Assembly (NCBI RefSeq): GCF_030503435.1
Contig: NZ_JAUKPO010000013.1
Location: 1 to 64,000, forward strand
Reading direction: 5' to 3'
DNA length: 64,000 nt
Source of the DNA: Rhodocytophaga aerolata
GTDB taxonomy: Bacteria; Bacteroidota; Bacteroidia; Cytophagales; 172606-1
The notes beneath the pieces were generated by a model. That model had not been told where the DNA came from, did no database searches, and worked only from the letters and a program-made list of their open reading frames with translations. The translations under genes and the position numbers were made by a program. Numbering within the stretch: the first letter of the stretch is position 1; each line of letters starts with the position of its first letter. This document shows, piece by piece, positions 1 through 64,000 of the stretch.

Positions 1-936
1 ATAACGTTTGGCCGATTCCACCAGCTGTGTCTTGCCTAGTTTGATGCCCACCAAAGCCGCATAGCGGTAGCAAGCCATGCGGCGGTTGTTGAAGGTTTGC
101 ATGATGCCATAGACCGTATGACCCGGTCCGGAAGCCGAGTAGTGAGTGAGCAGGTCAGTTCCACCCCGTTGGGAAGGCGACCATTTGCGGGCAGGGGTGT
201 AGGCGGCATCAGCCGAGGAGGAACTGCGGTTAGTGAAGTTGCGGTTGATATCCCAATCCTGTTCGTGTTGAGCAAACTCAGCGGCAGCCAGCAGCCAGTT
301 ATCGATACGTTTGCGTTCTTCGCTGCTAAAGGTGTTTTCCCCAGTTAGATCATCGGAGATGTCAATATAATCATAGGCAAACAGGTAATTGTTGAACCAG
401 TTCATCGTCTGGAACAAGGGATTAAGATCACGAAATCGTGTAGTAGGCCAGAAAGTGCGGTTAGTAAAGTCCAGGGAGCGGATAGAGGTGGCCTGCAACA
501 GTTCGGCTTTGACGGCTTGCTTGAGTTGTTTGCGGTCCGAGCGGTTCTCATCGACTAAAGCTACAAAAGCCGCATCGCGGATATGATGAGCCAGGGCTTT
601 GCCATTGGGTTCATTCTGTAACCGCACATCGTCGCCACCACCAGTTTTAACTGCACCAGAACCCTCAAGTAAGGTAGGCCCCCCCCATCGGAAGGAAGCA
701 GGCGATGCCTTGAAGGCTTCTGCATTTTTCTCGATCCGGTTCCAATCGTCGGGAGAGTTTTCGGAGACATCGGAGCGGGTTTTGTAGGGGCCAGAGGCAG
801 CCCGTTGGCGCCAGATGGTGAGTTCTTCCTTGGTTACATGTAAGCCCAGGCGTGTCTGAGCTTGTAAAGAAGATACGATATTTAGGCTAAGCCAAACAAA
901 AGCTGCATAAACCAAGTATTGTAAATTCCTCTCCAT
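1..936 (-). CDS. Secreted polysaccharide-lyase-like protein, partial (C-terminus outside window)
   Basis: An open frame runs from an ATG at 936 to the window edge, giving 312 residues with no stop, so the C-terminus is missing. The first 27 residues form a signal peptide with a hydrophobic core and a probable cut after LQAQ, so the protein is exported. The rest is helical and rich in Trp, Arg and Asn, with stretches such as FNNYLFAYDYID and RIDNWLLAAAEF. These resemble the alpha/alpha-toroid of alginate-lyase or heparinase type lyases. That family call is an inference from general appearance, with no catalytic residues confirmed. The gene is visibly more GC-rich than its flanks. A run of eight C's (679-686, G's in the coding strand) lies in frame and encodes part of WGGP. 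The gene stands alone, with a long gene-free stretch upstream. Confidence 0.6.
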   Translation of the reverse strand, partial: MERNLQYLVYAAFVWLSLNIVSSLQAQTRLGLHVTKEELTIWRQRAASGPYKTRSDVSENSPDDWNRIEKNAEAFKASPASFRWGGPTLLEGSGAVKTGGGDDVRLQNEPNGKALAHHIRDAAFVALVDENRSDRKQLKQAVKAELLQATSIRSLDFTNRTFWPTTRFRDLNPLFQTMNWFNNYLFAYDYIDISDDLTGENTFSSEERKRIDNWLLAAAEFAQHEQDWDINRNFTNRSSSSADAAYTPARKWSPSQRGGTDLLTHYSASGPGHTVYGIMQTFNNRRMACYRYAALVGIKLGKTQLVESAKRY

Positions 937-1652
937 TGCAAAAAGTGTTTCATGCAAAGAACTGCATTTACCATTTTTCTACTTTCCAAAAACCTACTTG
1001 ATTAATACACGTGAGATAATATGAAATTATTAACTAAGCAGAGACAAATGCAATAGAAGAATACAGAGGATAATTTGATGTGTAATACTAAGGCTAGGGG
1101 AGATAGCTATTTAATAGGTTGTGCAGAAACCAAAATTGCAATGTCCTTATATCATTGGGCAATGATATAGGCAATCCGGTGCATTTATGATTAATAAGTA
1201 ATTTGTTTTACTGGTCTGTTACATCAGTTGTGAAAGACAAGCGGTTACCTTTTCTACATACTGACTTTTAAATACGTTAGCTTTTTGCCATTTTTTACAT
1301 ACATTCATTTACCTGATAGGCTAACAAAGGGGAATGAGTGGGGTATACCTGAAGCAAGTGATGTCTAACATTACATGGCTTAACAAACCGCTTATTTACA
1401 GTAAGTATTCATCCAAAAATAGGAGCCTTACTCGATTATAGGCATCCGTATATTTATACTTCATCAATTTAACTTCTAACAACTTGCAGATACTGATCTT
1501 CAAAATAGCTTCATTAGTAAGCACTTACAATCAATAGATTAACCAGGCTAGTGTGTAATATTTATAAAAAGTTACTGAAGCCAGTGCATAAAAAAGGCTT
1601 ATCTCATCGTAAAGCCTATGAAAGTTTACATGAGCTGCACTAGATCTATTAC
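937..1652. other. Gene-free AT-rich intergenic stretch
   Basis: This stretch separates two minus-strand genes. I see no open frame with protein-like character. It holds a 9-bp hairpin (1148-1156 with 1161-1169, loop GGGC) with no T-run, and the terminator at 1591-1618. The promoter of the 1-936 gene must lie near 937-1050, but I could not pick out a convincing Bacteroidota -33/-7 pair. Confidence 0.6.
1591..1618 (-). terminator. Intrinsic terminator after the GT4 gene
   Basis: AGGCTT (1595-1600) pairs with AAGCCT (1612-1617) around an 11-nt loop. Read on the minus strand, the stem is followed by a run of T's (complement of the A's at 1591-1595). It lies 35 nt past the stop of the glycosyltransferase gene. 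Confidence 0.6.
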
Positions 1653-2858
1653 TTATTGATTGTATATATTAAGCTCTTGAATAGGTTGGTTTTTTAATCT
1701 TATAACTTCTATATATAGGTTCAGGAGAGTTTGATAATTAGATTCTTCGGAATATTTTTCTAAAAAAACCTGTCTTGCTCCTTTGCCAAGTAAGGACACT
1801 AATGATTTATCAAGGGAGAGTGTAAGCATTTTCTGTGCCAAGTCTTTTGCATCTCCTGGTGTAAAATGCAGGCCAGATATATTGTTTTCCACAATCTCAC
1901 CCGGCCCCCCTAAGTTGGAACAAATAACCGGAGTACCTGATGCAAAAGCCTCAAGAATGGTCATCGGAAAACCTTCATACCATAGAGAAGCAAACAGCAG
2001 GGCTTTTGCTCGTTTTAGGATATCAGCAATAGTTTCTTTATCCTGAAATCCAAGATATTGAATGTTTGTATGGAGAGCTGCTTCTTTCTGGACCTCCTCC
2101 CGTAACGGCCCATCTCCAATGATTTTGATATTCGCCTTACTTAGTTTGGCACATTCCAGTATGGTTCTAATGCCTTTTTCTTCGGTTAATCTTCCAATGA
2201 ACAGAAAAAAGTCTTCACGTGGATAATGGCCTGACCCTAAATCTGCTGTAAAATTAGGTTTTACAACCATTTTTTCTCCAGGAACACCCAGGCAGGATTC
2301 TAAAAATTTATTTTTAGCAAACTCAGTAAGCACAATATACTGGTCTACTTTATTTTTCCATGTTCCAAGTAACTTATGAACTCCAGTCATTAAAACTGCG
2401 GAAGCTGTTTGAATCCTTGAATTCCGGTACACTGCCTGAACTATTGCATCGAGGGGAAAAATGGAATGGATGCTTTTTTCATATATTTTTCCATCATGAA
2501 AAAGGGTAGCACTCGGACAAATTAATCTATAATTATGCAAAGTGGCTACTATGGGTATATTATGTTTGTCGGCTACGTAAAAAACAGCCGGAGATGCAAT
2601 GGGAAAAATATTATGTACATGCATTACATCCGGATTAAACTTCCTGATGGCTGTTTCTAACACATGTGCACTCTCAAAATTATACAGACTTTTAACTCCT
2701 GCTAAAAATTTATCCCAACCACTTTGAATGATATAATTATCAAACAGGACTTTTTGTACAGTATGGCCATTTTTTTTAAGCAATTCACATTCAGCCTCAA
2801 AAACAACGTTTTCTCCGCCTTTTTGCTGATATTTATTATGTATCAGTAAAATTCTCAT
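1653..2858 (-). CDS. Glycosyltransferase family 4 protein
   Basis: The 401-residue protein has a two-domain GT-B layout. The N-terminal domain starts MRILLIHNKYQQKGGEN, typical of polysaccharide GT4 enzymes. The C-terminal domain has FIGRLTEEKGI, GDGPLREEV and the donor-site E-x7-E motif in EGFPMTILEAF followed by SGTPVICSNLGG. It probably transfers a sugar from a nucleotide donor to a lipid-linked polysaccharide intermediate on the cytoplasmic side of the membrane. I chose the ATG at 2858 because the family usually begins MRILLIH. An in-frame ATG at 2876 would add six residues. The gene has its own terminator and about 0.9 kb of gene-free sequence upstream, so it is probably transcribed apart from the main EPS operon. 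Donor and acceptor cannot be told from sequence. Confidence 0.88.
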   Translation of the reverse strand: MRILLIHNKYQQKGGENVVFEAECELLKKNGHTVQKVLFDNYIIQSGWDKFLAGVKSLYNFESAHVLETAIRKFNPDVMHVHNIFPIASPAVFYVADKHNIPIVATLHNYRLICPSATLFHDGKIYEKSIHSIFPLDAIVQAVYRNSRIQTASAVLMTGVHKLLGTWKNKVDQYIVLTEFAKNKFLESCLGVPGEKMVVKPNFTADLGSGHYPREDFFLFIGRLTEEKGIRTILECAKLSKANIKIIGDGPLREEVQKEAALHTNIQYLGFQDKETIADILKRAKALLFASLWYEGFPMTILEAFASGTPVICSNLGGPGEIVENNISGLHFTPGDAKDLAQKMLTLSLDKSLVSLLGKGARQVFLEKYSEESNYQTLLNLYIEVIRLKNQPIQELNIYNQ

Positions 2859-3767
2859 AATAGCCGAATTTATCAATTTTAAGTTCTGGTGGTATTAACG
2901 TAATACTATTTAATAAAGCTTCACTTTACATAAAAATGGATGAAATTTCCTAATGGATGTCAACGGTTCTCTCCATACATTTTATGTAAAAAAATCACTT
3001 AAAATGTATCCTTAAAAGCGATTTACTATGAAAGACATTTAATAGTAGTTGCAAACTACAAATTAATCCACTCACATAAATGGTTTCATGTGTAAGTCGG
3101 TACTAATTTATACTTTATTGAGAAACTCTATTTATCCAATAAAATGAGCATAATTATTTTTCTTCACTCAAGTTATGTCTACAATAGATACAACTTGCTT
3201 TGAAAATTAAAATGGAATATTCCAATACTTTACTAACTATTAGAATATATAATAAGAGGGATTGATGACTAAATTTAAGACTTTTTATTGCAAAATATTA
3301 CTAATCAACTATCAAAAATTATTTGATATATTTAATGTTGGTCATAAAAATATTTAACCCTTCTAGGTTTCTGTATTTCTCTTTAGAGTTATACTAAAAA
3401 GGATGTTTAGTTAAGCCAAGAATAGCAAGAAAGGCCATTTTTAAATACTGTTTTTATCTAATTACAGATTGATTTAACCCATTGCTATACTATAAGCAAA
3501 CATTTGAGTTAGAAATTGTAGTAATTAGATTGTTTGAACCACGAAAATTGATGCCCCTGGCACTAAGATTAGTAAATTTGATTCAACTTGGTTAACGGAA
3601 GTTATTCGATAAAAAAGGTGTATTCTATGTATTTTCAGGCTACCTGCTCGTGTTACTAACACAGACTCTTCCAAATATGACTTCATAAAAGATAACTACC
3701 AAAAAAAGCAGCTACTTGATGATTACAAGTAGCTGCTTTTGAAAAAATCTCGGATATAATCCTACCG
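2859..3767. other. 0.9-kb AT-rich gene-free region
   Basis: No coding region is supported on either strand. Stops are dense and no stretch resembles a known protein. The only clear element is the terminator at 3701-3740. The region may hold the promoter of the glycosyltransferase gene, or remains of a lost gene that I cannot recognise. Confidence 0.6.
3701..3740 (-). terminator. Strong intrinsic terminator of the nucleotide-sugar operon
   Basis: A perfect 15-bp stem (3704-3718 with 3726-3740) encloses a 7-nt loop. On the minus strand it ends in a run of seven T's. It lies just past the stop of the SAF-domain oxidoreductase gene and closes the minus-strand operon. Confidence 0.88.
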
Positions 3768-5087
3768 TTAATTAACTATTTCTGATTCAGCATGAGAAAA
3801 GTACATGTTCTGTTCTTCTCTTAATTTGTCGCATAATCTACCTTCTGGCAATATAACATCATCATAGGTAAGCACTTGGTCTTTTGGTATATCCCGTTTT
3901 AACCGGCAGCCCTCGGCTAAACCAATGGGAAGCAGATTTTCAGCTCTCACAGTTTCATGATTTTCAGCCAAGCCATAGGTCATATATTCACCTAAACCAT
4001 CAATACTTTCGCCAGCTTTCAGATCAATTTTAGCTGCAGCAACAACATCTACGCAAGGGCCTGCAATTGGAGCCAGTGTAGCATCGCCAAATAACACAGC
4101 TCTGGCGATGGTGTGGTGTACTTCGAAATGGCAAAGATGATAAGGGGTATAGAAGCAATACAATGGTCCTTGGCCTAATTTATACAGATTTAAGTAATGC
4201 TGCATCGTAGGATTGTCATGCGTACCTAATACAAATACTCCAGGCCCAGGCACAGCACCCACAACATAATCGACAATACCAGGACCCTGGGTTAGTGCTT
4301 CCAATGGGTAAAGATTGGCAGTTTGCTCTATAGGAGTACCAGAAGGAACAGTAGGACCAAACATTCCACGTTTAGCTACCCGCATGCCAGTACCATTAGC
4401 CACAATAGCATTTTCGAAAGAAATTTTGGTACCATCGGCAAAAGACGTAACCATACTTGGATTCTGCCCCCATTTCTTTGCAAAGCCTTCTTGCGTTGTT
4501 GGATTACGATAAGGATCGTGCAAGCCTTTTATATTGCCGCACAATACTGGCTTTACACCAATTGATTTTACAAACCGGTACAAATTCATCATCACCCCTG
4601 GTTGATCGCCATCGGCTCCTGTTAAAATAACACCTGCTTTGTCTGCATATACTTTCAGAATAGGGCCAACCGTGCCATCTACTTCAGCATTCATCATAAT
4701 TACATGCTTTTTATGCTCTATGGCTTTCATAATTACCTGAGCGCCAAACTCAATAGCACCCGTAACTTCTATAATCGCATCAATTCCTTTAGCCTGGCAG
4801 AGCAACAAGGCATTGTCTGTTACAGCATACGTATCGCGGGAAATGCTATCTTCCAATTGTGAAACAGTTTCTACGACGGAGAAATCGGTTACACCAGCCT
4901 CTGCATACGCCCTTTTTGCTCCCTCCAGATGACGGTTAGAGATAGCTACCAGTTTCATGCCGGGCACATACTGGCAGAGTTGTAAGGCAATGCCTCTGGC
5001 CATAAATCCTGCACCTACCAAACCTACCCGGATAGGATTACCTTCTTTTTGTCTTTTTTCGAGTGCTTTGTCTATAATAAATAACAT
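3768..5087 (-). CDS. NAD(P)-dependent oxidoreductase with C-terminal SAF domain (homoserine-dehydrogenase-like)
   Basis: The 439-residue protein begins with a Rossmann domain (VGLVGAGFMARG near residue 21) like the NAD-binding domain of homoserine dehydrogenase. It ends with an SAF-type domain (about 360-430; GCRLKRDIPKDQVLTYDDV). Such proteins often sit in polysaccharide and sugar-nucleotide clusters, where annotators call them homoserine dehydrogenases. Threonine biosynthesis is unlikely here because a full ThrA is encoded at 48213-50660. The gene is last in an apparent four-gene set (rfbF-like, SDR, RmlC-like, this one), 36 nt after the RmlC-like gene. I infer an oxidation or reduction of a CDP-linked sugar, with substrate unknown. 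Confidence 0.8.
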   Translation of the reverse strand: MLFIIDKALEKRQKEGNPIRVGLVGAGFMARGIALQLCQYVPGMKLVAISNRHLEGAKRAYAEAGVTDFSVVETVSQLEDSISRDTYAVTDNALLLCQAKGIDAIIEVTGAIEFGAQVIMKAIEHKKHVIMMNAEVDGTVGPILKVYADKAGVILTGADGDQPGVMMNLYRFVKSIGVKPVLCGNIKGLHDPYRNPTTQEGFAKKWGQNPSMVTSFADGTKISFENAIVANGTGMRVAKRGMFGPTVPSGTPIEQTANLYPLEALTQGPGIVDYVVGAVPGPGVFVLGTHDNPTMQHYLNLYKLGQGPLYCFYTPYHLCHFEVHHTIARAVLFGDATLAPIAGPCVDVVAAAKIDLKAGESIDGLGEYMTYGLAENHETVRAENLLPIGLAEGCRLKRDIPKDQVLTYDDVILPEGRLCDKLREEQNMYFSHAESEIVN

Positions 5088-5123
5088 ACAAGTAAAAATA
5101 AGTTGAGAGTGAATGGTACGGGG

Positions 5124-5654
5124 TTAGGCAGTGTAATCAGGATGGTTTTTGTCTTTGTCTGAAACCAGATCTACTGGCACAGGCCATTGAATGTTGAAAG
5201 AAGGATCGTTCCAACGTATACCTCCTTCCGCTCCGGGTGTATAATATTGAGTTACCTGGTATGCTACTTCTGTATCATCTTCCAGTGTAATAAAACCATG
5301 GGCAAAATTCTCAGGAACATAGAGCATCTTATGGTTTTGTTCGGTGAGTTCTACGCCTATCCATTGCTTATACGTAGGGGAGTCTTTCCGAAGATCGATA
5401 ATGACATCATAAATAGCACCTCTGGTACAGCGGATAAGTTTGGTTTCTGCATAGGGAGAATGTTGAAAATGCATCCCACGGACGGTTCCTTTTTTCTTGT
5501 TGTAAGACATGTTGGCCTGTACTACATTGCCATTGAGCCCATGATCTTCCATTTCTTTTTTGCACCAGGTACGGCCAAAAAATCCACGTTCATCTTCTAA
5601 TTGTTTTACTTCTAATATAAAAGCTCCTTGTAAAGCCGTTTCTGTAAAAATCAT
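5124..5654 (-). CDS. dTDP-4-dehydrorhamnose 3,5-epimerase family protein (RmlC-like)
   Basis: This 176-residue cupin protein has the normal RmlC length. It shows the RGMHFQ motif (His62 in the active-site position), VPENFAHGF, and the Tyr-rich segment AYQVTQYYTP near residues 131-140 where RmlC has its catalytic Tyr. RmlC enzymes epimerise C3 and/or C5 of 4-keto nucleotide sugars. No rmlA, rmlB or rmlD lies in the window and its neighbour is an rfbF-like CDP-glucose synthase. It more likely acts on a CDP-keto sugar than on dTDP-rhamnose precursors, which is an inference. It lies 26 nt downstream of the SDR gene in the same operon. Confidence 0.85.
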   Translation of the reverse strand: MIFTETALQGAFILEVKQLEDERGFFGRTWCKKEMEDHGLNGNVVQANMSYNKKKGTVRGMHFQHSPYAETKLIRCTRGAIYDVIIDLRKDSPTYKQWIGVELTEQNHKMLYVPENFAHGFITLEDDTEVAYQVTQYYTPGAEGGIRWNDPSFNIQWPVPVDLVSDKDKNHPDYTA

Positions 5655-5680
5655 ATGTTCAGGTAGGTAAAATGAAAGGT

Positions 5681-6730
5681 TTACTTATTTGTCCATTCTA
5701 GTTTTTCAGTAATTAATTCTTTTTCCTGAAGATAATTAAGCACTTTCAGGCGCATTAACTGAGAGTTGCGGAAATCTTTATCTTTGAAATTCATAGCTTC
5801 CAGATTATCCTTTAATTCTTGAATAGTGGATAGTAAATCGCAAACAGGCTGGTGATCGGGCGCTAATTTTTTATATAGATCAAAGCTAACCCGGTACGAC
5901 CGTTTGTCGGGAGGAGCATCCTGGTTAATAGAAATTTTGACATCTGGCATAACCTGCGCCACAGCCTGAGCCAGATCTTTTACCTGATAATTCCATTCAT
6001 TGCTTCCTACATTAATGGCCAGGAAGTTGCCTCCATTAGAAGCCTCCCGGTGTATACCCCAATCAATGGCAATGGCCATATCTTTTACATTGATTAAGGG
6101 TCTCCATGGACTACCGTCACTTAAAATGGTAATTTGCTTATTGGCTACCGCACCGGCGACAAAGTCATTCAATACTAAATCTAATCTTAGCCGGTTGCTC
6201 ATTCCGCAGGCTGTAGCAAAACGCAGGCAAGTTACCGTGAACTGATCGTCAGCAAGAGGGGCTAAGCCTTGTTCGGTATATACTTTGGATTTGGCATACG
6301 CAGTCAGTGGGTTTAAAGAAGAATCTTCTGTTTTGGGTTTATCTTCTGCAGCGCCATACATACTACAACTGGAAGCAAATACAAAAGAATGCACGCCAGC
6401 TTCTTTGGCTTTCCGGGCGAGTTCTACGCTGGAGCGGTAATTTACATCTAAAGTTACTTCTTCAAACTTATTACCCATTGGATCGTTGGAAATAGCTGCC
6501 AGATGCACAATGGCTGTCACTCCTTCCAGTAACTTAGTAGGAATATGTCTGACATCACCAAAAAGCTGCTGATCGAGTTTGCTTTCAGGAAAAAAGTCGG
6601 CATTGGTTAACGAATTGGCAAAATATCCCATATCAAAACCAATCAGGATAGCCTCAGGATATTTTTTACGCAACAGGTTTACTACGCCGGGTCCGACGTA
6701 ACCCATATTGCCGGTGATAAGTATTTTCAT
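5681..6730 (-). CDS. NAD-dependent epimerase/dehydratase (extended SDR)
   Basis: The 349-residue extended SDR has the nucleotide-binding motif TGNMGYVG (residues 6-13), HLAAISND near 77-83, the Ser-rich catalytic segment SSCSMYG (120-126) and YAKSK (Tyr145, Lys149). The family covers sugar-nucleotide epimerases, dehydratases and reductases. The sequence does not show which reaction it performs. It lacks a clear resemblance to CDP-glucose 4,6-dehydratase (RfbG). It is second in the operon after the rfbF-like gene, with a 130-bp gap, and just before the RmlC-like gene, so its substrate is probably the CDP-linked sugar made there. Confidence 0.85.
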   Translation of the reverse strand: MKILITGNMGYVGPGVVNLLRKKYPEAILIGFDMGYFANSLTNADFFPESKLDQQLFGDVRHIPTKLLEGVTAIVHLAAISNDPMGNKFEEVTLDVNYRSSVELARKAKEAGVHSFVFASSCSMYGAAEDKPKTEDSSLNPLTAYAKSKVYTEQGLAPLADDQFTVTCLRFATACGMSNRLRLDLVLNDFVAGAVANKQITILSDGSPWRPLINVKDMAIAIDWGIHREASNGGNFLAINVGSNEWNYQVKDLAQAVAQVMPDVKISINQDAPPDKRSYRVSFDLYKKLAPDHQPVCDLLSTIQELKDNLEAMNFKDKDFRNSQLMRLKVLNYLQEKELITEKLEWTNK

Positions 6731-6860
6731 AAAGTAAAGGCAGTTATATTGTGTGTGTATAGTAAGTTATAGGATACGTTATCAATAGCATAAATAGATT
6801 CAATGGCAGGTAAATTTTATGTAAAAAAGATACTTACCAGGTTTGGCAGTATTTGGTGTA

Positions 6861-7637
6861 TTACCAGACTTTCCATGGAGCTTTATGTTGCTGCCACATT
6901 TCCTCCAGCACTACCTTGTCACGAAGAGTGTCCATAGGTTGCCAGAAACCTGTATGTTTATAGGCAGAAAGGTTGCCGCTAGCGGCTAGTTGTTCCAGCG
7001 GTTCTCTTTCCCACACGGTCGAATCATCAGTAATATAGTCGAGCACTTTGGGTTCCAATACAAAATAACCTCCGTTAATCCAGGGGGTGGTATCATCCTG
7101 AGGTTTTTCTTTGAAGGCAGCAATAATGGCTTCGTCGCCTTTCAGATTAAAGGCACCAAAGCGGCCAGGTTGTTGCACTGCCGTAAGAGTAGCCAGGGTA
7201 TTTTGACTTTTATGAAACTCAATGGAACGGCGGATATCTATATTGCTTACGCCATCCCCATACGTTAGGCAGAAAGCTTCATTGCCAATATATTCTTTTA
7301 CCCGTTTTATCCGGCCGCCAGTCATGGTGCCTTCTCCGGTTTCTACCAGCGTAACCACCCATGGTTCGGTTTTATTATTGTGGACTTCCATTTTATTATG
7401 CCGCATATCAAAGGTGACATCTGACATATGCAGGAAATAGTTGGCGAAGTATTCTTTAATAACATGGCTTTTGTATCCGCAGCAGATAATAAAATCATTA
7501 ATGCCATGATGCGAATAAATTTTCATAATGTGCCATAAAATAGGTTTTCCACCTATTTCTACCATTGGCTTGGGACGCACACCACTTTCTTCGCTGATGC
7601 GTGTTCCATAGCCACCAGCTAATATTACTGCTTTCAT
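6861..7637 (-). CDS. rfbF: Glucose-1-phosphate cytidylyltransferase
   Basis: RfbF makes CDP-glucose from glucose 1-phosphate and CTP. The 258-residue length is normal. Visible motifs are the nucleotide-binding LAGGYGTR (6-13), [18 protein letters not shown] with the conserved Lys, [11 protein letters not shown] with the metal-binding Asp, [10 protein letters not shown], and the C-terminal [12 protein letters not shown]. These match RfbF rather than the dTDP-glucose synthase RmlA. It is the first gene of the minus-strand set running to 3768. The usual partner, CDP-glucose 4,6-dehydratase, is not recognisable anywhere in the window. A CDP-tyvelose-2-epimerase-like gene occurs at 27536 in the other half of the EPS locus. 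Confidence 0.93.
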
Positions 7638-7796
7638 AAAAAAGGATTATTTTGTAAGTTAATATAGGCGATAATTCAATACGATAGTACTTGGATTAAT
7701 TTTATATTAAAAAAAAATTAATACGATAGTTAGCTGTTTTGTTATACGTATAAAAAATAGTTGACTAAATTTCAATTTAATATTACGTCCATTTAT

Positions 7797-8636
7797 TTAC
7801 TTAAGTAAGTACCCAAACACTCTACGAATGTAGCCATTTGCCAGGACGAATGGAATATAATAAGGTGGACAATTTTTTAAAGTAAAATTCGTGAAGTTTA
7901 CCAGATTACCTCCGCCCCGGATGCCAAATAGGTGGTTATAATAATTAGAAAAGCTTTTCTTCTGACGAAGTTTCCGTTCACCGCTTTCAGCCGGATAGGT
8001 TAGGAGTTTAGCATCATAATTACAATAGATTTCAAATCCTGCCCGTAGAGCTGAGTAGGTAAAATCGTAATCGGCATAGTAGTGAGGAAACTTTTTTTCA
8101 TCAAATAATCCGATGGTATCAAATACCCTCTTAGGAATCCATAAACCCCGGCCTGGAAAGTGAGTAACTTTATGTATACCTGTTTGCTGGTTTACCGGTA
8201 TTTTTTTTAATAAAGATTGATAGGAGTTCAGAAACCAGTTGATGGTTTCACCTCCATAGACTGGCTTTAGGGTAGCAGAATCAATAGCCAATGCTCCTAG
8301 TAATGCATCTGGCTTCCTGGTGCCCCAGAAATACATTTTTTCTATAAAATCAGGGGTGGCTACCGTATCGTTATTTAGTGTCATTATATGCGAAGCACCT
8401 TGATCTACTGCATGTCGAACCCCCAGATTGGTAGCAGCAGTCCAGAACAAATGGCCATTTCCCTCAATGACTGTAACTTCTGGAAATTCAACTTTCAACA
8501 TCTGTCCGGTTCCGTCAGTTGAGCCATCATCTACTACAATAACCTTAAAGTGTGTATTGGTTTGTTTTCGGAGAGATAACAGGCATTCACGCGTAAACTG
8601 TTTCCTGTTAAATACCGGAATTACTATATATAGCAT
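7797..8636 (-). CDS. Glycosyltransferase family 2 protein
   Basis: The 279-residue protein has a GT-A fold of the rhamnosyltransferase-like GT2 type. It begins MLYIVIPVFNRKQFTRECL, followed by VVDDGSTDGT (near residues 34-43), GNGHLFWTAATNLG, and NNDT near residue 88, the metal-binding site. GRGLWIPKRVFDTIGLFDE is the usual acceptor-side segment. It adds a sugar during repeat-unit assembly on the cytoplasmic face. Its start overlaps the end of the Wzy-like gene by 29 nt in a different frame, which suggests translational coupling. It is the last gene of the run from 13869. Confidence 0.9.
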   Translation of the reverse strand: MLYIVIPVFNRKQFTRECLLSLRKQTNTHFKVIVVDDGSTDGTGQMLKVEFPEVTVIEGNGHLFWTAATNLGVRHAVDQGASHIMTLNNDTVATPDFIEKMYFWGTRKPDALLGALAIDSATLKPVYGGETINWFLNSYQSLLKKIPVNQQTGIHKVTHFPGRGLWIPKRVFDTIGLFDEKKFPHYYADYDFTYSALRAGFEIYCNYDAKLLTYPAESGERKLRQKKSFSNYYNHLFGIRGGGNLVNFTNFTLKNCPPYYIPFVLANGYIRRVFGYLLK

Positions 8637-9900
8637 ATGTTTTTTCTTCTGGCTCCAGTATATAAGTCTGATGTATGTAACTAATGGCTATACCAACAAT
8701 GCCGAAATAAAAGCCTGGCAGGTTATAGGATATGCCAAACACTAAACCGCTGGCGACATAAGTTACTAAGGTTAACTGCTCGGCGGTGAGGGTGTATTTT
8801 TGCCGGGTCTTGTTTACAAAATAAAACACCAGAGGCAAAACCATTACAAGTCCAAGTAAACCAAAATAAAACATCCGGTCAACATAAAAACTGTGGAAAT
8901 GGTGGCCTGTGCCGTCATCAAAAAAGGCAATGCCAGCTTCTGCATGATAAAACTGAATGGGTAATTCGAACCCTTTTAACCGCATGCCAAGGGCTAAGTT
9001 GTCTTCAATATAGGGCCAGTAAGACTTAAACTGCTCCAGGCGCCAATTACCAGTTCCTTGCGATTCTACATTTTGTATATCTTCTATCCGTTCAACAAAT
9101 TTGTCTACTACTTCTGGGTTGGTAGACAATACAAAAGAAAAAAGCAGGAACCCAGCCACCAGTGGAATAACAATAAATGGTGTAAAAGCACTTAGCGGAA
9201 AACTGAAATCAGCTTTTCGGATTAACAAAAAATTAAGTGAAAGGGCAAATAAGGTAGACAACCATACAGTCCGGTGCTGAAGGTAAAGAATAAAAAACAT
9301 GATAACCATGAATAATATTAGGTAGACCATTTTTCTGTCTCGCAAATAAACATTCAAAAAGAAAATGCCAGGAAGCAAAATAAAGTACGTTGATTGTGCC
9401 GTAAACCCACGGTTAGTATCAACAAACGATTGCAGGCTGAGTACTTCTGTTTTATAAAGAATCAGGTGGACAAAAAATATAACAATAATAAAATAGGCCG
9501 TATAGAGCAGAAGTTCTGGTTTAGGATCTTTGTAAGCAAGAAAGGCAAAAGGGATCAGGAAATAAATCATGACTTTTGCAAAAACGTGCGGGTACATCAT
9601 AAAGGAGTAATAGGTATAGTACGACTCCAGCATGTAGATAACTAGTAATGCGAAAATGAAAATGACCCAGTTTCTGGTAAAAGAATTTAATCTGTTGATA
9701 AATACCATGCTTAGGGCACAGGCCAGGAGTATGAGGTATTTTTCAACAGGAACTATTTCTGTAGATGCTGATCCTTCATCCCCATGTTTTTCTCCGAAAA
9801 CAAGCTCATACAGAAGGCTATCTGTCAGCATAATCAGAATAAGAGCCAGCAGATAATAATATTTAAAACTGAGTTCGTATTTTCCAAATGTAACTTTCAT
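8608..9900 (-). CDS. O-antigen polymerase/ligase-like membrane protein (Wzy candidate)
   Basis: The 430-residue protein is almost entirely hydrophobic, with roughly ten to twelve predicted transmembrane helices. It has one large soluble loop around residues 260-330 that contains the segment GTGNWRLEQF and a HHFHSFYVDRMFY stretch. This layout, with a big periplasmic loop late in the protein, is typical of Wzy polymerases and WaaL ligases. These families diverge strongly in sequence, so the call rests on topology and context. It lies between glycosyltransferases and downstream of a Wzx-like flippase, where a polymerase is expected. It probably joins undecaprenyl-linked repeat units in the periplasm. 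Confidence 0.78.
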   Translation of the reverse strand: MKVTFGKYELSFKYYYLLALILIMLTDSLLYELVFGEKHGDEGSASTEIVPVEKYLILLACALSMVFINRLNSFTRNWVIFIFALLVIYMLESYYTYYSFMMYPHVFAKVMIYFLIPFAFLAYKDPKPELLLYTAYFIIVIFFVHLILYKTEVLSLQSFVDTNRGFTAQSTYFILLPGIFFLNVYLRDRKMVYLILFMVIMFFILYLQHRTVWLSTLFALSLNFLLIRKADFSFPLSAFTPFIVIPLVAGFLLFSFVLSTNPEVVDKFVERIEDIQNVESQGTGNWRLEQFKSYWPYIEDNLALGMRLKGFELPIQFYHAEAGIAFFDDGTGHHFHSFYVDRMFYFGLLGLVMVLPLVFYFVNKTRQKYTLTAEQLTLVTYVASGLVFGISYNLPGFYFGIVGIAISYIHQTYILEPEEKTYAIYSNSGI

Positions 9901-9911
9901 CGTTTACTAAT

Positions 9912-11066
9912 TTAGTGCATACCAACCATAGATTCATAAAACTTTTTACCAAAGTCGAAGTCCGTGAACTCTTTTGCCCGCTTAATTAACTTAGCCGATA
10001 ACTGTTTTCTGTCGGTTTCAGAAATAGTATCATAGGTAAACATACTTTCTACTATCTCGTTCAGGTCAAGTGTCTGGAGCAAAAGTTCTCGGCAGTTTGT
10101 TATTTCAAGTGCCGGGCTATTGACCCAGGCAATAGGAGGGCAGCCCTGCATCATCGCTTCCAATACCGGATAGCCAAATCCTTCGCAACGGCTTGGAAAG
10201 AGCAACGCGGCAGCCCCTTTATACAAAGCATCCCGTTCTTCGTTGCTGATACCGGCTACCAGTACTACATCTGGTACCTCTACATCATCCAGTGTTTTGC
10301 GGATAGCTTCCACTTCGCCTGATGGGGCCATTGTCAAAAACTTGGCTTTGCCACCCCGGCTTTTATATATTTTGTATGCAGCAATGGCCAGATCGAATCC
10401 TTTTCTCAGGTTGTTGTTTCCAAAAACGAAAAAATAATTTTGAGCTTGTAAGTCATATTTTTCCAATGTTTCCAGCATCAACTGATCCGATACTGTTTCA
10501 ATGGACAGATTGTTGTGTACAACCTTTGACACCCGTGACTTGGAAGAAGGAAAAATACGTATGAGTTCCGACTTAGTAAATTCAGATATGGGGATGAACA
10601 AATCTGTCCGGACCAGCGAAACCAAGAAGTTTGTATAATGCCGGTACAATCCTTTTTTAAGACGGGGATAAAAAAACGTGTTTAGTCCGCACAGATCATG
10701 CACAATCGTTATCACTTTTATCTGCCGGCTTACCCGCAACGGGCATTGATGATACTGGCAAATGAGGTATTGAACAGGCGCAGAAATTTTTTTTAAGGCT
10801 TCAACCACACCCAGCTGAATCCACCTTACTTCATGAATAAATCGTTGGATAATATATTTTTTATTGGGTGTCACGAATGTAACTTTCGGCTGCGCAGCCA
10901 GCTCGTCGTACATATGATGATCATGGGGCTTGGTTGGTATGATCAAATAGATATGAGTTATCTCATCATTTTTTAATAAAGATTTTACCAGTTCATAGAT
11001 GTAGATGGCATGGCTGCTATAGGGATTACCAACCAGTCTAAAGGCATCTATTGCAATATTTATCAT
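9912..11066 (-). CDS. Glycosyltransferase family 4 protein
   Basis: The 384-residue GT-B enzyme begins MINIAIDAFRLVGNPYSSHAIYIYELV, a start common in GT4 enzymes of O-antigen clusters. VTIVHDLCGLNTFFYPRLKKG lies in the acceptor domain. The donor domain has FVFGNNNLRKGFDLAIAAY and the motif FPSRCEGFGYPVLEAMMQGCPPIAW, with the E-x7-E pair. It sits 11 nt upstream of the Wzy-like gene and 9 nt downstream of another GT4, so all three are probably co-transcribed. Donor sugar and linkage cannot be inferred. Confidence 0.9.
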   Translation of the reverse strand: MINIAIDAFRLVGNPYSSHAIYIYELVKSLLKNDEITHIYLIIPTKPHDHHMYDELAAQPKVTFVTPNKKYIIQRFIHEVRWIQLGVVEALKKISAPVQYLICQYHQCPLRVSRQIKVITIVHDLCGLNTFFYPRLKKGLYRHYTNFLVSLVRTDLFIPISEFTKSELIRIFPSSKSRVSKVVHNNLSIETVSDQLMLETLEKYDLQAQNYFFVFGNNNLRKGFDLAIAAYKIYKSRGGKAKFLTMAPSGEVEAIRKTLDDVEVPDVVLVAGISNEERDALYKGAAALLFPSRCEGFGYPVLEAMMQGCPPIAWVNSPALEITNCRELLLQTLDLNEIVESMFTYDTISETDRKQLSAKLIKRAKEFTDFDFGKKFYESMVGMH

Positions 11067-11075
11067 GTTTGTTAA

Positions 11076-12314
11076 TTAGTTATTAGGTACAGGTTTATGG
11101 GTAGAAATTTCATTCGCATCTGTTGTTTTTAGTGTAGCATTTCCGCTAATTTTCTGCTCTTCAAAGTGTCTGATAATCCGTTGATAATATGCCAGGTATT
11201 TGTGTGTCATTCTATAAATATCGAATCCTTTCAAGCCATCATCATACTGAAGATGTTGGAGTTTGGCTCTGAACTGTTCATCATCTAAGGCAGCAGAAAG
11301 CTTATCTGCCAGAAATTCAGCTGTAATACCCTGAGAAAACAAAGCTTCTTTTTGTTTAAGTAATTCGGGAATACCACCTACAGCTAAAGCAAACACCGGC
11401 ACGCTAGAAGCAATGGCTTCTAGGAGAACGAGTGGGCAATTCTCATTCAAAGCGGTATGCATGTATATATCAGCCGATTTCAATACGGGAATGACATCTT
11501 CATGATGACCTAACATAACTACACAATCTGCTAAGTCTCGTTTCTGAATTTGGTCTTGCAGGTACGCATAATCTTCCCCATTGCCTACCATAGCACATAC
11601 GAAATCACTTCTTTGCTTCTTTAAGTAATAGGCAGCTTCCAGAAACAAATCCTGATTTTTTCGTTTTTCCAGGTGTCCGATGTTCATAAGTACATATTTT
11701 CCAGGATACTGCGAATGTAAAACAGATAAGGGCGACGTACGCTGAACCGCTTTAAAATCTACACCATTATGTATGATTTCTACAATGGCATCAATGTTGA
11801 ATAAGTGCCTGGAACGTTTGATTACGTAGGAAGAAACACCATTGTAATAGGTAATGGCTTTGAAAAGATGCTGATGCCACTTTTGGGTAAAAGTGACTGC
11901 CAGGCCAGTTAAATTCCTGCGTTTAATAGTTTCAGTGGCCGGATCATCGTTGAAGTGGCAAGTAAGTAAAACAGGTATGCGTCCGTTGGATGCCAGTTTT
12001 GCAGCATAGGCACTTCCTAAATCCTGGGCATTGATAATATCAAAATCTTTTTTGCGAATCAGCTGACGAACCGCTGTATATATCCGGATAAAGTTTTGAC
12101 TTTCTCTTGCTAGTTCTTTTCCCAACCCTCCAAACAGCGATAGTATTTTCGATGCAGCTGTCGAGGTTTTCCGGATAATCGGTTGAGCATCTGCCACACT
12201 AAGCGTTTGTACCTGATGACCGGCACGCTCCAGACTTTTAGCGAGATTCATATAATGAACACTTACCCCGCTGGGGGCTTCAGGAATCATATAGGAAACA
12301 ATCAATATTTTCAT
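11076..12314 (-). CDS. Glycosyltransferase family 4 protein
   Basis: The 412-residue GT4 enzyme begins MKILIVSYMIPEAPSGVSVHYMNLAKSL. A glycine near residue 16 and the His in VHY fit the phosphate-binding loop. The donor domain shows MNIGHLEKRKNQDLFLEA, VGNGEDYAYLQ and TALNENCPLVLLEAIASSVPVFAL, with the paired acidic residues of the E-x7-E motif (ENCPLVLLE). The last 40 residues are polar and extend past the usual GT-B end. It lies 22 nt after the Wzx-like gene in the minus-strand operon and probably builds the repeat unit that Wzx exports. Confidence 0.9.
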   Translation of the reverse strand: MKILIVSYMIPEAPSGVSVHYMNLAKSLERAGHQVQTLSVADAQPIIRKTSTAASKILSLFGGLGKELARESQNFIRIYTAVRQLIRKKDFDIINAQDLGSAYAAKLASNGRIPVLLTCHFNDDPATETIKRRNLTGLAVTFTQKWHQHLFKAITYYNGVSSYVIKRSRHLFNIDAIVEIIHNGVDFKAVQRTSPLSVLHSQYPGKYVLMNIGHLEKRKNQDLFLEAAYYLKKQRSDFVCAMVGNGEDYAYLQDQIQKRDLADCVVMLGHHEDVIPVLKSADIYMHTALNENCPLVLLEAIASSVPVFALAVGGIPELLKQKEALFSQGITAEFLADKLSAALDDEQFRAKLQHLQYDDGLKGFDIYRMTHKYLAYYQRIIRHFEEQKISGNATLKTTDANEISTHKPVPNN

Positions 12315-12336
12315 AGCTGTAAAAGTTTGAGACAGG

Positions 12337-13869
12337 TTAATGTGGTTTTTTTTCTTTGATATTCAGAAAAGTAAGGTAAGGCAGAATAACCCGCTCATAA
12401 TATTTGCTGTTCGTCAAATTGAATTTAATTAGTAAGCTGGCTATCTCCTGTTTAAGAACAGGGTGCGGAATAATGAGAATCAGCAGTAGTAATATAAGTA
12501 CTCCAGTAATCACCTGGCAACTGAATATTAACCAAAGGGGAGACTCTGCAGAGCGAAGCGAAGAAGTAACCAGATACAAAATACCTCCAACCACTACACC
12601 ATTAATAATTCCCGGAATATAGCTGCCAAAGAGTTGTTTATAATTAACCAACAATATCTGCCGCATTAAGTACATGTACATAAACGTTTTGATGACTTCT
12701 CCTGTGGCAATGGCTGAAGCAAAGCCTTTCAATCCGTAGTCTCTCAGAAAGTAGAAAAGCACCAATATTATCTGGATATAGATGACATTCAGAATTATCT
12801 TTTTTTTGAGGCTGGCTGTGGCATCGCAAACTATACCCGCAAACATGGTAATCAAGCTTAGTGGAATAGCAATACAAATAATCTGAAGAATTGGAATGCT
12901 TTCAGTCCATTTGTCTCCTAATAATATCAACACCAATTCTCTGCCTGAAATAATTACTCCTACACTGGCCGGAATTAATACTGTGGCAATAATTGTGATA
13001 CTGGACAGATAAATGGTAGTAAGTTTTTCACGGTCAAGCTGTATTTTGCTGAACGAAGGAAAAATAACTTTAGCCAGACTGGTTGTTAGAAAATAGAGCG
13101 GTAAGTAAATTAAATTATAGGCCCGGTTATAAATACCTAGTTTGCTTGATCCCAGAAAGTGGCCTATTAACAAGGTATCCATATTGCTGTACAAAAACTC
13201 CAGAAAACTGATAAACGACATCTTGCTACCATACGCAAACAAGGGTTTGTATTGCTGCCAGCTAAATAACAACTGAATGTTGTGTCTGACATACGAATAA
13301 GAGATAATGGCCATAATTATTGACTGGCTCAACGTGGCCAGTACCAAACTCCATACCCCGAAGCCAACGTAGGCCAGTACAATCCCTATTCCCAGGTAAG
13401 CAACGATGTATGAACAAGTTTCTGCAATTGACAGCACTTTAAATTCCATTTGCCGCCGCAACAGACTGTTTGAAGTAGAAGCAAACCCGCCAATTAAAAA
13501 GCTTACGGCCATAATCCTGACCACTTCAATAACTTTGGCGTTGTCAAATACGAGGATAGAAAAAGGAGCCAGTACCCAGATAAGGGCAAAGAAAAAGCCG
13601 CCTAAGAGCAAGCCGGAGGTAAAAGCAGCACGTATATCTTCTGTTGACAGATCTTTTTTTTGGATAATCGCCTGTGCCATCCCCATGTTGGCAAAGTAAC
13701 CACCAAAACGTAAAATTACCGCAGACATAGCTACCAAACCAAATTCAGTAGGACCTAGCAAACGAGCCATTATTGCCGAATAGCCAATCTGCATAACAGA
13801 ATTAGATACTGTAGCAATAGAAGTCCATTTTACGCCATTTAGGGTTTTTGCTGTTAAACTCTGACTCAT
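12337..13869 (-). CDS. Lipopolysaccharide/EPS flippase, MOP superfamily (Wzx-like)
   Basis: The 510-residue membrane protein has about 12-14 transmembrane helices. It begins MSQSLTAKTLNGVKWTSIAT and then ARLLGPTEFGLVAM, the usual N-terminus of WzxC-like members of the MOP exporter superfamily. IGHFLGSSKLGIYNRAYNL in the middle is another family hallmark. It would flip undecaprenyl-diphosphate-linked repeat units across the inner membrane. It is the first gene of the minus-strand run ending at 7797 and faces away from the GT14 gene across a 472-bp gap. The assignment to the superfamily is firm, but the cargo is inferred from context. Confidence 0.92.
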   Translation of the reverse strand: MSQSLTAKTLNGVKWTSIATVSNSVMQIGYSAIMARLLGPTEFGLVAMSAVILRFGGYFANMGMAQAIIQKKDLSTEDIRAAFTSGLLLGGFFFALIWVLAPFSILVFDNAKVIEVVRIMAVSFLIGGFASTSNSLLRRQMEFKVLSIAETCSYIVAYLGIGIVLAYVGFGVWSLVLATLSQSIIMAIISYSYVRHNIQLLFSWQQYKPLFAYGSKMSFISFLEFLYSNMDTLLIGHFLGSSKLGIYNRAYNLIYLPLYFLTTSLAKVIFPSFSKIQLDREKLTTIYLSSITIIATVLIPASVGVIISGRELVLILLGDKWTESIPILQIICIAIPLSLITMFAGIVCDATASLKKKIILNVIYIQIILVLFYFLRDYGLKGFASAIATGEVIKTFMYMYLMRQILLVNYKQLFGSYIPGIINGVVVGGILYLVTSSLRSAESPLWLIFSCQVITGVLILLLLILIIPHPVLKQEIASLLIKFNLTNSKYYERVILPYLTFLNIKEKKPH

Positions 13870-14341
13870 TTTAAAGAATAGATTCTGCTTTAGGTTACAT
13901 GTAGCTTGCTACGTCTTCAGAAATATACTGGCATCACACTGAACGCTCTATCAGGGTTAAGGCTTTATGTTACGTAGCAATCAGAATAGTTATTTATGCA
14001 ATCTTTTCTCTGTTGGCCCAACCTTTGTGAGCTTTAAATCATACGGATTCTAGAGAAAAAGTACGTAAATATTGTCAGAGAATACGAGTAATAACAACTT
14101 TGTTTCAAAAATAAATGCAATTTAAAAACTGCAAATTTTGGCTTATCCCATGCAATCATTTTGTATCGTAAATAGTATATGTGTCTAGTATACGGCAAGC
14201 AATTTTTAAAAGTTGAATTTATTATAGTAGCTCTTACACTTCACTAAACTTTCCAATAGCTTCCTTTTTTAATCTAATTTTAATATGATTTTAATGTTGT
14301 CCTTGGGGCATTTGAATATCTTACCAAGACAATAATCCCTT
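13870..14341. other. Divergent intergenic region between the flippase and GT14 genes
   Basis: Genes point away from both ends, so promoters for both directions must lie here. The sequence is AT-rich and holds no credible open frame. I could not assign a definite Bacteroidota promoter (TTG with TAnnTTTG) for either side. Confidence 0.6.
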
Positions 14342-15340
14342 ATGAAGATACTGTATATTATTCTTGCCCATAAAGAGCCTTCTCAAGTCATAAAATTAGT
14401 AGAAACCCTTAGTGCCAATGAACATTATGTAATTCTCCACTACAATAAATTATCCAGCAACGAAGAGTTTGCTGTGCTGAGAGATAAATTCCAAAGTAAT
14501 CTACACGTGTTTTTTTTAGACAGAATTAAAACTGCCTGGGGACACTTTTCTTTAATGGAGGTAGTTGTTAATAGTTTGAAAAAAGCGAAGTCGCTGGATA
14601 TAAAATATGATCATGCCGTTATTCTAAGCGGCCAGGATTATCCTATCAAGAGCAATACAGAAATCAAACGGTTTTTGGAAAGCCATCCACAAAAAATATT
14701 CTACAGGCATTTTGAAATTACGCCAGATATGGGTGAAAACAAGCCGTATGTACATCCGGTGAACGATAGGGTAACTACACGGCCACAACATCACCGGATT
14801 GATTCTTTTTATTGGAGACTCAATAGCCGGAAGTATCTATTACTCCCCGGAGAACCAAACCCAGATGCTACCAGTTTGAGAAGCCTTGTTTCAAACAAGA
14901 TTAAGTTCCTTTTAAGGAAAATTGTTAAACGCGAATTTCCTGATGGGTTCAGGCCATATTTCGGAGCTACTTTTGGTATTATTACATTCGAATTTGCTGA
15001 GTATTTAATAAACTTTTACGACCAGCACCCTCATTTCAATAAGTATATGCAATATGCTTTTTGTGCGGACGAAATGTATCTGGTTACGGCAGCAATGAAT
15101 CATCCGTATTTTGCCAGTAAGATGGTTAATAATAATATGATTTTCAGCAAGTGGAGCGAAAAAGGAGGATTGAATCCTGTCTTATTGACTTCTCAGCATC
15201 TGGAAGAATTAATGCAATCCAGTAAGCTTTTTGCCCGCAAATTTGACACAACAGTGGACGCTTCAATTCTGGAGATGATTGATGAAAAATTGCTGCTAAC
15301 GCCTGGCTTTACTGCTTCTGTTGACACAACCAACAATTAA
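14342..15340 (+). CDS. GT14-family (Core-2/I-branching type) glycosyltransferase
   Basis: The 332-residue protein matches bacterial GT14 beta-1,6-N-acetylglucosaminyltransferase or xylosyltransferase relatives. It begins MKILYIILAHKEPSQVIKLVETL, then TAWGHFSLMEVVVNSLKKA, then HAVILSGQDYPIKSNTEI, with the Asp of SGQDYP typical of the family. The C-terminal half has CADEMYLVTAAMNHPYF with conserved acidic residues. GT14 enzymes transfer GlcNAc or xylose without a DXD metal motif. It is the only plus-strand gene next to the first half of the EPS locus and has its own terminator. It may add a side branch to the polysaccharide. Confidence 0.88.
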   Translation: MKILYIILAHKEPSQVIKLVETLSANEHYVILHYNKLSSNEEFAVLRDKFQSNLHVFFLDRIKTAWGHFSLMEVVVNSLKKAKSLDIKYDHAVILSGQDYPIKSNTEIKRFLESHPQKIFYRHFEITPDMGENKPYVHPVNDRVTTRPQHHRIDSFYWRLNSRKYLLLPGEPNPDATSLRSLVSNKIKFLLRKIVKREFPDGFRPYFGATFGIITFEFAEYLINFYDQHPHFNKYMQYAFCADEMYLVTAAMNHPYFASKMVNNNMIFSKWSEKGGLNPVLLTSQHLEELMQSSKLFARKFDTTVDASILEMIDEKLLLTPGFTASVDTTNN

Positions 15341-15390
15341 ATTACGATCAATAATAGATTGCCATATACTTATGAGTTATAAGTTACAAT

Positions 15391-15419
15391 AAAAAGAGGC
15401 TACAAAATAGCCTCTTTTT
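15391..15419. terminator. Bidirectional terminator between GT14 and DUF892 genes
   Basis: A perfect 12-bp stem (15391-15402 with 15408-15419) has a 5-nt loop and A/T runs on both outer edges. It therefore works in either direction, between two convergent genes. Confidence 0.9.
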
Positions 15420-15440
15420 ATTGTGAAGTACCTTAATTAC

Positions 15441-15953
15441 CTAGGTATTTTTGGCGCTGCCAGGCATTGCCTTCTGGTTGATGTAGCCTTTTGCCAGATT
15501 ATTCAGAAGGGTGTCTGTTTTCTGCTCTTCGTTTAACGTCTGTTCCAAAAGTTTATAAATGTCGTTCTTGCCCAGGCGTTGTGCGAAATGAGCTGCAGTA
15601 CCATAGCCGGAAATTTCATAATGTTCCATCTTCTGTGCAGATGCAATTAGTCCGGCATCTTTTACTTCAGGAGTTGCATTCTCATCTATCATTTCTTCAC
15701 TCTCTTTAATTAAACCCTCCATAGCTTCGCATTTCATCCGGCTTGTAGGCATACCCATTAGTTGGAATATTTGTTCCAGCCGGCTTTTTTGCTGTTCTGT
15801 TTCTTGTAAATGGGTTTCAAATGCTTTTTTTAACTGAGGGTCATTTGCTTTTTTTGCCATTTTAGGCAAAGCCTCCAGAGCTTGTTTTTCAGCACTGTAT
15901 AAGTCTTTAATAGAGTGCTCTAGCAAGTCATCTAAGTTTTTTAATTTAGCCAT
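15441..15953 (-). CDS. Ferritin-like DUF892 (YciF/YciE type) protein
   Basis: The 170-residue all-helical protein has the DUF892 layout. It begins with LDDLLEHSIKDLYSAEKQALEALPKMAKKA, where the paired Glu residues belong to the di-iron-like centre, and continues with FETHLQETEQQKSRLEQIFQLMG and KMEHYEISGYGTAAHFAQRLG. The family has a ferritin-like four-helix fold and is often stress-induced. Its biochemical role is not settled. It is monocistronic, convergent with the GT14 gene and divergent from thpR. Nothing links it to the EPS genes except position. Confidence 0.9.
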   Translation of the reverse strand: MAKLKNLDDLLEHSIKDLYSAEKQALEALPKMAKKANDPQLKKAFETHLQETEQQKSRLEQIFQLMGMPTSRMKCEAMEGLIKESEEMIDENATPEVKDAGLIASAQKMEHYEISGYGTAAHFAQRLGKNDIYKLLEQTLNEEQKTDTLLNNLAKGYINQKAMPGSAKNT

Positions 15954-16097
15954 AAAAAATATTGTTTAGGTAATTTATTTTCTGTCTATACGAGCTTATC
16001 AGTATTAGGTTAATAATCCAGTGGACTATTTATTCAGGATAGACGTTTTATTTGTAGTGGTGCTAATTTCTTAGAGAATCTACCTGTATTTTTCCTT

Positions 16098-16634
16098 ATG
16101 GCCTTTAAAAGATTGTTTGTTGCTTTATCCATCAAAGAACGGTTAAAACACTCGTTAGAAGCCTGTAGAGCTACTTTGCCTATATTTGGCTTGGCATGGG
16201 TTAGAGAGGAAAATCTGCATATTACTGTACTATTCTTAGGGAATATAGCTGAAGCAGACATTCCGGCCATCCAAGAAAAGCTACAAACATTATCTAACCT
16301 GAAACCTTTCCAGCTCCAATGCACCCACCTTGTACCAGTAAGTAAAAGAGGAAGACTTACAATGTTATGGGCAGGATTTGCGGAAAGCCAGGAATTTGTA
16401 CGCTTTGCAACTCAACTAGCTAGCCTGTTGAATCACCCGCCAGATCATTCTCCATTGCCCCATGTTACACTGGCCCGCGTAAGAAAAGGACAAAAGGTGA
16501 AGCTTCATGAGAATCAGCTTCCTGTCTTTGCAAGCCATTCATGGGTAGTGCGTTCCTTTGGCTTATGGGTATCTGAACTTAATCCCGCTGGCGCTAAATA
16601 CACCATCCTGCAAGAATGGGAACTGAATGGGTAA
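16098..16634 (+). CDS. thpR: RNA 2',3'-cyclic phosphodiesterase
   Basis: The 178-residue protein belongs to the 2H phosphoesterase family. Both signature H-x-T motifs are present: HITVLFLG in the first half (near residue 41) and HVTLARV in the second (near residue 127). The opening KRLFVALSI and the segment FWVSELNP-like near the end (GLWVSELNPAGAKYTIL) match ThpR/LigT. The enzyme hydrolyses 2',3'-cyclic phosphodiester ends of RNA in the cytoplasm. It is a single gene reading toward the lytic transglycosylase gene about 210 nt downstream. Confidence 0.92.
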   Translation: MAFKRLFVALSIKERLKHSLEACRATLPIFGLAWVREENLHITVLFLGNIAEADIPAIQEKLQTLSNLKPFQLQCTHLVPVSKRGRLTMLWAGFAESQEFVRFATQLASLLNHPPDHSPLPHVTLARVRKGQKVKLHENQLPVFASHSWVVRSFGLWVSELNPAGAKYTILQEWELNG

Positions 16635-16846
16635 ACAGGAAACTTTTGAGGCGTGAAGCCAACCTGAGTGGGAAGCAAAAAAAATGGAAAATGAAGCAGG
16701 GTAGATGCCAGAAGGACCTGTTACGGTGTGAGAAATGGCAAAAATTAGATAAAGTAAGACGTTGTTTTTTTATCTTTTCTGTGTTTTTTAAAATTAAATA
16801 TTATAGTATCATTGCCTGAGATGTACACACTTTAATTAGTAAAAAA

Positions 16847-17740
16847 TTGAAATACGCTGTTGTTTTTGCCTTTATTTTAGCTGCAACCTGGAGCCAGGTT
16901 TTTGCCCAGAATGGAAATGCCATTTTTCAGAAAGTTTCGAATGTTTATATTCCCCAGGAAGTATATTTTGCTGGTGAAAAAGTGCCTTTAGAAGATCCTG
17001 AAGTACGCGAGCGACTGGAGCGGGAACTGATTATTAATACCTATAAGCACGCAACCACATTTATCATATTAAAAAGAGTGAACCGGTGGCGTGATAAAAT
17101 TGAGCCCATGCTGGTTGAAGAAGGCGTTCCTAAGGATTTCTTCTATCTGGCTGTTATTGAAAGTGAACTGGAGCCTTACGCAGATTCTGGAAAAGCACAT
17201 GGTTTCTGGCAGTTTACAGAAGGTTCAGCAAGAGGGCAAAATCTGGAAATGAACAGATATGTAGACCAGCGCCGTGATCCCTTACTTTCTACTAAGGCAG
17301 CAGCCAGACACATAAAAAGTAACTATGCCGAAATGCGTAACTGGACATTGGCCGCCGCCGCCTACAATCTGGGGTTACCCACTTTAAAACGGGTAAAAAA
17401 TTACCAGCAGATGGATAATTATTATGATCTGTACCTGACTTCTGAAACAGCCAGATACGTCTTCCGGATTTTAGCCATGAAACTGATCATTGAAAATCCC
17501 GAAAAGTATGGATTCTATTTGACAGACAAAGATAAATACCAACCTTATGCTACTACAACAGTAAAAGTAGACCGTACCATTGATAATATTGCCAAATTTG
17601 CTTTAGATAATAAGATCAACTATAAACAACTCAAACTGTATAACCCGTGGATAAAGTTTGATTCCAAAGACGATTATACGTACCGCTTCGAAGTAACTCC
17701 CGGAAAGGTTTATCATTTTCAGATCCCTGTAGTTAAATAA
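16847..17740 (+). CDS. Lytic murein transglycosylase (SLT domain), TTG start
   Basis: The 297-residue exported protein has a signal peptide of about 20 residues (cut near VFAQ). An SLT domain at about 85-225 carries the catalytic Glu in AVIESELEPYADS, followed by GFWQFTEGSARGQNL, DPLLSTKAAARHI and the AAAYNLG motif. It would cleave peptidoglycan between MurNAc and GlcNAc. The C-terminal 60 residues (VDRTIDNIAKFALDNKI) resemble a degenerate LysM-like segment of MltD proteins. The start is a TTG. The in-frame upstream region reaches a stop at 16817 without an ATG or GTG start, and TTG places the signal peptide exactly at the N-terminus. No clear Shine-Dalgarno site precedes it. Confidence 0.9.
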   Translation: MKYAVVFAFILAATWSQVFAQNGNAIFQKVSNVYIPQEVYFAGEKVPLEDPEVRERLERELIINTYKHATTFIILKRVNRWRDKIEPMLVEEGVPKDFFYLAVIESELEPYADSGKAHGFWQFTEGSARGQNLEMNRYVDQRRDPLLSTKAAARHIKSNYAEMRNWTLAAAAYNLGLPTLKRVKNYQQMDNYYDLYLTSETARYVFRILAMKLIIENPEKYGFYLTDKDKYQPYATTTVKVDRTIDNIAKFALDNKINYKQLKLYNPWIKFDSKDDYTYRFEVTPGKVYHFQIPVVK

Positions 17741-17766
17741 AAAGAAAGCTATTTTGCTTACAAAGG

Positions 17767-17789
17767 GCTTACTGTTAATCACAGTAAGC
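17767..17789 (+). terminator. Probable terminator after the lytic transglycosylase gene
   Basis: A perfect 9-bp stem GCTTACTGT/ACAGTAAGC closes a 5-nt loop 26 nt after the stop codon. The following sequence is T-rich but interrupted, so efficiency is uncertain. Confidence 0.55.
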
Positions 17790-18231
17790 GCTTATTATTT
17801 ATAAGGAATATACTTGTTGGCTGACTAGATTTCTTTATAGCCTTTAATTTAGAAACTATATGTCTTTCTTGGTTCAGTTTGCTGTATCCGAAGATGGAAG
17901 ATGACTATAATAAAATAGCCATCTGGTATTATACAAACCTTTTTGTTCACAAAGCTGTCGTATACAGGCAAAGAATAATCGTACAAAGCACATTGGATTA
18001 AATGTAGAAGAACATCTCTTGGTTAATGGATAGAAGATAGATGTAAACATGTGGTTTACTGATCTACATATATCTTTATCTGCAGTCCTGATACATTCAG
18101 TTTAAATGTTTAGTTTCCCTGGCAGATATGGCATAGGATACATCATCAGCATAGAAACTCTATAAACCGATGTTATAAAAATTGAGATAGGAACTTATCT
18201 AAAGAGATTATTTTAAAGATTATATAACTAC

Positions 18232-18259
18232 AAAAGGCTACCTTATTGGGCAGCCTTTT
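18232..18259 (-). terminator. Probable terminator after the 18280-19485 gene
   Basis: AAAAGGCT (18232-18239) pairs with AGCCTTTT (18252-18259). On the minus strand the stem ends in four T's. It lies 20 nt past the stop of the lipoprotein gene. Confidence 0.6.
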
Positions 18260-18279
18260 GTGGTTAGTTTTGTTTATAA

Positions 18280-19485
18280 TTATTGATATTGGATATAAAG
18301 AGGCTTTGGATTAAGCGCCAATACTTCTTCGGGCTTCATCAACCGTGACCCGTTTCTTATATCATTTTTGTAAAATATTTTAAATCCTGTGTATTGCACT
18401 GGTTCTTTTACAATATACCGGCGATACGTATCTTTTTTCAAGGTAGGAGCACCCCATCCATCCATATGCATTACAATCTGTACGCGGGGATCCAGTTTTA
18501 TCTGGTCGTAGTTGGTAATCATTTTTTGTGTAAAGCGGTGTACAATAAACACTTTAGGCGGAATCTGGTGCTGATCTACCAGGTTAGCCAGGAAGGTAGA
18601 AGCAAAGTTCAGGTCTGCTGCATCAAAGCTTCCCATCTTTTTTCCTGGAACAGCGCCGTCTTTCATAGCAAACTCAGCATCCACACCTAAATGCACATTA
18701 GGCCGGGCAAGCAAGTGTGCAAATCTGGGCAATTCAGCCTGCAAATCGCTATGACCTACTTGAATATCAATAAAAACGATGGCATTCCGTTTGGCCGCCC
18801 AGGCTATTACATCTTCGGCTACTTTATCGGTCATGCGTAAACGGTATTTGCTATCCCGGCCGGGAGCTCCTTGGGCTGTTACCATAATTACATGCAAGGC
18901 AGGCATAATAGGGGTAGTAGGGTCGGCTTTTTTCCAGGCTTCTATTTCTTCATCTAACCTAGACAGCATTTGATCCGGGGGCAGTTCGCCTAGAATACCC
19001 ATGAGTCTGGAAAGCGGATTGCCATAAAATGCAATAATCCGGTTGTGCGGTAAAATAGATCCTGGCAACGGTTCTGGCATTTCCGGCCACTTTACTGGCT
19101 TTGACGAAGCCGTATCTATGGGGTAAACTTTTGCTAATGTATCTTTTTTTGCCAGGGTAGCCAATGTATCTTTTTTAACAGAATCAACTTTTGCCGTTGC
19201 GGCTCTGCTGGCAAGAGTAGATGAGTCTACTACGGCCACCTCCTGTTCGGTTATTGCAATTTTGTCTTCTGTTTTAGTACCGCTGTTTTGGCAAGAAACA
19301 AGCATAACAAAAGTAATGGCTAGGGATACAGGGGTCAGGCGGTAAGAAATGGGAGAGAAGGAAAAGGGTTTTAAAAAAGTAACTATTTTCCTGAATGATA
19401 AACCAAAATTAGTTGTGCTTAATGCAACTAATGTAACAAAGGCTGCTCTAGCCTTCACAAATTTGTTCATATATGTGTTATTCAA
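18280..19485 (-). CDS. Unrecognised lipoprotein with a C-terminal barrel-like domain
   Basis: I do not recognise the family. The 401-residue frame has a hydrophobic stretch at about residues 8-25 and a second one ending in the lipobox-like sequence FVMLVSCQNSG (Cys near residue 65). The lipobox is unusually far from the start. A start at Met6 or an uncalled non-ATG codon nearer the lipobox is possible. A low-complexity Lys/Asp/Thr linker follows (about 85-130). The remaining 270 residues contain alternating hydrophobic strands such as MPALHVIMVTAQ, NAIVFIDIQVGHSD, NVHLGVDAEFAM, PPKVFIVHRFT and VQIVMHMDGWG. These look like a TIM-barrel-type fold. The acidic residues GVDAEF and HMDGWG are candidate catalytic positions. 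A glycan-cleaving role is a guess. Confidence 0.7.
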   Translation of the reverse strand: MNNTYMNKFVKARAAFVTLVALSTTNFGLSFRKIVTFLKPFSFSPISYRLTPVSLAITFVMLVSCQNSGTKTEDKIAITEQEVAVVDSSTLASRAATAKVDSVKKDTLATLAKKDTLAKVYPIDTASSKPVKWPEMPEPLPGSILPHNRIIAFYGNPLSRLMGILGELPPDQMLSRLDEEIEAWKKADPTTPIMPALHVIMVTAQGAPGRDSKYRLRMTDKVAEDVIAWAAKRNAIVFIDIQVGHSDLQAELPRFAHLLARPNVHLGVDAEFAMKDGAVPGKKMGSFDAADLNFASTFLANLVDQHQIPPKVFIVHRFTQKMITNYDQIKLDPRVQIVMHMDGWGAPTLKKDTYRRYIVKEPVQYTGFKIFYKNDIRNGSRLMKPEEVLALNPKPLYIQYQ

Positions 19486-19840
19486 TTAGTAAGTGATGCG
19501 AGTAGAAAGCTGCCGAATAAGTGATAAAAAACTGCCTTTCTACTTATTCTGCTGCAATTGTAAGCAATTTGATTATTAATCTAGTATCTCCCAAATACGA
19601 TTATTTTTTGCTTCATACATTCACGTAAGAAATGGATAATCTTTATATGGGAGTTCTGGTAAACAGGAATTCAACAAGAGTAACCTCTTGCCGCCATCAG
19701 TGGTAGATCCAGTAATAACTAAAGAATAATCTGAGTTTATAAAGTAGCCAAGGTGTGGCTATCCCTTATAACAAAAGAAATATAAAGGAGACAGACTGAA
19801 AATATGAATTTAAAGCAGAGGAAATGTTGAGTTTGTTAGA

Positions 19841-19894
19841 AACAATTTCTGCTTTCAGTAAAAATGGATAGTTTTCCTGAAAGCAGAAATTGTT
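19841..19894 (-). terminator. Long hairpin, probable terminator after the HtrA-like gene
   Basis: A perfect 18-bp inverted repeat (19841-19858 with 19877-19894) encloses an 18-nt loop, 19 nt past the protease stop. No clean T-run follows on the minus strand, so it may stabilise or process mRNA rather than terminate by the standard route. Confidence 0.6.
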
Positions 19895-19912
19895 GAATGA
19901 AAATTATGATCA

Positions 19913-20842
19913 TCAGGCAGCTTTATGTAAGGTCGGATGAATGTTTATATCCAGTTTTTGCGTGTTGCGTAAAACTGTTAATGTTGATTGTTTATCTATT
20001 TTATCTTGAGTCAGAAGCTTAAATAATTCATTGGAACTGCTTACCATACTGGTTTCAAAGCCAATTATGATATCCCCTTCTCTAAGCAAAGAATTACCAG
20101 CCGGTGAGCCTTTCTCAATAGATACCACAAACAGGCCTTTGTTGTGTTTCAAACCGTAGAAGTTGACAATTCTTGGATTAATCGTAATCTCCTGCATTAC
20201 TACGCCAAGATACGCTTTGGTAACTTTGCCGTCTTTAATCAAAAAGCCGGCAATATCTTTGGCTGTATTAATTCCAACAGCAAAACTTAATCCCTGAGCG
20301 CCACGGATAATTGCCGTATTTACACCAACAACTTCGCCTTCGGCATTTACCATAGGTCCGCCTGAGTTGCCAGGATTTAATGCTGCATCGCTTTGTATGA
20401 CGTTATCTACCAGGCGGCCCGAAGTGGTTCGCAATGTTCTGCCCAATGCGCTAACTACACCCGTTGTAACGGTGTGCTGATATCCATAGGGATTGCCAAT
20501 AGCTATAACCAGTTGCCCAATGTTTAATTCTTCTGAGTTACCAAGACGGGCAGTAGAATAACCACTTGCATATATTTTAATGACTGCTATATCCGTGTCA
20601 GGGTCATCACCCAGAAGAAATGCTTCTGCTTCTGTGCCATCCAGTAAGGTGACTAGAATTTTATCGGCTCCTCTTACAACGTGGCTATTGGTGAAGATGA
20701 AGCCATCGGACGAAAAAATAAAACCAGACCCTGAGCCAGCAGGAGATAACTTACTTTGTTTATTTTTAAGTATATCTATTTTAACCACTGCATTCTTGAT
20801 TTTATTCACCGCATGAATAACAATGTTTGAAAATTCATCCAT
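19913..20842 (-). CDS. HtrA/DegP-like trypsin-family serine protease with PDZ domain, no signal peptide
   Basis: The 309-residue protein has an S1C protease domain (about 1-205). The catalytic triad is visible: His in TNSHVV (near residue 54), Asp in DPDTDIAVI (near 84) and Ser in ALNPGNSGGPMV (near 160). A PDZ domain follows (about 210-300; YLGVVMQEI and SPAGNSLLREGDIIIGF). Family members degrade misfolded proteins, normally in the periplasm. Here the protein begins MDEFSNIVIHAVNKIKNAVV directly, with no signal peptide or membrane anchor, so it appears cytoplasmic unless the start is misplaced. It faces a small UBP zinc-finger gene across the divergent gap. Confidence 0.9.
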   Translation of the reverse strand: MDEFSNIVIHAVNKIKNAVVKIDILKNKQSKLSPAGSGSGFIFSSDGFIFTNSHVVRGADKILVTLLDGTEAEAFLLGDDPDTDIAVIKIYASGYSTARLGNSEELNIGQLVIAIGNPYGYQHTVTTGVVSALGRTLRTTSGRLVDNVIQSDAALNPGNSGGPMVNAEGEVVGVNTAIIRGAQGLSFAVGINTAKDIAGFLIKDGKVTKAYLGVVMQEITINPRIVNFYGLKHNKGLFVVSIEKGSPAGNSLLREGDIIIGFETSMVSSSNELFKLLTQDKIDKQSTLTVLRNTQKLDINIHPTLHKAA

Positions 20843-21100
20843 AAGTTTTAATATTAAGTGTTTGTTGTTTCAGGTTTTTACTACCCAGTAATGAACCATC
20901 TATAGTTGCATCTATGGCAAATTTATTTCCAGTTGATTTTTGCAGTAATAATGTCAGGTAGGGTCAGTAGAAATTACCAAGAACGACGTATTGGCAGTAC
21001 GTGTAAAATACATGGGAATAAATCAGAAGAAAATCTATACAAGGAGGGTACAATTCCTGAAACAAGCAGTATTCGATTGTTAACTAGTTTTGAAGCAGTT

Positions 21101-21373
21101 ATGGCTATTTCAACAAAAGTTTGTTCACATTTAGAAAATTTACAAATTATCCGGTCTGATATATATCAATGTGATGAATGTGTGGCCTTGGGCGATACAT
21201 GGGTCCATTTGCGTATTTGCCAAACATGTGGAGGAGTGCACTGCTGCGATAGTTCGAAAAATAAACATGCTACCAAACATTTTTTAAGAAGCGGACATCC
21301 GGTAGTAATTTCGGCAGAGCCTGGAGAAAGTTGGGCGTGGTGTTATCAGGATAACACATTTACAAACTACTGA
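21101..21373 (+). CDS. Small UBP-type zinc-finger protein
   Basis: The 90-residue protein is essentially one ZnF-UBP domain. The Cys/His ligands are visible: C-x-H near the start (VCSHLEN), CDECVALGDTWVHLRICQTCGGVHCCDSS-like spacing in the middle, and HATKHFLRSGHPVV, ending with ESWAWCYQD. In eukaryotes this domain binds the C-terminal tail of ubiquitin. Bacterial stand-alone versions are common but their ligand is unknown. I chose the ATG at 21101 because it sits just before the domain. The frame is open back to an ATG at 20906, but those 65 extra residues do not look like protein. Confidence 0.85.
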   Translation: MAISTKVCSHLENLQIIRSDIYQCDECVALGDTWVHLRICQTCGGVHCCDSSKNKHATKHFLRSGHPVVISAEPGESWAWCYQDNTFTNY

Positions 21374-21384
21374 AGGCAACAAAA

Positions 21385-21407
21385 AGGGCACATAGTATAT
21401 GTGCCCT
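21385..21407. terminator. Bidirectional terminator between UBP-finger and Wzc genes
   Basis: A perfect 10-bp stem (21385-21394 with 21398-21407) with a 3-nt loop lies between two convergent genes. Five A's precede it, giving a T-run for the minus-strand Wzc transcript. The plus-strand side is followed by GTGTTTA. Confidence 0.85.
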
Positions 21408-21425
21408 GTGTTTACGTGCATTTAC

Positions 21426-23801
21426 TTATGCTTTTTGGTAGTATCCTCGTGTTTTGCTCCGGTAGTCGAATCCATACATCTCAGAGAAATTAATATCATT
21501 TAATACGATGCTTAAGTTATGTAACGTTTTGCTCTCGTATAGTTCATTCACCATTTCAAGTACAGGTTTGCGGGTGTAATTGGCCCGGATTACAAAAATA
21601 TTGGCATCCATATACTCTTTTAATACCATATATTCGGCAACATAGGAAATTGGGGGAGTATCAATGATGATATAGTCATATTCGAGTTTCAACCGCATAA
21701 TCAATTCACGCATTTCATCCAGCTCTACTAACTCAACTGGATTAGGTGGCGTTGGCCCAGAGGTAATTACATCGAAATTCTTGATTTTGGTAGGCTGTAC
21801 AATTTCATCCAGCTTGCTGTTGCGTATTAAGTAAGAAGACAAGCCTGCCATATTTTTCATACCTAGGTAAGAAGCTACTTTCGGTTTTCGTAAATCTGTA
21901 TCGATGAGAATCGTTTTCTTGCCTGATAAAGCAAGCACCGTACTTAAATTTATTGCACAAAAAGTTTTACCCTCGCCACTTGCAGACGAGGTAATGCCAA
22001 TTGTTTTGTGTTCGGTTCCTGCCACCAGATATTGCAAATTTACCCGCAGCGAACGGAAAGATTCTGATACAGAAGATTTATAATTGTCTGTACGAGCCAG
22101 GATGGCATTCTTCCCATCACTATGGCCAATCATACCGAGGATTGGGATATTAGTAGCATTTTTAACCTCCTCCTTCGTTTTGATCGTATCGTCAAACATA
22201 TCAGCTACAGTAATGCCAATTGCCGGAAGACATAAACCTGCTAAAATAGCTATAAGAAAAATCGCATTTGTTTTTGGTGCTGTTTTTTCACCTACCTTGG
22301 CTTTATCTACAGGCCGTTTGCTGGCTGTATTCGTAGCTAAGAGGATTTGCGCTTCCGCTAATTTTTCTTGTAAATAATTTCGTGTCTGGTCGTTGTATTC
22401 GTAGCGCTGTTGCAAATTTCTTAACTGGCTTTCGTTTTCGGGAATGCGGTTGATATTTCCATATAAGGCGCCTATGCGCTGCTCTACACTGCGCAGGTCT
22501 TGTCTTCTGGCGGCCAAGCCTTCCCGCAAATTGCTAATGATGGATCTTCTCCGGGATACAATTTCAGTTTCTACAGGCTGGATACTGGGATGGTCGGGCT
22601 TTAAAGTAAGAAGCAATTTTTGTTTCTGCTGGTACAGGTTGGCAAGCTCGTTTACCTGCGTAATAATTACCGGACTGTCTATACCTGAGGTGGCAGGAAC
22701 AGCATTAGTAGCCACGTCCTGATTCCTCTCCATGTAATTCAATACATCGGTATAGGTTCTGATCCTGGATGCTATTTGCTGTTTTTCGGCGTTAAACTGA
22801 TCAATTTTATCATACACGTTCATCCGGTCTACTGTTACATCTGTTTGCCGGTTAGAACGGTAAGATGTAAGGTCATTTTCAGCGGTGGCTAGTTGTTTGG
22901 ATACATCTGCCAGTTGCGTTTGAATATATTCAATGGTTTTGATGCTGGTTTGTCTTTTTTCAATCAAATCAGTTTCTGTAAATACACTTACCAGGGTATC
23001 CAAAAACTTCATGTCTTTGTCTACCACCGGGCTTTCTAACTGAAGATCTATAATGCGCGACTCCCGGCTAATGGCTTTGGCTTTTAGTCGTTTCTGGTAA
23101 TTTTTGGTCAGATTGTTTTTGTTGTTTACTTCAAAATAAAATTTTTTGCCAGTATATTCTTCATGGCCTTCATTCAAAAATAGTTTGAAATTTAAATGCT
23201 TATCTTGAAAAGGCTCGTTAATGGTAACAATCTTGTTAATTTCAGGGCTTTCTATTTCAGCGGAAGTTTTGTTGGTTGAAATATTGTACAACTTTGTTGT
23301 CTGGCCACCTTCTACAGACAGTTGAAATTTGTTTTTTGATAGTATACGAATATAAATAGGCGTATTCAGTAACTGATTTGCTTCCGGATTCAGTACAATT
23401 TTGAATGGATAGTTATCAGAAATCCGCTCTTCTACTTTTAAATCCCCAAAAGTATTGATCCAGGCATCAGGAACGATGTAATAGGAAACGCCATAATCCA
23501 GCCGTTCAATGGCTTTTTCAATCATATCGAAGGAAGTGATCAAGCCAATCTGGTCTTCTACTTCTATCACTTTTTTCTGAGTTTCTACCACCCCAAGTAA
23601 TTCACTTGTCCCACGCTGCCCGGCATTTTCATTTTCCAGCAATATGGTCGCATTCACCGCGTAAACCGGGTTCTGTATTTTATTATATATATATGCAATG
23701 CCTACACATAGTATAAGAGCAGCCAGGAAGTAATACCATTTTGCTACGAACTTAAAAAACAGTTTTTTTAAATCTATCTGTGTTTCAGGGCGTTGTTTCA
23801 T
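21426..23801 (-). CDS. Wzc-like chain-length regulator with tyrosine autokinase domain
   Basis: The 791-residue protein has a Wzz-type N-terminal domain with a transmembrane helix at about 21-39, a long coiled-coil periplasmic region and a second helix near 510-530. It then has a cytoplasmic BY-kinase domain. Kinase motifs are the Walker A SSASGEGKTFCAINL, Walker A' KTILIDTDLRKPK and Walker B DYIIIDTPP. The C-terminus has the Tyr cluster MYGFDYRSKTRGYYQKA that is autophosphorylated in this family. It controls polymerisation and export with the Wza-like protein encoded 13 nt upstream. The pair forms the export module for the polysaccharide made by the neighbouring genes. Confidence 0.95.
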   Translation of the reverse strand: MKQRPETQIDLKKLFFKFVAKWYYFLAALILCVGIAYIYNKIQNPVYAVNATILLENENAGQRGTSELLGVVETQKKVIEVEDQIGLITSFDMIEKAIERLDYGVSYYIVPDAWINTFGDLKVEERISDNYPFKIVLNPEANQLLNTPIYIRILSKNKFQLSVEGGQTTKLYNISTNKTSAEIESPEINKIVTINEPFQDKHLNFKLFLNEGHEEYTGKKFYFEVNNKNNLTKNYQKRLKAKAISRESRIIDLQLESPVVDKDMKFLDTLVSVFTETDLIEKRQTSIKTIEYIQTQLADVSKQLATAENDLTSYRSNRQTDVTVDRMNVYDKIDQFNAEKQQIASRIRTYTDVLNYMERNQDVATNAVPATSGIDSPVIITQVNELANLYQQKQKLLLTLKPDHPSIQPVETEIVSRRRSIISNLREGLAARRQDLRSVEQRIGALYGNINRIPENESQLRNLQQRYEYNDQTRNYLQEKLAEAQILLATNTASKRPVDKAKVGEKTAPKTNAIFLIAILAGLCLPAIGITVADMFDDTIKTKEEVKNATNIPILGMIGHSDGKNAILARTDNYKSSVSESFRSLRVNLQYLVAGTEHKTIGITSSASGEGKTFCAINLSTVLALSGKKTILIDTDLRKPKVASYLGMKNMAGLSSYLIRNSKLDEIVQPTKIKNFDVITSGPTPPNPVELVELDEMRELIMRLKLEYDYIIIDTPPISYVAEYMVLKEYMDANIFVIRANYTRKPVLEMVNELYESKTLHNLSIVLNDINFSEMYGFDYRSKTRGYYQKA

Positions 23802-23814
23802 TTTAATCTTAAAT

Positions 23815-24591
23815 TTATCTGTTGGGGTTAAAGTAGTTTAGCACAAGGATTACAGCCGAAACTGCACCAAAGAAAGTGCCAAGTGGTGCTAAATTCGACC
23901 TGGAAATCGCCGCTTTCATGGGTTGAATATATACAACGTCATTGGGTAACAGATAGTAATACGGAGATTTAATGATATTAGGGTCTGTTAGATCTAATAA
24001 AACTACTTCCAGGCCATTGGGATTCTGTCGAATCAATTTAATGTTTTTTCTACTGCCATTCTGGGTAAGGTCTCCGGCTAAGGCAAGTACTTCGGGCAGA
24101 GTGACCTGTTCATTGTATACATAGTAATACCCAGGACTCCTCACATCACCCAATACACTGACTTTAAAACTTACCAGTTTAATAACAACAGTGGCATTGT
24201 TCAGATACTTATCTACATTTTGCTGCACCAGCGTTGAAACCTGGCTTACCGTTTGATTGGTCACTTTTAAACGTCCAATTGTTGGAATAGTAATAAATCC
24301 TTGTTCATCTACTGAGTAGCCAGTTACGTAAAAGTTGGCAGCTGGGTTTATGCCTCCACCAGCAGCCACAGCGTCCAGGTTAAAAATATTTGGTGTTGTA
24401 TTATCCAGATTAGAGACAACTCTTATGGACAAAATGTCATTGGGCTGTATTTTATATTCAGGTCGTTTATTTTCAATGAGTGTAGGCGAATTTTTGGAGA
24501 ACTTATTGCTTTGGAAGTATGTAAGTTTTTTCTTGGATATACACGAACATATGGATAGTAATAAAATTAAAGTGAATAACAGTTTTGACAT
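23815..24591 (-). CDS. Polysaccharide export lipoprotein (Wza-like)
   Basis: The 258-residue protein starts with a lipoprotein signal peptide (LLLLSICSC, lipid-anchored Cys at about 15 or 17). A Poly_export domain follows (YKIQPNDILSIRVV), with ITIPTIGRLKV and a SLBB-type segment VKVSVLGDVRSPGYYYV plus LPEVLALAGDLTQNGSRKNIKLI. A hydrophobic C-terminal stretch (about 236-255) may span the outer membrane. It would form the outer-membrane exit channel for the exopolysaccharide. It is the first gene of a two-gene operon with wzc and faces away from the plus-strand initiating transferase. Confidence 0.94.
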   Translation of the reverse strand: MSKLLFTLILLLSICSCISKKKLTYFQSNKFSKNSPTLIENKRPEYKIQPNDILSIRVVSNLDNTTPNIFNLDAVAAGGGINPAANFYVTGYSVDEQGFITIPTIGRLKVTNQTVSQVSTLVQQNVDKYLNNATVVIKLVSFKVSVLGDVRSPGYYYVYNEQVTLPEVLALAGDLTQNGSRKNIKLIRQNPNGLEVVLLDLTDPNIIKSPYYYLLPNDVVYIQPMKAAISRSNLAPLGTFFGAVSAVILVLNYFNPNR

Positions 24592-25285
24592 TTTTGAGTC
24601 GTAGTTTTGTGGGTTAGGTATGTTACTAGTAGAGTTTTTAAAATTTTACAGACTATATATAAATAAAACAAGATAGTATTTGGCTACTATAGATAATTGT
24701 AGAAATAAAGTTTGGCATTACTTGATATTAATAAAAATAATGAGAGATCACTGGCATCTGGTTTGAGTTAAAAACCCTTTGTTAGGTAGATTAAGTAATT
24801 GTAAAAGAATATAATAAAACCTAAGGTAATAACTCTTATTGAAAATAAATTCATTAAAGTAAATATTAATTTTTTTATTTTCATGTAAAATTATTTAGTC
24901 ATACGTAGATTGGCTGGAGAATGAATAAGAATGTAGATTTATATTTTTTTTCGTTTCTTAAAAAAATAAATACTATTAAAAAATGAAAATTAGTAGTAAC
25001 ATTGAATATTAAATGTGTTTATAGAATAGTTTGTACTATCACTTCTAATAAAAAAAATAAATTAGATTCATCTCAGCTAAGCTTACTTATTACACCAAGT
25101 AGGTATATATTATATATGTAATAATTTTGGCAATTATACCACTTATTCGTCACTTGCATGTGTAACATATTAGAATAAAATCCTGCTGTCATATCCTGTG
25201 TTCGCAAATATTGCCCTTTACGTAAAAGGTTAAAAAAAGTATAGCAGACGATGCTTAGGAACAGTAAAAGATATAAGAATAATAT
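24592..25285. other. 694-bp AT-rich divergent regulatory region
   Basis: The wza-wzc operon reads left and the initiating sugar transferase operon reads right, so this region must hold both promoters. It is very AT-rich with many A/T runs and no plausible coding frame. I could not single out a promoter with confidence. Confidence 0.6.
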
Positions 25286-26671
25286 ATGAAAAAAAACTTA
25301 CCATATTCTCAGTTTGTAGGTATCTTTTTGTTGATAGCTGATTTTATTATCATTGATTTTTCATGTAAGCTGGCTTATTATCTACGTTTCGGGAGTAATA
25401 CGAATCATGAAGATTACTATGTATCTCTCTTTGTAATCTTTAATCTGGCCTGGATTGCTTCAGCATTATTCAATAATGTGTACAATCTGGAAACACTTTT
25501 TAAATTCAAAGTACTGCTTACGAAGATTTTTTATGCATTCGTTTTCCATGCATTGCTTATGTTCTCTTATATAATAAGCTTCAAAGAACATGACTTTGCC
25601 CGGTTATTCTTATTTTATTCCTATATTCTAGCGTTTGATGCCATAATTTTCTTCCGGATTATTTTTATTCTTTTCCTGAAGTATTTTAAAATGGCTGGTA
25701 TCAATGAGAAAAGGGTAGTAATTGTAGGTGCCGGTTACGCAGGAAACGAGTTGTATCACTATTTTATAAAAGACAAAAGCCTGGGTTACCGGTTTATGGG
25801 TTTTTTCGATGATGCTCCCGAAATTCCAAGCCTGATGATTAAGGGAAAAATCAAGCATTTGAAGGATTATTGCATTAAAGAAAATATAGATGAAATTTAT
25901 TATGCATTATCACTTACCTCTAATGATCTAATAAAAGATCTAGCAGATTTTTGTGATGACAATTTCATTTATTTCAAGATTGCGCCGGATTTCAGAGGGC
26001 TTGTTCAGAAAAAGGTGAATATTGATTTTTATGAAAATATTCCCATCATGACCTTCCGCAGAGAACCTTTAGGAATAGCTTTTAATAGGGTAGTTAAGCG
26101 GGCATTTGATATAGCATTTTCATTAATGGTTATTTGTTTCATATTCCCATTTATCGTACCTGTCATTGCTTTTCTGATTAAGCTGGAATCCAAAGGCCCA
26201 ATATTTTTTAAACAGCTTCGCCCAGGTAGGAAAAACAAACTTTTTGAGTGTTATAAATTCCGGACTATGCGGGTTAATAACCAAACAGAATTACAGGCTA
26301 CTAAAGCTGATCCCCGGGTAACTAAAGTAGGTAAGTTCTTGAGAAAGACAAGTTTAGATGAACTTCCCCAATTTTTTAATGTACTGTTAGGGGATATGTC
26401 CGTAGTTGGTCCACGACCTAATTTGATTACCCAGCTGGAAGAATATTCAAAAATAATTGATAAATATGCAGTCAGGCACTTTGTTTCACCAGGGATAACT
26501 GGTTATGCTCAGGTTAATGGATACCGGGGAGAAACCAAACAGGTGCAACTGATGCAAAAACGGGTGGAGTACGACGTAATGTATATGGAAAACTGGAGTT
26601 TCTTCCTGGATTTAAAAATCATCTTCCTTACTGTATGGAATATGATAAAAGGTGAGGAAAATGCATATTAA
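25286..26671 (+). CDS. Undecaprenyl-phosphate sugar phosphotransferase (WbaP/WcaJ type)
   Basis: The 461-residue protein begins polysaccharide synthesis by moving a sugar 1-phosphate onto undecaprenyl phosphate. The N-terminal half has four or five membrane helices (about 8-130). A Rossmann-like domain follows (VVIVGAGYAGNELY near 145). The C-terminal bacterial sugar transferase domain starts near 268 with a membrane helix. It contains FFKQLRPGRKNKLFECYKFRTM, the acidic pair in KTSLDELPQFFNVL and GDMSVVGPRP. WbaP uses galactose and WcaJ glucose, and the sequence does not decide between them. It leads a plus-strand operon with the WecG-like and epimerase genes. Confidence 0.94.
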   Translation: MKKNLPYSQFVGIFLLIADFIIIDFSCKLAYYLRFGSNTNHEDYYVSLFVIFNLAWIASALFNNVYNLETLFKFKVLLTKIFYAFVFHALLMFSYIISFKEHDFARLFLFYSYILAFDAIIFFRIIFILFLKYFKMAGINEKRVVIVGAGYAGNELYHYFIKDKSLGYRFMGFFDDAPEIPSLMIKGKIKHLKDYCIKENIDEIYYALSLTSNDLIKDLADFCDDNFIYFKIAPDFRGLVQKKVNIDFYENIPIMTFRREPLGIAFNRVVKRAFDIAFSLMVICFIFPFIVPVIAFLIKLESKGPIFFKQLRPGRKNKLFECYKFRTMRVNNQTELQATKADPRVTKVGKFLRKTSLDELPQFFNVLLGDMSVVGPRPNLITQLEEYSKIIDKYAVRHFVSPGITGYAQVNGYRGETKQVQLMQKRVEYDVMYMENWSFFLDLKIIFLTVWNMIKGEENAY

Positions 26672-26755
26672 GAAGATATATACAATGCATCAAACCTCTA
26701 CTAGATAAAAGCAATTTTGTCAGACACCTAGCTATACAGACCTCAGCAGATTACT

Positions 26756-27508
26756 ATGGAAAAAAGAAAAGTGTTGACTTCTTTGATTTCAACAGGCACT
26801 TTTAATGATTTTACAGAGACTATTTTTCGGTTAACAGAAGAAAAAAAATCTTCATATGTGTGCTTTGCCAATGTACACATGGTAATTGAAGCATATAAAG
26901 ACAAAAATTTTAATAGCATACTCAATGAAGCAGATTTGGCTGCACCAGATGGAGCACCTATATCTAAAGTTATGTGGCTGATAGATAAATTCAAGCAGGA
27001 ACGCGTGTGTGGAATGGATTTACTGCCGGTGTTACTGAGGGAAGCAGCCAAAAGAAATAAATCCGTGTACTTTTATGGATCTACAGAGGATGTATTAAAT
27101 GCTATGCTCAAACGTATTGAAGCCGAACTACCCAATCTTAGGGTTGCCGGAGCATATTCTCCACCATTCCGTACGCTCACCGAAGAGGAAGATCAGCATA
27201 TAGTACAGACAATTAATCAATCAAAGGCAGATTTGGTTTTTGTAGCCTTGGGTTGCCCTAAACAGGAAAAATGGATGGCTGCCCATAAAAACAAAGTTAA
27301 TGCCTGTATGCTGGGTGTTGGCCAGGCTTTTTTGGTGTATGCCGGCCTTGAGAAAAGGCTTCCACAATGGGCCAGAGACCTTTCTTTGGAATGGGTATAT
27401 AGATTATATCTGGAACCCAACCGGTTATGGAAACGGTATTTAACTACAAATTCTCAATTTGTTTACTTGTGTTTGAAGCAAAAGCTCGGGCTGATACGGT
27501 TTAATTAA
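26756..27508 (+). CDS. WecG/TagA/CpsF family glycosyltransferase (GT26)
   Basis: The 250-residue enzyme has the GT26 pattern: CFANVHMVIEAYKD near the start, AAPDGAPISKVMWLI with the conserved Asp, RVCGMDLLPVLL, SVYFYGSTEDVL, and LVFVALGCPKQEKWMA with VNACMLGVGQAFLVYAG. Members include UDP-ManNAcA transferase WecG and the teichoic-acid enzyme TagA. They usually add the second sugar onto the lipid-linked first sugar. This fits its position 84 nt after the initiating transferase gene. The actual sugar is unknown. Confidence 0.93.
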   Translation: MEKRKVLTSLISTGTFNDFTETIFRLTEEKKSSYVCFANVHMVIEAYKDKNFNSILNEADLAAPDGAPISKVMWLIDKFKQERVCGMDLLPVLLREAAKRNKSVYFYGSTEDVLNAMLKRIEAELPNLRVAGAYSPPFRTLTEEEDQHIVQTINQSKADLVFVALGCPKQEKWMAAHKNKVNACMLGVGQAFLVYAGLEKRLPQWARDLSLEWVYRLYLEPNRLWKRYLTTNSQFVYLCLKQKLGLIRFN

Positions 27509-27535
27509 AATTTTTTATACAAATTTAATAGCTGA

Positions 27536-28600
27536 ATGAAAAAGTTGATTGTAACAGGGTCTAGTGGGCTTATTGGAAGTGAAGTAGTGGAACATTATTG
27601 CCAGAATGGCTGGAAAGTATTTGGAGTAGATAACAACATGCGGGCAGATTTTTTTGGCCCTAATGGCGATACCCGTTGGAATCAGAAAAAATTATCGGCA
27701 AAATATTCGAATTTCGAACATATCGAACTGGATATCAGGGATAGAAACAAGGTATTGTCTACCTTAAAAGAGATACGCCCGGATGCTATTGTTCATACGG
27801 CAGCCCAGCCCAGTCACGATCTGGCAGCCAGCCGTCCTTTCGACGATTTCGATGTAAATGCCGTAGGTACACTCAACTTACTTGAAGCAACCAGGCAAGC
27901 CAGTCCCGAAGCTGTATTTGTGCATATGTCTACTAATAAAGTTTACGGGGATGCACCCAATAATCTGAAACTTGTAGAAAAAGACACCCGCTGGGATTTT
28001 GCTGATTCCGCCTATTACAATGGCATCAAAGAAACGTTTACTATAGATCAGTCGAAACATTCGTTATTTGGTGCATCCAAAGTTGCTGCCGATGTATTAG
28101 TGCAAGAATATGGAAGGTATTTCAATATGCCAACCTGTTGTTTAAGAGGAGGGTGCCTGACAGGCCCAAACCATTCTGGGGTAGAATTACACGGATTCCT
28201 TAGTTACTTAATTAAGTGCAACCTGGCAGGGCGTCAATACAATATTTATGGCTATAAAGGAAAACAGGTACGCGATAATATTCATTCATTTGATGTAGTC
28301 CGGTTTATGGAAGAGTTTATTGCTCAACCTAGGGTAGCAGAGGTGTACAACATAGGGGGTGGCCGCGAAAACTCAATTTCTATTCTGGAAGCCTTTAGTC
28401 TTATTGAAAATATTTCTGGTAAGAAAATGATTTACGAATACGTAGACCAGAACAGGCAGGGAGACCATATGTGTTACATTTCCGATTTAAGCAAAATGAA
28501 AAGCCACTATCCAAACTGGGGTATTACTAAAGATTTGTCTACTACTTTCACTGAAATATATCAGTCATGGGTAGAACGGGTACCTTCATCTATTATGTAA
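27536..28600 (+). CDS. CDP-paratose/tyvelose 2-epimerase-like SDR
   Basis: The 354-residue extended SDR has the cofactor motif [11 protein letters not shown] (7-17) and catalytic segment STNKVYGD (Thr/Asn/Lys-rich form, near 127-134). A second catalytic part is in [21 protein letters not shown]. The variant STNKVYGD, together with [18 protein letters not shown] and [18 protein letters not shown], is closest to RfbE-type CDP-paratose 2-epimerases by my recall. The usual YxxxK has Phe in place of Tyr (FGASK), although a Tyr-rich segment lies just before it ([11 protein letters not shown]). A CDP-sugar substrate fits the rfbF-like gene at 6861. It ends the plus-strand operon, 27 nt after the GT26 gene. 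Confidence 0.82.
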
Positions 28601-28618
28601 TTCGTACCTTAATTCAAT

Positions 28619-28673
28619 AACACAAAAAGTGCTTTTGTCAGGTCAACGATCTGACAAAAGCACTTTTTGTGTT
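28619..28673 (+). terminator. Very long perfect hairpin closing the EPS plus-strand operon
   Basis: A perfect 23-bp stem (28619-28641 with 28651-28673) has a 9-nt loop. A/T-rich arms contain runs of A and T on the outer part. It starts 18 nt after the epimerase stop and no convergent gene needs it. Confidence 0.88.
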
Positions 28674-28901
28674 AATTAGCAGGAGTTGTTTTGAAATAAC
28701 CGAGCAAAATCCCAGCATAAAACCAGTGCAAACAGTCTTTGGGCTCATAACGTAAAGCTTGGCTTCTTATCCGATAAAGCCACTGTATATGTTCTCTAAA
28801 TTCTCATCTGCGGAACCGATGTGGTCTGGGAGATATGGATACTTGTAGTATCTTTGTTATTCCCAAACTTATCCAACGATCACTTCAGTCTACCACACAA
28901 C

Positions 28902-30593
28902 ATGAGCCATAAACTAATCCTGCCAGTTTTATTTGCTCTTGCTCTTACACAATGTACAGAGTCAGCTAAGCAAAAATCAGAAGACACTATTCAGTCAGTA
29001 GCCAAAGAGAAGCCATTTTCCTGGCGTAATGCCACTGTTTATTTTCTGCTTACCGACAGATTCAATAATGGTAATCCTAAGAATGATGTAAACTTTAACC
29101 GTACCTCAAAAGCAGCAAATTTGCGTGGGTTTGAAGGAGGAGATATAGCCGGAGTTACGCAGAAAATTAAAGATGGCTACTTCGATAAGTTGGGGATAAC
29201 CGCTCTCTGGTTAACACCGTTGGTAGAACAAATTCATGGTAAAACAGATGAGGGAACTGGGGCAACGTATGGCTATCACGGTTACTGGGCAAAAGACTGG
29301 ACTTCCTTAGATCCCAACTTTGGTACGGAGCAGGAATTGCTTGAGCTGGTAAATGTAGCACATGAACATGGAATCCGGGTTTTGTTTGATGTAGTGATCA
29401 ATCATACAGGACCAGTAACAGATAAAGATCCGGCGTGGCCAGATTCATGGGTAAGACAAAGCCCTGTTTGTTCTTACAAAGATTATCAAACAACTGTTGA
29501 GTGTACATTAGTAAAAAACTTACCCGATATCCATACTGAAAGCAATCAGCCGGTAGAATTGCCTGAAAGCTTGAAGCAAAAATGGCAACAAGAAGGCAGG
29601 CTAGAAAAGGAAATTAAAGAGCTGGATGAATTTTTTAGTAAAACCAATTATCCAAGAGCACCCAGATTCTATATTATTAAATGGCTCACTGATCTGGTGC
29701 GTAAGTATGGAATAGATGGTTTTCGGGTAGACACGGCCAAGCATACGGAAGCCAGCATCTGGGCAGAACTGGAGAAAGAAGCACAAAAAGCATTTGATGA
29801 TTGGAAAGCAAATAATCCTGGAAACAAATTGGATGATACTGACTTTTTTATGGTGGCAGAGGTATATGGATTCAGCGCAGGAGCCGGCAGAGCCTATGAT
29901 TATGGCGACAAGAAAGTAGACTTTTATGACAATGGCTTTGAATCTATGATCAACTTTGCTTTTAAATACGATGCAAAAGGTGTGTATGACAGTTTGTTTA
30001 CAAAATATGATACAGTTCTGCACGGAGGGTCACTAGAAGGACTAAATGTATTGAACTACCTGGCCTCCCACGACGATGGCGATCCGTTTGACAAACAAAG
30101 GCAAAAACCACTTGAGTCTGGTACTAAACTTTTGCTGGCTGGCGGAGCTGCTCAAGTTTATTATGGAGACGAAATAGCCCGGCCATTGGTCATTCCAGGA
30201 GCCGAAGGGGACGCTAACTTACGGTCAGTGATGAACTGGGAGGCGTTGGAAAAAGATTCACTGGCCAAAGCAACCTTTGATCATTGGTCTAAATTGGGGA
30301 GATTCAGAAAAGAACATATAGCCATTGGCGATGGTAAACATACCAAACTACAGGACACTCCGTATACATTTTCCAGAACATATGCCCAGAATGGCTATCA
30401 GGATCAGGTGGTTGTAGCCCTGGATGCACCGGCAGGCAACAAAAGTATATCAGTAGGAAATGTTTTTCAGAATGGGGCAAAGCTGATAGAATACTATTCG
30501 GGTAAACCGGTAGAGGTGAAAAATGGGAAAGTTGAATTGACAACTCCCTACACAACCGTACTATTAGCTGCAGAAGAAAAGGTTTCTTTATAA
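28902..30593 (+). CDS. Alpha-amylase family (GH13) lipoprotein
   Basis: The 563-residue protein starts with a short lipoprotein signal (LFALALTQCTES, lipid-anchored Cys at 18), so it is exported and membrane-anchored. GH13 motifs are all present: DVVINHTGP (region I), GIDGFRVDTAKH with the nucleophile Asp (region II), FFMVAEVYG with the acid/base Glu (region III) and YLASHDDGDPF with the third Asp (region IV). It would cut alpha-glucans such as starch or glycogen. I chose the ATG at 28902 because it places the lipobox correctly. An upstream in-frame ATG at 28821 would bury it. It is monocistronic, with terminators on both sides. Confidence 0.93.
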   Translation: MSHKLILPVLFALALTQCTESAKQKSEDTIQSVAKEKPFSWRNATVYFLLTDRFNNGNPKNDVNFNRTSKAANLRGFEGGDIAGVTQKIKDGYFDKLGITALWLTPLVEQIHGKTDEGTGATYGYHGYWAKDWTSLDPNFGTEQELLELVNVAHEHGIRVLFDVVINHTGPVTDKDPAWPDSWVRQSPVCSYKDYQTTVECTLVKNLPDIHTESNQPVELPESLKQKWQQEGRLEKEIKELDEFFSKTNYPRAPRFYIIKWLTDLVRKYGIDGFRVDTAKHTEASIWAELEKEAQKAFDDWKANNPGNKLDDTDFFMVAEVYGFSAGAGRAYDYGDKKVDFYDNGFESMINFAFKYDAKGVYDSLFTKYDTVLHGGSLEGLNVLNYLASHDDGDPFDKQRQKPLESGTKLLLAGGAAQVYYGDEIARPLVIPGAEGDANLRSVMNWEALEKDSLAKATFDHWSKLGRFRKEHIAIGDGKHTKLQDTPYTFSRTYAQNGYQDQVVVALDAPAGNKSISVGNVFQNGAKLIEYYSGKPVEVKNGKVELTTPYTTVLLAAEEKVSL

Positions 30594-30601
30594 GCTCAAT
30601 C

Positions 30602-30655
30602 GTTTCTCAAATAAAAGCCTGGCACTACTATGTGTCAGGCTTTTATTTGAGAAAC
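30602..30655. terminator. Long bidirectional terminator between amylase and TonB-receptor genes
   Basis: A perfect 20-bp stem (30602-30621 with 30636-30655) lies between two convergent genes, 8 nt from each stop codon or close to it. It can extend inward by a G-U-containing segment. Confidence 0.9.
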
Positions 30656-30663
30656 TGAACTAC

Positions 30664-33453
30664 TTAAAATCTGGCAGAAAGATTCACAAAATAATAGCCA
30701 CCATTAAACCCAAATTGTGTAGCGGCACGGCTATATACAAACCGGCCAAAGGAAGAATTGTCTAAATTCGTAGGATCGCCGGGAGTAGGATATTGTCTAA
30801 CCTGTATCTCATCTGGATAGACATTGAATAAATTATTCGCTCCCAGGGTAGCTTGCAAAAATTTAGTTACCTGATAACTAACACTCAAGTCAGTAAGGGC
30901 TTTGGGTCTGTAGGTTTCATCCAAGGCTGGGTTGCTGATGTCAAAAGCCTTTACTACGCCATAGTTTGTGATGCGTGCGTTGGCACCGAATTTTCCTGCT
31001 CTGTAGTTGGCGCCAAAGGTAAATTTATTTCGTGGCTGCGACCACTCCAGCCGTGAACGTTCCTGCCGGTTAAATAAGGCATTGCCAAATACATCTGCCG
31101 GCAATGTCTCAGAGACTTTTGGTTCACCCTGCACCTTGGTTTGGTTAATGTTGCCAGCCAGAGTTAGGGTTAGTATGCCTGTGGGCATAGTAATATCATT
31201 GGAAATTACCACGTCAATGCCTTGCGTGCGGGTACTGACAGCATTTGTAAAGAAAACGGCAGCATTCACTTCGGTTTGTCCGGCAGCGTCCAGGATTTGT
31301 GCTACCTGAGGTCCTATGCCACTGGTGCCCCGGGCAAATTGTCCGGTGAGTACAATACGGTCATCTATATCAATCTGATAGGCATCTAGAGTAATACTTA
31401 AATTTGACACCGGTTGAGAAGTAATTCCCAGGCTATAGTTAATTGATTTTTCTGCCGTTAATGAAGGGATACCAAAAGCCTGCGCCACAGGGCTTCCATT
31501 GGGAAATGTACCTTGCTGCCGTGGTTGCAGCCCTTGCCCGGCAACGGAAACAAAAACGGTAGAAATGGCGCTGAAATACCGTTGATGAATAGAGGGAGCC
31601 CGGAATCCATTAGAAAGTGTACCCCGTAACGAAAGAAAATCAGCAAATTTATACCTGGCGCTTAACTTTCCGGCCAAATTTCCTCCAAAGTCACTGTAAT
31701 TTTCATACCGGCCGGCAGCATTCAGCAAAAGTTTTTCAGTGATATCAGTCTCAATATCCAGGTAGCCTGCAAAAACGTTCCTCGATTCGTTTACTGCATT
31801 TTCTGGCTGAAAACCTGGAAATACCTGTGCGCCGCCTGCCCGTAACGGACTTGCGTTTAAATCATAATTGCGGTAGGAAGCCTCTTCTCCCGGTTCAATC
31901 TCATAATTATCCAACCTGTATGACAAGCCTGCAGCTATATTAAAAGAGGTCAACCCTATTGCTTTTCCAAAATCTTTAGAAATTCCAACATCGGTCGTAT
32001 TCTGATTGAACTTGATGGTACCTGCATAAAATTCAGTTTGCGCATTGGCTCCCCTGGCAAACTGAGAAGCATTATTTGAATTCTCTACGTCAAAGCGGAA
32101 AGAGTTTCCTCCAAATACACTAGACACATCCCAACGCCAGCCATTTCCTATTTCTCCCCCGACACCAGCCAGAAAAGATAAATCCCATATAGTTGAATGA
32201 ATTTCTGGCAGAAAGCCATTTGGGTATAATTCAGGAATTACTTGCGTAGTCTGAAAAGGATAGCGGTAAAACCCGGCCGCTTGCCCTTTCCGGTGGTTCA
32301 GGATGCTGGAAAAGTAAACCTGGGTTTTGGGTGTTACCTGAAGTTCACCATTAAGCATACCTCCAAAATTGTTTACAGCTGAGTTACCAATTTGCATATT
32401 ATTTTCCCGGCTAAATCCCCGTTCTTCAATGAGTGCCTCATCCTGAAGATAGAGGTTTTGCCGGCGGGCAAGCCAGTCTGCCTCCGTTTCATTGGCTCCT
32501 CTTGCTGCATTCCAGTTTACATACACTGGCCCGGTATACGTTCCAGCCCGGTTGGTGCCTTCCCGGAAACGAACATCCACAGCCGCTCCAATAACACCTA
32601 ATTTACCAATTTTAAATCCATGATAAGCGCCAAACTGAGCATTACTACCATCTCTTTCATAAAACTGCCCAACATGCAGATTGGCTGTAGTACCGGTATC
32701 TTTTTTCAATACTACGTTCACTACCCCAGATATAGCATCTGACCCATACTGGGAGGCTGCTCCTTCGCGGAGTACTTCTATCCGGTCAATGGCCGAGGTA
32801 GGAATGGTATTAAGATCGGTTCCTACCGACCCCCGGCCTACAGTGCCATTAACGTTAACCAATGCCTGATTGTGGCGGCGTTTCCCATTAACGAGCACCA
32901 ATACCTGGTCGGGTCCTAAGCCACGCAGGGTAGCTGGATCTATGTGGTCTGTGCCATCGGCAATGGTCTGCCGGGCAGAGTTGAAGGAAGGAGCTACCAG
33001 ATTTATCATTTGAGTAGGCTCAATCTGCCCGGTAGTTTGAAGTTCCCGAGCTGAAATTACATCTACCGGGGCTACCGTTTCTACACTGGAGCGGACTTGG
33101 GTGGACCGGGAACCTACAATTACTACATCCGAAAGGGTTTGTATGTTTTCTACCAGGCCAACATTCAATGTAACATCCGTACTTGCAATGGTTACATTTC
33201 TGGTTTGCGCATCATACCCTACATAAGAAAATTGTATTTGATAGGTACCTGCTGCCAGATTCAAGGTATAGTTACCCTGCGCATCCGTGCTAACACCTTG
33301 ATTGCTACTCTGCACTACTACCGATACCCCCGGCAAAGGCTCTCCACTTTGTGAATCGGTTACCTTTCCTTGTAAACTTTGGGTATATCCGGGAATAAAG
33401 GCTAGCAACGCTAGGAATACCGCACAGATAGTTAATTGATGTGGGTGGTTCAT
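30664..33453 (-). CDS. TonB-dependent outer-membrane receptor
   Basis: The 929-residue protein has a signal peptide (about 1-24), then a carboxypeptidase-regulatory-like domain (GKVTDSQSGEPLPGVSVVV through LNVGLVE, about 28-112). A TonB plug follows (RGLGPDQVLVLVNGKRRH and LREGAASQYGSDAISGVVNVVLK, about 115-250). A beta-barrel ends with the C-terminal aromatic residue of NLSARF. It would import a substrate across the outer membrane with TonB energy. No SusD partner is adjacent, so it is not a classic SusCD pair. Next to the amylase it might take up a maltooligosaccharide, but the two genes are convergent and not co-transcribed. The ligand is unknown. Confidence 0.93.
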   Translation of the reverse strand: MNHPHQLTICAVFLALLAFIPGYTQSLQGKVTDSQSGEPLPGVSVVVQSSNQGVSTDAQGNYTLNLAAGTYQIQFSYVGYDAQTRNVTIASTDVTLNVGLVENIQTLSDVVIVGSRSTQVRSSVETVAPVDVISARELQTTGQIEPTQMINLVAPSFNSARQTIADGTDHIDPATLRGLGPDQVLVLVNGKRRHNQALVNVNGTVGRGSVGTDLNTIPTSAIDRIEVLREGAASQYGSDAISGVVNVVLKKDTGTTANLHVGQFYERDGSNAQFGAYHGFKIGKLGVIGAAVDVRFREGTNRAGTYTGPVYVNWNAARGANETEADWLARRQNLYLQDEALIEERGFSRENNMQIGNSAVNNFGGMLNGELQVTPKTQVYFSSILNHRKGQAAGFYRYPFQTTQVIPELYPNGFLPEIHSTIWDLSFLAGVGGEIGNGWRWDVSSVFGGNSFRFDVENSNNASQFARGANAQTEFYAGTIKFNQNTTDVGISKDFGKAIGLTSFNIAAGLSYRLDNYEIEPGEEASYRNYDLNASPLRAGGAQVFPGFQPENAVNESRNVFAGYLDIETDITEKLLLNAAGRYENYSDFGGNLAGKLSARYKFADFLSLRGTLSNGFRAPSIHQRYFSAISTVFVSVAGQGLQPRQQGTFPNGSPVAQAFGIPSLTAEKSINYSLGITSQPVSNLSITLDAYQIDIDDRIVLTGQFARGTSGIGPQVAQILDAAGQTEVNAAVFFTNAVSTRTQGIDVVISNDITMPTGILTLTLAGNINQTKVQGEPKVSETLPADVFGNALFNRQERSRLEWSQPRNKFTFGANYRAGKFGANARITNYGVVKAFDISNPALDETYRPKALTDLSVSYQVTKFLQATLGANNLFNVYPDEIQVRQYPTPGDPTNLDNSSFGRFVYSRAATQFGFNGGYYFVNLSARF

Positions 33454-33765
33454 GGTTAGATAAAAGTTAGGTTACATAAATTGGATAAGTAGTTAAGTTT
33501 ATAGGGTAACAGGTAAAACAACTAAATAGATACGTAACTAAGGTAAGGTGAAGTAGTAGAAAAATCGCAAGTAATCTGGGAAATATACTTTAAATATACA
33601 GGTTTTGTTTCCTGAACATATGTGATGCTGCTTATCCGGCTACGTATCCCATTATCTACTCAGATTTTAAGAGGATGGCATAAAAGAAAAGGTGTACAAA
33701 CGTATAGATTGTACACCTTTTAAAGTTGAAGATAGTAGTAACGAAAGCTAAACGAACCCAGTAGG
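33454..33765. other. Intergenic region upstream of the TonB receptor
   Basis: It holds the promoter side of the TonB-receptor gene and the terminator of the M56 sensor gene (33687-33721). No gene and no recognisable riboswitch were seen. Confidence 0.6.
33687..33721 (-). terminator. Intrinsic terminator after the M56 sensor gene
   Basis: A perfect 13-bp stem (33687-33699 with 33709-33721) with a 9-nt loop lies about 45 nt past the stop. The minus-strand arm ends in T's. Confidence 0.85.
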
Positions 33766-35280
33766 TTAACTTTTACCAACCGGATTGGGCGTGGTATTTT
33801 CTCCAAGGGAAAACTGAATAGGAATACTCATCCGCTGTTTTATAGGTACACCTTTTTGTTTGCCTGGATTCCATTTTGAAGAAGCTACTACCCGGACAGC
33901 CTCTTCATCGCAGCCGCCGCCTATTCCTTTCAAAATTTCAACATCTGTTACTGTACCATCTTCCTGCACCACAAACTGAACAAATACTTTCCCTTGAATA
34001 TTAGCCTCTCTGGCTGTTGCCGGATAGGTCATATTGGTTTGTAAGTAGTTCATTAATTGAGCCATGCCACCTACCGGGGAAGCAGCTTCTTCTACAACGG
34101 AATATACACCCTTGGTATCTCTTAACGCTTCTGCATGGTTGCTCACATCTTGCAGTAAAATGCCTGTGGTTCCTTTTTTCGGATCAGCAAGGATAGCCAA
34201 CGGTTTTTTAGTCTCTTTATATTTTTCTACCAGGTCAGCTACTTCTTTCTGATCGCCTTCTATATACGTAAACTTGGCATTGGGATCTTTTTGCTTAATT
34301 TTATTCACCTCTGCTTGTAATTCGGCTGGAATTTCTGATTCATTTACCTGGGAAAGTGTTTTATTGGTATCCATTACTTCTTTCATGGCCTGGTCCTGGC
34401 AGGCAACCACAAATACACTTCCGGTGAGTACTGGTACTACGACAGCCAGCTTCCACACGTTCAATTTTTTCTTTACAGATTTAATCATGGCAATACGTTT
34501 TATGGTGAGAGATTGGTTAAAATGGCTGGCAAGCGTAAAATTAGCTGATAGCAACGCTTCCCTAGCTAAAAGTTGGCAATAGTATTCCCGGTTGTAGGAT
34601 TGTACCGTTTGCTGATCTGCCTGGTATTCATGAATAGCTGTAAGTATATTTTTTGACAGATGAACAAATGGATTGAACCAGAATACGATCTTCACTATTT
34701 CAATAAAGAGTATATCTAATGAATGATACTTGGACGCATGGGCCAGTTCATGGGTAATAATAGGATCCTTTTCCTGGTGGCCAAATCCGTGTACCCGGCT
34801 AATAAACACATAGTGGAAAAATGAAAAACTGGCGATAGGTTTGGTAGATTCCAAAATCCGGTAGTTGCCTTGCCGGAAAGAAACAGGCGTATTTTTTAGT
34901 AGCCATAAAAGGGTAGTCAGCCTGATACAAAATACTATAAAGAAAATACCCAGACCGGCTATATACACATAAGTTAATACATCCAGGAGTTGAAAAGAAG
35001 CGCTGAAACTTTCTGCCGAAGACAATGAATTTTGCAAAGCGGTTATAGTTACCTCAGGTAAGGTATATGCTTCAATAAACTGTGAAATTGCCGGAAGCGT
35101 ATCTGACTGAATACTGAATTGAAAAAAAGGCAACACAATAGATAAAAAAAGCATGCCTACTATATATAGGCGCTTAAGCTGAAAATGATGTTCGTGGCGG
35201 AGAAAGATCAGATAAACAATAACCGATATCCCAACCATTGCATTAGCTTCCAGAAGATAAAGGAAAAAGAATGCTTTCAT
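33766..35280 (-). CDS. M56-family (BlaR1-like) membrane metallopeptidase sensor with C-terminal TonB domain
   Basis: The 504-residue protein has N-terminal membrane helices (about 8-30, 36-56, 96-118). A cytoplasmic M56 peptidase domain follows with the zinc motif in PIITHELAHASKYHSLD and a further Glu in IHEYQADQQTV. A fourth hydrophobic segment ends in SVFVVACQDQ (about 280-298). The outside part ends in a TonB-like domain (about 410-500; YPATAREANIQGKVFVQFVV). BlaR1-type proteins sense an outside signal and cleave a BlaI/MecI repressor. Bacteroidota often carry the BlaI gene next to it, but none is adjacent here. Two identical spaced palindromes lie directly upstream of the start. Confidence 0.9.
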   Translation of the reverse strand: MKAFFFLYLLEANAMVGISVIVYLIFLRHEHHFQLKRLYIVGMLFLSIVLPFFQFSIQSDTLPAISQFIEAYTLPEVTITALQNSLSSAESFSASFQLLDVLTYVYIAGLGIFFIVFCIRLTTLLWLLKNTPVSFRQGNYRILESTKPIASFSFFHYVFISRVHGFGHQEKDPIITHELAHASKYHSLDILFIEIVKIVFWFNPFVHLSKNILTAIHEYQADQQTVQSYNREYYCQLLAREALLSANFTLASHFNQSLTIKRIAMIKSVKKKLNVWKLAVVVPVLTGSVFVVACQDQAMKEVMDTNKTLSQVNESEIPAELQAEVNKIKQKDPNAKFTYIEGDQKEVADLVEKYKETKKPLAILADPKKGTTGILLQDVSNHAEALRDTKGVYSVVEEAASPVGGMAQLMNYLQTNMTYPATAREANIQGKVFVQFVVQEDGTVTDVEILKGIGGGCDEEAVRVVASSKWNPGKQKGVPIKQRMSIPIQFSLGENTTPNPVGKS

Positions 35281-35283
35281 ATA

Positions 35284-35317
35284 ACTAAATGTTTAGTAAT
35301 AAAACTAATTATTTAGT
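35284..35317 (-). promoter_or_regulatory. Twin operator-like palindromes upstream of the M56 sensor gene
   Basis: Two copies of ACTAA-N4-TTAGT occur at 35284-35297 and 35304-35317. Their centres are exactly 20 bp apart, two helical turns. They begin 4 bp before the sensor start codon. On the minus strand, a TTG and a TAGTTTTA element 20 nt further on overlap the second copy and would fit Bacteroidota -33 and -7 boxes. A repressor bound here would block that promoter. A BlaI/MecI-type winged-helix dimer is the natural candidate given the downstream gene. The repeats are seen and the identity of the binder is inferred. Confidence 0.65.
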
Positions 35318-35412
35318 TATAAAGTTGCAACTACTTTTGCATTTATTTTTTGGCAAACAAAAGCTATTTAGTTTTATAAAAATATAGGTTTGGGTAGAGT
35401 ATACAGGTCAAC

Positions 35413-38274
35413 CTACTTTTGCCGGGTATTAAGCGGGGATAAGCCAGATCTGGAAGGTGCAAAAACTGAATTGCCGCCAAACTTGCGAAGGTTATAGGTA
35501 AAGCTTAGCATAACGTATGGCTGCAACACGTGGCTTTGCACGTCTTCAATATAGGTGTCGCTTGTATTGCGGACAATGCTCCGGTTCTGGTTGAGCAAGT
35601 CATATACACTTAGCTTTACTTCTCCTTGTTTTTGTTTGAAAAATTGCCTGCCAATACCCATATTCCATAGAATAAAATTCTGATTATAGGCGGCTGAGCG
35701 GCCACTGGTATTGTTGTAGGTTACTTCAGTCGTAAAAGCAAAGTGGCAGGGTAATTGGTAAAATAAATCCAGAGAGAGGGTTTTATTGAAAAACGATGTG
35801 TTTTGTGTTCTTTGTAAAGAATACCCAGCCCGCTGATAATTTATTTTTCCTGAAATACTAAAATCGAAGGCTTGGCTCAATGTTGAAGTAAGCACCACTC
35901 CCTGGCCCACTAACATGCGTTTGGCCTGATTCGCCTGGTTGTTAATAAAACTCTGCCCGGTAGTATAACTGATGGTGGAGTTAAAACTAATACTTGACTT
36001 TAGTGGCCTGATGCGCCGGCTGACCGACATAAATCCGTTTGCCTGAACATAGCTATTTGTATTGATAAAACTGGTATTTTGTAAGCCGTCAGGAGAAATA
36101 CGAGCAGCCGTGCTTATTTTGTTAAATGTCTGACTCAGATTTACTACGCCAATGGTACTGCGGGAATTACTTGGGTTAAACTGATTATACATGGCCATCA
36201 CCGTATTCATATATTCAGGTTTTAAGTCCGGATTTCCCTCCAAAATAACTAATGGATTGGTATTGTCTGGTACAGGTTGTAGCTGGGAAATGGAAGGTGC
36301 ATTGATACGGCTTCTAAAATTGATACGCAGGGTGCGGTTGCTTCCAAAGTTATAGGTAAACAATGCATTAGGCAGCAGATTTACATAGTGTTTACTCAGG
36401 GAATTTTCTTTAGAAAGATTACGTGAATCTACATCTGTTTTTTGCAGGTCAAGCCCAAGAGCATATGTGTATTTTAGTCTACGGGTTTGTAACGCCACAC
36501 CGCCTCGTTGCGTCATAAAGCCATTAGAAAAACGGTTACTGAGTTGATCATTAACCTGATCATAGTTACCAGATAATTCCGAATAGTCGTTTACATCTTT
36601 AGTATTCGTAGAGGTGTTGTTGCCAACTACATAATGAAATTCCAACGTTTTGCGAATGGAAAGCGGCTCAGTATAGGATACATTGACTGTATTACTCACA
36701 GATGTAGATGCTTGATTTGCTTTCTGATTAAATGATCTGCCAATTGCTTGTCCTGGTGATGCGTTGAAAAAAAGATTTTCTGACTTGTTTATTCCATCTC
36801 TGTCCTGATTATTTACTACGGTCTGCAGATTCAATGAAAATGTACGCCCTTTTTTTCGGAATTTATGCTTGTAGAGGAGGTTGTTGGTCCCATAGATGCC
36901 AACGCCATTTGCCTGATTTTGTAGGTCGCTTTGATTCAACGGAAGATTATCCGATGTAAAAGCCCGGGAATGGCTAAAATTTGTAAACTTGGCCTGTTGC
37001 CAGGTAAAACCAGGCGTAATACGGATGGAATTAAGGGAATCTATTTGGTAATCTACACGCAGATTCAGACGATGACCAGTCGTTACATTGTCAGACTGAT
37101 TTTCCTGGTGATTGAGAAAAGAGGTATCTGGTAGCATTGTTTGCCGTACGCTTGTTTGTTTGGTAGCAACAGCAGACCGGTTTAAAAAGTAGCTGCCCGT
37201 AATGTCTATTTTTTTCCCCCAGGTATCTCTAAAATTCAGACCGCCAGCCCACGATTCTGTAATAGCATTTGCATTTGCGCCATTATTTCCTCCACCATTA
37301 AAGCGGCCGCCAGGCATCACCGATACTGTTTCACCCATACCCCCAGGTGTATCGCCACCTCCATAAAAGCCATTCTGGCTGCTATTGGAAGCAGCACCAA
37401 AGTTGAACATATCCTGAATAGTAAATCCCTGCTGATTAATATTGTTGGCTAAGCCAATAAGTGAAACTTGCTGCTTGTCATTAAACCGGTTTACATTTAG
37501 TTTTCCCTGGTAACGGGATTTTGTACCAATACCCAGACTGTTTTGTCCAAATACGCCTTTCCGTTTGTCCTTTTTCGTTGTCAGATTAATTGTTTTTTCA
37601 CGGCTCCCATCATCAAACCCAGAGAAAGACGACTGATCAGATTGCTGGTTAAATACCTGTATATTTTCAATAATCTCTGCCGGAAGATTCCGGGTAGCTA
37701 CTTTTGGGTCGTCTCCAAAAAAAGGCTTTCCGTCTACTAGAATACGTTTAACTTCTTCACCCTGTGCGGTAACTGTGCCATCGCGGCTAACTTCTATGCC
37801 GGGAAGTTTTTTCAACAACTCTTCAACCTGTGCATTAGGTTTCGTTTTAAACGAGCCTGCATTAAATTCAACTGTATCACTTTTAATAATAATGGGGGCT
37901 CTCTCTTGCAAAACCGTTACTTCTCTTAATTCAATAGAAGTCTGCACTAGTAAAAGATTGTTCAAGTCAACAAGTGGGTTATCTGGCGTTAGGGTTACCA
38001 GGGTTGAGCTATTTTTATACCCGAGAAAAGTGATTAACAGCCGGTACTGACCGAAAGGGATTTTTGTAAACGAAAAATTCCCTTCACCCCCTGTGATGGT
38101 ATAGGTAACAAAGGAAGAATCTTTGGCTTGGAGTAGCGAAACCGCTGCTTCCCGTACAGCTTGCCTGGTGGTAGAGTCAATAACGGTACCTTGAATTGTT
38201 CCTGTGCCAACTGATTGAGCAAACAGCAAAGCAGAGGTAAAATAACACCATAGGAATAGAAGGCCGCATCTCAT
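35413..38274 (-). CDS. Outer-membrane beta-barrel protein with carboxypeptidase-regulatory domain (TonB-receptor-like)
   Basis: The 953-residue protein has a signal peptide (cut near LLFAQS), a carboxypeptidase-regulatory-like domain (about 24-105; TIQGTVIDSTTRQAVREAAV), and a short plug-like domain (ELLKKLPGIEVSRDGTVTAQGEEVKRILVDGKPFFGDD). A large barrel of the outer-membrane-protein family 3 type follows, with PNALFTYNFGSNRTLRINFRS. Such proteins are found across Bacteroidota next to GLPGLI proteins and two-component systems, with unknown cargo. It lies 93 nt downstream of the GLPGLI gene and is probably co-transcribed. A 9-bp hairpin (38330-38338 with 38349-38357) separates the two. Confidence 0.9.
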   Translation of the reverse strand: MRCGLLFLWCYFTSALLFAQSVGTGTIQGTVIDSTTRQAVREAAVSLLQAKDSSFVTYTITGGEGNFSFTKIPFGQYRLLITFLGYKNSSTLVTLTPDNPLVDLNNLLLVQTSIELREVTVLQERAPIIIKSDTVEFNAGSFKTKPNAQVEELLKKLPGIEVSRDGTVTAQGEEVKRILVDGKPFFGDDPKVATRNLPAEIIENIQVFNQQSDQSSFSGFDDGSREKTINLTTKKDKRKGVFGQNSLGIGTKSRYQGKLNVNRFNDKQQVSLIGLANNINQQGFTIQDMFNFGAASNSSQNGFYGGGDTPGGMGETVSVMPGGRFNGGGNNGANANAITESWAGGLNFRDTWGKKIDITGSYFLNRSAVATKQTSVRQTMLPDTSFLNHQENQSDNVTTGHRLNLRVDYQIDSLNSIRITPGFTWQQAKFTNFSHSRAFTSDNLPLNQSDLQNQANGVGIYGTNNLLYKHKFRKKGRTFSLNLQTVVNNQDRDGINKSENLFFNASPGQAIGRSFNQKANQASTSVSNTVNVSYTEPLSIRKTLEFHYVVGNNTSTNTKDVNDYSELSGNYDQVNDQLSNRFSNGFMTQRGGVALQTRRLKYTYALGLDLQKTDVDSRNLSKENSLSKHYVNLLPNALFTYNFGSNRTLRINFRSRINAPSISQLQPVPDNTNPLVILEGNPDLKPEYMNTVMAMYNQFNPSNSRSTIGVVNLSQTFNKISTAARISPDGLQNTSFINTNSYVQANGFMSVSRRIRPLKSSISFNSTISYTTGQSFINNQANQAKRMLVGQGVVLTSTLSQAFDFSISGKINYQRAGYSLQRTQNTSFFNKTLSLDLFYQLPCHFAFTTEVTYNNTSGRSAAYNQNFILWNMGIGRQFFKQKQGEVKLSVYDLLNQNRSIVRNTSDTYIEDVQSHVLQPYVMLSFTYNLRKFGGNSVFAPSRSGLSPLNTRQK

Positions 38275-38367
38275 AGGAGTGGAAGCAAAGGTGAAAAGGT
38301 AGGTGGGGGTTTTGTAATACAGGAATGGAGCAGGAATGCAGCTAACTACATTCCTGCCAACAAATAG

Positions 38368-39171
38368 TTAATTACCTCCAGGCAAGCCGCCGGAGAACAT
38401 TTTTTGGCGGAAATCGGCCATTGCTTTGTTGCGTACATCTTCGTATTGATCAGCAGGGAGTACCTGGGCATCGGATGAAAATGAGAGTTTACGTTCAGGA
38501 ATTGATTTGTTTTCTACTTTGGTAGCTTTAAAAGCTTCGCCTGAACCTTCTATTTCCAGTACTACTCCCTTTTCCGGAGCAAGTCCATTGATAGGAGAAT
38601 AGGTAAAGGGTAAATCCGTGGTATACCAGATCGTATAGGTTTCGCCTTTCCAGGGACAGGTAGCTTTTTTGCAGGTATATCCGGCAATTTTCTTGGTTTT
38701 TCCGGCTTCCTGCCAACCCGCAGTCTTTTTAAAGGGTTCTTCAGTCCGGTACGTCTGTACCTGAGCATCTTTTTTGATCTCCAGCAAACGAATGTATTTC
38801 TGAGTACCTAAATCTATGTAGGTGTTTTCAGTAAAAGGTGGTTCTACTTTAATGGTTTCCCGGGTAGCCGGCCCTCCAGGGCCGCCTTCAAATCGCCGGA
38901 TTACCGGCCCAGAATTTTCCCGGATTTCTTTTGCTGCATTTTTGTCAAATACTAATTGTTGCGAGAAATTTACCACATCTGGCAAATCTGGTGGTGCATC
39001 TGGGCTGCCTGGTTGCACAACATCACCATTGATTACCACTCTGATTTGTGAAGGATCTAGTTTGCGCATTCCTTCATACGTTATGATGCCAGAGGTAGTT
39101 TGAGCAAATAGGGGAGTGCCCAGGCTGACAATTATCAGCATGAGCCATAAGCATGTGCTTGTTTGTTTCAT
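38368..39171 (-). CDS. GLPGLI family exported protein
   Basis: The 267-residue protein has a signal peptide (about 1-24, cut near LFAQT) and a body typical of the GLPGLI family. Features are GIITYEGMRKLD near the start, KKIAGYTCKKATCPWKGETYTIWYTTDLP in the middle, and YSPINGLAPEKGVVLEIE, which holds the degenerate family hallmark (Gly-Leu then a Val/Leu/Glu strand). Its function is unknown. Family members typically accompany an outer-membrane barrel like the one encoded downstream. A histidine kinase/response regulator pair is encoded divergently, and tandem repeats in the gap suggest the regulator controls this gene. The Gly/Pro-rich FEGGPGGPATRE segment may be a loop. Confidence 0.85.
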   Translation of the reverse strand: MKQTSTCLWLMLIIVSLGTPLFAQTTSGIITYEGMRKLDPSQIRVVINGDVVQPGSPDAPPDLPDVVNFSQQLVFDKNAAKEIRENSGPVIRRFEGGPGGPATRETIKVEPPFTENTYIDLGTQKYIRLLEIKKDAQVQTYRTEEPFKKTAGWQEAGKTKKIAGYTCKKATCPWKGETYTIWYTTDLPFTYSPINGLAPEKGVVLEIEGSGEAFKATKVENKSIPERKLSFSSDAQVLPADQYEDVRNKAMADFRQKMFSGGLPGGN

Positions 39172-39256
39172 AGGAATAGAGGTTAAACTTTATGAGATAA
39201 GGTGGATACTTGGCAATGCGTAGTAAGGCAAAGGTGAAAAGTTTTTTTTACCTAGG

Positions 39257-39296
39257 TGGTTAAGTACTGTTATCTAGTGTTAAATAGTGTTAAGGC
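39257..39296. promoter_or_regulatory. Four-unit, 10-bp tandem repeat, probable OmpR-type response-regulator box
   Basis: Four consecutive 10-bp units each carry the core GTTA(A/T). Cores start at about 39259, 39269, 39279 and 39289, and the last two units share GTGTTAA exactly. OmpR/PhoB-family regulators bind such head-to-tail repeats with 10-11-bp spacing. The array lies between the divergent GLPGLI gene and the histidine kinase gene, whose operon encodes an OmpR-type regulator. A TATATTTA element (39322-39329) fits a -7 box for the kinase gene. Control of both directions by the adjacent regulator is inferred. Confidence 0.6.
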
Positions 39297-39347
39297 CTTC
39301 AAAAAGCTGCACGAAGGATAGTATATTTACTTTACAGCTTATAAAAC

Positions 39348-40826
39348 ATGAAACGCCGGATACGCTCCATCTTCATTTTGATGACTGCTTGCATACTGGG
39401 AATTAATATTTTCCAGGGCTACTGGCTGTATACTACCTATAGGTTGCAGCATCAGCAGTTTACCCGCACGGCTATGGAAACCTTACTGGTATCATTGCAA
39501 AAAAGGCAGGAAATGGATGCAGATAAACTTTTTGCCCATGGACAATCAGCTTCCGGACGTCCCAGAACGATTTACAGAGAATTGGGTGAAAGGCGGCCAG
39601 GATCAAATGTACGTATCATCTATGAACGGGTGGATAGTACCCAAAAAGAGTTAGCCCAGACACCTACTGATATTCGGGAAACCAGAGATGTGCTCAGGTT
39701 CCGGCAAGAATTGGCTCCTCCCCTAAACATGGAGCTTGTTCCGGCAGATACACTTGCCAGACGTATTTCTAATAGAATAATTGTTAACTGGACAAGCAAT
39801 TCAGTGGTTAACTTGCCAGAAATGGATTCTACGTTCAACGCAGAGCTTCAATTACGGGGCATGGAGGCCACTTTTAAACTTGATACTATCCATCCGGTAA
39901 CTAATTCTTATGGGAATCCGGAGTTTGTCAGCCAGGCTGCCGCTGCCTTTCCAGTGCAATTACAACCAGTGCTGGTTAATCCAATTCACCAGGTATACCT
40001 GCAAGCTTCTTTTAAAAAGCCTTTTCCTTATATTCTCAAGAAAATGGGCTGGCTATTAGTGGGTTCAGTGTTGCTGCTGGTGCTTACTACTGGGTGTTTC
40101 CTGTATATGCTTTCTACCATACTTCAGCAAAAAAGGCTTTCGGAGGTAAAAAATGATTTTATTAATAACATGACACATGAGCTGAAAACCCCACTTGCCA
40201 CCGTATCAGCAGCTGTAGAAGGTATGTTATCTTTTGGTGCCCTTCAAGATACGCAGAAGGCCCAGCGGTACCTTACCATCTCTAAAAATGAATTGCAACG
40301 GCTCTCCGATTTGGTGGAGAAAGTATTGAATATTGCGGTAGAAGAAAAAAAGGAATTTGAATTACTCCCCGAACCGCTGTTTCCCTCTATCCTGATTAAA
40401 GAAATTGTGTCTCAATACCAGTTAAAGGCCGCCAAGCCCATCCACTTTGTCATGGACTTACCGGAGGAAGAAGACACTGTAATTCTTGACAAGGTGCATC
40501 TGGGAAACACCATAACGAATCTTATAGATAATGCGATTAAGTATTCCTATGAACAAGTTACCATTCATATCAGCAGCCGGAAGGCGCATACCGCCTGGTG
40601 TTTATCGGTGAAAGATAGTGGCATTGGCATTCCCAAAAGCTACCAGAAAGCTATTTTTGATAGGTTCTTCCGGGTTCCAACCGGTGATCTGCATCAGGTA
40701 AAGGGATTTGGTCTGGGTTTGTCGTATGTCAAACAAGTGGTGGAAAAACATGGGGGGTATGTTGAAGTGCACAGTGAGCCTACTCAGGGCAGTGAATTTG
40801 TGCTTTGGTTCCCACTAGGCAACTGA
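39348..40826 (+). CDS. Sensor histidine kinase
   Basis: The 492-residue protein has membrane helices at about 7-27 and 228-252 that flank a periplasmic sensor domain of roughly 200 residues. I do not recognise the sensor family. The HisKA domain has NNMTHELKTPLATVSAA with the phosphoacceptor His. The ATPase domain has the N box NTITNLIDNAIKYS, G1 box VKDSGIGIP and G2 box GFGLGLSYVKQVV. No HAMP or PAS domain is visible. The response regulator gene follows after 25 nt. It faces away from the GLPGLI and barrel genes, which the pair probably controls. Confidence 0.94.
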   Translation: MKRRIRSIFILMTACILGINIFQGYWLYTTYRLQHQQFTRTAMETLLVSLQKRQEMDADKLFAHGQSASGRPRTIYRELGERRPGSNVRIIYERVDSTQKELAQTPTDIRETRDVLRFRQELAPPLNMELVPADTLARRISNRIIVNWTSNSVVNLPEMDSTFNAELQLRGMEATFKLDTIHPVTNSYGNPEFVSQAAAAFPVQLQPVLVNPIHQVYLQASFKKPFPYILKKMGWLLVGSVLLLVLTTGCFLYMLSTILQQKRLSEVKNDFINNMTHELKTPLATVSAAVEGMLSFGALQDTQKAQRYLTISKNELQRLSDLVEKVLNIAVEEKKEFELLPEPLFPSILIKEIVSQYQLKAAKPIHFVMDLPEEEDTVILDKVHLGNTITNLIDNAIKYSYEQVTIHISSRKAHTAWCLSVKDSGIGIPKSYQKAIFDRFFRVPTGDLHQVKGFGLGLSYVKQVVEKHGGYVEVHSEPTQGSEFVLWFPLGN

Positions 40827-40851
40827 ATTCAAGTTTTATAGCAAATAACCT

Positions 40852-41529
40852 ATGGCGAATGTATTACTGGTAGAAGATGAAGTGTTTCTCGGGCAGATAG
40901 TTAAGGATAGTCTGGAGGTAAGAGGCTTTCAGGTGCAACATGCAACCGATGGAATGCAGGGCTTAACTTTTTTTGCTCAACAAAAACCTGATGTAGTAGT
41001 ACTGGATGTGATGATGCCACAGCTGGATGGGTTTTCTCTGGCCCAAAAAATCCGGGAACAGAATGCCTTCGTTCCTATCATTTTCCTTACTGCCCGTTCA
41101 CAAACCGTAGATGTAGTAAAAGGCTTTGAACTTGGAGGCAATGATTATCTTAAAAAGCCATTCAGCATGGACGAACTGATTGTCCGGATAAAAGCGTTGC
41201 TGAACCGCCAATCTGGCATTCCTTGTCCTGAACCAGAATCTTACTCTATTGGTCAGTATGTATTTGATTATCCTAAACAGAAACTCCTTTTCAAAACCCA
41301 GGAATGTGCTTTATCTTATAAAGAGTCAGAGTTATTAAAACGGCTTTATCAGAACAGAAACCAGGTACTGGAACGCACTGCTGTATTGCTGGAACTCTGG
41401 GGAGACGATAGTTTTTTTAATGGCCGCAGTCTGGATGTATTTATCACCCGCCTCCGCCATCACCTGAAACAAGATCCTAAAATTCAGATTGTAAATATCC
41501 GGGGTATTGGCTACAAATTAATTATATGA
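40852..41529 (+). CDS. OmpR-family response regulator
   Basis: The 225-residue protein has a receiver domain (1-120) with the acidic pair in LLVEDEV, the phosphorylated Asp in VVVLDVMMPQLDGF (near residue 52), Thr in FLTARS and Lys in DYLKKPF. The C-terminal winged helix (about 130-225) ends with SLDVFITRLRHHLKQDP and IRGIGYKLII, the classic OmpR/PhoB form. It is co-transcribed with the histidine kinase gene. Likely targets are the repeat box at 39257-39296 and possibly its own operon. Confidence 0.95.
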   Translation: MANVLLVEDEVFLGQIVKDSLEVRGFQVQHATDGMQGLTFFAQQKPDVVVLDVMMPQLDGFSLAQKIREQNAFVPIIFLTARSQTVDVVKGFELGGNDYLKKPFSMDELIVRIKALLNRQSGIPCPEPESYSIGQYVFDYPKQKLLFKTQECALSYKESELLKRLYQNRNQVLERTAVLLELWGDDSFFNGRSLDVFITRLRHHLKQDPKIQIVNIRGIGYKLII

Positions 41530-41622
41530 GTAACTAAGGAATACCTATGCGTATTATGCTATCCAGATTACATTTGTTATGAAGTAACATTATATGAACT
41601 GCCCTGTACAATATGCTACAGG

Positions 41623-43797
41623 TTACAGATTCCACCAATACGTTAACTTAAGCACCAAAGCCCGGTTTTTCACTGCAAAAGGAGCAGGCAGATAGTTGTC
41701 GGTATAAACAATAAACAAGTCGGACGCAGGCTTGTACCGCCACTGCAACCTTGTATTTACATTGACATTTTTTATTTGCTCATTGTACTGCAAAAAGGCT
41801 GTAAAGAACAGTGTATTAGTCATGGTTACATCCAGGCGCGGCCCAACCAACCAGAAATCAGTGCGGCCCCAGGTTTCAGGCAAATTAATATCATCGTAAC
41901 TAGAACTAACAGAAAGGCTTACATAAGGTTGAAACCGGTAGCCTATTTCTCCAGTGATATTGAGACGGGTACCGTTAGCATAATATCCCCCATATCTAGT
42001 TCTAAAAGCATACGTAAATAGACTTTGTGGCTTGGAAATAAATTCAGTTCCCCAAGAGTTCCAGCTATGTCTAGAGAATAGAGCAAGACTATCCTTACCT
42101 GATCTAGTTGGATCAAATAATTCGAAAATTTGCACATAATCGTGTGCAACCCAGGCACCTAACACACTCTGATCGCGGAAAGTTATAGAGTAAAGTAAAT
42201 AATTTTCGTTATCAGTAGCTCGAAATGAAGTATTAAAGAAATTGGTAGAGTTCAAGGTAGGACCATGGCTAAGAATTTTGGTGCCTTTAGGAAAGAATAA
42301 ATGTTTGATTTGTGTATTCAATTTCATGTATCCGCGGCGGGGAACATAGCCCACTTCCGGATTAAAATTTTTCCCCACATATTCATACTGGGCTCCTATA
42401 TTCCATCTTTTACCAGCGTACAACAAGTTGCCGGCATATACCATATCCTCACCGGAAACACCTGGGCTGAACGATTTTAAAACCATGGCTTTGCCAGTCC
42501 AGACATTATTGGATGAAGCCAGATTATATTCAAACCCAACATTGCGGTTGTATCTCGAATACCTAGGTTTGGTAATATCTGCTATAGGCTCGTAGTTGAT
42601 AGATTCTTTGTTGATAATGATTGCGCCGATATTGGAACGGCTGAAAATCCGTCTCTGCAATGCTACTACGGCAAAATTTTGTGTCGGAAGGTTGAGTTCA
42701 TCCACTGCTCCGGTTTGCATATCCATAACACCCAGCCGCCAGTTTTTATCAAGCTTGCCACTTAACCTGGCCCCAAAATGAATAGGGGTGCCGAGGCCAA
42801 TGCGCCGGGAGAAAAAAGGACGTAAATTTTGATAGCCGAAATTGGTAAACAAATCGCCGTTTTCTATAAAGAATTGCCTGCGTTCAGGAAAAAACAGCTC
42901 AAAACGGTCCAGGTTGGTTACTTGCCTGTCTACATCTACCTGCGAAAAATCAGGGTTTACAGTTAGATCCAGGTTAAGAGAAGATGTTACGGCAATTTTG
43001 GCGTCTACGCCTACATCCCGACGGAAAGTATTTTTAGTATCAACCGCATAATTTTTAGTAACGCCGGCTAACGCATAGGGTATAATAGAAACATTAGCAC
43101 CGGCAGCAGGAGGGGGCTGATCCCAGTTCAATATACCAGAATACGCCAGAGAAGCTGTTGGAAACTGCCTGGGTACCGGGGCCCAGCTTGATTTTTCTGT
43201 TGTTTTCAGGTCCAACCGGCTGAAGTTTATTCCCCATTTGGTAATGCCTTTTTTGTATCGGATGGTTTTAAATGGAATGGCCATTTCAAAAATCCATTTA
43301 TCCTCATAGTTTTTTACAACAGACGTCCATTTATTGTCCCAGCTCAAGTCTACTTTGCCTCCTTCATACATGAGGCCATCCCACTGAGCACCGGCGGCAT
43401 TCGCCCCAAACGAGAAACCATTCGTCTGATCGTCAAATGGGTCCATGAATAGCAGGAAATTATCATTCTTTCCAAAGGCAAAATCCCTTCTGAGCGACTC
43501 TACCATATACCTACCTGGCAAGGCATGGTAACAAATGGCAATCAGGTAAAGATTGTGGTCGTCATAGGTCATTTTTACATCGGTACGGACCTTGGCAGAA
43601 CTGGTATCCATGGGAAGAACCATATAAAAATCGGTAGCAACCTGGGCTTCCTGCCATCCCGGTTCATCCATAATCCCATCAATTTCCATTGGTTGGGTAG
43701 TCCGCTGTATGTTCAGCTGATAGGCTTCATTTTTTTTCTGGGCAAAAATCGATAGGCTTAAAAGAAAAAAAAGGATACTAAGTATATATTTTCTCAA
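41623..43797 (-). CDS. DUF5916 protein with N-terminal CBM9-like domain
   Basis: The 724-residue protein has a signal peptide (about 1-19, cut near SIFAQK). A carbohydrate-binding family 9-like sandwich follows (about 30-225; MEIDGIMDEPGWQEA, then DDHNLYLIAICY and KWIFEMAIPFKTIRY). The rest is a long beta-rich region typical of DUF5916, containing RFELFFPERRQFFIENGDLF and ending in NRALVLKLTYWWNL. The alternating pattern and final Trp suggest an outer-membrane barrel. The function of this family is not established. It converges on the two-component genes and seems monocistronic. Confidence 0.88.
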   Translation of the reverse strand: MRKYILSILFFLLSLSIFAQKKNEAYQLNIQRTTQPMEIDGIMDEPGWQEAQVATDFYMVLPMDTSSAKVRTDVKMTYDDHNLYLIAICYHALPGRYMVESLRRDFAFGKNDNFLLFMDPFDDQTNGFSFGANAAGAQWDGLMYEGGKVDLSWDNKWTSVVKNYEDKWIFEMAIPFKTIRYKKGITKWGINFSRLDLKTTEKSSWAPVPRQFPTASLAYSGILNWDQPPPAAGANVSIIPYALAGVTKNYAVDTKNTFRRDVGVDAKIAVTSSLNLDLTVNPDFSQVDVDRQVTNLDRFELFFPERRQFFIENGDLFTNFGYQNLRPFFSRRIGLGTPIHFGARLSGKLDKNWRLGVMDMQTGAVDELNLPTQNFAVVALQRRIFSRSNIGAIIINKESINYEPIADITKPRYSRYNRNVGFEYNLASSNNVWTGKAMVLKSFSPGVSGEDMVYAGNLLYAGKRWNIGAQYEYVGKNFNPEVGYVPRRGYMKLNTQIKHLFFPKGTKILSHGPTLNSTNFFNTSFRATDNENYLLYSITFRDQSVLGAWVAHDYVQIFELFDPTRSGKDSLALFSRHSWNSWGTEFISKPQSLFTYAFRTRYGGYYANGTRLNITGEIGYRFQPYVSLSVSSSYDDINLPETWGRTDFWLVGPRLDVTMTNTLFFTAFLQYNEQIKNVNVNTRLQWRYKPASDLFIVYTDNYLPAPFAVKNRALVLKLTYWWNL

Positions 43798-43989
43798 AGG
43801 GCAACAACTAGTTTGACGTAAAAAATTAACTGGAAGGGAATAATGCTATTTCTTCTATTGTTTATACAAATGTATTAAGACTCAAGGAATTTATAGGCTT
43901 TTACGAAGGCTCATTTTATTTGTCAAGCTTGAAGAGCAGAAAAATAATTCAGTAATTTGTTACTCCACCCAGCTATGTGTATAGTAGGA

Positions 43990-44790
43990 TTATCTCCCCA
44001 ATTCCACCGAACGTTTAAATGCACCAAAAAGACCATCCATAATTTCAGTCTCCAGGTTATGTCCGTTAAATACATTGAAAGCAGCCTCTGTGGTACCTCC
44101 CCGGGATGCAACCCGTTTCATGAGTTCCTCACAGGTAAGCCCATTTCTGTTCTGCAAGTGTACCGATCCCATAAATGTCTGGTTGACGAGCAGTTCCGCC
44201 TGTGCAGGTGTAAAACCTAACTCTACACCGGCTTTGATCATCGCATTCATAAAATAATAAACATAAGCCGGACCACTGCCAGATACAGCGGTAGCAGCAT
44301 CTATCAACTTTTCCTCCTCTACATATAATGATTTGCCTGTGGCATTCAGCAAGTTTTGGATAATAAATAATTCTTTGCGTGACAAATCAGGGCTACAACT
44401 GAATACGGTCATGCCCATGCCAATCTGGGCAGGAAGGTTAGGCATGGCCCGGACTACCTTTGGGACACTTAATGTGGAGGATAGCGTAGCCAAACTTACC
44501 CCGGCCATAATAGATAACATGATTTGCTCGGCATGAATAAAGGGGAGGATAGCTGGATACAAAGCTGTATAATCCTGTGGTTTTACGGCAATTACCACAA
44601 TATCGGCCTCACCAATGAAATCACCAGGTTGCTGGTGAATATTGTTTTGGAGTAGTTCAGGAAATTGTTTCTGAGATACAGGATACTTTTCCAGAATAAA
44701 AAGTTCTTCAGGGGTGGCAAAATGAGAAGCCAGGAAGCTTTTTGCATACGTGCCTCCCATATTTCCGGCTCCAATGATTAGTATATTCAT
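43990..44790 (-). CDS. proC: Pyrroline-5-carboxylate reductase
   Basis: The last step of proline synthesis reduces 1-pyrroline-5-carboxylate with NAD(P)H. The 266-residue length is normal. The Rossmann motif ILIIGAGNMGGTYAKSF is at the start. IVVIAVKPQD and VRAMPNLPAQIGMGMTVF follow. The C-terminal domain has DAATAVSGSGPAYVYYF and the family signature near VASRGGTTEAAFNVFNGH. It stands alone between the DUF5916 gene and a small secreted-protein gene, so the rest of proline synthesis must be encoded elsewhere. Confidence 0.95.
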   Translation of the reverse strand: MNILIIGAGNMGGTYAKSFLASHFATPEELFILEKYPVSQKQFPELLQNNIHQQPGDFIGEADIVVIAVKPQDYTALYPAILPFIHAEQIMLSIMAGVSLATLSSTLSVPKVVRAMPNLPAQIGMGMTVFSCSPDLSRKELFIIQNLLNATGKSLYVEEEKLIDAATAVSGSGPAYVYYFMNAMIKAGVELGFTPAQAELLVNQTFMGSVHLQNRNGLTCEELMKRVASRGGTTEAAFNVFNGHNLETEIMDGLFGAFKRSVELGR

Positions 44791-44871
44791 AGGTGTTTAG
44801 GCAAAAGGCGAATGTATACATCCGCTTCTGTTGAAACAATAAAAAAGAGAATATTTTTTGGAATAAAAGGT

Positions 44872-44897
44872 AAAAGGCATCCTATGGGATGCCTTTT
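44872..44897 (-). terminator. Terminator after the small secreted-protein gene
   Basis: An 11-bp perfect stem AAAAGGCATCC/GGATGCCTTTT (44872-44882 with 44887-44897) with a 4-nt loop lies 60 nt past the stop of the 44958-45326 gene. It should insulate that gene from proC. Confidence 0.85.
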
Positions 44898-44957
44898 CTA
44901 TACAAAACCTGCCAAAAAATGCCAGAGGCTAGCAGGAAATAATTTTATGTCAATCAC

Positions 44958-45326
44958 TTAGTCGTCCATTTGTTGCTGATCTGTTTCAGACTCCATAACA
45001 AAGTCGGGCAGCTTTTCTGAAGCTTTTCTCCGGATGGCTAATGGAGTTTTTATTTTGCCGTTTTTAGTTTTATCAGTTGCTAGAATTCTTCTGGCAGGGA
45101 TCATTACTTTTGGGGTGGTTAGCCCTTCTACCGGCTCGTGTACTGTAAGCACTTTCACTCCTCCTGGCTGCTGAATGTTTTTGGCAGCCGCAGCTTTATT
45201 CGGGTGTTTGTAATTATTTACAGAATACGTTGGGTCATTTCTCCAGATTTCATGTTCATGTTGCGCCTGTATATCAGAAAGCCCAAGGGTAGTTACAATA
45301 CATAAACTGGTAAATATCTTTCTCAT
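44958..45326 (-). CDS. Small exported protein, unrecognised
   Basis: I do not recognise this 122-residue protein. It has a signal peptide (about 1-21, cut near IQAQ) followed by a basic, low-complexity body. The segments are HEHEIWRNDPTYSVNNYKHP, then PARRILATDKTKNGKIKTP, and a Gln/Asp-rich C-terminus (DQQQMDD). No Cys, membrane helix or known motif is visible in the mature part, which is likely flexible. The clear signal peptide, terminator and AT-rich upstream region support a real gene. Confidence 0.75.
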   Translation of the reverse strand: MRKIFTSLCIVTTLGLSDIQAQHEHEIWRNDPTYSVNNYKHPNKAAAAKNIQQPGGVKVLTVHEPVEGLTTPKVMIPARRILATDKTKNGKIKTPLAIRRKASEKLPDFVMESETDQQQMDD

Positions 45327-45860
45327 AGCTCTTTCACATTTTATCTATGCAAACATAATATTAGAATTGTAATAAAAAAATGATATTCGTCAATTTTTAT
45401 TACCTTCTCATATTGATTAGTATAAATCGCTATTTTTTACGTAAATTCAATAGAGTATGTTTCCAATTTTTATGTTTTATATAAAAATTGCAGATCTATT
45501 CTGTAGTTTACTTAAGAAAAGAGCAAATTATGGAAAACGTATTTTGTAGCTTTTATATTAAAAAAATTATATAAACTGATGTTATCTGGAAGGTGATAGT
45601 TGAAAGAGCAAAGTAAAAAAAGAAGGGGGAATATTTGTTTACGGGCCTTTGACTAAAAGGGTTTTGCTGGGGCGTGGCTGGTTTTCATACTTGCTGCCCT
45701 TAATTTTTACCTCAATACTGAATTTTGATAAATTATACTGCAAAAAGGTTGAATACTCATTATTTGAAAATGAAAATTGCACCTGTGCTATCCTCTTTCT
45801 AAATGAAAACCTCTTCTGTGTTAGACTCACAGAAGAGGTTTTAACGGATGTAGCATTACC
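45327..45860. other. AT-rich gene-free stretch upstream of the small secreted-protein gene
   Basis: The first 270 bp are very AT-rich and probably hold the promoter of the secreted-protein gene. The second half has short open frames on both strands, but they overlap the thrC terminator or have no protein character. I call no gene here. Confidence 0.55.
45806..45842 (-). terminator. Terminator of the thr operon
   Basis: A perfect 15-bp stem (45806-45820 with 45828-45842) with a 7-nt loop lies 19 nt past the thrC stop and ends in T's on the minus strand. Confidence 0.88.
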
Positions 45861-47168
45861 TTACACTTGTTCTAAGAGGAAGGCTTTCAACTCCTCGAAA
45901 CTGGCAGCCATCGGTATTGATTTTTTTTCTCTACCTAGACAACTGGCAAGCTGGGAGGGCATCGGAGGGTCAATGTGCAGGGTGTCTTTCACTACTTCCC
46001 CAAATTTAGCCGGGTGGGCAGTGCCTAAAATAATACCTTGCACGGCTTGTGTATTTTGTTGCTGATACAGTTGAAAAGCTTTATACGCTACTGCTCCATG
46101 AGGATCAATAATATATTGGTACTGCTCAAAAATATCCTGCATTGTTTGCCTGGTTTCCTCATCCTTTAAACTAAAGCCAGTAATGTGTTGCTGCATTTTC
46201 TGAAGAGAATCACTAAACAAAGTCCGCATTCTGGCAAAATTACTTGGATCACCCACATCCATGGCATTCGAAATGGTAGCCACGGAAGGTTTGGGGCTAT
46301 ATGGGTTTCCATTCAGGTAAAGAGGCACGGTGTCGTTCGCATTGCTGGCCGCAATAAAATGATGTACAGGCAAACCCATTTGCTGGGCAAATAAACCGGC
46401 AGTCAGGTTGCCATAGTTGCCGCTAGGTACAGAAAATACTACCGGATCGCTGCTTTTGCGGCGGAGCTGGGCATATGCATAAAAATAATAAAAAGACTGT
46501 GGTAATAACCTGGCTATATTGATAGAGTTTGCAGAAGTCAGATATAATTTCTCCCGCAAGTGAGCATCAGAAAAAGCGGTTTTGACCAGCCGCTGACAAT
46601 CATCGAAGGTGCCGTCTACCTCCAGGGCTGTAATATTCTCGCCTAAGGTGCAAAACTGCATTTCCTGTACCTTACTTACTTTTCCGGATGGGTAGAGAAT
46701 AACCACATCAATTCCGGGAACTTTATAAAATCCCTGGGCTACTGCACTGCCAGTGTCGCCGGATGTAGCCACCAGAACATACACTTTTTTACCTACATCT
46801 TTTAGCAAGTGAGCCATTACCCTGGACATAAACCGGGCACCTACATCCTTAAAGGCAGCTGTTGGCCCGTGAAAGAGCTCCAGAATGTGTGTGTGTTCAT
46901 TAAGCTGTACCAGCGGAATATCAAAGTTTAAGGCTTCTTCAATAATCTGGGATATTTCTTCTTTTACCAGTTCATCGCCAATAAAGGGCAGGGCAACCTC
47001 TTTGGCAAGCTGGGGTAAACTCATGTCTGGCAGCCTCTTAAAAAAATCATCTGGCAAGGTTGGAATATGTTCGGGCATAAATAAGCCTTTATCTTTGGCA
47101 AGCCCTTCAATTACCGCTTTTTGAAAGGTGGTAGGAGGTGTAAGTAAGTTGGTACTGTAGTATTGCAT
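45861..47168 (-). CDS. thrC: Threonine synthase
   Basis: ThrC turns O-phosphohomoserine into threonine with pyridoxal phosphate. The 435-residue protein begins MQYYSTNLLTPPTTFQKAVIEGLAKDKGLF-like, the normal start. The PLP Lys is in LFHGPTAAFKDVGARF (near residue 111), with ATSGDTGSAVAQGF as the phosphate-binding loop and FSVPSGNYGNLTAG later. It is last in the thrA-thrB-thrC operon, 45 nt after thrB, and is followed by a strong terminator. Confidence 0.96.
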   Translation of the reverse strand: MQYYSTNLLTPPTTFQKAVIEGLAKDKGLFMPEHIPTLPDDFFKRLPDMSLPQLAKEVALPFIGDELVKEEISQIIEEALNFDIPLVQLNEHTHILELFHGPTAAFKDVGARFMSRVMAHLLKDVGKKVYVLVATSGDTGSAVAQGFYKVPGIDVVILYPSGKVSKVQEMQFCTLGENITALEVDGTFDDCQRLVKTAFSDAHLREKLYLTSANSINIARLLPQSFYYFYAYAQLRRKSSDPVVFSVPSGNYGNLTAGLFAQQMGLPVHHFIAASNANDTVPLYLNGNPYSPKPSVATISNAMDVGDPSNFARMRTLFSDSLQKMQQHITGFSLKDEETRQTMQDIFEQYQYIIDPHGAVAYKAFQLYQQQNTQAVQGIILGTAHPAKFGEVVKDTLHIDPPMPSQLASCLGREKKSIPMAASFEELKAFLLEQV

Positions 47169-47213
47169 AATAAGAAAAGTAGGTATATGGCGATGCTTGA
47201 AAAAAATGTTTTG

Positions 47214-48143
47214 TTATCCGGTAATTACCGGGCCTTTTTTGTTCACCCTGGACACATAAATATCACTATCAATATTCAGGGAGCTGCAAACTTTTTGCAT
47301 AGATTCGGCAATATGGGTGGCTTTATCAGATGAGGTACTGAAGGCAAATAAAGAAGGGCCAGAACCTGAAATATTGCAACCCAGGGCTCCGGCAGTCATG
47401 GCTGCTTCTTTCATATTTTCATAGCCTGGAATCAATACCGAACGGATAGGCTCGATAATAACATCCTGCAGAGAGCGGCCAATTAATCCATAATCTTCCA
47501 TAAATAATCCGGCAATAAGCCCGGCGGTATTTCCCCATTGGGTTATGGCATCCTGCAGCGTAATTTGTTTCCGGAGAACTTTCCGGGCATCTTCGGTTTT
47601 TAACTCAATCTGCGGATGAATAATGCTGCAATATAATTGTTCAGGGGTTGGCAGAGGCACAATATCCAGGGGGCGGTAGCTTCTGATCAGCACAAAACCA
47701 CCGAGTAGGGCAGGGGCTACATTATCTGCATGCGCAGACCCGCTGGCACACCGTTCCCCTTCCATAGCAAAAATTACCAGATCTTTGGTTGAAAGAGGCC
47801 TATCCAGCAATTCGTTGGCTCCAAAAACGGCTGCAGCAGAACTGGCGGCACTGCTTCCAATGCCACTGCCGGGTTTTACCTTTTTCAGAAAGGTAATTTC
47901 GAAGCCCTGTTTACTTTCTAGATGATTCAAAAAAGCCTGAAGAGCTACACCCGACGTATTTTTTTCAGGAGCCAAAGGCATTGAAGTAAAGCTACTCTGG
48001 TTTATGATTCGGATACCAGGTGTATTACTCCTTTTAATAATTATTTCATCGCCGGGTTTTTCTAAAGCAAAACCCAAAATATCAAAACCGGCAGCCACAT
48101 TGGCAACCGTAGCAGGAGCAAAAAGCTTTATTTCTTTTTCCAT
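47214..48143 (-). CDS. thrB: Homoserine kinase
   Basis: ThrB phosphorylates homoserine with ATP. The 309-residue GHMP kinase has APATVANVAAGFDILGFAL at the N-terminus and the ATP-binding loop VKPGSGIGSSAASSAAAVFG (near residues 87-106). SGSAHADNVAPALLGG and the C-terminal GCNISGSGPSLFAF complete the fold. It lies between thrA (69 nt upstream) and thrC (45 nt downstream). Confidence 0.96.
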   Translation of the reverse strand: MEKEIKLFAPATVANVAAGFDILGFALEKPGDEIIIKRSNTPGIRIINQSSFTSMPLAPEKNTSGVALQAFLNHLESKQGFEITFLKKVKPGSGIGSSAASSAAAVFGANELLDRPLSTKDLVIFAMEGERCASGSAHADNVAPALLGGFVLIRSYRPLDIVPLPTPEQLYCSIIHPQIELKTEDARKVLRKQITLQDAITQWGNTAGLIAGLFMEDYGLIGRSLQDVIIEPIRSVLIPGYENMKEAAMTAGALGCNISGSGPSLFAFSTSSDKATHIAESMQKVCSSLNIDSDIYVSRVNKKGPVITG

Positions 48144-48212
48144 GGGAACAGATGGCTTATTTATTGTTAACTCCCTGCCTTTCCACTAGGGTGGCAGGGA
48201 TTCAGTAAGTGA

Positions 48213-50660
48213 TTAAAAATCAGCAATACGGATAATATCGGCAAATACCCCGGCTGCCGTTACCGCAGCACCGGCACCAGCACCTTTCACAATTAACGGG
48301 CGGGCTTTATACCTTTCCGTCGTAAATAATACCATATTATCATTACCTTCTACCTGATAAAACGGATGACTCTGATCTACTGTCCGTAAACCTGTTTTAG
48401 CTGTGTTATTTTCATAGACGGCTACATAGCGTTGTCTTCTGCCTTCGCTTTCTGTTTTCCGGCGGATGTTCTCAAAGTATTCATCATATCTGGGCAATAT
48501 CTGGAAAAATTCTTCCACGGAAGTAGCTTTCCGGCAGTCGTCCGGGAGAAAATTTTCAGAAACCACATCCGAAAATTCTAAATTGGCTCCTGCCTCGCGT
48601 GATAAAATGAGTATTTTTCTGGCTACATCCACACCGTTCATATCTATTCTGGGATCGGGCTCGGAATAGCCGAGTTCCTGCGCCTGTTTAACTACACTGC
48701 TAAACGAAACACCTGCCTTGTGTTCATTGAACAAGAAATTTAACGTACCAGATAAAATAGCTTCGATACGGATAATTTTATCGCCGCTCTGGGTTAAGTC
48801 ATTTAATGTTTTGATAACAGGTAACCCTGCGCCAACATTAGTTTCATACAGAAACTTTACTCCTCTGCGGCTGGCTAATTGTTTAAGGTGGCGGTACGTA
48901 TCATAAGGGCCGGAACAAGCAACTTTGTTGGGGGTAACAATGGAAATACCGTGTTTTAGAGCTGCCTCATACAATTCTACAATTTCAGCACTGGCTGTGC
49001 AGTCTACTAGAATACTGTTGCGAAGGTTTAATTCGTGCATCTTTTTGGCAAAGATTGCCCGCTCCATAGGTTCATTCGATGATTCCAGGGCTTTTTTCCA
49101 TTCGGAAAGGTGAATGCCTTCTTCTTCAAAAAACATCTTCCTGCGGTTAGCCACGCCTGCCACACGGATTTCTACGGAGTGGTTGGTAAGCAGATAGTCT
49201 GCCTGGCTTTGCAATTGTTCCAACAAGGTGCTACCTACCAGGCCAGTGCCGATCAGAAAAATATTTAGCACTTTGGTTCCGGAAAGAAAAAAAGCTTCAT
49301 GAATCACGTTTAAGGCTTTCCTGCTGTCTGTCTGGCTAATGACGAAAGAGATGTTATTTTCGGAGGAACCTTGTGCAATCGCCCGCACATTGATGCCATT
49401 TTTACCTAGGGCAGAAAAAAGCCTACCGGATATATTTGGGGTGTTTCGCATATTCTCACCAACAATAGCCAACACACTCTGGCCTTCTTCCACTACTACC
49501 GGTTCTACCTGGCCTGCTTGTAGTTCCCGGCTGAATTCTTCTTCTATCAGTTGTTTGGCTGCCGGTGCATCTACTGGAGCAATAGCCACTGTAATGGAAT
49601 GTTCAGAGGAGGCTTGCGTAATTAATATCACATTAATTCTTTTTCGGGCCAACGCGCTGAACAAGCGCATAGCAAATCCGGAGACACCTACCATGCCGCT
49701 TCCGTTAAGTGTAACCAGGGCTACAGAATCAATAGACGATATACCTTTAATGGCTAAGTTGCTATGTCCGGTTTGCTCGGTTATCAGGGTTCCCGGGGCA
49801 GATGGATTAAAGGTGTTTTTAATCTTCAGCGGAATATTTTTTGCCAGCACTGGCTGCACAGAAGGCGGATATAATACCTTCGCACCAAAGTGGGATAACT
49901 CCAGGGCTTCTTTGTAGGAGAGCTGTTCTAAGGTAAACGTCTTTTTTACTTTTCTGGGGTCAGCCGTCATCATGCCATCTACATCGGTCCATATTTCGAG
50001 AAGGGAAGCATTAATCGCAGCTGCAATAATAGCAGCCGTATAATCGGAGCCGCCGCGGCCCAGGGTAGTAGTTTCATTGAGTTCAGTGGCGCCAATAAAT
50101 CCTGGAAATATCAGAAGGTTTGCGCTTCCGTTGAAATGGTCGGCGATGCGCTTGTAGGTTACCTCGAAATTGACAGCGGCATTTCCGAAGTTATTGTCTG
50201 TGAGGATCAACTTCCGGCAATCGGCTAGTTCGGCTGGCAAGCCTAAGGTTTTAAAATATTCGGTAATAATAGAGGAGTTGAGCCGTTCTCCAAAGCTCAT
50301 CACAAAATCGCGGCTCTTGGGGGTGAGTTCCTTGAGCAGGAAAAGTCCCTGTAATACATCTTCCAGTTCGTTGAGCAATACTTTAACATCTGCCAGCACA
50401 TAGCTCTGGTTATGCACCGGAAGCAACTCACTAACGGCACTCATATGCCTTTTTTCTATTTCTTTAAAGCTCTGAATATAGGTATCGTTTCCCTGGCTGG
50501 CAAGCATGGCTACATTTGCCAGCTGATCGGTAACTCCCGACATGGCTGAAAAAACCAGGGCAACAGGTTCTTGCGCAAGGGCGTCCTTTACAATAGAACC
50601 TACCTTGCGGATCATTTCGGGAGATTTTACAGAAGTGCCTCCAAATTTTAAGACTTTCAT
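48213..50660 (-). CDS. thrA: Bifunctional aspartate kinase / homoserine dehydrogenase I
   Basis: The 815-residue fusion carries out the first and third steps of the threonine branch. The aspartokinase part (1-295) has MKVLKFGGTSVKS at the start, FGERLNSSI, and GRGGSDYTAAIIAAAI. Two ACT-type regulatory segments follow (about 310-450; VALVTLNGSGMVGVSGF and SVLAIVGENMRNTPNI). The dehydrogenase part (about 465-815) begins IFLIGTGLVGSTLLEQL and has PNKVACSGPY and the signature region ARKILILSREAG after GYSEPDPRIDMNG. Domain order matches E. coli ThrA. It is the first structural gene of the operon and follows a leader with an Ile/Thr-rich peptide. Confidence 0.97.
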   Translation of the reverse strand: MKVLKFGGTSVKSPEMIRKVGSIVKDALAQEPVALVFSAMSGVTDQLANVAMLASQGNDTYIQSFKEIEKRHMSAVSELLPVHNQSYVLADVKVLLNELEDVLQGLFLLKELTPKSRDFVMSFGERLNSSIITEYFKTLGLPAELADCRKLILTDNNFGNAAVNFEVTYKRIADHFNGSANLLIFPGFIGATELNETTTLGRGGSDYTAAIIAAAINASLLEIWTDVDGMMTADPRKVKKTFTLEQLSYKEALELSHFGAKVLYPPSVQPVLAKNIPLKIKNTFNPSAPGTLITEQTGHSNLAIKGISSIDSVALVTLNGSGMVGVSGFAMRLFSALARKRINVILITQASSEHSITVAIAPVDAPAAKQLIEEEFSRELQAGQVEPVVVEEGQSVLAIVGENMRNTPNISGRLFSALGKNGINVRAIAQGSSENNISFVISQTDSRKALNVIHEAFFLSGTKVLNIFLIGTGLVGSTLLEQLQSQADYLLTNHSVEIRVAGVANRRKMFFEEEGIHLSEWKKALESSNEPMERAIFAKKMHELNLRNSILVDCTASAEIVELYEAALKHGISIVTPNKVACSGPYDTYRHLKQLASRRGVKFLYETNVGAGLPVIKTLNDLTQSGDKIIRIEAILSGTLNFLFNEHKAGVSFSSVVKQAQELGYSEPDPRIDMNGVDVARKILILSREAGANLEFSDVVSENFLPDDCRKATSVEEFFQILPRYDEYFENIRRKTESEGRRQRYVAVYENNTAKTGLRTVDQSHPFYQVEGNDNMVLFTTERYKARPLIVKGAGAGAAVTAAGVFADIIRIADF

Positions 50661-50726
50661 GGGAGAGTTAAGGTATTAGATGAATGGTATGCCTGAATAC
50701 AAAAATAGACTAGTTTATGAATGAAA

Positions 50727-50748
50727 AAGCAAAAGCCTGGTTTTACTT
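50727..50748 (-). terminator. Candidate attenuator terminator upstream of thrA
   Basis: On the minus strand AAGTAAAA (50741-50748) pairs with TTTTGCTT (50727-50734) around the loop CCAGGC, an 8-bp stem with one G-U pair. More T's follow. It lies between the leader peptide stop (50794) and the thrA start (50660), where an attenuator is expected. The stem is AT-rich and weak on its own, so the exact terminator structure is uncertain. Confidence 0.4.
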
Positions 50749-50786
50749 AATGCGGGACAGTTCCCAGATGACGATATGTGTGCAGC

Positions 50787-50804
50787 CAACCCCCTAAAGG
50801 GTTG
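50787..50804 (-). promoter_or_regulatory. Pause/attenuation hairpin overlapping the leader peptide stop codon
   Basis: CAACCC and GGGTTG form a 6-bp stem around the leader stop codon. The sequence reads CAACCC-CCTAAA-GGGTTG on the plus strand. An outer GCAGC/GCTGC pairing can extend it, leaving the run of Ile/Thr codons in the 20-nt left bulge. A ribosome stalled on those codons would prevent this stem from forming, as in classic attenuators. Confidence 0.5.
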
Positions 50805-50937
50805 TAATAATGGTGATAATAATAGCTGCCGTGCCAATGGAGCTACGATTGGAGATGGTATAAATGCAGGACGATGCTCTTTTTACGGAAGGGCAAATTG
50901 TATAAGAAAAAATATCGAATACCGGCCTTTTAAACAT
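50794..50937 (-). CDS. thrL: thr operon leader peptide (Ile/Thr-rich)
   Basis: A 47-residue open frame starts with ATG at 50937 and ends with TAG at 50794-50796, 133 nt before thrA. Its last residues are TAAIIITIITTL. Eight codons in a row are Ile or Thr (ATT ATT ATC ACC ATT ATT, then ACA ACC). In E. coli the thrABC operon is controlled by ThrL, also rich in Thr and Ile codons, because Ile is made from Thr. Such a run upstream of thrA by chance is very unlikely. The first 30 residues look random, so translation could begin at a later non-ATG codon. A hairpin overlaps the stop codon and a weak terminator-like stem follows. Confidence 0.78.
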   Translation of the reverse strand: MFKRPVFDIFSYTICPSVKRASSCIYTISNRSSIGTAAIIITIITTL

Positions 50938-51029
50938 AGGAGTGCAACTTTACAAATTGTATTTTATAAATCAAATTTATTTTGATAGATAATTTTATGC
51001 TCTTATCTCTTTTCAAGAGAAAGTTGGGT

Positions 51030-51935
51030 TTATTTTACAATGTTCATCTGGCTAAATAATTTATCCAGGTATTCTTCGTCTTCGGAATCTTGTACAAACG
51101 GACCTTTGTATCCTTTTTCTTTGGCGATAGCAGCCACCCGGCCTTGCCCATTTAATAATACATCCGGGATGTGTGAGGCTATGGGGTCCTGATAAGCTTC
51201 TGTAGGGGAAATTATTTTCCAACCTTGGTTACGGATATGCTTCACCAGATCGTCTATAAACAAAGCCGCCAGGTCGTTTTCATGCAGTAATAACACATGC
51301 CTGGGTGACCTTTCTAAATTTTGAATAGCCATGCGATGGTAAAACTGAATACTTTCCCAGATATGCGTAATGTACATAGTTTTTAAAGCCGTATAATCCA
51401 GTTTTTTCTTTTGCGCTAACGCCTGTTGAAACAAGGAATTAATGTACCAGTCATAATTATCTACCGTTACGTAGCCATTGGTGTATCCCAGGGCAGATAA
51501 GGCCTGGCGAAGAGAATCCCGTGTAGGAATGGTCCGTCCTTCATCCAGAAAAGGAAAACGGAACCACGGCCGGAAGTTGGGCATAGTTTCTAACAGCTGA
51601 TGTGCCTGCTGAATGTCTTGAATGTAGGCTTGTGTGCCCAGTACTTTAATTCCCCGGTGGGTATGGGTATGGTTGGCAAGTAAGTGCCCGGCTTTGGCAT
51701 AGGCAAGTAAACGTTGTTTTTTTTCATCACTATCTATATGGCTGGTAGTTGAGAAAAAGGCCACCTCAGCAATGTTAAGTTTTTTTAATTTCTTGATTAA
51801 TACATCAGTCCTTTCGCTGCCTGAGTAATGGTTGCCATCGCCTAACGGTGCATCATCAAAGGTGATGGCAATTTCCTGAGAGTGAGCAAAAAAATAAATG
51901 GTACAAAACAGCAAAGTAAAAAGAGATAGCTTCAT
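51030..51935 (-). CDS. Exported polysaccharide deacetylase family protein
   Basis: The 301-residue protein has a signal peptide (about 1-20, cut near FAHSQ) and a NodB-type deacetylase domain. TFDDAPLG carries the catalytic Asp pair. HTHTHRG is the zinc-binding motif, and RFPFLDEGRT is the third family motif. These enzymes remove acetyl groups from chitin, peptidoglycan or poly-GlcNAc. I chose the ATG at 51935 over 51956 because it puts the signal peptide at the N-terminus. It faces away from the 52071 gene, and three TGTTAA repeats lie in the gap. Confidence 0.88.
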   Translation of the reverse strand: MKLSLFTLLFCTIYFFAHSQEIAITFDDAPLGDGNHYSGSERTDVLIKKLKKLNIAEVAFFSTTSHIDSDEKKQRLLAYAKAGHLLANHTHTHRGIKVLGTQAYIQDIQQAHQLLETMPNFRPWFRFPFLDEGRTIPTRDSLRQALSALGYTNGYVTVDNYDWYINSLFQQALAQKKKLDYTALKTMYITHIWESIQFYHRMAIQNLERSPRHVLLLHENDLAALFIDDLVKHIRNQGWKIISPTEAYQDPIASHIPDVLLNGQGRVAAIAKEKGYKGPFVQDSEDEEYLDKLFSQMNIVK

Positions 51936-52020
51936 AGCAAGATAATATTGGTACAATTTTTATGTAATAAATAGAGAGAAAAGAAGTTTTTTTATAACAA
52001 TAAAAATTTTTATTTCGTAA

Positions 52021-52048
52021 TGTTAAGAAAATGTTAAATTATTGTTAA
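52021..52048. promoter_or_regulatory. Three TGTTAA repeats at exact 11-bp spacing (PhoB/OmpR-type box)
   Basis: TGTTAA occurs at 52021-52026, 52032-52037 and 52043-52048, so the period is exactly 11 bp. Read on the other strand it is TTAACA-N5 repeated, the arrangement of the B. subtilis PhoP box. On the plus strand it has the spacing of the E. coli PhoB box. A TATATTTA element (52057-52064) starts 8 bp after the last repeat and fits a -7 box for the 52071 gene. The same array also lies upstream of the divergent deacetylase gene. The regulator identity is inferred. Confidence 0.55.
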
Positions 52049-52070
52049 TTTTTTAGTATATTTATCTTCT

Positions 52071-52421
52071 ATGAAAATACAATCAGCGATACAATCATCA
52101 CCTGATACTATGCAAAGCGTTACTGTTAAAATATTGAGAATAGCTCTGGTGGTTTTTATTTTAGTGACCATTGGAATGAAACTCATGGATTACCAATCGT
52201 TATTGCCGCTTATTTTCCTGGCGGTGATTATGACTATTGGCACAATATTAATGATTTTGCATATGGCTACAACCGGAAAAGTAAAAGCTAAAGGCGCAAA
52301 AAGAAGAAGAAAGCATTTGCTGCCCTTTATCTATGACCGGAAAAAAATACACCGGTCAGAATCGATCAACAGAGCCATCCGGTCTACAAAGCCCAGAACA
52401 AACACACGGATAGACGAATAG
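52071..52421 (+). CDS. Small two-helix membrane protein with basic C-terminus
   Basis: I do not recognise the family. The 116-residue protein has two adjacent membrane helices (about 18-38, ILRIALVVFILVTIGM, and 45-66, LLPLIFLAVIMTIGTILMIL). A strongly basic tail follows (KGAKRRRKHLL, DRKKIHR) and the C-terminus is RIDE. The tail should face the cytoplasm, giving an N-in/C-in hairpin. The tandem TGTTAA box just upstream and the strong terminator just downstream support a real, regulated gene. Confidence 0.75.
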   Translation: MKIQSAIQSSPDTMQSVTVKILRIALVVFILVTIGMKLMDYQSLLPLIFLAVIMTIGTILMILHMATTGKVKAKGAKRRRKHLLPFIYDRKKIHRSESINRAIRSTKPRTNTRIDE

Positions 52422-52440
52422 TATAAAAAGATATAAGTTT

Positions 52441-52472
52441 AGGCTGCTCTGCATTGCAGAGCAGCCTTTTTA
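52441..52472 (+). terminator. Strong intrinsic terminator after the two-helix protein gene
   Basis: A perfect 12-bp GC-rich stem (52441-52452 with 52456-52467) with loop ATT is followed by TTTTT. It lies 20 nt past the stop codon. Confidence 0.93.
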
Positions 52473-52537
52473 TTTAGTAATTGCCAGATTTTTGTTAAAC
52501 AAAAGGGCAGAGGCAGGTTAAACTTAGACAGCCTTAC

Positions 52538-53533
52538 TTATTCAGCCACCCCTCTGATGCGGCTAGCTAATGTTGCCAGGCCGGAACGGACATTACTGGT
52601 AGCCCTGTTGGCAGCAATCATTCCAGTTTTTACGGTATTGGAACCAGCTTTTCTGGTAGCTTTCACAATGGATGAAACTACCTGACCTGAGCTTTGCATG
52701 ACAATGGATTTTAGCATAACAGACGCTTCTTTGAAAGCGGCCCGCCGGGCTTGCCTCATTTGGAAGGTTTCCGTCGTACCGCAATACCGTTTAGTTACCA
52801 CGCCTACCCGCAAAGTCAGGAAAGCATTAATGGTCCCTTCCAGCAAAGAATCCATAATAACATTGGTGATAGAACTAACAAAGGGTACCGATTTTAAGGC
52901 TGAATTTTGAAGAATAGTGCCAAATACAGGTTCCAGCTGTTCAGAAAAATCCAGGTCTTCAATCTGGGCAGCCAGAAAAGTGGTAGCTCCCACATTGGCA
53001 TACAAAGCGACAATGTCCTTGGGAGCCGGCCGCTGGTAATAAATATGCGCCAGATCCCAGATCATTTTTGATTGGGTGATAAACACCGTTAGGGCATCTA
53101 GTTTTCCGTTTTGTGAGATAGACGTAGTCAAAAACACACTTTTGGCTGTGTTCTGGATAACGGTATCAGCCTTTATACTTAACAGATCCAGAGCCCGCTG
53201 TATGTCCGCTTCTTTGCTAAAATCAAAGTTTCCTTCCCGAAGCAGCGGGTTTTTGGATAAGCGTTTACCTAGTTTCTCCAGATACAACGGCTTCTCTGCT
53301 TCATTTGCCGGAGGCGTAATGGGTTTGGGTAAACGCAAATACAAAAGGACCGGCAGAATAAATAAGGCCAGAAAAAGTAAGGTCAGACTGGCCAGTACGG
53401 CTTTTCCGAGCAACGGATTAAACGCACTGGTATAAGTATACACCTGCATCAGTTGATTGAATACAAACAGCACAAAAGCGGTTAGTACAAGCACACTGAT
53501 GGTGATAAACAAAAATTTTAGTTGGTGGCGCAT
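52538..53533 (-). CDS. DUF697 (YcjF-like) membrane protein
   Basis: The 331-residue protein has two membrane helices at the N-terminus (about 7-27 and 45-68). Its DUF697 core is around 130-250, with AKSVFLTTSISQNGKLDAL, MIWDLAHIYYQRPAP and DIVALYANVGATTFLAAQI. The C-terminal 60 residues are basic and Ser/Ala-rich. Family members occur across bacteria, sometimes next to GTPases, but their function is unknown. No GTPase gene lies beside it. It is probably monocistronic. Confidence 0.85.
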   Translation of the reverse strand: MRHQLKFLFITISVLVLTAFVLFVFNQLMQVYTYTSAFNPLLGKAVLASLTLLFLALFILPVLLYLRLPKPITPPANEAEKPLYLEKLGKRLSKNPLLREGNFDFSKEADIQRALDLLSIKADTVIQNTAKSVFLTTSISQNGKLDALTVFITQSKMIWDLAHIYYQRPAPKDIVALYANVGATTFLAAQIEDLDFSEQLEPVFGTILQNSALKSVPFVSSITNVIMDSLLEGTINAFLTLRVGVVTKRYCGTTETFQMRQARRAAFKEASVMLKSIVMQSSGQVVSSIVKATRKAGSNTVKTGMIAANRATSNVRSGLATLASRIRGVAE

Positions 53534-53622
53534 GTAATAAATAATATATACGTATACATCCTATACTTATTACTGCTCAATAAAGTTCTTCTACGGCAGG
53601 TATTTACCGATAGAAAGAATAC

Positions 53623-54948
53623 TTACTGCAACTGCGATGGTGTATGTGGATTAGATAACAGTTCTTTAAATAGCTCCCAACGCTTAGCAGTGTTTTGTGC
53701 TGTTCCGCCATTTTTCTCCACATATTGCTTTACCAGATCCTGCCCATAGTTATAGTTAATAACATAGCTGCGGTATTTGTCGATAAAATCCATGCGTTGT
53801 TTGGCCCGGTCGGGTGCCATTAACCCATACTTCACCAGCCAGTCAGCCGCTGCTTCCCTGGTTATTTTTCCATCCAGGTATTGCCTGGCTGCTTCATTAC
53901 CTGCATAGCTCAAACCTTTCGTCAGATCCTGAATGCGGTAGTAGTCGGCAGCTTTTTCTTTGGGCAATCCGGCCAGTGGAAATAATACATCCCGTTCAAA
54001 GCCTACCCGTTCTTCGCCCGGGAAAGCCACATCTATTCCGTAGTTAGCGCTGCCTTCTGCTATTAAGGATTGTGGGCTAAATAAGGGATATACTGAAAAC
54101 TCGATCCAGTTATTACCCCGCACTAGGTTTTTCTCCATTAAGGCATTGTAAACATGGTGGCCGGGATATCCTTCATGGCAGGCCAGATCTATGGCCCGGT
54201 CTATGTATATTGGCAGGTCGGTATTTACCTGGATTAAACTAAAGCTATTCCCCTTATACCAGTTGTAGCCAGACCAGGCTTTATTGGTTACATACTCCAC
54301 CGTGAAATTTTCATTAGAAGGCAAATCTACCTGGGGTAAAGTCCGTTTGCGGGCTTCGGCAATGGCAGCTTTAAAAACCGTATCCAGCTTTTGCTTGGGA
54401 ATAACAAAGCCTTTTTTGTATTCATTCAGGCGGTCAGTAACTGTACCTTTACCCGGAAGAGCTTTATCCAGATCCTGGATCAATTGCTGAAAATGTGCTT
54501 CTGTATGGGTGGGAGCCACGGCATTGTAGAGCAGTTTTGATTCTTCGTCGAATGAATATTTTTTTCCAGACAAGATATTTATCTCTGCCTGTACAGCAAT
54601 GAGTTGCGTTAGCAAAGAATGATGTCTGGCTTTGTCGGAAGCAGATAGGTTGCCTACCTCAATACTTTCCAGCTTTGAAAGCAATGTTTCTACCTGTTTA
54701 CCCAAGGTTTCTGCTGGAAAAGTGGCTTGCTTGCCTTGTGGATCTGGCTTCAGGGAATCGGGACCGTAATAGGCATCTACATAATCGGGGTTATACTGGC
54801 CTATATTCAAGACTAATTGTACATAGGCGGTGGCAAGAGAATCCATAGACACAGGTGGGGTAGTGGTTTCTTGGGTAGTATCGGTTTGTTTGCTTGTACA
54901 GGAGGCCATCAGCATACAGCCAAGAACGAATAAAGGTAAATACTTCAT
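53623..54948 (-). CDS. DUF885 lipoprotein, putative metallopeptidase
   Basis: The 441-residue protein has a lipoprotein signal (LGCMLMASCTSK, lipid-anchored Cys at 16) and a Thr/Gln-rich linker. A helical DUF885 domain follows with ACHEGYPGHHVYNALM, the HEGYPGHH motif thought to bind a metal, and a later Glu in AEGSANYG. The family is related to carboxypeptidase-like metallopeptidases. Its substrates are not established here. It is a single gene between the DUF697 protein and tRNA-Val. Confidence 0.88.
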   Translation of the reverse strand: MKYLPLFVLGCMLMASCTSKQTDTTQETTTPPVSMDSLATAYVQLVLNIGQYNPDYVDAYYGPDSLKPDPQGKQATFPAETLGKQVETLLSKLESIEVGNLSASDKARHHSLLTQLIAVQAEINILSGKKYSFDEESKLLYNAVAPTHTEAHFQQLIQDLDKALPGKGTVTDRLNEYKKGFVIPKQKLDTVFKAAIAEARKRTLPQVDLPSNENFTVEYVTNKAWSGYNWYKGNSFSLIQVNTDLPIYIDRAIDLACHEGYPGHHVYNALMEKNLVRGNNWIEFSVYPLFSPQSLIAEGSANYGIDVAFPGEERVGFERDVLFPLAGLPKEKAADYYRIQDLTKGLSYAGNEAARQYLDGKITREAAADWLVKYGLMAPDRAKQRMDFIDKYRSYVINYNYGQDLVKQYVEKNGGTAQNTAKRWELFKELLSNPHTPSQLQ

Positions 54949-55150
54949 GAATGGGTTGATTACACTGGTTTTTGTAGGTTTGAAAAGTGAAGATACTTAA
55001 AATAAATAATGGCATGAATAGTAAAATCAATAGTTACTCAAGAGAGGACATTTGAGATTATGGTAAAAATTAGATTCAACTGCAAAATTCCACCAATTGT
55101 TGATTGATTTGGAAAGCAAAATCTCCTATTTTAGCAGAGAATTACCTAAT

Positions 55151-55225
55151 GGGATGTTAGCTCAGTTGGTTTAGAGCGCCGCCTTGACAGGGCGGAGGTC
55201 ATGGGTTCGAATCCCTTACATCCCA
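55151..55225 (+). tRNA. tRNA-Val (anticodon GAC)
   Basis: The cloverleaf is complete. The acceptor stem pairs GGGATGT with ACATCCC, the D-stem GCTC with GAGC, and the anticodon stem CCGCC with GGCGG around loop TTGACAG, which gives anticodon GAC (Val). The T-loop is TTCGAAT. The T-stem has one T-T mismatch (second pair). The 3' CCA is not encoded; the discriminator base is A. It is a single tRNA gene followed closely by a terminator. Confidence 0.95.
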
Positions 55226-55232
55226 CAGATAT

Positions 55233-55264
55233 AAAGCCGCTTTTCTCTAATGAAAAGCGGCTTT
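55233..55264 (+). terminator. Terminator after tRNA-Val
   Basis: A perfect 12-bp stem (55233-55244 with 55253-55264) with an 8-nt loop begins 8 nt after the tRNA. It is followed by TATTTTC. Confidence 0.88.
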
Positions 55265-55326
55265 TATTTTCAGGTTTATAGCGTGCAGGCGAAGGATGAA
55301 TAATAAACCCTTCTGCTTTACTTTAT

Positions 55327-56958
55327 CTAATCACCTGTCATAGAAAAGATTTGCAGATTCTGGTCCATTCTTATCTGGGTGAAGATTTTGCGTTTCCGCC
55401 AGTTTTTATTCGCCCGCCGGTATACATAATTCATATAAAATTCCAGGGTATACATTCCGTCCGCATCCTGAGAATAACGAAAGGTATCCCATAGAATCTC
55501 ATGTTTATCCTCAGGTGTTCTTTTCCAGGCAGTTAAAAGCAATTTGTGTAACTTCTTTTCATTTACATTTTGTTCACTAAAGAACTGAGTCAACCTGGGT
55601 GCATAAAAATTGGTTGCCAGGTTTAGTTCTTTCGACCGCAAAGCCGCATAAAAATCTTCAATTCTGTTTTGAAGCTGTTCCGGCGACACACTCACTACCG
55701 GACTGGTTTCCATCGAAAAGCCAGCATGTGCTACGGCTGTTTGAGGAGTTTTGCTAGGCTGCTTCTCATGCATGGTTGCTGTTTGCTCTGATTCCGCTTC
55801 CTTAGTTGCCTGCGCCAACTCTGATGGAGAGGGGACTACAGCAGAAGGTAGTTTTGTTGAGTCAACTGGTTTTGTTGGGGTTTCGGGTTGTTTATCCAGC
55901 GTATCCCTTGTTTCTGCTTCTTCATTCAGGCTGAGAGTGGCTTCCCTGGAAGCAGTATTCTTTACATTTATACCAAGAGCCAAAGCACCTGCCATTAACG
56001 TGAGTACAACCAGCGATTGCCCAATGCGTTTTACCCGTTCCCGTCGCCTGGCTAGTTTGATGGTAGATATATTCTCTGAGGCACTTAACAAACTTCTGTC
56101 GTTAACTTCCTGCATTAATTGCTGAACGATTAACGTTTCCCGTTCATCTTTTTCCTCCAGAAAGGTCTCTTTTAGTTCCTGGAAGTCCTGGAAACGATAG
56201 AAAGGGTTTTTTGCCGTTGCCTTATCTATAATCGCTTGCATAGTATAACTATGGCCAAATGCCTTGGTATATAGTTTTATAGGCGGCAAAGAATGCTGAC
56301 GTATTTTATTATTTATTTCTTCCGTAGATAATACCGGCGGATAGGCACACTGCCTGGTTAATAATTCAAAGAATAGTAAACCCAACAAATATATATCGCT
56401 TCTGGCATCCAGGTTTTCCCCCTGTACATGTTCAGGACTTCTGTATTGAACAGGGAATATATTCAGGTTCTCCAACTCTACTGCCTTATCTACCTGGTTA
56501 ACCCATAAACTGGCCATACCAAAATCTAATATTTTTACCTCTTCCGCAGGTGTAACCAGGATGTTTTCCGGACAGATGGCCATATGAAGAACTCCTCTGG
56601 AATGGGCATACTGAAAAGCATCCGTTAATTGCGAAAAAAGGTCCCAAATCTTTTCTTCAGACAAAGTATAGCCACTTGTCTTTAAATACTGGCAGAGAGG
56701 AGTAGCAAGGATGTGTTCAGAGATTAGATATACTTGATCGTCTTGTCGCAAGCAGGTGTAAAATCTGGCAATGGCCGGATGATTTAGAGCGGTTAACGCA
56801 GCTTGTAAATTTTCCAGATTCTGGTAAACGTTTTCATTGACCAACGAAGGAGGCAAAACCCGGATAGTGACCAACGTAGCTGAGGGGAGGTGATGAGCCA
56901 GGTATACCTTACCCATCCCATCCTCTCTAATCAGTTCTTTAATGCTGTACTCGTTCAT
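55327..56958 (-). CDS. Membrane-anchored protein-kinase-like protein, probable pseudokinase
   Basis: The 543-residue protein has a kinase-fold domain (1-270), a membrane helix near 318-338, a long Thr/Glu/Pro-rich linker and a C-terminal domain (about 425-543) that looks like a SnoaL/NTF2-type fold. In the kinase domain the lobe motif is EDGMGKVYLAHH. The normal ATP-anchoring Lys is Arg33 (LVTIRVLPP). The HRDxKPxN loop reads HMAICPEN, so the catalytic Asp is Ala127 and the Lys is Cys. DFG is kept (145-147) and SPEH/RSDIYLLG follow as usual. It may therefore bind ATP or a partner without phosphorylating. It converges on tRNA-Val. Confidence 0.88.
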   Translation of the reverse strand: MNEYSIKELIREDGMGKVYLAHHLPSATLVTIRVLPPSLVNENVYQNLENLQAALTALNHPAIARFYTCLRQDDQVYLISEHILATPLCQYLKTSGYTLSEEKIWDLFSQLTDAFQYAHSRGVLHMAICPENILVTPAEEVKILDFGMASLWVNQVDKAVELENLNIFPVQYRSPEHVQGENLDARSDIYLLGLLFFELLTRQCAYPPVLSTEEINNKIRQHSLPPIKLYTKAFGHSYTMQAIIDKATAKNPFYRFQDFQELKETFLEEKDERETLIVQQLMQEVNDRSLLSASENISTIKLARRRERVKRIGQSLVVLTLMAGALALGINVKNTASREATLSLNEEAETRDTLDKQPETPTKPVDSTKLPSAVVPSPSELAQATKEAESEQTATMHEKQPSKTPQTAVAHAGFSMETSPVVSVSPEQLQNRIEDFYAALRSKELNLATNFYAPRLTQFFSEQNVNEKKLHKLLLTAWKRTPEDKHEILWDTFRYSQDADGMYTLEFYMNYVYRRANKNWRKRKIFTQIRMDQNLQIFSMTGD

Positions 56959-57038
56959 AATCCAATTATATGATATAAAAAATCTGTATACGTAAAAAGT
57001 CTATACAGGATTATTTGACTACGAGTTCAGTGCCAGCT

Positions 57039-58019
57039 TTATTTTTTTGCTGGAGTCAGCACAATATTCCGGTACTCAATGGGGCCATGGTCGCCTTGCA
57101 GCAGCAGCGGGCCGGGGTTTCCTTCTTTACTATTCAGTGCTCCGCCGGTAATACCAGGAATCTCCCGGTTACAGATCACCATTTTGCCATTGGCTTCTAC
57201 CGTTACCATTCTTCCTACCAGGGTAATATCAAACGTTTGCCATTCGCCGGGTTGCTTATTCACCATTTCGCTTGGGGCAATAAATCCATAAACTCCTGCA
57301 AACAAATCATTAGAAGGCTGTGTGGTGGTGCTATCAGCTATCTGGACTTCGTAACGTCCCCGGAGATACACCCCACTGTTGCTTCCCTTGGGGTAGCGGA
57401 ATTCAATGTGCAGCTTAAAATCTGTAAAAGACTGATCGGTTATCAGATTGCTGCCAGATTTGGGGCTGCGTAAAATGCCATCTACTGCTTGCCATTGATT
57501 TTCGCCTTGTGCGTGCCATCCATCCAGGTTTTTTCCGTTAAACAAGGTAATGGGTTTATCCCAGGTAGGTGTACCGGTTCTACGTAAAGATGGGGCACGG
57601 GTACCAGTCCAGTTTACTTTGTTGCCATTTGGCATAGTCATCGTTCCGGTTAATTGTTCACCTTGTAGACGTCCTTCCACTACCAGGTCATTTTTTTCAG
57701 TTTCCCATTGCGGAGGAATAGAAAAACGCAGTTGACCACCGGTAAATTCTATTTTAGAGATTGGCCTGGCACTTCCGGAAGCCCCTACAAAATAACCTAC
57801 CAGGGTAGCATGTCCGGAATGTTTTACTTCCAGCCAGGAAGGCGTTTCCCCATTAGGCGACTGAACCGTAATATCCCAGCGTCCCAGAATTGGTTCCTGC
57901 GCAGGCGATACGGCTGCAAAAAGCAGACTTTGAGAAACGCCGATACAACTCAGAAATACTACCCATACCAGGCAGTAGCCGTTAATCGAAAGGCATTTGT
58001 AAGTAGGTATTTTAGACAT
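57039..58019 (-). CDS. DUF1080 (3-keto-disaccharide hydrolase-like) exported protein
   Basis: The protein from the ATG at 58019 has 326 residues and a signal peptide with an unusually long hydrophobic start (YCLVWVVFLSCIGVSQSLLFAAV, in pieces). A first beta domain (about 40-150) contains LGRWDITVQSPNGE. The second (about 155-326) is the DUF1080 jelly-roll: ITLFNGKNLDGWHAQG, then FKLHIEFRYPKGSNSGVYLRGRYEVQI and FRNIV-like EYRNIVLTPAKK at the end. Members act on glycosides or 3-keto-sugars outside the cytoplasm. I preferred 58019 over the ATG at 58067, which adds 16 residues before the signal peptide. Confidence 0.88.
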   Translation of the reverse strand: MSKIPTYKCLSINGYCLVWVVFLSCIGVSQSLLFAAVSPAQEPILGRWDITVQSPNGETPSWLEVKHSGHATLVGYFVGASGSARPISKIEFTGGQLRFSIPPQWETEKNDLVVEGRLQGEQLTGTMTMPNGNKVNWTGTRAPSLRRTGTPTWDKPITLFNGKNLDGWHAQGENQWQAVDGILRSPKSGSNLITDQSFTDFKLHIEFRYPKGSNSGVYLRGRYEVQIADSTTTQPSNDLFAGVYGFIAPSEMVNKQPGEWQTFDITLVGRMVTVEANGKMVICNREIPGITGGALNSKEGNPGPLLLQGDHGPIEYRNIVLTPAKK

Positions 58020-58104
58020 GAAGAGAGTGTTTAGGTTAGAATTTGAAACAAAAAGAAAAGAGTACATAGTTAAAAAAATATCTGCTCGAAAGAAAGGCTA
58101 TATC

Positions 58105-58836
58105 CTATTTCAGTTTCACTTGCGTAGAAAGTACAATCCCCTGAATATTTTGCTGCAACTGCCGCATACGGTATACCCGTTCGGCGGGATCATCCGCTTG
58201 CTGGTCTGGCGGACAGGTAAAGTTACCTTCCATACTTTCCAGCTTGTAGCCTACCCGCTGAGTTATCCCAAACATATAAGGCCGCCAGCCCCACCCAATA
58301 TCTTCTTCTACAAATTTCAGGTAGGGAACAAGGTTACGGTTTATCAGAAAAGGGCCATAGGTGTATTCAAAAGCCTTTCCGGTTACCTCAGCGCAGCAGG
58401 CATTGATGGTCGTTTCTGTCAGTTGCTGGAATGGCGGAAAGGAGGCAAACGCCTCAGCTGACCGGGAAGCCAAACGGATACCAACAGTATCAGTATTGGG
58501 AAGCTGGCTGAATATAGGTGGTAGGCCATGCCGGAAAAAATCCAGTTTATCTGGTTCCGTGTAAAATAGATAGGCACTGCCAGCTTCGTATGCCGCCAGT
58601 AAACTCGTTCTGGCTTGTGCCCATACCCCTTTTGCCTCTGCCTGTAAAACGATAAACTGAGGAATACTATGCAGAAAATCCAGAAAGCCGGGGGAAGAAC
58701 CTCCATCGGTAATATAAACCGGTACCTGGCATTCTGCCAGTTGCTGAAGAGATGCCTGAAGAAGTTTTTCTTCTGCTTCGGTACGTGCCCAGGAAATAGT
58801 AGCAATAGCTAGTTGGTTTTTAGGATTTGTATGCAT
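58105..58836 (-). CDS. Unrecognised protein, glycosyltransferase-A-like
   Basis: I do not recognise this 243-residue protein with certainty. It starts MHTNPKNQLAIATISWAR, and the segment VPVYITDGGSSPGFLDFL and AYLFYTEPDKLDFF resemble a GT-A nucleotide-sugar fold, with TEPDK in the position of a DXD metal motif. The C-terminal part has EYTYGPFLINRNLVPYL and DIGWGWRPYMFGI. No signal peptide is present. An ATG at 58872 would add 12 residues; 58836 is better because it begins at the fold. It lies between the DUF1080 gene and the dehydrogenase gene on the same strand and might belong to that operon. Confidence 0.65.
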   Translation of the reverse strand: MHTNPKNQLAIATISWARTEAEEKLLQASLQQLAECQVPVYITDGGSSPGFLDFLHSIPQFIVLQAEAKGVWAQARTSLLAAYEAGSAYLFYTEPDKLDFFRHGLPPIFSQLPNTDTVGIRLASRSAEAFASFPPFQQLTETTINACCAEVTGKAFEYTYGPFLINRNLVPYLKFVEEDIGWGWRPYMFGITQRVGYKLESMEGNFTCPPDQQADDPAERVYRMRQLQQNIQGIVLSTQVKLK

Positions 58837-58908
58837 CAGCTGTGTAAGTAGGTAATGGAAAGAAGGTAACATCCGTCAGGTAGTTCTACCTATCTGGTGT
58901 CTGTACGC

Positions 58909-59742
58909 TTACTTTTTAGTAATATCTTTTACTTGTTCGCGGATGTCGTCCATGTCAAATATTTTAGTCCAGTTTTCTTTGAATAGCAAGGGTTTGGCCC
59001 GTTTACTGATTTTGTAAGCAGCATCAGAAAAAGTACCATTTACTTCTTTAAACAACACCGCAATCTGAATACGTAGATGACCTAATACAAAGTCGCGGGC
59101 AGCCGCTTCTGGTACGCCTAATTGTACAATGCGGTCATATCCTTCTTTTACAACCTCCATACAGGTTTGCGCCAGGGTTTCTACCATAGCAGGCTCCAGA
59201 ATGGCCATTTGCTCCAAGGTAATCCGGTGAGTATCTTTAATAGGACCATACATATCCTGGGCTACTTTTTCACCTAGCTGGTAATGTGCCTCTATGCCAT
59301 GCATTAAGGCAACTACAATAGATTGTTTGGCAGAAATACCTCCATAAAAATCCCGGAAGGCTTTTTCTGTAGGTTCCCAGTTGAAGATAGAGGGGTGGCA
59401 GGGGTGGGCAATTACATAGCCCAGATCATCCCGGTGATGAATTACCCCATCCAGTGGAGCTGCCGGGTCGAGGGTCATTACCAGGGAACCAGGTTTCATC
59501 TGAGGAATAATTTCATCAGAAATGGCTCCGATTGCTACATCCGGCACAGCCAGAATCACTACATCGGACACAGGTACGGCTTCCTTCTGATTACTTACTG
59601 ATACGCCTCTTTGTTTCAGGTTCTCAACCCCTTGCGGGCTTACTTCCAGATAGTCAAGCGTGTACTGTGGACATTTTAAAAAGTTATCGGTTAAGCGGCA
59701 ACCCATTTTGCCACCTGCACCAATTAGTGTAATTTTTGTCAT
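58909..59742 (-). CDS. NAD(P)-dependent dehydrogenase of the 6-phosphogluconate-dehydrogenase-like type
   Basis: The 277-residue protein has an N-terminal Rossmann domain (ITLIGAGGKMGCRLTDNF, then DVVILAVPDVAIG, VMTLDPAAPLDG). A helical C-terminal domain like that of sugar-acid dehydrogenases follows, with AHPCHPSIFNWEP and RIQIAVLF. Family relatives include D-apionate and related sugar-acid oxidoisomerases by my recall. The exact substrate is not shown by the sequence. It is followed by the TIM-barrel isomerase gene upstream (66 nt) and the GntR regulator gene, all on the minus strand, so it probably acts in catabolism of a sugar or sugar acid. Confidence 0.78.
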   Translation of the reverse strand: MTKITLIGAGGKMGCRLTDNFLKCPQYTLDYLEVSPQGVENLKQRGVSVSNQKEAVPVSDVVILAVPDVAIGAISDEIIPQMKPGSLVMTLDPAAPLDGVIHHRDDLGYVIAHPCHPSIFNWEPTEKAFRDFYGGISAKQSIVVALMHGIEAHYQLGEKVAQDMYGPIKDTHRITLEQMAILEPAMVETLAQTCMEVVKEGYDRIVQLGVPEAAARDFVLGHLRIQIAVLFKEVNGTFSDAAYKISKRAKPLLFKENWTKIFDMDDIREQVKDITKK

Positions 59743-59808
59743 GGAGATAGAAGAGGTTAGTAGTATTTTTTTAAATGAATATGCGAGTCTTTACATGATA
59801 TGTTTTTC

Positions 59809-60618
59809 TTACGTAAAATAAGGTTTCAAATACTGTATGCTTTCTGTTGCCCAGGCATCCTCTTTCCCAATTGATTTTTCCAAGGTATCTTCTGGTACTA
59901 CCCATTGTTCCAGAATAGCCGTGTGGCATCTTTGGTAAGGAATAAGTTTTTCGAGCAACCAGGGTACATTGAGCATCCCTTTTCCGGCTGGCCTGCCATC
60001 TATCTGGAAGCCCATCAGGTGGGGCAGGCGTTTAATACCAAAATCTTTTATATGCACATTCACGGTATACGGAGCCAATATCTCTACTACCTGCTCCAGG
60101 CCTTCTCCGGCTCCCATGGAGTTTACAGAATCCAGGCATATTCCCACAAATGGGCTTCCTACCTGTTCAATAATGTAAGCAAATTCTTTGGCTTTCAGCC
60201 GGTCGTGGTTCTCAAGCCCTAAGGTCAATTGGGTATTCTCTAGCTGGGGCAAAAGGACTTTTATGATGGAAATAATGGTATCTACGTTAGGTTCATAATC
60301 TTTAGCATCCACCACAAAGCGGAGCAAGCGGGCATTGAGTTGACGGGCAATACGGATGTACAAATGCAGATGATCCTCAGTTAGTCCTCTTGCACCTATT
60401 TCAAGCGAGATGTTTTTTGCCTGCGCTTCTTGACTGAAGGTACGCAAGCTTTGGGCAGGTAGTTGATGGAGAGGTAGATTATCTCCAACCTGAACCAAAG
60501 ACACGCCAACTTGCTCAGCTTTTGTTAACAAATCAAGTTCTGTTAAGTAAGTTGATGGCCTGTTTTCCGGGGTGCCAACGGCCCATCCGTAGGTATAGGT
60601 GCTAATTCCTAACTGCAT
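59809..60618 (-). CDS. Sugar phosphate isomerase/epimerase (xylose-isomerase-like TIM barrel)
   Basis: The 269-residue protein is a single TIM barrel of the AP-endonuclease-2/xylose-isomerase-like superfamily. It begins MQLGISTYTYGWAVG, and metal-binding residues are visible in ISLEIGARG, LTLGLENHDR, VGICLDSVNSMG, VNVHIKDFG and AILEQWV. These form the usual Glu/Asp/His/Glu set. Members isomerise or epimerise sugars or related acids and can act as dehydratases. It lies 42 nt after the regulator gene and 66 nt before the dehydrogenase gene, so co-transcription is likely. Confidence 0.85.
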   Translation of the reverse strand: MQLGISTYTYGWAVGTPENRPSTYLTELDLLTKAEQVGVSLVQVGDNLPLHQLPAQSLRTFSQEAQAKNISLEIGARGLTEDHLHLYIRIARQLNARLLRFVVDAKDYEPNVDTIISIIKVLLPQLENTQLTLGLENHDRLKAKEFAYIIEQVGSPFVGICLDSVNSMGAGEGLEQVVEILAPYTVNVHIKDFGIKRLPHLMGFQIDGRPAGKGMLNVPWLLEKLIPYQRCHTAILEQWVVPEDTLEKSIGKEDAWATESIQYLKPYFT

Positions 60619-60659
60619 ACATGTAACTTGGTCAATTGTCTTTGTACATTGGTCATTAA

Positions 60660-61673
60660 TTAAAGCGAGTTGCGTTTAATTAAATAAGACGGATTACTGA
60701 TTTTTGCTTTTGCCCGTTTGGTTATTAACTGCCCGACTGTTCGGCCCATTTGTTCGAAGTTGGTAGAGATTACCGTGATGCCTCCTTCCAAAATCTCTTT
60801 CATGGGTGTGTCATCGTATGAAATTAAGCCGATATCTTTGCCAAGTTTTAACCCCAGGTTGTTCACTGCTTTAATAAAATCGATCAAATCGTGGTCGGAA
60901 AACAGCAGGTATGCCTCGCCTTTTTGTAATGGGGTGTAAGCAAACGTGGGTTGAATCTCATAAGGAATCTGGTGCATTTCACAGAACTTCGTGAATCCGG
61001 TGATAATCCTGCTTGGAATGAACTGAAAACGGTCGGTGGAAAGTACCAGTGTTATCTGATGGTATGCTTGCAACAGATCTAGTCCGGAAGATAAGGCATG
61101 AAATATATCTTCCTCAAAATTCTGGTGTACACTAGTATAGTCTCCTGGCAGTTTATCTACAGCTTTATCTATAATTACCAGTTTGTCTTTGGGAATGGTT
61201 TCTACCATAGCTCGTACATCTTCGTTGAAATGAGGCATTATTACATAGTAATTATACTTACCCAAACTGTTTTCAATCAGGCTGGCAAACAAGGGCAAAT
61301 CATAATGATGAAAATAGAGATGAAGTTGCGTATCTGCCGGTAAAGATTTCTTCAACGCATAATATAAGTTTTCTTTATAGGCGTTCAGCGTGTCAAACAA
61401 AAGGAAAACATTCAACTGGCTACGGATTCCGGTAGTGGCTACATAAAATCCTTTGCCATGCTGTGCCCGGATAATCCCCCTTTCCTGTAATTCTTCATAC
61501 GCTTTGGCGACGGTTACTTTGGCTATATTTTGCCAGGCTGATAGCTCACTGATTGACGGCAACTGTTGCCCCTGTTCCAGAAATCCATGTTCTATGGAAT
61601 AAATAACAGCATCCGAAATTTGCTGATATTTTGGCCGGTTAGAGTGCTGATTGATCTGGATTAAATTTTTCAT
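60660..61673 (-). CDS. GntR-type regulator with a LacI-like sugar-sensing domain
   Basis: The 337-residue protein has an N-terminal GntR winged helix (about 1-78; KYQQISDAVIYSIEHGFLEQGQQLPS, in parts, then KVTVAKAYEELQERGIIRAQHGKGFYV). A periplasmic-binding-protein-like sensor follows (about 85-330; NVFLLFDTLNAYKENLY, DIGLISYDDTPMKEIL and MGRTVGQLI). This architecture is common in Bacteroidota sugar regulators, where ligand binding changes DNA binding. It leads the minus-strand catabolic genes and faces the Gfo/Idh/MocA and ABC-transporter genes, its likely targets. Confidence 0.92.
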   Translation of the reverse strand: MKNLIQINQHSNRPKYQQISDAVIYSIEHGFLEQGQQLPSISELSAWQNIAKVTVAKAYEELQERGIIRAQHGKGFYVATTGIRSQLNVFLLFDTLNAYKENLYYALKKSLPADTQLHLYFHHYDLPLFASLIENSLGKYNYYVIMPHFNEDVRAMVETIPKDKLVIIDKAVDKLPGDYTSVHQNFEEDIFHALSSGLDLLQAYHQITLVLSTDRFQFIPSRIITGFTKFCEMHQIPYEIQPTFAYTPLQKGEAYLLFSDHDLIDFIKAVNNLGLKLGKDIGLISYDDTPMKEILEGGITVISTNFEQMGRTVGQLITKRAKAKISNPSYLIKRNSL

Positions 61674-61704
61674 TGAAATAGTATGGGCAATTATGAGCTT
61701 AAGA

Positions 61705-61853
61705 CTAAGCTATTATCCCTTTGCTTAGATGTTTTCAAAGCAATGGAACTCTGGCTTATTTTCTATTTTTTCTTAAGTTTATCTAATTTTATTTTGATAG
61801 CTGCAAATAAATAATATTTTTGCTAAAAGCAATACAGTAGAGTACAGTAGTGT
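61705..61853. promoter_or_regulatory. Candidate regulator sites between the GntR regulator and the oxidoreductase gene
   Basis: CTAAGC (61705-61710) and GCTTAG (61723-61728) form an inverted repeat with an 18-bp centre spacing. A tandem duplicate of a 10-bp unit ACAGTAG(A/T)GT lies at 61834-61853, 40 bp before the plus-strand gene. Either could be the operator of the divergent GntR-type regulator. The repeats are real but the link to the regulator is a guess. Confidence 0.35.
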
Positions 61854-61892
61854 AAAATTCCTGTATATTCTTTTTTAGAACTTCACCTATTC

Positions 61893-62921
61893 ATGCAAAA
61901 ATTAACGTTTGCCGTTTTCGGGACAGGCTTCTGGTCTTATTATCAATTGTCTGGCTGGAAAGAACTGGAAGGGGTAAAGCCGCTTGCCTTGTATAACCGC
62001 ACGCGTTCCAAAGCCGAAGAAGTAGCCAAGCAGTTTAATGTGCCTTTCGTCTATGACAACCCCGATGAGCTGCTGGAAAAACATGCCCATGAACTGGATT
62101 TTATAGATATTATCACGGATGTAGATACGCATGCTCTTTTTACCGGGAAAGGAGCAAAATACGGGGTAAATGTGATCTGCCAGAAACCTATGGGCCCAAA
62201 CCTGGAAGTATCCGGAGGGATGGTAGAAACTTGCAGGCGGGCAGGTGTGAAGTTTTACATTCATGAAAACTTCCGGTGGCAGGCACCAATCCGCAAATTA
62301 AAAGAAGTGTTGGACTCCAATGTTATAGGCAGGGCATTTAAGGCACGTGTTTCCTTCTGTTCCGCTTTTCCAGTGTTCGAAAATCAGCCATTTCTGGTTG
62401 AGCTAGACCAGTTTATCTTAACTGATATAGGTTCACATATTTTAGATATTTGCCGTTTTCTATTTGGCGAGGCTAGCTCCTTGTTCTGCCAGACGAGCCG
62501 GATAAATCCAACAATTAAAGGTGAAGATGTAGCTAATGTACTCTTACAAATGCAAAGTGGCCTGAGTTGTTATGCTGAAATGTCTTATGCTTCCATCCTG
62601 GAAAAGGAGGCTTTTCCTCAAACCCTGGTTTCTGTGGAAGGAGAGAAGGGCTCAGTAGTTCTAACCCATGATTTTGTTCTCAAAATTACCACCCGCCATG
62701 GAACAAGTGTTACGGAAGGCAAACCTATAGTATATCCTTGGGTAGATCCGGCTTATACGGTAGTCCATTCATCTATTGTAGACTGTAACCGCAATATTCT
62801 ACAAGATTTACAGGGGATAGGGAAAGCCGAAACAACGGGAGAAGATAACTTTAAAACTGTACAACTGGTTTATGCTGCCTATGAATCGGCTAGGCTTAAC
62901 CAGGTAGTATATATTTCATGA
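61893..62921 (+). CDS. Gfo/Idh/MocA family oxidoreductase
   Basis: The 342-residue protein has an N-terminal Rossmann domain (FAVFGTGFWSYYQLSGW, then LALYNRTRSKAEEVAKQF). The catalytic segment VICQKPMGPNLEVSG holds the Lys of the usual EKP motif, here QKP. HENFRWQAPI and FILTDIGSHILDICRFLFG are typical later motifs, with the His that helps catalysis. These enzymes oxidise sugars, inositols or sugar acids with NAD(P). It is the first gene of a plus-strand operon, with the ABC-transporter ATPase 63 nt downstream, so its substrate may be the sugar that the transporter imports. Confidence 0.92.
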   Translation: MQKLTFAVFGTGFWSYYQLSGWKELEGVKPLALYNRTRSKAEEVAKQFNVPFVYDNPDELLEKHAHELDFIDIITDVDTHALFTGKGAKYGVNVICQKPMGPNLEVSGGMVETCRRAGVKFYIHENFRWQAPIRKLKEVLDSNVIGRAFKARVSFCSAFPVFENQPFLVELDQFILTDIGSHILDICRFLFGEASSLFCQTSRINPTIKGEDVANVLLQMQSGLSCYAEMSYASILEKEAFPQTLVSVEGEKGSVVLTHDFVLKITTRHGTSVTEGKPIVYPWVDPAYTVVHSSIVDCNRNILQDLQGIGKAETTGEDNFKTVQLVYAAYESARLNQVVYIS

Positions 62922-62984
62922 TTTATAACAACAGATTCGTAACGAACAGCTTAGACTTTTCTAGTTTCCAACTTTTGCAAGTAA

Positions 62985-64000
62985 ATGATGTATCTGCAAC
63001 TTAAAGGTATCAGCAAATATTTTCCTGGGGTAAAAGCCCTGGAAGATATCCATATGGCGTTGCAGAAAGGAGAAGTTCATGCCATTTGCGGAGAGAATGG
63101 GGCAGGGAAAAGTACGTTAATGAATATCCTAACCGGTAATTTACAGCCAGATGCCGGTGAGTTATTGCTTAACACCCAGAAGATTCACCTCTCAGGCCCA
63201 ATGCAGGCGGCAAAGATGGGTATTGCTATTGTGTATCAGCAATTAAGTCTGGTAGATACGCTTTCAGTGGCTGAAAATATTTTTGCAAACAGTCAGCCGC
63301 GTAACCGCTGGGGCTTTATTCAGTATAGCCAACTCTATGAAAAGACAAACCAGTTACTTAGCAGGCTGGGTCTACATGATCTGCAAGCTCAAACACTCGT
63401 AGTGGATTTATCTCCAGGACAAAAACAAATGGTAGAGATTGCCAAAGCTTTATCTAAGGACCCTACTATTTTAATTTTAGATGAACCAACAGCCTCCATT
63501 ACTGAACGGGAAACTCAAGTTCTATTTACGCTTATCCGGCAGTTGAAACAGGAAGGAAAAACGATTATTTATATTTCTCACCGCATGCAGGAAATCTTTC
63601 AGATCGCCGACCGGGTTACCGTGCTGAAAGATGGAAAATACCAGGGCACTTATCAGACAAGTCAGGTTTCTGTTACGGAATTAATCCGGATGATGGTCGG
63701 AAGAAATGTGGTGGTAGAAAAATATGCGTCATCGGCTACCAGCGAACAAGTGTTGGAAGTAAAAAACCTTTCAGGCAAGCGGTTCCGGAACATTAGTTTT
63801 ACCCTTCATGCAGGAGAAATTCTGGGTCTAGCAGGCTTGGTTGGTGCCGGACGTACGGAAATTGCTCAAACAATATTTGGATATTTGCCCAGAAGTTCGG
63901 GAGAAATACTGGTAAAAGGAAAGCCGCTTACCGTATCACATCCGGAAGAGGCCATTGCCGCAGGTATCGGGTACATCCCTGAAGAGAGAAAATCGCAGGG
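62985..64000 (+). CDS. Sugar ABC transporter ATP-binding protein, RbsA/MglA-like, partial
   Basis: The frame opens at ATG 62985 (a second ATG follows directly at 62988) and runs off the window, giving 338 residues of a protein normally near 500. The first ATPase domain has Walker A CGENGAGKSTLMN, a Q-loop in IVYQQLSLVD, signature DLSPGQKQMVEIAKAL and Walker B ILILDEPTASI, then the switch His in YISHRMQEI. The second domain begins VLEVKNLSGKRFRN and has the degenerate Walker A GLAGLVGAGRTEIAQ that RbsA-type proteins show. It would energise uptake of a monosaccharide or similar compound. The permease and binding-protein genes should follow. Confidence 0.94.
   Translation, partial: MMYLQLKGISKYFPGVKALEDIHMALQKGEVHAICGENGAGKSTLMNILTGNLQPDAGELLLNTQKIHLSGPMQAAKMGIAIVYQQLSLVDTLSVAENIFANSQPRNRWGFIQYSQLYEKTNQLLSRLGLHDLQAQTLVVDLSPGQKQMVEIAKALSKDPTILILDEPTASITERETQVLFTLIRQLKQEGKTIIYISHRMQEIFQIADRVTVLKDGKYQGTYQTSQVSVTELIRMMVGRNVVVEKYASSATSEQVLEVKNLSGKRFRNISFTLHAGEILGLAGLVGAGRTEIAQTIFGYLPRSSGEILVKGKPLTVSHPEEAIAAGIGYIPEERKSQ

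Follow-up and report, generated by a model that had tools for sequence, protein, structure and literature searches.

A leader peptide upstream of thrABC

The threonine operon thrABC of the window (the whole 64-kb stretch of DNA analysed) is preceded by a leader which, judged from the sequences compared, is genuine and conserved well above chance. In the reading preferred here, to which a probability of about 0.6 is given, its peptide is translated and ties thrABC expression to the charged tRNA-Thr and tRNA-Ile, with a hairpin at the leader stop codon (hairpin A) as the OFF signal. Thr/Ile sensing by the leader is well supported by comparison and is of a known kind, while the stopping half of the device looks different, at least at the window. 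An attenuator with the layout of E. coli thrL had been proposed for this region (the original prediction), and this proposal is partly supported, in its leader and hairpin, the E. coli switch being unsupported here. Control of the threonine operon by leader peptides is indicated by the comparisons for several families of Cytophagales, in which RNA regulation has received little study, and a module shared by the thr and his operons, described below, goes beyond the original finding.

The leader ORF of 47 aa was located on the minus strand at 50794..50937 (ATG at 50937, TAG at 50796-50794), within the 369-nt gap from a polysaccharide deacetylase gene (51956-51030) to thrA (50660-48213), and 133 nt separate its stop from the thrA ATG at 50660; the unannotated minus-strand frame of the original prediction is thus confirmed in coordinates, length and gap. 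By Pfam, the gene order downstream is thrA, the fused aspartokinase-homoserine dehydrogenase (48213..50660, minus strand; AA_kinase, ACT, Homoserine_dh), thrB, a GHMP kinase regarded by its position as homoserine kinase (47214..48143, minus strand; GHMP_kinases_N and _C), and thrC, the threonine synthase (45861..47168, minus strand; Thr_synth_N, PALP, THR4_C). The leader peptide, for which no Pfam family was matched, has the C-terminus AIIITIITTL, encoded by GCT ATT ATT ATC ACC ATT ATT ACA ACC CTT TAG, and the eight consecutive Ile/Thr codons claimed near its end (IIITIITT) were found on the minus strand at 50800..50823, so that a run of product-amino-acid codons stands in a short ORF before the biosynthetic operon. 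It is the sole run of at least six Ile/Thr codons in all six frames of the 64-kb window.

At the thr leader, Rfam gave no match at gathering score, including RF00506, which we take to be the E. coli thr operon leader thrL, and RF01692; raising the E limit to 5 brought up nothing but P9 and SCARNA7, at chance level (E 2.1 and 1.9), and no Rfam family was found for 18 related loci. The window's sole Rfam match at gathering score is a tRNA gene at 55151-55225 on the plus strand.

Conservation in relatives and the wider survey

The window genome (G000, 9.07 Mb) belongs to the same family (f1) as Xanthocytophaga flavus (locus L004 equals L052), and the leader is kept in four of the five same-family relatives with a readable upstream region (G001, G002, G003 and G005), the genomes G004 (no fused thrA at the threshold used) and G007 (locus short of the thrA start) standing outside this count. 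An Ile/Thr frame was looked for in the orthologous upstream regions and found. Conservation had been proposed as a check for the Ile/Thr run, the stop-overlapping hairpin and a terminator, and it was seen for the first two and not for the terminator, whose AU-rich stem is not conserved in G001. This sister species shares with the window the candidate promoter, the peptide start MxKxPVFDIFS, an Ile/Thr-rich end and an identical hairpin, followed in both by ACACATAT; the differences between the two genomes lie in the peptide middle and in the stretch adjoining thrA, the region 3' of CATAT being unconserved between them. The leaders of G003 and G005 end in SIAITIAITTIITTIRP, with the hairpin TCCGCC-CCTA-GGCGGA, and that of G002 ends in CAASVIITL, with the hairpin TACCCTC-TGAG-GAGGGTG.

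In G003 and G005, the leader lies 724 nt before thrA, and a 160-aa gene of the DinB superfamily is placed between the two (L004:908-1390, plus strand, and likewise in L003), which in these Xanthocytophaga-like relatives may be under the same control as thrA. The same-family metagenome assembly G006 (L010) has thrA and no leader upstream, and the promoter-like block directly before its thrA resembles the block before the G002 leader, as if the G006 leader had been lost.

A wider survey of 218 loci yielded 209 thrA upstream regions, 201 of them distinct, composed of automatic best-hit loci and of 60 regions hand-picked by family. The detector called ORFs of 9-75 codons with at least five Ile/Thr and at least two Thr in the last 16 codons, at least two Ile/Thr in the last six, and the stop codon in a hairpin. 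It fired in 75 of the 201 regions, 71 of the leaders being at most 250 nt from thrA, a share (71/201) that is no prevalence estimate because the regions are a non-random sample. On the reverse strand it fired once in 201 regions anywhere in 900 nt, and in 20 rounds of dinucleotide shuffling on average 3.1 times, or 0.8 within 250 nt of thrA. Three chance or doubtful calls (L009, L012 and L191) were left out of the counts over 72 leaders given below, L012 being included in the 71.

When leaders were chosen blind to the hairpin (at least seven Ile/Thr, three Thr, within 260 nt), 66 were obtained, and a stop-codon hairpin was found in 57 of them, nine being without it, vs 206 of 1064 other short ORFs; with a stricter hairpin score, the counts were 44/66 and 31/1064. 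The stop codon is wholly within the loop in 67 of 72 leaders, whose stems take 35 forms. Thr (36%) and Ile (22%) account for the last residues over 70 leaders to an extent that fits the operon product, and the median gap from leader to thrA in these 70 is 97.5 nt. That the Ile/Thr run and the hairpin arose by chance, for which the shuffle-level folding of the whole leader and the poorly conserved peptide middle might be cited, is contradicted by the shuffle, reverse-strand and hairpin-blind controls and is scarcely credible.

In Spirosomataceae (f10, where L013 equals Runella aurantiaca L087) and several other groups, no such leader was called by the detector, the doubtful L012 apart. The families were handled by number only; f12 is probably Hymenobacteraceae, and f19 appears to be Cyclobacteriaceae-like. 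Because MAFFT set 12 short stems in inconsistent registers, a formal count of covariation in the stop-codon hairpin was abandoned, and the stem variety and the hairpin-blind control are reported instead; the mixed alignments A1 and A2, with the same inconsistency of stem registers, were not used for models. Met occurs among the last codons of some thr leaders (L014, L015, L176, L177, L182 and L169, such as CGMTTTMP and GMMTTITG), which may reflect that methionine is also supplied by this pathway.

Promoter candidates and predicted start

A candidate -7 box TAAAGTTG is located on the minus strand at 50945..50952, with one mismatch to the consensus TAnnTTTG, and ends 7 nt before the leader ATG; a candidate -33 element TTTG (50972..50975, minus strand) stands upstream across a 19-nt spacer. 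The same TTTG, 19-nt spacer and TAAAGTTG arrangement is present in G001, the promoter block and the leader start being conserved between the two genomes, and G000, G001, G002, G003 and G005 all have a -7-like box whose end lies 4 or 7 nt upstream of the leader ATG. Since the TAnnTTTG consensus has been placed at -12 to -5 (PMC9723704), the message is predicted to start 0-3 nt before the leader ATG, in the window near 50940, with a 5' UTR of about 3 nt. If this start is right, the leader would be a (nearly) leaderless message in a phylum relying little on Shine-Dalgarno sites. A sigma-70 scan for the leader promoter was uninformative, as the promoter type differs in this phylum.

It has also been considered that thrABC transcription begins at a promoter between the leader and thrA, the leader then being a relic without influence, as the sequence TATTTTTG (50700..50707, minus strand) before thrA fits TAnnTTTG and has TTTG 22 nt upstream, a possible internal promoter box. 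However, a TAnnTTTG box between leader and thrA occurs in only one of 70 loci, fewer than the 2.4 expected by shuffling, and relics would not retain the codon run and the hairpin across families, so this explanation is regarded as very improbable.

The stop-codon hairpin and the question of a terminator

Hairpin A (CAACCCU-UUAG-GGGGUUG, 50787..50804, minus strand) bears the UAG stop in its loop, in agreement with the claim of a hairpin over the leader stop codon, and has a folding energy of -8.5 kcal/mol (z -1.85), equalled by 24 of 200 shuffles. The 61-nt piece including the outer GCAGC/GCTGC pairing folds at -15.2 (z -2.38; 3/200 shuffles as good). This outer pairing, also part of the original prediction, is not kept in the sister species, where the bases after the hairpin are ACAGC and the pairing is lost. 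In the energy folding suggested for the leader RNA, the entire 274-nt leader folds at shuffle level (z -0.08). The 76 nt 3' of hairpin A do not fold above shuffles either (z +0.61). A small hairpin GGGA-ACUG-UCCC (50754..50765, minus strand) is predicted in the piece 50770-50750 (-5.3 kcal/mol, z -1.68); its letters are also present in G001, where the predicted fold uses those bases otherwise, and the 68-nt stretch around it has a z of 0.02 in the window.

The best terminator-like candidate of the window is a weak AU-rich stem followed by UUUC (50725..50748, minus strand; -4.0 kcal/mol), which the original prediction had taken as the terminator-like element; the stem is at chance (z -0.54), and a scan of 50600-51100 for intrinsic terminators found none. 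The best window fold before a T run reaches -6.6 vs -13.1 in a shuffle, and the pairing of the hairpin A 3' arm with downstream RNA is not above shuffles (p 0.985).

The family f12, where 14 leader calls were kept from 30 loci, presents the textbook thr attenuators (L020, L188, L192, L197-L202, L204, L205, L207, L210 and L213): each of the 14 leaders is followed by a terminator with a T run and a folding energy of -22.5 kcal/mol or lower, whereas 2.4 of 14 shuffles reach -14, and base pairing is possible between the 3' arm of the stop-codon hairpin and the 5' arm of the terminator (CGGGCTGC with GCAGCCCG), with p of at most 0.05 for this antiterminator pairing in 10/14. In the 58 non-f12 leaders, the pairing attains p of at most 0.05 in two, the chance level; terminators of -8 or better were found in 10 of them vs 6.5 expected by shuffling, and strong ones are somewhat enriched (7 vs 2.6 at -10; 2 vs 0.1 at -14). 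The window shares with the f12 attenuators a Thr-rich leader before thrA and the stop codon in a hairpin loop, and differs from them by having neither the strong terminator with a T run nor the antiterminator. Related families seem to execute the same decision differently, f12 by a textbook terminator and the window's family together with f19-like genomes without a recognisable one.

Classic thrL-type attenuation at the window, in which hairpin A would be the 1:2 pair and the AU stem at 50748-50725 a weak intrinsic terminator, is accordingly weighed against two sets of facts. The f12 relatives are wired exactly so, strong terminators are somewhat enriched in the other leaders, and in G001 a terminator-like fold of -12.0 kcal/mol before TTCTCTTT beats all of its 10 shuffles (best -11.2), while the window itself has a stem at chance, no terminator found, a best fold exceeded by a shuffle, and an antiterminator pairing worse than shuffles, this pairing being at chance over the 58 leaders. 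The E. coli layout claimed for the window is therefore unsupported in its terminator and antiterminator as well as in the conservation of its outer pairing, and such attenuation is considered unlikely. Like E. coli thrL, the window has a leader rich in Thr/Ile codons before a gene for a fused aspartokinase-homoserine dehydrogenase and a hairpin near the leader stop; unlike it, the window is without terminator and antiterminator, holds the stop codon in the hairpin loop, and encodes 47 residues vs 21.

The window genome also encodes a trp leader MINQIHNTAWWWRITEPVV with a terminator and a T run before the anthranilate synthase gene (C129:52717-52840, L353), a WWW leader that scores 39.7 bits with Bacteroid-trp RF01692, which is sub-threshold (cut-off 49); the best RF01692 match of this genome is on a contig other than that of the window. 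Bacteroid-trp is also a leader-peptide type element of Bacteroidetes, and unlike this evident terminator with its T run, nothing comparable accompanies the thr leader, which does not match RF01692. This genome thus probably does use textbook attenuation, and that none is seen at thr deserves the more notice.

The CATAT element and the his leaders

Downstream of the stop codon, the window carries CATATCG (50772..50778, minus strand), a CATAT element at stop+18, and so has both features of the module that emerged from the comparison, the other being the UAG in the hairpin loop. CATAT at stop+15 to +28 was found in 31 of the 58 non-f12 leaders, the window included, vs 1.5 in shuffles, and all 31 elements lie at +17 to +20 after the stop; the remaining 27 have no CATAT in the tested stretch. 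The positions stop+15 to +30 of the 58 leaders are C-rich and G-poor (C 0.37, G 0.07) relative to leaderless regions (C 0.20, G 0.18). A second hairpin follows CATAT in many leaders, though weakly as a set (mean z -0.92, with 22/58 below -1; 0.02 in the window).

The layout is repeated before hisG with His codons (HHFHHSS, ATTCCTCC-TAA-GGAGGAAT, then ACATATCGCCC). Leaders, defined by the His pattern and the hairpin, were obtained at 13 of 30 hisG loci, nine of the 13 with CATAT and one with CATAC, in genomes of f19, f12 and f23; the window genome and its family gave no such leader in five hisG loci. These his leaders are like the window in having the stop codon in a hairpin loop, then CATAT, and unlike it in their His codons, different stem and hisG operon.

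Two models were searched against 20 genomes, R1 built on 17 thr leaders and R2 on ten his leaders, and their strong matches were the thr and his operons. Of 14 weak loci inspected, 13 were without the leader layout, and at the remaining one, L296, the stop-codon hairpin is within a frame that is not Ile/Thr-rich. In the window, R2 gave a single match up to E 10, a weak one on the CATAT part of the thr leader (8.4 bits, E 3.3). Among 295 genomes of the class, R2 had matches at E of at most 0.01 in 12, namely six his leaders (one in f12, three in f19 and two in f23) and six that look like chance, the f23 matches being outside the order and before HisG genes by Pfam; R1 matched four of 295 at E of at most 0.05, three f19 thr leaders and one apparent chance match. 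The strict sequence forms of R1 and R2 are therefore limited in range, given so few class-level matches.

We tentatively suggest, as a possibility held at less than even odds, an attenuator class of the Bacteroidota's own that would be common to thr and his operons, with the stop-codon-loop hairpin, CATAT(N)GCCC at a near-fixed distance, and pausing or release of RNA polymerase that needs no U tract and might involve Rho or another factor. The hairpin and CATAT common to both kinds of leaders would then be a short signal for a possible stop of RNA polymerase without a U tract in Bacteroidota. No description of a stop-codon-loop hairpin with CATAT was found in the literature as searched by titles and the beginnings of abstracts, subscription journals being mostly beyond its scope.

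Proposed mechanism

In the preferred reading, transcription would start a few bases before the leader ATG, and the leader would open the message. With ample Thr and Ile, the ribosome would finish the peptide and leave, and hairpin A would fold behind the polymerase, which is probably paused near the CATAT element and would then be released, possibly through Rho or a weak terminator. Under shortage of Thr or Ile, the ribosome would stall on the last control codons and cover the 5' arm of hairpin A, and with the hairpin blocked transcription would continue into thrA. The last codons should matter most, since a ribosome stalled at the beginning of the run would not interfere with hairpin A. A ribosome positioned at a stop codon shields up to 12 nt of the RNA past that codon (PMC4833913). 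The direction of the response would be that of the f12 attenuators, from which it is carried over and in which the folded stop-codon hairpin means OFF because its folding frees the terminator.

That the polymerase pauses near CATAT is an attractive idea, since the pause in the E. coli hisL leader has been reported to be stabilised by hairpins (PMC9291695); the spacer used in that study of E. coli pausing was 10 nt, below the 13-14 nt from the stem to the CATAT end in the window. The C-rich, G-poor stretch after the stop would suit Rho.

Alternatively, transcription might be left unaffected and the leader might instead control translation or the stability of the message, for example by making the thrA start accessible or by supplying ribosomes that reinitiate; this would need no terminator and would in this respect fit the window. 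Short leader genes have indeed been proposed to aid reinitiation in bacteria including Bacteroidetes (PMC4833913). However, reinitiation was proposed there for short gaps, with a peak at 11-14 bp in Bacteroidetes, against 133 nt here and the median of 97.5 nt, and f12 leaders of the same kind are coupled to a terminator, so that such an action is distinctly improbable compared with the transcriptional one preferred here.

Known leader-peptide systems in the phylum

Attenuators, which may include thr, were reportedly predicted in some Bacteroidetes by Vitreschak and colleagues (2004) and by Lopatovskaya and colleagues (2010). In Flavobacterium psychrophilum, a member of the same phylum as the window, 'strong clues' were described for leader-peptide attenuation upstream of amino acid operons (PMC9723704), the main text of that paper having no occurrence of thrA or threonine, while its supplementary tables may list a thr leader. 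Short ORFs reminiscent of leader peptides have been noted in Bacteroides thetaiotaomicron (PMC7366714), and Bacteroid-trp is listed in PMC2864571. According to a statement of 2010, leader-peptide systems had previously been shown in Proteobacteria and Actinobacteria only, before that report's own cases (PMC2965389).

Other leader-like elements upstream of biosynthetic genes

A weak R2 match (E 0.32) was seen at L323 (G002:C2:501892-501953), where CATATTG lies about 114 nt upstream of a gene for a 2-hydroxyacid dehydrogenase (perhaps serA), and no stop-codon hairpin was found at this locus. A second type of his leader, with runs such as HHHHH, was observed upstream of hisG in f19 genera g21 and g48 (L269, L272, L273, L274, L275 and L278), having GGCTTGCC...GGC-type hairpins and T runs and being of the terminator type. 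The stop-codon-hairpin module was not seen in the ilvD upstream regions; several of these (L233, L237, L241, L243 and L245-L248) contain short ORFs ending in SFIILI-like residues, with GAGGC(A/G)CT and later AGTGCCTC, which by these motifs look like branched-chain leaders with long-range pairing.
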